Assembly: GCA_013152945.1 (NCBI GenBank)
Contig: JAADFL010000148.1
Coordinates: 1 to 18,238 of the forward strand
DNA length: 18,238 bases
Origin: Deltaproteobacteria bacterium
GTDB lineage: Bacteria > Myxococcota_A > JAADFL01
Reading direction: 5' to 3'
The position numbers were made by a program, and so were the translations under genes. The notes beneath the pieces were generated by a model, which saw only the letters and a list, made by a program, of their open reading frames with translations, made no database searches and had not been told where the DNA came from. Positions 1 to 18,238 of this stretch are shown in pieces. Position 1 is the first letter of the stretch, and every line of letters starts with the position of its first letter.

Positions 1-17
1 TGGGTGGGCGGGAATCA

Positions 18-47
18 TTGAACGAATTTGAAAACTTGTGCTATATA
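18..47 (+). promoter_or_regulatory. Candidate sigma70-type promoter of the radical-SAM gene
   Basis: A TTGAAC element at 18-23 is followed after exactly 18 bases by TATATA at 42-47, about 54 bases before the start codon. Each hexamer matches four of six bacterial consensus positions. The same hexamers with the same spacing recur at 18158-18187 before the last gene, which raises the credibility of both. This is a pattern call only. Confidence 0.4.
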
Positions 48-100
48 CGAGCAATCGGGTCTTGCCGCCAAAGGGCCACGATATAGAGGGGTGAACTTGC

Positions 101-1207
101 ATGGAACTGATTATCCCGGAAAAGGAAAAGAGGAAGGATGCAATCCTGCGCCATCCCCATCCCGAACTTTTCCAGGGTATGGACGACGAGCAGGCAGACA
201 GGATATATAGATTTTTTTTCTATACTCCATCCAGGATACCTGCCAGGGGAACAGTGGTCTCGTCCCTCAAGACCAGGGTGCTAAAGCTCAGGAACGGAAG
301 TGATCGCAAGAAACCTTGGAACATGGAACTGGTGATCGAACCCTACATAGGTTGCACCCACGCCTGCTTGTACTGCCCTGTTAAGAGCAGACTCAAGCCA
401 GGTGAAGAACCAAGGCCTTTTACCGGAAGGTCGGGAAGGGCCGACGGTTTTGCCCGTTCATTGAGGCAGGACCTCCGGGACTTGGAGTTTCTGGCCCCGC
501 CCCCAATGCCTGTATTCATGTCATTAGAGAGCGATCCTTTACAGACAGGCTTGGAAGAAAAGGTTGGTGTCACGGAACGCACATTGAAAGACCTCGCAGC
601 CAGGAAAGATCGTTTCAGCAGGATTACCATTAGGACAAAGAACCCGAAAGCGCTGCTTTTGGAAAATAAGACCTATCTTGACAGCCTCGATTCGTTCGAT
701 GAAGTTGTGATTGAATTAAATGCATCCTTTGGATCGGAAGAACTGCGTAGGGCCTGGGAGCCGGGCGCCCCTGTTATTGAAGACCGTTTTGACGCCTTGC
801 AGCGTCTAAAGGAACATGGGTTCGATGTAATATTGCGGATTGAACCCTTGCTCCCGCTCGAACCCTTGAGCGTGCTCTGGTTCAAGCACAAGACGTATGA
901 AAAGCTCGGGTGTCCTCTATCCGGTCCCAGGTCGAATGACATGGAAGCCTTGCTAAACATGGCGGCAAAATACGGTTGCAATGAGGTCGCCCTGGTTCCT
1001 GCATATCTACCTTGCGGGCATGGAGCCAAGAGCGTACAGAGAAAGGTGCTTGCTCCTTTGTTTCGTCGCAGGGACGGAAAGTTTCTCCAGCAGGCTGGAG
1101 CATTCAGACTGCCAAGGGAATACCTGGATACAAGACTGTTGCCTGCAATCGAAAAAATCGCGGACAGGAATGAAATTAGGGTAGTCAGGACTATCGACGA
1201 CAGGTAA
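101..1207 (+). CDS. Radical SAM protein, spore-photolyase-like family
   Basis: The 368-residue protein carries the radical SAM signature CTHACLYC, with Cys85, Cys89 and Cys92 in CxxxCxxC spacing. These should bind the [4Fe-4S] cluster that cleaves S-adenosylmethionine. The flanking pattern (YIGCTH before the cluster, a later SLESDPLQ segment and TIRTKNP) resembles the SPL-like radical SAM proteins widespread in bacteria (Rv2578c/PA0069 group). Their substrate is generally unknown, and a direct role in DNA photoproduct repair should not be assumed. The start ATG has a GAGGGGTG ribosome-binding site at 86-93, seven bases upstream. No membrane segment or signal peptide is visible, so it should be cytoplasmic. 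The gene stands alone, with 420 bases of repeat-rich spacer downstream. Family call is confident; function is not. Confidence 0.85.
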   Translation: MELIIPEKEKRKDAILRHPHPELFQGMDDEQADRIYRFFFYTPSRIPARGTVVSSLKTRVLKLRNGSDRKKPWNMELVIEPYIGCTHACLYCPVKSRLKPGEEPRPFTGRSGRADGFARSLRQDLRDLEFLAPPPMPVFMSLESDPLQTGLEEKVGVTERTLKDLAARKDRFSRITIRTKNPKALLLENKTYLDSLDSFDEVVIELNASFGSEELRRAWEPGAPVIEDRFDALQRLKEHGFDVILRIEPLLPLEPLSVLWFKHKTYEKLGCPLSGPRSNDMEALLNMAAKYGCNEVALVPAYLPCGHGAKSVQRKVLAPLFRRRDGKFLQQAGAFRLPREYLDTRLLPAIEKIADRNEIRVVRTIDDR

Positions 1208-1312
1208 CAAAACTCACATCCAGCTTTGCTGGTATCCCACCGCCCTTCCCACCCGGCCCTCCCCACCCAGGTTGATTTTCAGGGCACCTAAAATATGCTG
1301 TTATTTCATGAA

Positions 1313-1340
1313 GTAGGGGTGGTTCGCGAACCACCCCTAC
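1313..1340. repeat. Perfect 28-base palindrome (REP-like element)
   Basis: The two 14-base arms are exactly complementary around a central CG, reading GTAGGGGTGGTTCG and its reverse complement, with no loop. A degenerate copy of the core follows at 1341-1357 (GGGTTCGCGAATCGCCC). GTAGGGG...CCCCTAC palindromes are a familiar class of dispersed intergenic repeats in many bacteria. There is no T-run after it, so it is not a normal intrinsic terminator for the upstream gene. Confidence 0.8.
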
Positions 1341-1445
1341 GGGTTCGCGAATCGCCCATGCGAGATCCAATCCTAATAATTTGTATTTTTGTCTTTTGTC
1401 CCCCTCTCCCGCAGAGCGGGCGAGGCGGATCGTTTGGTACCAATG

Positions 1446-1482
1446 ATTCCAGGAGCAACCAACGCCCCTGGAATTGTTGCTC
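1446..1482 (+). repeat. Interleaved inverted repeats, possible pseudoknot
   Basis: ATTCCAGG (1446-1453) is complementary to CCTGGAAT (1467-1474), and GAGCAAC (1453-1459) is complementary to GTTGCTC (1476-1482). The order of the arms is left1-left2-right1-right2, which in RNA gives an H-type pseudoknot topology or two mutually competing hairpins. It may equally be a rearranged repeat element, since the right half contains both complementary words in swapped order. It lies about 150 bases before the next start codon. Confidence 0.45.
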
Positions 1483-1627
1483 GGCAGTACAACCGACATA
1501 TTAATTCGGCTACCACGCTATCGATATATGAGATTGACCGAAGCCGGAATATCTTGTAATTATTACCATGCACTGTTCGAACAAGACCGTGCTGTTTTTT
1601 TGGAGAGGTTTTTCCAGGGGAAGATTG

Positions 1628-3013
1628 ATGGAAAGAGATCCCAAGTTGCTTATAGCCCAAGACCGGGCCGAAAGTTTGATGGATGAAGGGGCTTACCCCG
1701 AGGCATTGTCACTTTATCTTTGGTTGGTGGATAACGAGCCGGAGGATTTCAGACACAGGATGAGAATAGCAGAGATCCTGCTCCGGCTCGGCGAGAAGGG
1801 AAAATCCCTGGATGTGCTCACACAGGTGGCGACCCAGAGTGTTCTGTGCGGCAGAGTAATGAGAACCGTTTCAGCTTGTAAGCTTGGTCTGGGCCTTTTT
1901 CCTGAAGAGCACAAGACCTTTGAGCTTCTATTGACCAGACTGCACCGAAGGGCGGTGTTATTGGACCGGCCGCCTGTGTCTCCGCCAAAGGATGACGGCG
2001 ACGCCACGGACGCGGAAACTGGTGCCGGGGAAGCGCCTGTTGCTGGCATTTCAAGCCCGCCTTCTCCTCCTTCATCTTCCGAGGGTCTTTCAGAGTTGAT
2101 TAATAAGGCTTATGAAGCCGCGAATCACTACGCCTCGGTTGCTGAGGGCGTGGGCGATAATGGGGAATTGGAACTGGCTGCAATGCCCTTCTTTTCAGAC
2201 CTGGCTGCAGGTGATTTTGTCGCTGTTGTAAAGGGAATGAATCTTCTCGATATAGACAGAGATACCAAGATTATCAAACAGGGTGAGGATGGAAATTCGT
2301 TTTTCCTACTGGTGAGGGGCTCGGTAATCGTCGAAAAAGAGCTTGAGGATGGCCCGCCGGTGGAGCTTGCCAAGCTGGGTGATGGAAGCCTGTTCGGTGA
2401 AATGGCGTTGCTTTCCAGGTCTCCAAGGATTGCGACGGTCAGATCGCTTACGAGATGCGAACTGTTCGAGGTGCCTAGAATTGTGCTGGACGATCTGGTG
2501 GAGGAAAGACCAAGGGTCGCATCATCCCTGGTGGAGTTTACCAAGAAGAGATTACTTGCAAACCTCTTGACCACCTCTCCACTGTTTTCCAGGTTTTCGC
2601 GGGAAGACAGGAAATCGATCATCAAGCTTTTCGACAAGGTACTGGTAGACGAGGGAGAGATTGTTGTCGAGGAAGGTACGGAACCCGGCGCCCTATATCT
2701 TGTTAGCAGCGGTGAGGTTGCCGTAACCAGGGCCGAGGAAGGAAAGGAAAAAATCAGGCTGGCCACTTTGGGACCGGGAGAAGTGTTCGGTGAAATATCT
2801 CTACTTAAAAATCAGCCCGCCAATGCCAGTGTTACGGCCGAGACCAGGAGCGTGTTACTCCGGCTGGACAGGGAGCGTTTCTTCAACATGGCGATGCAAT
2901 ATCCACCCATATTGGAATACCTGGAGAACTTGAGTGAAGAGAGATTGGCTGCAACCGAGGAAATCTTGTCCGACGACTGGGTGTACGGAGCCGATGACCT
3001 GATAATGGTGTGA
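1628..3013 (+). CDS. TPR-like protein with two cyclic-nucleotide-binding domains
   Basis: The start is placed at the ATG at 1628, giving 461 residues, because AGGGGAA (1616-1622) precedes it; an upstream in-frame ATG at 1568 lacks a good site. The first ~115 residues are helical and TPR-like (two-helix repeats such as AYPEALSLYLWLVDNEPED). A Pro/Ser/Asp-rich linker follows, then two tandem cNMP-binding (Crp-fold) domains. Domain 1 has a canonical phosphate-binding cassette, FGEMALLSRSPRIATV, starting at Phe256 and retaining Arg267. Domain 2 has FGEISLLKNQPANASV from Phe387, where the arginine position is Ala398, so it probably does not bind nucleotide in the usual way. There is no helix-turn-helix or membrane segment. 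The stop is 9 bases before a Ser/Thr kinase gene, suggesting a co-transcribed module in which second-messenger sensing and phosphorylation are linked. Confidence 0.85.
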   Translation: MERDPKLLIAQDRAESLMDEGAYPEALSLYLWLVDNEPEDFRHRMRIAEILLRLGEKGKSLDVLTQVATQSVLCGRVMRTVSACKLGLGLFPEEHKTFELLLTRLHRRAVLLDRPPVSPPKDDGDATDAETGAGEAPVAGISSPPSPPSSSEGLSELINKAYEAANHYASVAEGVGDNGELELAAMPFFSDLAAGDFVAVVKGMNLLDIDRDTKIIKQGEDGNSFFLLVRGSVIVEKELEDGPPVELAKLGDGSLFGEMALLSRSPRIATVRSLTRCELFEVPRIVLDDLVEERPRVASSLVEFTKKRLLANLLTTSPLFSRFSREDRKSIIKLFDKVLVDEGEIVVEEGTEPGALYLVSSGEVAVTRAEEGKEKIRLATLGPGEVFGEISLLKNQPANASVTAETRSVLLRLDRERFFNMAMQYPPILEYLENLSEERLAATEEILSDDWVYGADDLIMV

Positions 3014-3025
3014 GGAGAAGCCTTG
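3012..3025 (+). promoter_or_regulatory. Ribosome-binding site deciding a TTG start
   Basis: GAGGAG at 3012-3017 overlaps the TGA stop of the upstream gene and lies five bases before a TTG codon at 3023. No ATG or GTG is available in frame before the kinase glycine loop with comparable spacing, so the kinase appears to start at TTG. Confidence 0.65.
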
Positions 3026-4249
3026 GAAAAGCCGGTACAATATGCCAAGTACGAACTCATGGAACGTGTCGCCGTCGGCGGCATGGCGGAGATTTTTCTC
3101 GCGAGACGGCGAGCAATAGCAGGTTTCGAAAAGATACTGGCGGTAAAGAGGATAAAGAAGAAGTTCAGCCAGGAACCAAGTTTCGTGCAGATGTTCCTCA
3201 ACGAGGCGCGTATCATTGCCAGGTTATCTCATCCGAACATCGTTCAGATATTCGATCTCGGAAAAAGCGAGGGGTGTTACTTTATTGCAATGGAATACGT
3301 TCACGGGCGCAGCTTGAGAGAAGTGGTGCAGAGGGCGGAGGAGCAGAAGGTGAGGTTTCCCCTGGAATACGCCCTCAAGATAACAAGCCAGGCTTGTGAC
3401 GGGCTGCATTATGCTCATACCAAGAAGGACCCTGATGGAACACCGCTGAACATAGTTCATCGCGACATTTCTCCGGTCAACCTGGTGCTGTCGTTCGACG
3501 GCGTGGTGAAAATTCTCGATTTCGGTATAGCCAGGGCGGAAAAGTATTATCGGCAGGAGAAAGACGGGGACAAGAAAGTTAAGGGCAAGTTGACGTACAT
3601 GGCGCCGGAGACAATAGAAGGCAGGAAAGAAGATGCAAGGACCGACATATTCGCTTTGGGCATGGTTTTCTACGAATTGATAACAGGCCTCAAGGTCAGG
3701 TCGGAAAAGGGTGACATGGATCTTCTTCGCTCAATACTGAAGGGCAAGATACATCCGCCGTCTTTCTTCAGGGCCGATCTCCCCGAGCCGGTAGAGGAAA
3801 TAGCATTGAAGGCCCTTGCCAGGGATCCGGATGAAAGGTACCAGCATGCAAGGGAGATGCAGTACGACTTGGACGCCTACCTGGTGGAAACAGGTTTCAA
3901 CCCCGGCACCTTACACCTTTCCAATTTCATGAAACAGCTTTTCGACAAAGATTTGAAAGAGGAAGAAAAAAGAATGGCGGAATTGGTATCCAGGCCGGCG
4001 CCGCCGATAAAAGATGAAGAAGACGGCGAACTGGATGAACTCGATAGTGAGATCGATGAAGGCGCCGAAAGGGCTGCGGCAAAGGAAGCTCAACTATCCA
4101 AGCTTACAAAGAGCGGACCGCCGAAGATAGTTGCCGTAAGACTCAAACGCGGCGAGTTCGAAGTGCTCAGGGAGGCGGGGAAAAGGCATGGTATGACTGC
4201 CGGAGAACTTACAAAAGAGATAGTTAGGGCGCACCTGAAATTTCTTTAG
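3023..4249 (+). CDS. Hanks-type Ser/Thr protein kinase with C-terminal RHH-like domain
   Basis: The 408-residue protein has a complete kinase core: glycine loop VAVGGMAEIF (16-25), ATP-anchoring Lys42 in AVKRI, Glu61 of helix C, catalytic HRDIS with Asp148, Asn153, DFG at 166-168, APE at 194-196 and DIFALG. HRDIS replaces the usual HRDLK, as is common in myxobacterial kinases (HRDxSPxN), and is compatible with activity. No membrane helix is seen, so it should be cytosolic. After an acidic linker (DEEDGELDELDSEIDEG), the last ~41 residues begin KIVAVRLKRGEFEVLREAGK and read as a beta strand and two helices, closely resembling a ribbon-helix-helix (CopG/Arc-type) DNA-binding or dimerisation unit. 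The gene follows the cNMP-binding gene by 9 bases. Kinase identity is certain; the RHH call is by eye. Confidence 0.92.
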   Translation: MEKPVQYAKYELMERVAVGGMAEIFLARRRAIAGFEKILAVKRIKKKFSQEPSFVQMFLNEARIIARLSHPNIVQIFDLGKSEGCYFIAMEYVHGRSLREVVQRAEEQKVRFPLEYALKITSQACDGLHYAHTKKDPDGTPLNIVHRDISPVNLVLSFDGVVKILDFGIARAEKYYRQEKDGDKKVKGKLTYMAPETIEGRKEDARTDIFALGMVFYELITGLKVRSEKGDMDLLRSILKGKIHPPSFFRADLPEPVEEIALKALARDPDERYQHAREMQYDLDAYLVETGFNPGTLHLSNFMKQLFDKDLKEEEKRMAELVSRPAPPIKDEEDGELDELDSEIDEGAERAAAKEAQLSKLTKSGPPKIVAVRLKRGEFEVLREAGKRHGMTAGELTKEIVRAHLKFL

Positions 4250-4262
4250 ACACGATGTTGGA

Positions 4263-4315
4263 GATTTTCCGGCTTTGTCACAAATGATTTTCCGGTATTC
4301 GGGTAATAAAGCCGG
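4263..4315 (+). repeat. Direct and inverted repeats before the MetE-like gene
   Basis: GATTTTCCGG occurs twice, at 4263-4272 and 4286-4295, a 23-base period of about two helical turns. The first copy runs into CCGGCTTT (4269-4276), which is complementary to AAAGCCGG at 4308-4315. This could be an operator, or the foot of a weak hairpin ending the kinase transcript. There is no T-run after the right arm. Confidence 0.3.
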
Positions 4316-4386
4316 GGGACAATGTTGGCGCAATTTGCTTGGTCCCGATCAACACCTTTCGGCAAGTGGAGGCGAAGAGGTGGTTA

Positions 4387-5466
4387 ATGGCTAGAATGAC
4401 TCCTGTTCCAAGGTGCATGGCGACCATGATTGGAAGCATGCCTCACAAGGATCCCGGCAATGCCTTGGACCTGGTATTCGAAAACCTGAAAGAGGCCCCG
4501 ATCTGGCCTGAATTGCCCAGACGTTCTTTCATGGAAGGTTTCGTGGCGGCTCATGTGGACGGCATGCCGGGTATTGTGATCAACAGGGAACGCGAAAAGA
4601 TTTACGTGGACCTGGAATTACCGAACTTGGCGGACCAGATGACCCGGTACTATGAAAAGGTAATGGCTGCAGAGGAAAGCGGCGACCTGTCGGGTTTCGC
4701 CATAGATGAGGAGCATGCATCCGGCCTTGCCGCTGCGCTGGCTAGACTAGAAAAAAAGCCCCTAAGATTTCCCTTTTTCAAGACCCATTGTATTGGGCCG
4801 GTGTCCATGCAACTTCAGTTGGAAGATCGGAACGAGAGGCCCGTTTACTACAGTGAAGGTTACCAGGACGTGGTTGTAAGGCAGGTGTCGCTCCAGTCAA
4901 GATGGGCGGTAAGACGTTTTCGTCCCTTTGGAGATATGATTATCGCTTTTCTTGACGAGCCTGCCCTGGCGGCATTCGGGTCATCCGCATATTTGGGGGT
5001 TATGAAGGAAGATGTTGTGGAAAGATTCTCATCCGCGGTGTCAGCGGTTCACCTGGAGGGTGCTGTTGCAGGCGTACACGTTTGCGGCAACACTGATTGG
5101 GCCATGATGTTGGATACCGGTGTGGATATAATAAATTATGACGCTTATGCCTATTCGGAAAGCATACTCGTGTACGCCGGACATGTGCGGCGATTCATGG
5201 AAGACGGCGGTGTGCTGGCCTGGGGAATCGTGCCGACCTCCGTGGACATCAGGACGGAAAACGGCGAAACATTGTCGAAGAAACTCAAAGGCCTTATGTC
5301 CGAATTATGCTCGAAAGGATCGATGGACATGGAACTCGTGCTCCGGCAGTCAATGGTTACGCCTTCTTGTGGAATGGGCACCATGAGTGTAGAGGATACC
5401 AAAAGAGTGGTGGAGACTCTCGTGGATTTGGCTGAAAGAATGCAGAAGCTTGCCAGACCGGCTTAA
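4387..5466 (+). CDS. MetE-core / UROD-like zinc methyltransferase family protein
   Basis: The start is the ATG at 4387 (359 residues), with GGAGG at 4368-4372 and GAGG at 4377-4380 just upstream; an in-frame TTG at 4339 has no such site. The protein has marks of the cobalamin-independent methionine synthase catalytic barrel: MIGSMPHKDP near the N-terminus, LDEPAL with Glu191, HVC with His231 and Cys233, and PSCGMG with Cys328. His-x-Cys plus the distant Cys are the usual zinc ligands that activate a thiol substrate. At 359 residues it corresponds to the C-terminal half of MetE only, without the N-terminal folate-binding half, like archaeal core MetE enzymes and many uncharacterised UROD/MetE-like proteins. 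The methyl donor and acceptor cannot be read from sequence. It ends in a convergent 4-base overlap with the next gene. Confidence 0.75.
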   Translation: MARMTPVPRCMATMIGSMPHKDPGNALDLVFENLKEAPIWPELPRRSFMEGFVAAHVDGMPGIVINREREKIYVDLELPNLADQMTRYYEKVMAAEESGDLSGFAIDEEHASGLAAALARLEKKPLRFPFFKTHCIGPVSMQLQLEDRNERPVYYSEGYQDVVVRQVSLQSRWAVRRFRPFGDMIIAFLDEPALAAFGSSAYLGVMKEDVVERFSSAVSAVHLEGAVAGVHVCGNTDWAMMLDTGVDIINYDAYAYSESILVYAGHVRRFMEDGGVLAWGIVPTSVDIRTENGETLSKKLKGLMSELCSKGSMDMELVLRQSMVTPSCGMGTMSVEDTKRVVETLVDLAERMQKLARPA

Positions 5467-6533
5467 AGCCCAAGGCGTCCGGCCACGTCTTCGTAATCGG
5501 GATCCATGACATAGATTTTCTCCAGGTCCTTTCGGGCCCGGCCTTTCTGCCCCAACTCCTGTAATACAAGGGATCGTTCATAGAACAGGGCCTTACGTAG
5601 TTCGTCGGATCTGCCTTTTTTTCGTCGAAGTGCAATTGTAAGAATTTCCCTGCTTGCATCCATTAGGCCCAAATGTCTCAAGGCCCTTGCCTTGTACAAC
5701 AGCAATGCGGTGTGAACCGGTGATTCGTTTTCTACATCCTGAGTGATCTTTACAATCCGTGTACAGGCATCTTTCAGGGTGCCTGGCCGGCTTCCTGCCA
5801 TGTCGAGGAGAAGCTCTGAAAAGGACAGCATTACGACAACATCGGCAGGCTCGATATCGATCAGCCTATCGAGACTTAAGACGGCTTTATCCCATTGTTC
5901 CATGTGCTGATACGCCTCAACCAGGCCAAGCAGGACGCCCCTGACATGTGGTCCCAAGCAAGCAGAGATTTCGTCGGTGATGTGAATATTGAACGTGGCG
6001 GATATGCCGTACTTGGACAGGTATCGGCCAAGCTCTTCGTGATTTTCCATGGCCTTTTCCAGGTATGTGACGGCTTGTTCCGGGTGATTGCTCTTCAATG
6101 AAAGGAAGCCTGCCAGGTAAGCTCCATCAACCAGGTGAGTCACTTGTTCGAGATGTTCCAGAGCCTCTTCTTCCTTGCCAAGGTATAGATCGCGACAGGC
6201 TTCCACCAGGTCCTGCTCTTCTTTCGGCGTTACCAGGCGCTTGAAGAATCCAAGGGTAAGTTTTTTTTCGGGGCTGACATAGCCTGCCGGGTAAGCCGCC
6301 CGGGTGTTCCTTTTACTCCTGCTGCGGCGTCTTGATGCATTTTTTCCTTTCGTACTTACGTTGGTGGTATAGAAGAGACCTGTGCCGGGTATTCCGAAGG
6401 TGGTGCGTTGTCCTCTTGGCCCGATGGTGAACTTGGCCCCACGTGGTCCGAACGACAGGGAGCCGCCGGACTTGCTAAGGTTCAATGTAATGCCGGGCGC
6501 AAGCTTTATGCGTTTAAAGAAGCGAAATGACAT
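5463..6533 (-). CDS. DUF4236 domain plus TPR repeat protein
   Basis: The 356-residue protein begins with a DUF4236 domain (about residues 1-57: MSFRFFKRIKLAPGITLNLS, then SGGSLSFGPRGAKFTIGPRG and TTFGIPGTGLFYTT), a short Gly-rich beta domain of unknown function. A basic stretch (RRRSRSKR) follows, and the remaining ~260 residues are helical TPR-type repeats, for example VEACRDLYLGKEEEALEHLE, KAVLSLDRLIDIEPADVV and GRARKDLEKIYVMDPDYEDV. No signal peptide or membrane segment is seen. The start ATG (complement of 6531-6533) is supported by GGAGGTG (complement of 6538-6544). The gene is transcribed towards the MetE-like gene; both stop codons lie in one TTAA. A scaffold or protein-protein interaction role is plausible but not shown. 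Confidence 0.8.
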   Translation of the reverse strand: MSFRFFKRIKLAPGITLNLSKSGGSLSFGPRGAKFTIGPRGQRTTFGIPGTGLFYTTNVSTKGKNASRRRSRSKRNTRAAYPAGYVSPEKKLTLGFFKRLVTPKEEQDLVEACRDLYLGKEEEALEHLEQVTHLVDGAYLAGFLSLKSNHPEQAVTYLEKAMENHEELGRYLSKYGISATFNIHITDEISACLGPHVRGVLLGLVEAYQHMEQWDKAVLSLDRLIDIEPADVVVMLSFSELLLDMAGSRPGTLKDACTRIVKITQDVENESPVHTALLLYKARALRHLGLMDASREILTIALRRKKGRSDELRKALFYERSLVLQELGQKGRARKDLEKIYVMDPDYEDVAGRLGL

Positions 6534-6857
6534 TTTGCACCTCCGATGACCTTTGTCGTTACTTTGCCAACATCAGAGTAAAATTGTCTAGAGTAAAGTG
6601 AGTATATAACGGAAGGTCTGAAAAATTACTTGATCGAGTCGGATCTATGTGTTTGTTTCCGGTTGTGGAAGCAGGGAATTTCGATTTCATGATAGACCTT
6701 GCCAAATTAATATAGCTTCGTAATAGGTGGAGATGGGCTGCGTGGGGATATTACATTTCGACCTTTTTTGTAGCCTTTCTGTTAATAATCATGGGATCCG
6801 CATTCCATATCCGAGTTTTTTAAGAGACTGGCAAAACAGATGTCGGAGGATTTTTTA
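6534..6857. other. Divergent intergenic region, likely promoter region, no gene
   Basis: This ~324-base spacer separates the minus-strand DUF4236 gene from the plus-strand Fe-S/ThDP operon, so promoters for both must lie here or the operon must be served from within it. An 8-base direct repeat AGAGTAAA occurs at 6575-6582 and 6590-6597 (15-base period). TATATA at 6603-6608 is a possible -10 element on either strand, but no good partner -35 was found. The rest shows nothing I can name. Confidence 0.4.
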
Positions 6858-6860
6858 ATG
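6844..6860 (+). promoter_or_regulatory. Ribosome-binding site deciding the ThDP-fusion start
   Basis: CGGAGGA at 6844-6850 lies seven bases before an ATG at 6858. The earlier in-frame ATG at 6840 would place this site inside the coding region and has no Shine-Dalgarno sequence of its own, so 6858 is preferred. Confidence 0.75.
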
Positions 6861-9452
6861 GATGACAAACCCGTTATTACTTCGAAGACCAACGGTCCTC
6901 TCACTGTAAAGGATCTCGAGCATTTCCAAAATTCGAGGGGTGAGAACATAGAGGTAAAGCCGGTCATGGCACTATGCAGGTGCGGGGCATCGAAGAGAAA
7001 GCCCTTTTGTGACGGAAGCCATGCGCGAATCGGGTTTGACGACAAAAAGTCGACGGAAAGAGTTGATGACAGGCTGGACACGTATCAGGGTGAAAAGATC
7101 ATTATATATGACAACCGTGGAGTTTGCTCCCATGCGGGATATTGCACGGCCAACCTGCCTGAAGTTTTCCATATGGGCACAGAACCATGGATCGATCCAA
7201 ACGGTGCCGATCCTGCGGAGTTACGCAGGGTCATAGACATGTGTCCTTCCGGGGCTCTCGCCTATGCCCGGGATGGCCGGGGGACGGGCGAGGAAACAGA
7301 AGAGCCCGGGATCCAGGTTTCCCTTAACGGTCCTTACCTGGTAAAGGGCGGTGTGGAACTCGCTGGAGCTGACCTCGGCCAGGGCGTGCCAAAGGACCAC
7401 TATACACTGTGCAGGTGCGGCAAGTCGGGCAACAAACCCAGATGCGATGGATCCCATTGGTACGCAGGCTTCCAGGACGATGAGGCCCTCACCATCTCGG
7501 CCGCCAACAGGACCGGCAAGGCGGAGCCGAAACGGTTCAAGGTCGCCGAGCCCGGTGCACTTGAAGAGGGCGGCATGCTATCCATCGAGGTCGCGAACAG
7601 GCAGATGGTAATATCCAGGATCGACGGTAAGTACTATGCTGTCCAGGGCGTGTGCCCACACCAAGGCGGCCCCCTTGGGCAGGGCAGGATAGACAACAAG
7701 GTCTTGAGGTGTCCCTGGCATGGCCATCCATTCGATCCCAGGACCGGTAAATCCTTGGCGGATGACCCGGACCTGGAGGTGTACACCGTGCAGGAGCGCG
7801 ACGACGGCGTGTACATCGAAGTGGACGAACCGGATAAGCCCGGCTGGACGGTTGGGCACCTGATCGCCGAGACCATGGTCAACTGGGGAATTACCCATGT
7901 GTTCGGAATGGTGGGTCACTCAAATCTGGGCCTTGCAGAAGGAATCCGCGTTCAGGTCGAGAAGAATAAGCTCAATTACATTGGAGTTCGGCACGAAGGT
8001 ACAGCCGCCTTTGCCTGCTCGGCTTTCGCCAAGGTCTCGGGCGGAATTGCGGCCTGCCTGACCATTGCAGGACCAGGGGCCACAAACCTGCTTACCGGGC
8101 TCTGGGATGCAAAAATGGATCGTGCGCCTGTGTTGGCGTTAACAGGCCAGATCGATACGCATTTCATCGGGCCGGGAGCATTCCAGGAGGTGGACTTGCG
8201 ATCCGCCTTCGCTTCGGTTGCTGATTTCTCCAAGACGGTGCTTCCAGGCTCTGACCATGCAGAACTGGTTTCCTTGGCCTTGAAACATGCCATAGTGAAC
8301 CGTGACGTGGCTCACCTGATAGTGCCCGATGATGTCCAGGGCCAGGACGCGGGAATCCAGGCCCCGGGGCGCCCCGAGGGAAGGCTTGCGGAAACGGCTA
8401 TCAAGCCTCCGGACCAGTCCGTGGACATGGCAATGTACAGGATAAACAGGGCAAAACGACCGGTGGTCATAGTTGGGTACGGGGCAAGAAACGCAATGGA
8501 TCGAATCATGGAACTCGCAGGGCGGCTCAATGCGCCCGTGCTCACCACGTTTAAGGCAAAGGGGCAGATTCCGGACCATCATCCTCTTGCCTGCGGAGTC
8601 CTGGGAAAGAGCGGTACGCCCGTGTCGAGCTGGTTCATGAACAACTCGGACCTGCTCATCGTATTCGGCGCGTCATTTTCCAGGCATACGGGAATCGACA
8701 AGAACAAGCCCATTGTCCAGGTGGACTTCGATCGCATGGCCCTCGGCCGATTCCATCCGGTGCACTCGCCCATCTGGGGCGACGTAGGAGAGACCGTATC
8801 CGCAATATTGGAGAGGTTGCCCGCAAGTGCGGGAGGCGTCGATTGCAGGAACGAGATTGCAGAACGGTGGAGTATGTGGCGCACCGAAAAAACAAGGAGG
8901 GCGGCCATGACCGGGGACAATGGATTGAACTCGGCACTGGTTATGGAAGCGCTCTCCCGCATTGCCCCCAAGAGAGCATTGTTCTGCGTGGACGTAGGCA
9001 ACAACACTTACTCTTTCGGGCGGTATTTCGAGTGCGACGACAACAGGGTGATAATGTGCGGATACCTCGGTTCCATAGGATTTGCATTGCCTGCGGCAAT
9101 TGGCGCGAGCCAGGCGGGTTCCGGGCGTCCCATTGTGGCCCTGGGTGGTGACGGCGGTTTCGGTCAGTACATGGGAGATTTCAGCACGGCAGTCCGTCAC
9201 AACCTGGACATCACCAGCATAGTCCTGAACAACGGCGAACTCGGGAAGATATCACAAGAGCAGCGCGATGCAGTGCTGCCGGTCTGGCAGACCGGGCTCA
9301 CGAATCCCGGGTTCGCAGAATTTGCAAGGGACTGCGGTGGATTCGGGGTGCGAGTGGATTCAGGAAAAGATCTCGGCGATGCATTGAGCAAGGCCTTTGC
9401 ATACAAGGGGCCTTCACTCGTGGAGATAATAACGGATCCGATATTGACCTGA
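6858..9452 (+). CDS. CDGSH-4Fe4S-CDGSH-Rieske-thiamine diphosphate enzyme fusion
   Basis: This 864-residue protein joins five modules in one intact frame. CDGSH zinc-finger-like domain 1 has CRCGASKRKPFCDGSH (Cys40, Cys42, Cys51, His55). A divergent 4Fe-4S mono-cluster domain (YjdI/Fer4_19 type) has Cys90, Cys96 and CPSGAL with Cys129. CDGSH 2 has CRCGKSGNKPRCDGSH (Cys185, Cys187, Cys196, His200). A Rieske domain has CPHQGGPL (Cys266, His268) and CPWHGHPFD (Cys285, His288). From about 335 to the end lies a full ThDP enzyme of the pyruvate oxidase/acetolactate synthase superfamily, with catalytic Glu380 in RHEGTAAF and the ThDP/Mg motif GDGG (764-767) ending in NN (791-792). All cluster ligands are present. 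It is probably a cytosolic 2-oxoacid decarboxylating oxidoreductase passing electrons to its own clusters; substrate and acceptor are unknown. It leads the operon with the ergothioneine-type genes. Confidence 0.88.
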   Translation: MDDKPVITSKTNGPLTVKDLEHFQNSRGENIEVKPVMALCRCGASKRKPFCDGSHARIGFDDKKSTERVDDRLDTYQGEKIIIYDNRGVCSHAGYCTANLPEVFHMGTEPWIDPNGADPAELRRVIDMCPSGALAYARDGRGTGEETEEPGIQVSLNGPYLVKGGVELAGADLGQGVPKDHYTLCRCGKSGNKPRCDGSHWYAGFQDDEALTISAANRTGKAEPKRFKVAEPGALEEGGMLSIEVANRQMVISRIDGKYYAVQGVCPHQGGPLGQGRIDNKVLRCPWHGHPFDPRTGKSLADDPDLEVYTVQERDDGVYIEVDEPDKPGWTVGHLIAETMVNWGITHVFGMVGHSNLGLAEGIRVQVEKNKLNYIGVRHEGTAAFACSAFAKVSGGIAACLTIAGPGATNLLTGLWDAKMDRAPVLALTGQIDTHFIGPGAFQEVDLRSAFASVADFSKTVLPGSDHAELVSLALKHAIVNRDVAHLIVPDDVQGQDAGIQAPGRPEGRLAETAIKPPDQSVDMAMYRINRAKRPVVIVGYGARNAMDRIMELAGRLNAPVLTTFKAKGQIPDHHPLACGVLGKSGTPVSSWFMNNSDLLIVFGASFSRHTGIDKNKPIVQVDFDRMALGRFHPVHSPIWGDVGETVSAILERLPASAGGVDCRNEIAERWSMWRTEKTRRAAMTGDNGLNSALVMEALSRIAPKRALFCVDVGNNTYSFGRYFECDDNRVIMCGYLGSIGFALPAAIGASQAGSGRPIVALGGDGGFGQYMGDFSTAVRHNLDITSIVLNNGELGKISQEQRDAVLPVWQTGLTNPGFAEFARDCGGFGVRVDSGKDLGDALSKAFAYKGPSLVEIITDPILT

Positions 9453-9521
9453 CATGGGGCTCGATTCTTGGAATAAAGGATTGCCGGGGGCATTTTTAAT
9501 ATTTTTTAAAAGGAGAAAAGA

Positions 9522-10802
9522 ATGGTGACCGAGATATCGACCGAGAGGCTTGCGGAAGTTATAGGTGACGGGCGTTACAGGATAATCGATGCCAGGCGTA
9601 TCGATGCGTACAACGGTTGGTGCATGAAAGGTGAGGCACGCGGGGGGCACATAAGGGGAGCAAAGTCCATTCCTGCAGCCTGGTCACAACAGGAGGATTG
9701 GCCACAGATAATCCGTTCCAAGGGAATAACTTCGGTCGAACACATAGTCGTCTATGGGTACACCGACGACGAGATACAAGCTGTGGCGGACAGGTTCTCG
9801 GCTGAAGGCTACCCGGAAGTCGGTGTGTACACCGGGTTTGTGGATGAGTGGTGCGCGAATTCCGATTTACCCATGGAGAGGCTCGAAAATTATCACAAGC
9901 TCGTGTACCCAGAGTGGGTGGAGAAGCTCGTCTCGGGCAAGAAGCCGCCCGGGTTCAGTGGAGACAAGTTCGCAATATGTCACTGCCACTACAGGAACAG
10001 AGCCGACTATGACCTGGGACACATACCGGGAGCCGTCGCAGTGGACACCCTGGAGTTGGAATCGCCCGGCACGTGGAACCGCAGGTCTCCCGAAGAACTC
10101 ATGAAGGCGCTGACCAAAATGGGGATCACCGCGGACACTACAGTGGTGGTGTACGGCAGGTTCTCCTTCCCGAGAAACGAGGATCCCCATCCGGGCAGCA
10201 GTGCGGGGCACCTGGGGGCGTTCCGCTGCGCTGTTATTATGATATACGCCGGCGTGAAGGATGTGCGCATATTAAACGGGGGCATAGCCTCCTGGGGAGA
10301 GCGGGGATATGCCCTGTCCAGGGAAGAAAACAGGCTGGAACCTGTCGATGACTTCGGGGTGGAGGCGCCGGCAAGGCCGGAAATATTCATCGACACACCC
10401 GAAGCCAGGCAGGTTCTCGCATCACCCGGCGACAACCTGATAAGTGTGCGAAGCTGGAACGAGTTCGTGGGCAAGGTCAGCGGGTACAACTACATTCTCA
10501 AGAAGGGGAGGATACCGGGAGCCGTGTTCGGAAATTGCGGCAGCGATGCGTACCACATGGAGAACTACAGGAACATGGATCTCACCACCAGGGAATACCA
10601 CGAGGTCGAGGACATGTGGCGCGGGATAGGAATCACTCCAGACAGGTTCAATGCCTTCTATTGCGGCACCGGATGGCGCGCCAGCGAGGCATTCATGAAT
10701 GCTTACCTGATGGGGTGGAAGAATATCGCCGTGTACGACGGCGGTTGGTTCGAGTGGTCGAACGATCCGGGTAACCCGATCGAAAAGGGTGAGCCGAAAT
10801 GA
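9522..10802 (+). CDS. eanB: Triple-rhodanese sulfurtransferase, EanB-like (anaerobic ergothioneine synthase)
   Basis: The 426-residue protein has three rhodanese-type domains: about 5-115, 145-265 and 285-420. The loops that would hold the sulfur-carrying cysteine lack it in the first (VVYGYTDDE) and second (VVYGRFSFP). The third has Cys381 in FYCGTGWRAS. Other notable cysteines are Cys153/Cys155 (ICHCHY) and Cys339 (GNCGSD). This layout, with only the last domain active, is that of EanB of green sulfur bacteria, which inserts sulfur from polysulfide into hercynine to give ergothioneine without oxygen; its catalytic cysteine, as I recall Cys412, fits Cys381 with a constant offset of 31. The following gene is the matching histidine methyltransferase, overlapping by four bases, which strengthens the call considerably. 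Ribosome-binding site AGGAGA at 9511-9516. Alternative: an ordinary thiosulfate/mercaptopyruvate sulfurtransferase, less likely. Confidence 0.78.
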   Translation: MVTEISTERLAEVIGDGRYRIIDARRIDAYNGWCMKGEARGGHIRGAKSIPAAWSQQEDWPQIIRSKGITSVEHIVVYGYTDDEIQAVADRFSAEGYPEVGVYTGFVDEWCANSDLPMERLENYHKLVYPEWVEKLVSGKKPPGFSGDKFAICHCHYRNRADYDLGHIPGAVAVDTLELESPGTWNRRSPEELMKALTKMGITADTTVVVYGRFSFPRNEDPHPGSSAGHLGAFRCAVIMIYAGVKDVRILNGGIASWGERGYALSREENRLEPVDDFGVEAPARPEIFIDTPEARQVLASPGDNLISVRSWNEFVGKVSGYNYILKKGRIPGAVFGNCGSDAYHMENYRNMDLTTREYHEVEDMWRGIGITPDRFNAFYCGTGWRASEAFMNAYLMGWKNIAVYDGGWFEWSNDPGNPIEKGEPK

Positions 10803-11824
10803 TCTGCAACGGAGATGCCGGAGGAAACGGCTCGAACGTGTATGGGGATGAGGGGCTGCAGCACATGTATTCCAAGGGCGGGCTTGATTCCGCTGTTTTC
10901 GGTGAGAGAGCTGAGGAAATACTGGCCGGTCTCGAGTCGCGGAGAAAGTACATACCCAGTAAATTCTTCTACGACGCCAGGGGCTCGAAGCTGTTTGAGG
11001 AAATAACCAGGCTCGACGAGTACTATCCGAGCAGGACCGAGAAGCGGATAATGCGCGATAATGCCCCCGAAATCGTTAATGAGTTTGAAGGTGCAACCAT
11101 TGTAGAGATTGGAAGCGGTGATTGCTCAAAGATATCCATCCTCCTGGACGCCATGTCCCCCGAGGCGCGACACAGCATCGTGTACGTACCCGTGGACGTC
11201 AGCCCCAGCGCCATACAAGAGTCGAGGTGCAGGCTGCGGGATTCTTTCGGAGTTGTGCAGGTAGATGAATTGGTGGCCGATTTCACCGGGAATATCGACG
11301 CATTGTCCAAATACCACAATAAGATCTTGTGCTTTTTCGGCAGCACCATAGGCAACCTCGATCGCGAGCAATCTATTGGATTTGTAAGAAAAATTGGAAA
11401 GCTTATGGAATGCGGCGAACGCTTCCTGCTGGGTCTCGACATGGTCAAGGAACGTGAGGTACTGGAGCGAGCTTACAACGACAACAAGGGCGTCACCGCC
11501 GAGTTCAATAGGAATATACTCAAAGTAGCCAACCGTATAGCAGGTACTGACTTTATTCCGGATATGTTCGAGCACGTGGCCTTTTACAACCGGAAGGCGA
11601 ACAGGATAGAGATGTACCTTGAAGCCAGGGGCACAACAGAAGTCCACACACCGTTGCTAAAACAGGAATTGCTTATAAAAGAGGGAGAAAGGATCCACAC
11701 GGAGAACTCGCATAAGTTCACATTGGAGCACGTCTCCTTGTTTGCAGAGGCAGGCCACCTCGATGTCGAGAGAGTTTTCAACGATTCAAGGCACTGGTTC
11801 AGCATAGTTGAATATGTGAAATAA
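10799..11824 (+). CDS. egtD: L-histidine N-alpha-methyltransferase (EgtD/EanA)
   Basis: The 341-residue protein is a clear EgtD-family enzyme, using three S-adenosylmethionines to turn histidine into hercynine, the first step to ergothioneine. The family block KFFYDARGSKLFEEIT (55-70) and EYYPSRTE (74-81) are present, with SAM motif EIGSGDCSK (103-111). Residues known to bind histidine in Mycobacterium EgtD have counterparts at a constant offset of 20: Asn186 (GSTIGN), Tyr226 (RAYND), Met272, Glu302 and Ser304 (TENSHKF), corresponding to Asn166, Tyr206, Met252, Glu282 and Ser284. Histidine specificity is therefore expected. Its ATG overlaps the upstream stop as ATGA, indicating translational coupling. 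No EgtB (oxygen-dependent sulfoxide synthase) or EgtE is nearby, which fits the anaerobic EanA/EanB route. Confidence 0.9.
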   Translation: MICNGDAGGNGSNVYGDEGLQHMYSKGGLDSAVFGERAEEILAGLESRRKYIPSKFFYDARGSKLFEEITRLDEYYPSRTEKRIMRDNAPEIVNEFEGATIVEIGSGDCSKISILLDAMSPEARHSIVYVPVDVSPSAIQESRCRLRDSFGVVQVDELVADFTGNIDALSKYHNKILCFFGSTIGNLDREQSIGFVRKIGKLMECGERFLLGLDMVKEREVLERAYNDNKGVTAEFNRNILKVANRIAGTDFIPDMFEHVAFYNRKANRIEMYLEARGTTEVHTPLLKQELLIKEGERIHTENSHKFTLEHVSLFAEAGHLDVERVFNDSRHWFSIVEYVK

Positions 11825-11966
11825 CAGTAAGCAACAACACTATTTTGCGAAATCGAATGAGAAGCGGTGACTTCAATGAAAAAATATATATTTGAAAAAC
11901 CTTCTTGTTTGCACATAACTTCGAATGATGCTACATTAACGTTGCTTTCAGTTGGTTGAAGCGAAT

Positions 11967-11980
11967 AAAAAAATTTTTTT
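11967..11980. repeat. A7T7 tract in the lipoprotein gene leader
   Basis: Seven A followed by seven T forms a perfect 14-base AT palindrome, 25 bases before the lipoprotein ATG and 12 before its ribosome-binding site AAGGGGGT (11991-11998). The surrounding 11875-11985 is strongly AT-rich compared with the flanking coding DNA and includes another AT palindrome at 11882-11893. This is probably leader or promoter DNA for the downstream gene; no pair of hexamers was convincing. Confidence 0.4.
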
Positions 11981-12005
11981 AACCTCGTACAAGGGGGTAA
12001 ATACT

Positions 12006-15000
12006 ATGAGCAAGCCGGGAAAACCTGTTTTAAGTTATGTTTTTCCCGCAGCCTTCCTGGCAGCGGCTTTTTTATTTTTTTTTGGGGGGTGTAGCCCGGG
12101 CAATGGTAATTTGTCGGCTTCAGACCTTGCAGAACGGCTGTCCAAGGCATTGAAATTCGAGGACGGCTCAGAGGAAGACGGGGCACCTCCGGACCCTTCG
12201 GACGGTTCCGACATGGCTGCGGTTCTTGCAGTGGACCTGCCTTCAAAGATTTATGGGGGCCAGGGCTTCATCATCGTAATAGAGGTGGATGCGCCGAGCG
12301 AAGATGCGGCACGCTATGCCCGCATAGGCATAGATGGGTATGGCGAGCGGCACTATAAAACCGAAGCTCATATGGCTCGATGGGATCCCGAGCAGGGCAG
12401 GGGAACCGTGGTAATCACGGCCAACCTTTTGAGGGATGAAAAGCTGTACGGCCAGACCTTTCGTCTCAAGGCCGGTCTGGAGACGCTGGACGGCAAGGTT
12501 GGCAGGTACAAGGATTTCGCCTTGAACATCACGGGACCTTGCGTATCCGAGGACGAGGTGTGCGACAGGTTGGACAACGACTGCGACTTAAGCGTGGACG
12601 AGGACTTTGTCGACCGTTTCACGGAATGCACGCTGGGAGATGTCTCCACGGGTTGCCAGGTAAGGGGGCTCATGGACTGCTCGGACGATGGCACAAAGCT
12701 TGAGTGCAAGGCCGATCTGTCCGCCAAGAACGGCCGGGAATGTAACGACGGCCTGTGGTGTACGGTGGGCGAAACCTGTCAAAACGGGCAGTGCACGGCC
12801 GGTGCAGACCGCGACTGCACGGCAGAAGATGATGACTGCAACCTGGGCACCTGCGACGAGGACACGGACAGTTGTGTCAAGAAACCAAAGGCCGGGGAAG
12901 CAACTTGCGACGATGGTTTGTGGTGCACCATCAACGACAAGTGCGAAAACGGGGAATGCAAGGGCCAGGCCAGGGACTGCAGCGGTTCCGGCGACGACTG
13001 CCATCCAGGTGCTTGTGACGACGGGAATGACACGTGCGTTCCGGGAGCCGCATACGCCGATGACTCGCCTTGTGGTAACGGCGGTGTCTGCCTTGGCGGA
13101 ATCTGCGGAACCCACGAATGCCCGGAGGCCGACACCGACTTATGCAGTGATGACGGAACCACACTGGAGCATTGCGCAGCCGATGCAATGGGCTTCAGGA
13201 AGAAGAGCACCAAGGAAATCTGCTCGGGCGAAACTCCGTTTTGTCATCCAACGCTGCTCGCCTGCGTGGCTTGTGTGCATAATTCGGACTGCAACGAGGG
13301 GGCAGGTGAAATATGCCTGCAGGGCAAGTGCGGAACCCACGAGTGTCCAAAGGTGGATGACACGCGTTGCAACCCGGCGGGCGACGCCATAGAGACGTGT
13401 ACCACCAATACGGACGGCTTCCGGGTCTGGACGCAGACAGAGACTTGTACCGGCGGCACCCCTGCATGCGATCCGTCCGGTCCAACCTGTGTGGAATGCA
13501 CCTCGGACGATCACTGTGCTATACGGGCCGGGGGAGACACGTGCGAGAACAAAGCCTGCGTCTGCGGGGCCGGTGGTAATGAATGCTCCGGCGATACCCC
13601 TGCATGCCGGGAGAGCGATCACACGTGTGTCGAATGCGTGGCCGCCTCGGACTGTTCGGGCTTCGAGGTGTGCGGGGCAAGCAATGCCTGCGGCCCTTTG
13701 TTCCCGGAGAGCCGCGACTACATACTCTGGCCGGCCGATTTCGAGGCATTGGCCGTGGAAGACGTGAACATGGATGGCGAACCGGATGTGCTTGCGATCT
13801 CAATCGACTCCGGGCTGGGTGTCTGGTTCAACAACGGCGGAAGGCTCCTGAATTCGGCGCCAACGGTCTACAAGGTGGATCCGGGCGGCCAGATGAACCA
13901 GCCCACCGAGATGGTAACCGGCGACTTCAACGGTGACAGTGCACCGGACCTTGCAATCTCGGACTACGGTGCTCCCACGTTCGCTGCGATCCTCATGAAT
14001 GACGGCACAGGCAAGTTCAGCACATCTCTCAAGATCGACATGAACAACGATTCGTTCCAGAGGTACGAAATGGGTACAGGTGACCTGGACTCGGACAATG
14101 ACATCGACCTGGCCGTATTCGACCGGTGTACAGACACAGGGCCTACCACCCGGGGTGTTCGCGTGTTCCTTAACGATGGAGACGGAACCTCGTTCACCGA
14201 GGGCGGCTGTTACGGGGACCTGGGCCAGGCGTTGGCCATGACTACCGTGGACTACGACTCGGACGGAGATTTGGACCTTGCGTTGCTCAATTCGACCGAT
14301 TATAACGTCAAATTTCTGGAAAATAACGGCTCAGCCGTGTTTACGGTCCACGAGTCAATTCCGTTCGACACTGCGGACGACATGTATGTACACGATCTGA
14401 ACGGCGACAAGCTTCCCGATTTTGTTGTGACGAGCTGGTTCCACGACAACTTTACCGTGTGCCTGAACAAGGACAGAATAAACGGGGACGTGGCTTTCGA
14501 CTGTACCGCGTACGACGTGGCTCCTTTCAAAAACCCTGTAGCGCCGGTTGCCCTTGACATGGATGGTGACAATGACATGGACCTTGCAGTCCCGTGCTCA
14601 TACGGGGACGGCTTGCTCCTGTTCGAAAACAACGGGTTAGGAGGATTCACGTACGTGCAAACGTATGTTACCGGATTTCGCCCGCGCGTGGTTGCACAAG
14701 GCAACCTTGATTCCGATACTTTGGATATTGCCGACCTGATCGTGGGATGCAGTTCGACCGACAACTCGAAGCTGATTCACTTGCGCATGTTCACGGGCAG
14801 AAGCGATGGAACCTTCAACGGCCCGGCAGGAACGGCCGAGGGAGGATCCGCAGGTTATATAGACGTGGCCGATTTGGACCAGGACGGCGATGCAGACGTT
14901 GTGTACTCGGAGCGTTCGAATGACAAGATAGTCGCCTTCATAAACCAGAACGGCCGCTTGGCCATGGGTTTCGAGACAACCGTGGGAGATGAACCGACGA

Positions 15001-15872
15001 GACTCAAACTCGCAGATCTGGATGGAGACAATTACCCTGATGCAGTGGTGCCGAACTTCAATGACAATACCATAAGCGTGTGTATCAACAGTGCCGGGAA
15101 GATGTTCTCCTCGTGCCAGGCCTTCCAAATGCCGGTCAACAGCAAGCCCAAGTTCGTGGCCATAGGAGACCTTACCGGGGACGATAAACCGGACGTTGCA
15201 GCCGTCTCTTCGGGCAAGGTGGTTGTCTGGCAGAACGACGGTACAGGAGTTCTTTCCAAGAAGTCGGAAATAGATTCCGGCGATACGGACACGGTTGCAA
15301 TCGGCGACATAGACGGGGACAAGTTGAACGACCTGGTTGTACTCAGGGATGGATCTTCGGATTACCTCGACACGTTCATAAACCCCGGTGGCGGCGATTT
15401 CGACCAGGCAACGCCTGTTTCGCAGCGCATAGCAGTAACCAGCGTGGACCCGTCAGACCTGGTGCTCAAGGACACGGACAACGACGGCGACCTGGATGTG
15501 GTAATAACCACATATTCCGGTGACGAGTTGTGGGTCTTTAAAAACGACGGGTCCGGCGTGTACGATCCCGGGTCTCCGGTAAAGTACCAACTTGGTTCCC
15601 TTGGATGCTCGAACCCGTATCGCATGGCAATGGCCGATTTCGACAATGATAAAGATCTTGACCTTGCCGTGTTATGCGCAGAGTCCGACAAGGTGGCATT
15701 GCTGCGCCAGGACGCATCGAGGCTTACTGTCTTTCCGTACCTGGTTGACTCGGGCGCAGGGCCGGTATCCATCGGCATCGGCAAATTCGATGGAAACGAA
15801 TCACCGGACATCGCGGTAGGCGGTTACGACGGCAAGAACATCTCCATCATCCTCAACAACATGGGCCGTTGA
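12006..15872 (+). CDS. Cys-rich FG-GAP/VCBS repeat lipoprotein with MopE-like motif
   Basis: The start is the ATG at 12006 (1288 residues) behind AAGGGGGT. A lipoprotein signal runs to FFFGGC, with Cys29 followed by Ser, suggesting export and outer-membrane anchoring. After a ~150-residue N-terminal domain comes a MopE-type motif, VCDRLDNDCDLSVDEDF (near 184-200). About 320 residues of Cys-rich modules follow: two 55-residue units with CNDGLWCT/CDDGLWCT and two 75-residue units starting CGTHECP. From about residue 577 to the end are some 13 FG-GAP/VCBS units with Asp-rich calcium loops such as DYDSDGDLDLA, DMDGDNDMDLA and DIDGDKLNDLV, which should form one or two beta-propellers. The architecture is common in surface proteins of Myxococcota-like bacteria and suggests adhesion or binding rather than catalysis. 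The signal-peptide codons contain long T and G runs. Confidence 0.85.
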   Translation: MSKPGKPVLSYVFPAAFLAAAFLFFFGGCSPGNGNLSASDLAERLSKALKFEDGSEEDGAPPDPSDGSDMAAVLAVDLPSKIYGGQGFIIVIEVDAPSEDAARYARIGIDGYGERHYKTEAHMARWDPEQGRGTVVITANLLRDEKLYGQTFRLKAGLETLDGKVGRYKDFALNITGPCVSEDEVCDRLDNDCDLSVDEDFVDRFTECTLGDVSTGCQVRGLMDCSDDGTKLECKADLSAKNGRECNDGLWCTVGETCQNGQCTAGADRDCTAEDDDCNLGTCDEDTDSCVKKPKAGEATCDDGLWCTINDKCENGECKGQARDCSGSGDDCHPGACDDGNDTCVPGAAYADDSPCGNGGVCLGGICGTHECPEADTDLCSDDGTTLEHCAADAMGFRKKSTKEICSGETPFCHPTLLACVACVHNSDCNEGAGEICLQGKCGTHECPKVDDTRCNPAGDAIETCTTNTDGFRVWTQTETCTGGTPACDPSGPTCVECTSDDHCAIRAGGDTCENKACVCGAGGNECSGDTPACRESDHTCVECVAASDCSGFEVCGASNACGPLFPESRDYILWPADFEALAVEDVNMDGEPDVLAISIDSGLGVWFNNGGRLLNSAPTVYKVDPGGQMNQPTEMVTGDFNGDSAPDLAISDYGAPTFAAILMNDGTGKFSTSLKIDMNNDSFQRYEMGTGDLDSDNDIDLAVFDRCTDTGPTTRGVRVFLNDGDGTSFTEGGCYGDLGQALAMTTVDYDSDGDLDLALLNSTDYNVKFLENNGSAVFTVHESIPFDTADDMYVHDLNGDKLPDFVVTSWFHDNFTVCLNKDRINGDVAFDCTAYDVAPFKNPVAPVALDMDGDNDMDLAVPCSYGDGLLLFENNGLGGFTYVQTYVTGFRPRVVAQGNLDSDTLDIADLIVGCSSTDNSKLIHLRMFTGRSDGTFNGPAGTAEGGSAGYIDVADLDQDGDADVVYSERSNDKIVAFINQNGRLAMGFETTVGDEPTRLKLADLDGDNYPDAVVPNFNDNTISVCINSAGKMFSSCQAFQMPVNSKPKFVAIGDLTGDDKPDVAAVSSGKVVVWQNDGTGVLSKKSEIDSGDTDTVAIGDIDGDKLNDLVVLRDGSSDYLDTFINPGGGDFDQATPVSQRIAVTSVDPSDLVLKDTDNDGDLDVVITTYSGDELWVFKNDGSGVYDPGSPVKYQLGSLGCSNPYRMAMADFDNDKDLDLAVLCAESDKVALLRQDASRLTVFPYLVDSGAGPVSIGIGKFDGNESPDIAVGGYDGKNISIILNNMGR
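12068..12089 (+). repeat. Homopolymer tract T6-A-T9-G6 in signal peptide codons
   Basis: Six T, one A, nine T and six G lie consecutively inside the hydrophobic core and lipobox region of the lipoprotein signal peptide. A one- or two-base slip would shift the frame within 30 codons of the start and abolish the protein, the usual layout of a phase-variable contingency locus. It is also a place where sequencing errors occur. Confidence 0.5.
12741..13070 (+). repeat. Two tandem 165-base (55-residue) coding repeats
   Basis: The unit beginning CNDGLWCT at 12741 recurs as CDDGLWCT at 12906. Both units share the order DGLWCT, ExC/DKC, NGxC, RDC, DDC, GxCD and a final Cys. The copies have diverged in DNA, so this is an old internal duplication within the Cys-rich part of the lipoprotein. 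Confidence 0.6.
13104..13553 (+). repeat. Two tandem 225-base (75-residue) coding repeats
   Basis: Each unit starts with CGTHECP (codons at 13104 and 13329). Each contains a Cys-rich core ending in a TCVEC- or ACVAC-type segment followed by SDC or DDHC. A partial third unit may follow at about 13556-13690 (CGAGGNECSGDTPAC). This is the cysteine-rich stalk before the beta-propeller repeats. Confidence 0.6.
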
Positions 15873-15888
15873 CGCCGACCGTTCGGCG
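15873..15888 (+). terminator. Stem-loop directly after the lipoprotein stop
   Basis: CGCCGA, a CCGT loop and TCGGCG form a perfect 6-base stem immediately after the TGA stop. No T-run follows, so it is not a classical intrinsic terminator; it may stabilise the 3' end of the mRNA or act with Rho. Confidence is low. Confidence 0.35.
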
Positions 15889-16041
15889 GGTGCGATCCGG
15901 CCGTCGTACCGGCTTGTTTGCATGATGGTCCGAACTACGGTAAGAATTTATATTGGCATGTGTGGGTGGAGACCATAGAGCCTTGCTGTCCTTGTTCGTA
16001 GGAGCCGGGGAGTCTGCAGGCCGATTTTTTGGAGGTGTTAT

Positions 16042-16845
16042 ATGAAGCGAAGAAGGGCATTTTACAATGCCGGAATGCTTATGCTGATCCTGGCGTCATA
16101 TTTCTTTCTATTAGGCCGCAAGGGTGCCTGCGACAAGGACAAGATCGACACGCTCAAGAGCCCGGTGCAGGCGGTATGCACGGTCATGGAAGGCTCGGAC
16201 GGCGTAGTGCATGCCGATCTCACGCTAATCAGCACTCTTAACGGATCATCACGGTTTATAACAACGGCTACCAACGTGCAGCTTGAAGTCCCGGGTGGCA
16301 CAAGGCTCACCCTTGCGCAGGGTGCGGACGGGCACTATACACTTGACAGCAAAGCTGAAGCGCGGCTCGTGTACGAGCCCGGCGGAAATTATCTATTCAA
16401 GTTCGAACTGAACGACGAGGATTTTGCCGGCGACTATGCGGGTGATTACTTTGTGGGCGAAGTAACGGCTCCCGGATCAAAGCCTGAGAGCCTGACGGCC
16501 GCCCAAAGTACGCCCGGTCCTGACCACACATGTACCATCAAATGGAGTCCGGCCTTTGATTACGGGATATATACCGTGCGGGATGACACGGGCACAATTA
16601 CGGACTCCAACTGGGATTTCTCAAAACCCGAATTCGACGGCAGTAAGTGGGCAAGTCTGCTCAAACGTTCTCCGGCCGAGCACACGATCTCCGGCCAAGC
16701 CTTCAAGCAAAGTGGTAAATACACAATCAGCTATGCCGGTTGCAAGGCCACCGGCGGCTTCAACGTTGAGATGAGCCCCAAGTTGGGTGTGGGCTCGGGC
16801 TTTATCATTTGCTCAGAAATTTCGACCGGCCTCGTGGTGCCATAG
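16042..16845 (+). CDS. Exported protein of unknown function
   Basis: I do not recognise this 267-residue protein. It starts at an ATG four bases after a strong GGAGGTG (16031-16037). The N-terminus has a basic head (MKRRR) and a hydrophobic stretch to about residue 24, ending LLGRKGAC with Cys30. The region before the cysteine is not a good lipobox (Arg-Lys-Gly-Ala), so it could be a cleaved signal peptide, an atypical lipoprotein or a membrane anchor. The mature part is rich in Thr, Ser and Gly with alternating hydrophobic residues (DGHYTLDSKAEARLVYEPGG and FKFELNDEDF) and looks all-beta, possibly Ig-like. Several further cysteines are present (HTCTIKW, AGCKATG, IICSE). A weak promoter candidate is TTGCAT, 17 bases, TAAGAA (15918-15946). 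It sits between the Cys-rich lipoprotein and the VKOR-DsbA gene. Confidence 0.7.
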   Translation: MKRRRAFYNAGMLMLILASYFFLLGRKGACDKDKIDTLKSPVQAVCTVMEGSDGVVHADLTLISTLNGSSRFITTATNVQLEVPGGTRLTLAQGADGHYTLDSKAEARLVYEPGGNYLFKFELNDEDFAGDYAGDYFVGEVTAPGSKPESLTAAQSTPGPDHTCTIKWSPAFDYGIYTVRDDTGTITDSNWDFSKPEFDGSKWASLLKRSPAEHTISGQAFKQSGKYTISYAGCKATGGFNVEMSPKLGVGSGFIICSEISTGLVVP

Positions 16846-16928
16846 CAAAGGAATTACCCGATTGAATTCAACGAAAATTCCGAATATTGTTCCTGCCTGA
16901 TCGAAGCGGCAGCAATGGAGGCACGACA

Positions 16929-18125
16929 ATGGAGACTGCAGGTAGTGATATAGTATCGAGCAGCCGGGAATGCCAGCGGAATTGGAGGATTGCCTTCCTG
17001 GTGTTCTGCACCATGGGATTGTGCTTAAGTGCTGACTTGGCCAGGTTGCATTTGAAGGTGAACACTGATCCCGCCTATCATTCTTATTGTGCAATGAGCG
17101 AGAGGGTAAATTGCGAGACAGTTGCATCCAGCAGCTATTCCGTGTTCATGGGATTGCCCCTGGCTGTATGGGGACTGATCGGATATCTTGGTTTGGGCTG
17201 TCTCGCAGCCTGGGGACTTTCGAGGAAGAGACCGACCCAGGTTTGGCCGTTCGGCATGTTGGCCGTAATATCGGCCGTGTTCTCTTTGCTTGGGATAGTC
17301 CTGTTTTTCCTGTCCCATCTCGTCATAGGATCGATTTGCATCATTTGTACAGGCACGTACATCGTAAACTTCGCGTTGCTTTTTATTGCAATCATGGATC
17401 TTCGTTCAATGAAGATTGGCTTGGTGAAGGCAATCAGGGCTGATATTGGAACTTTTTTTTCTTCGCCGAAAAAACCGCTTTTTTTTGTAGGATCTATTGT
17501 AGCACTGTCGGTGATCCTGCTCATAGCCGTACCTCCTTACTGGAAAGTTGAACTCGACAAGGGCCCGGGTGGGCTCAAAGTAGGCGTTACCAAAGAAGGC
17601 AAGCATTGGATAGGCGCCGTCGATCCAAAACTGGTTATTATCGAGTTCAGCGATTACCAGTGCCCCCATTGCAAGCGGGGACATGCAGAGATGAGGGAAT
17701 TGTTGGAAAAATATCCAGGCAAGCTTCGCCTGGTTCACAGGAATTATCCATTGGATCACCATTGCAATCCGGTGATAGGAAGGCCCTTCCATCCATATTC
17801 ATGTCTTTACGCAAGATTGGCCTTTTGCGCAGGCAGGCAGAAAAAATTTTGGGAGGCGAATGATTATCTTTTCTCCAAGGGAATAAGGAGCAACCCTGTA
17901 TCGGTCGGCGAGCTGGCCAGGGCAATTGGCCTGGATGAAAACAAACTTGGTGAATGCGAACGCAGCGAGGAAGCGGCGAACGACGTTGCAGAGGATATGA
18001 AAGCAGGAAGGAATGCCAATGTCAGAGGCACCCCGACTTTTGTCGTAAATGGAAGGAGTTACCCGGGCCGGATACCGGCCTATGTTTTCACTCCCGTACT
18101 TGGACAGGACTTCGACAAGAAATAA
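16929..18125 (+). CDS. VKOR-DsbA fusion, disulfide bond forming enzyme
   Basis: The start is the ATG at 16929 (398 residues), with GGAGG at 16917-16921; an earlier in-frame start at 16887 lacks a site. The N-terminal ~160 residues form a four-helix vitamin K epoxide reductase domain with loop cysteines Cys54 and Cys62 (YCAMSERVNC), the conserved SSYSVFMGLPLAVWG segment and the quinone-side CIIC motif (Cys137, Cys140). A fifth membrane helix (about 183-204) leads to a periplasmic thioredoxin-fold DsbA-like domain with CPHC (Cys245, Cys248) and cis-proline loop RGTPTF (Pro369). The fused enzyme should pass electrons from folding proteins through CPHC to VKOR and then quinone, replacing separate DsbA and DsbB. 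It follows the exported-protein gene by 83 bases. VKOR with a thioredoxin-fold partner is a known arrangement in deltaproteobacteria, actinobacteria and cyanobacteria. Confidence 0.92.
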   Translation: METAGSDIVSSSRECQRNWRIAFLVFCTMGLCLSADLARLHLKVNTDPAYHSYCAMSERVNCETVASSSYSVFMGLPLAVWGLIGYLGLGCLAAWGLSRKRPTQVWPFGMLAVISAVFSLLGIVLFFLSHLVIGSICIICTGTYIVNFALLFIAIMDLRSMKIGLVKAIRADIGTFFSSPKKPLFFVGSIVALSVILLIAVPPYWKVELDKGPGGLKVGVTKEGKHWIGAVDPKLVIIEFSDYQCPHCKRGHAEMRELLEKYPGKLRLVHRNYPLDHHCNPVIGRPFHPYSCLYARLAFCAGRQKKFWEANDYLFSKGIRSNPVSVGELARAIGLDENKLGECERSEEAANDVAEDMKAGRNANVRGTPTFVVNGRSYPGRIPAYVFTPVLGQDFDKK

Positions 18126-18157
18126 AAATGTTATAAGAGTAATGGCTCAAACAGCTC

Positions 18158-18187
18158 TTGAACAAAAGGCGATATTGGTCCTATATA
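18158..18187 (+). promoter_or_regulatory. Candidate sigma70-type promoter of the last gene
   Basis: TTGAAC at 18158-18163 is followed by 18 bases and TATATA at 18182-18187, about 40 bases before the ATG at 18227. Hexamers and spacing are identical to those at 18-47. Its position between the end of the VKOR-DsbA gene and the next start suggests a new transcription unit. Confidence 0.42.
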
Positions 18188-18226
18188 TACAAAAATTGCA
18201 GCCGTGACACACTAGGAGGAAGTTCC

Positions 18227-18238
18227 ATGTTTCTGCGG
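18227..18238 (+). CDS. Start of a gene cut by the window end
   Basis: A strong AGGAGGA (18214-18220) precedes ATG at 18227 by six bases, and the frame is open to the window end (Met-Phe-Leu-Arg). Only four codons are visible, so no product can be suggested. Confidence 0.6.

Follow-up and report, generated by a model that had tools for sequence, protein, structure and literature searches.

The components of the protein described here have counterparts among known systems. The CISD proteins of type 7, subtype CDC, are stand-alone proteins with the order CDGSH-DUF1271/Fer4_19-CDGSH (Lin et al. 2011, PMC3174974), and a later survey recorded CDGSH domains with Fer4_19 and, separately, with Rieske domains (PMC5859297). 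In type 5 CISD proteins, a CDGSH domain precedes a glutamate synthase FMN domain (PMC3174974), so that here, too, an Fe-S domain is placed ahead of a flavoenzyme, but there is no thiamine diphosphate (ThDP) enzyme, Fer4_19 or Rieske domain. On the enzyme side, the nearest described systems are the FAD pyruvate oxidases, represented by E. coli PoxB, C. glutamicum pyruvate:quinone oxidoreductase (PQO) and L. plantarum POX. The 2-oxoacid:ferredoxin oxidoreductases (PFOR/OFOR) also use ThDP and Fe-S clusters on 2-oxoacids, but they belong to a different protein family. Finally, proteins of ~660 aa, annotated as "thiamine pyrophosphate-binding protein", combine a Rieske domain with a ThDP enzyme, and are referred to below as the Rieske-ThDP family. 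In the literature within our reach, which excludes most subscription journals, we found no paper that combines a Rieske or CDGSH domain with a ThDP enzyme.

The window, i.e. the whole stretch of 18,238 nucleotides analysed here, contains a gene in which these components are joined in a single chain (Table 1). The initial annotation had described an intact frame that joins two CDGSH domains, a ferredoxin domain (Fer4_19) and a Rieske domain to a complete ThDP enzyme, and this description holds, the order being CDGSH, Fer4_19, CDGSH, Rieske, ThDP enzyme. Every Pfam domain scores above its curated cut-off, with E-values of 1e-30 for zf-CDGSH (two copies), 3.7e-22 for Fer4_19, 5.5e-17 for Rieske, and 1.3e-29, 2.5e-32 and 4.1e-32 for TPP_enzyme_N, M and C, respectively. 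Whether taken from 6840 or from 6858, the frame stays open up to the stop codon at 9450-9452; the ATG at 6858, which had been proposed as the start, is preferred because a GGAGG lies 8 nt upstream. An identical five-module order was found on separate contigs in three other genomes (loci L003, L004 and L005, at 73, 64 and 54% identity), which rules out an assembly chimera or a chance frame.

Table 1. Features of the five-module gene and its downstream neighbours, in window positions
Feature	Positions	Strand	Basis
GGAGG Shine-Dalgarno, 8 nt 5' of ATG 6858	6845..6849	+	read from sequence
Five-module fusion gene, 864 aa	6858..9452	+	Pfam; order repeated in L003, L004, L005
First CDGSH [2Fe-2S] domain, ligands C40, C42, C51, H55	6891..7025	+	PF09360
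Fer4_19 ferredoxin, C90-x2-A93-x2-C96...C129-P, probably [3Fe-4S]	7083..7271	+	PF06902; motif rule PMC6237146
Second CDGSH [2Fe-2S] domain, ligands C185, C187, C196, H200	7326..7460	+	PF09360
Rieske [2Fe-2S] domain, ligands C266, H268, C285, H288	7536..7760	+	PF00355; alignment conservation
ThDP N-terminal (PYR) domain, catalytic Glu380, F442-Q443	7848..8198	+	PF02776; alignment to PoxB, POX
ThDP middle domain, FAD-type motifs G540xGAR, TTFKAKG, GVLGxSG	8427..8804	+	PF00205; aligned to LpPOX GIGAR...AKG
ThDP C-terminal (PP) domain, GDG + NN cofactor motif, K797, E801	8991..9428	+	PF02775
EanB-type hercynine sulfurtransferase (predicted), rhodanese repeats	9522..10802	+	E=1.2e-170 to 6ktv, full length; PF00581; L003 synteny
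EanA/EgtD-type histidine N-methyltransferase (predicted)	10799..11824	+	TIGR03438 340 bits vs cut-off 290.9; PF10017

The three N-terminal domains, in which Pfam places two CDGSH domains on either side of one DUF1271/Fer4_19 domain, have the type 7 CDC order and are 38-46% identical to stand-alone CDC proteins; the fusion differs in continuing into a Rieske domain and a ThDP enzyme, a chain absent from PMC3174974. We refer to these three domains as the CDC block. The ligand sets (C-x-C...C-D-G-S/T-H) are complete in both CDGSH domains, as read directly in the window and by motif search in L003, L004 and L005. Full ligand sets had been claimed for all of the clusters, which is correct for the two CDGSH domains and for the Rieske domain, but not for Fer4_19, where only three cysteines (C90, C96 and C129) are present, with Ala93 in the motif. 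The domain had also been called a 4Fe-4S domain. Its CXXAXXC...CP motif instead fits the pattern CXXA/GXXC(X)nCP of [3Fe-4S] ferredoxins (PMC6237146), so that a [3Fe-4S] cluster is probable. The CDC block is also found in a different setting: in Pseudonocardia (locus L033, 6998-8176), it is fused to a bacterial globin, which is consistent with a portable redox or electron-transfer unit.

The ThDP core most resembles the FAD pyruvate oxidases. In a profile search, the best solved relatives were E. coli PoxB (E=2.5e-92) and L. plantarum POX (1.2e-81), followed by acetolactate synthase (3.4e-79), and Foldseek ranked PoxB, the C. glutamicum PQO and POX at the top. The ThDP fold, the catalytic Glu, the Phe-Gln pair, a second Glu and the FAD-type motifs are shared: in the alignment, Glu380, noted as catalytic from the start, corresponds to PoxB E50, F442-Q443 to F112-Q113 and E801 to E469. 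The fusion departs from these oxidases in its 25-35% identity to them, its N-terminal Rieske and CDC domains, and its C-terminus; the PoxB alignment stops near residue 528 of 572, and nothing in the fusion matches the tail past ~530 that holds the PoxB membrane anchor. A further departure is Lys797, which occupies the position of PoxB Phe465 and POX Phe479, beside the active site, and is kept in at least 90% of the Rieske-ThDP family. The register is secure here, since the Trp of the L. plantarum F479W entry aligns exactly with Lys797. A lysine at this position may indicate a different chemistry or substrate. The GxGAR..KG (GxGAR...AKG) motif and other FAD-type motifs of the middle domain are conserved in the family, so that FAD is probably still present, and the Fe-S clusters would then supplement the flavin rather than substitute for it. 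A Pfam scan found no POR/PFOR domain in the fusion, which differs from PFOR/OFOR in its FAD-type core and its Rieske and CDGSH clusters. All NCBIfam equivalog cut-offs were missed, the best match being PRK08611 (385.7 bits vs 742).

The rank of acetolactate synthase in these searches raises the alternative of a non-oxidative carboligase or decarboxylase, in which FAD would be structural and the Fe-S domains would act only as sensors of oxygen or redox state that turn the enzyme on or off. Acetolactate synthases and 2-hydroxyacyl-CoA lyases also score well against the fusion, acetolactate synthase binds FAD without redox use, and CDGSH clusters are labile and redox-sensing. We nevertheless regard this alternative as unlikely, though with appreciable weight. 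The fusion has the POX-type E801 where plant acetolactate synthase presumably has a Trp, and it reaches only 268.6 against a cut-off of 538.35 for TIGR00118. Three of the four five-module genomes (G000, the genome of the window, G188 and G189) gave no match to ketol-acid reductoisomerase (KARI), and on this ground a role as acetolactate synthase in amino-acid synthesis was rejected for these three. The L005 genome has separate TPP_N genes, one of them on the KARI-bearing contig. The fusion is the sole TPP_enzyme_N protein in the window's genome (94% complete) and likewise in that of L003; with neither a KARI match nor another TPP_enzyme_N protein in these two genomes, a branched-chain amino acid role is unlikely, and G000 is a probable branched-chain amino acid auxotroph, judging by its gene content. 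Also counting against a carboligase are the constant spacing of the Rieske domain and the recurrence of Rieske-flavoenzyme neighbours, both considered below, which favour electron transfer.

The Rieske module is held in a near-constant position relative to the ThDP enzyme. Its ligands are at least 90% conserved in a 31-row alignment, and the distance from CPWHG to FGMVGHSN is 59-62 aa in all 30 of 30 sequences, from bacteria and archaea alike, which speaks against a loose tether. With the membrane arm lost and the spacing fixed, the Rieske cluster is most simply read as a probable new electron exit. If the Fe-S modules were instead relics, or served in cluster storage or transfer as in mitoNEET-type CDGSH proteins, which transfer clusters, the ThDP part would act alone. 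The AlphaFold model assigns low confidence to the CDC-Rieske linker, as this would allow; the conservation of the Rieske ligands and spacing across bacteria and archaea, and the retention of all CDGSH and Fer4_19 motif residues in four divergent five-module proteins, make such a role very improbable. The model as a whole (pLDDT 72, pTM 0.60) is also of low confidence at residues 430-513, and its ThDP subdomains superpose poorly (rmsd ~15 A).

The chances appear about evenly balanced that the fusion is a 2-oxoacid oxidoreductase that depends on FAD and ThDP, belongs to the pyruvate oxidase lineage and has its electron exit rewired to the Rieske domain. In such an enzyme, the ThDP core would decarboxylate a small 2-oxoacid, the resulting enamine would reduce the FAD in the middle domain, and the rigidly joined N-terminal Rieske [2Fe-2S] cluster would accept the electrons singly, in place of quinone or oxygen. 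Rieske ferredoxins, which take electrons from flavin reductases, offer a parallel. A CDGSH-[3Fe-4S]-CDGSH unit would have been added once before the Rieske domain in the four five-module proteins, lengthening the route towards, or from, an external partner. FAD binding, the substrate, the direction of electron flow, the cluster types and the partner are all things that we infer from the sequences.

The initial annotation had gone further and proposed that the Fe-S clusters are built into a ThDP enzyme that may represent a new class of 2-oxoacid oxidoreductase. This proposal is partly supported. Its core, a ThDP enzyme of the pyruvate oxidase kind that carries its own Fe-S clusters, stands, but this is not a one-off class, as it draws on a wide Rieske-ThDP family and a known CDC block. 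That there is a new class at all, with electrons passing from an FAD/ThDP core to Rieske, in the five-module clade on to [3Fe-4S] and two CDGSH clusters, and then to a protein partner rather than to quinone, oxygen or ferredoxin, is a more tentative proposal, to which we give somewhat less than an even chance. Counted against the rewired oxidoreductase is the lack of a full-length Rieske-Glu_synthase partner in the five-module genomes. Because Rieske clusters are usually high-potential, the relay between Rieske and the lower-potential CDGSH or [3Fe-4S] clusters might also run in the reverse direction.

A reversal of the entire path, with an outside donor feeding electrons through the CDC and Rieske modules to the flavin-ThDP site for a reaction such as reductive carboxylation or the reduction of a stress product, seems improbable. 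Rieske ferredoxins can donate to terminal enzymes, and in the CDC-globin fusion of L033, electrons would enter the haem. ThDP-dependent reductive carboxylation, however, needs a very low potential, which histidine-ligated Rieske clusters, at +100 to +400 mV (PMC6237146), cannot supply, and the active site resembles those of oxidases. If the oxidative reading, with the Rieske domain as exit, is true, a widespread family annotated only as "thiamine pyrophosphate-binding protein" would represent a new, internally wired form of 2-oxoacid oxidation, and CDGSH proteins would gain a concrete electron-transfer task within one chain.

The distribution of the architecture was examined with a pattern-based scan of ~85,000 species genomes, which detects close relatives only. 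Among the 31 related loci, three were five-module: L003 and L004, labelled Myxococcota by the tree tool, and L005, from Alphaproteobacteria. Most of the others were Rieske-ThDP genes without CDGSH, a few were partial or broken frames, and L033 had the CDC block only. The Rieske-ThDP proteins lack the CDC block and are otherwise close to the fusion, with ~50-57% identity over the Rieske and ThDP parts and the same spacing and active-site residues. They come from eight or more bacterial phyla, with hosts among the Woeseiaceae and other Gammaproteobacteria, Alphaproteobacteria, cyanobacteria, Planctomycetota, Verrucomicrobiota, Bacteroidota, Chloroflexota and Myxococcota. Plasmid-borne Rieske-ThDP genes in four haloarchaea and in one Mycobacteroides extend the range to archaea and Actinomycetota. 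In the haloarchaeal proteins (L037-L040), SDGG replaces the GDGG cofactor motif and, in some, ND replaces NN; cofactor binding may differ in these cases. The long N-terminus of one further relative (L029) was dismissed as a start-codon artefact.

The five-module protein was found in 2 of 377 genomes of the window's phylum (its own and that of L003) and in 1 of 398 genomes of the phylum of L005 (L005's own). Another 13 Rieske-ThDP genes of the window's phylum all lack an in-frame CDGSH motif upstream. The four five-module proteins group together as a single clade (100/99) in a maximum-likelihood tree built from the Rieske-ThDP part common to all; this clade sits within the Rieske-ThDP family and adjoins the proteobacterial branch. 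From this single clade, it is simplest to deduce that an existing Rieske-ThDP enzyme gained the CDC block once. A viral or phage origin was rejected, as two scans of viral contigs gave no relatives. The fusion is rare but real; its architecture is a new combination of two known kinds, and only the joining of CDC with Rieske-ThDP is rare and new. Of greater importance, perhaps, is the broader Rieske-ThDP family.

The genes downstream of the fusion are predicted to be eanB and eanA (Table 1), a full-length EanB relative beside an EgtD-type methyltransferase, as in the anaerobic ergothioneine pathway, of which EanB and EanA are the two enzymes (PMC11767532). The pair follows the fusion gene in the same order in the window and in L003. 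In the window, 69 bp separate the fusion and EanB genes, which probably share an operon, and the EanB and EanA genes overlap by 4 bp; the corresponding spacings in L003 are 17 and 16 bp. We take 6ktv to be EanB; the titles of the solved EanB structures say no more than "Sulfurtransferase". A common role of the fusion and the ergothioneine genes in redox protection is possible. The fusion enzyme does not require this link, since no EanB relative was found in the genomes of L004 and L005.

A different neighbourhood surrounds the three-module loci, those of Rieske-ThDP genes, where 12 loci have a Rieske-Glu_synthase (FMN) fusion, 12 a CPA1-type antiporter and 9 DUF5996, and where several have a Rieske-ferric-reductase membrane protein nearby. 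The proximity of Rieske-ThDP genes to those of the Rieske-flavoenzyme, whose Rieske domain is likewise N-terminal, and in part to those of the ferric-reductase protein suggests a shared Rieske electron circuit. Full or near-full relatives of Rieske-Glu_synthase were present in 9 of the 10 three-module genomes tested (one split over two frames). In the five-module genomes, a full-length relative was found in none of the four, with only partial Glu_synthase matches without Rieske in G000 and G190, and a link of the five-module gene to the Rieske-Glu_synthase operon was rejected, with no recurring neighbour family near those genes. Clusters of CPA1 antiporter, Rieske-Glu_synthase (FMN), DUF5996 and Rieske-ThDP genes can be seen in L006 (3228-8983), L007, L010, L031 and others, in some cases with an ECF sigma factor gene nearby. 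The ferric-reductase-like membrane proteins have a C-terminal Rieske domain and are encoded in L016 (3408-4535), L018 (11374-12480), L022, L023, L026 and L030, followed in most cases by the gene for an unannotated protein of ~255 aa.

Three other genes of the window are recorded here as minor observations. The gene at 4339-5466 encodes a protein of 375 aa with no Pfam or NCBIfam match, which we take, on impression only, to resemble cobalamin-independent methionine synthase or a UroD-type protein. It is followed at 5463-6533 by a gene encoding a DUF4236 domain and then tetratricopeptide repeats. At 16887-18125, VKOR is fused to a DsbA/thioredoxin-like domain, placing a disulfide-forming pair in one protein.
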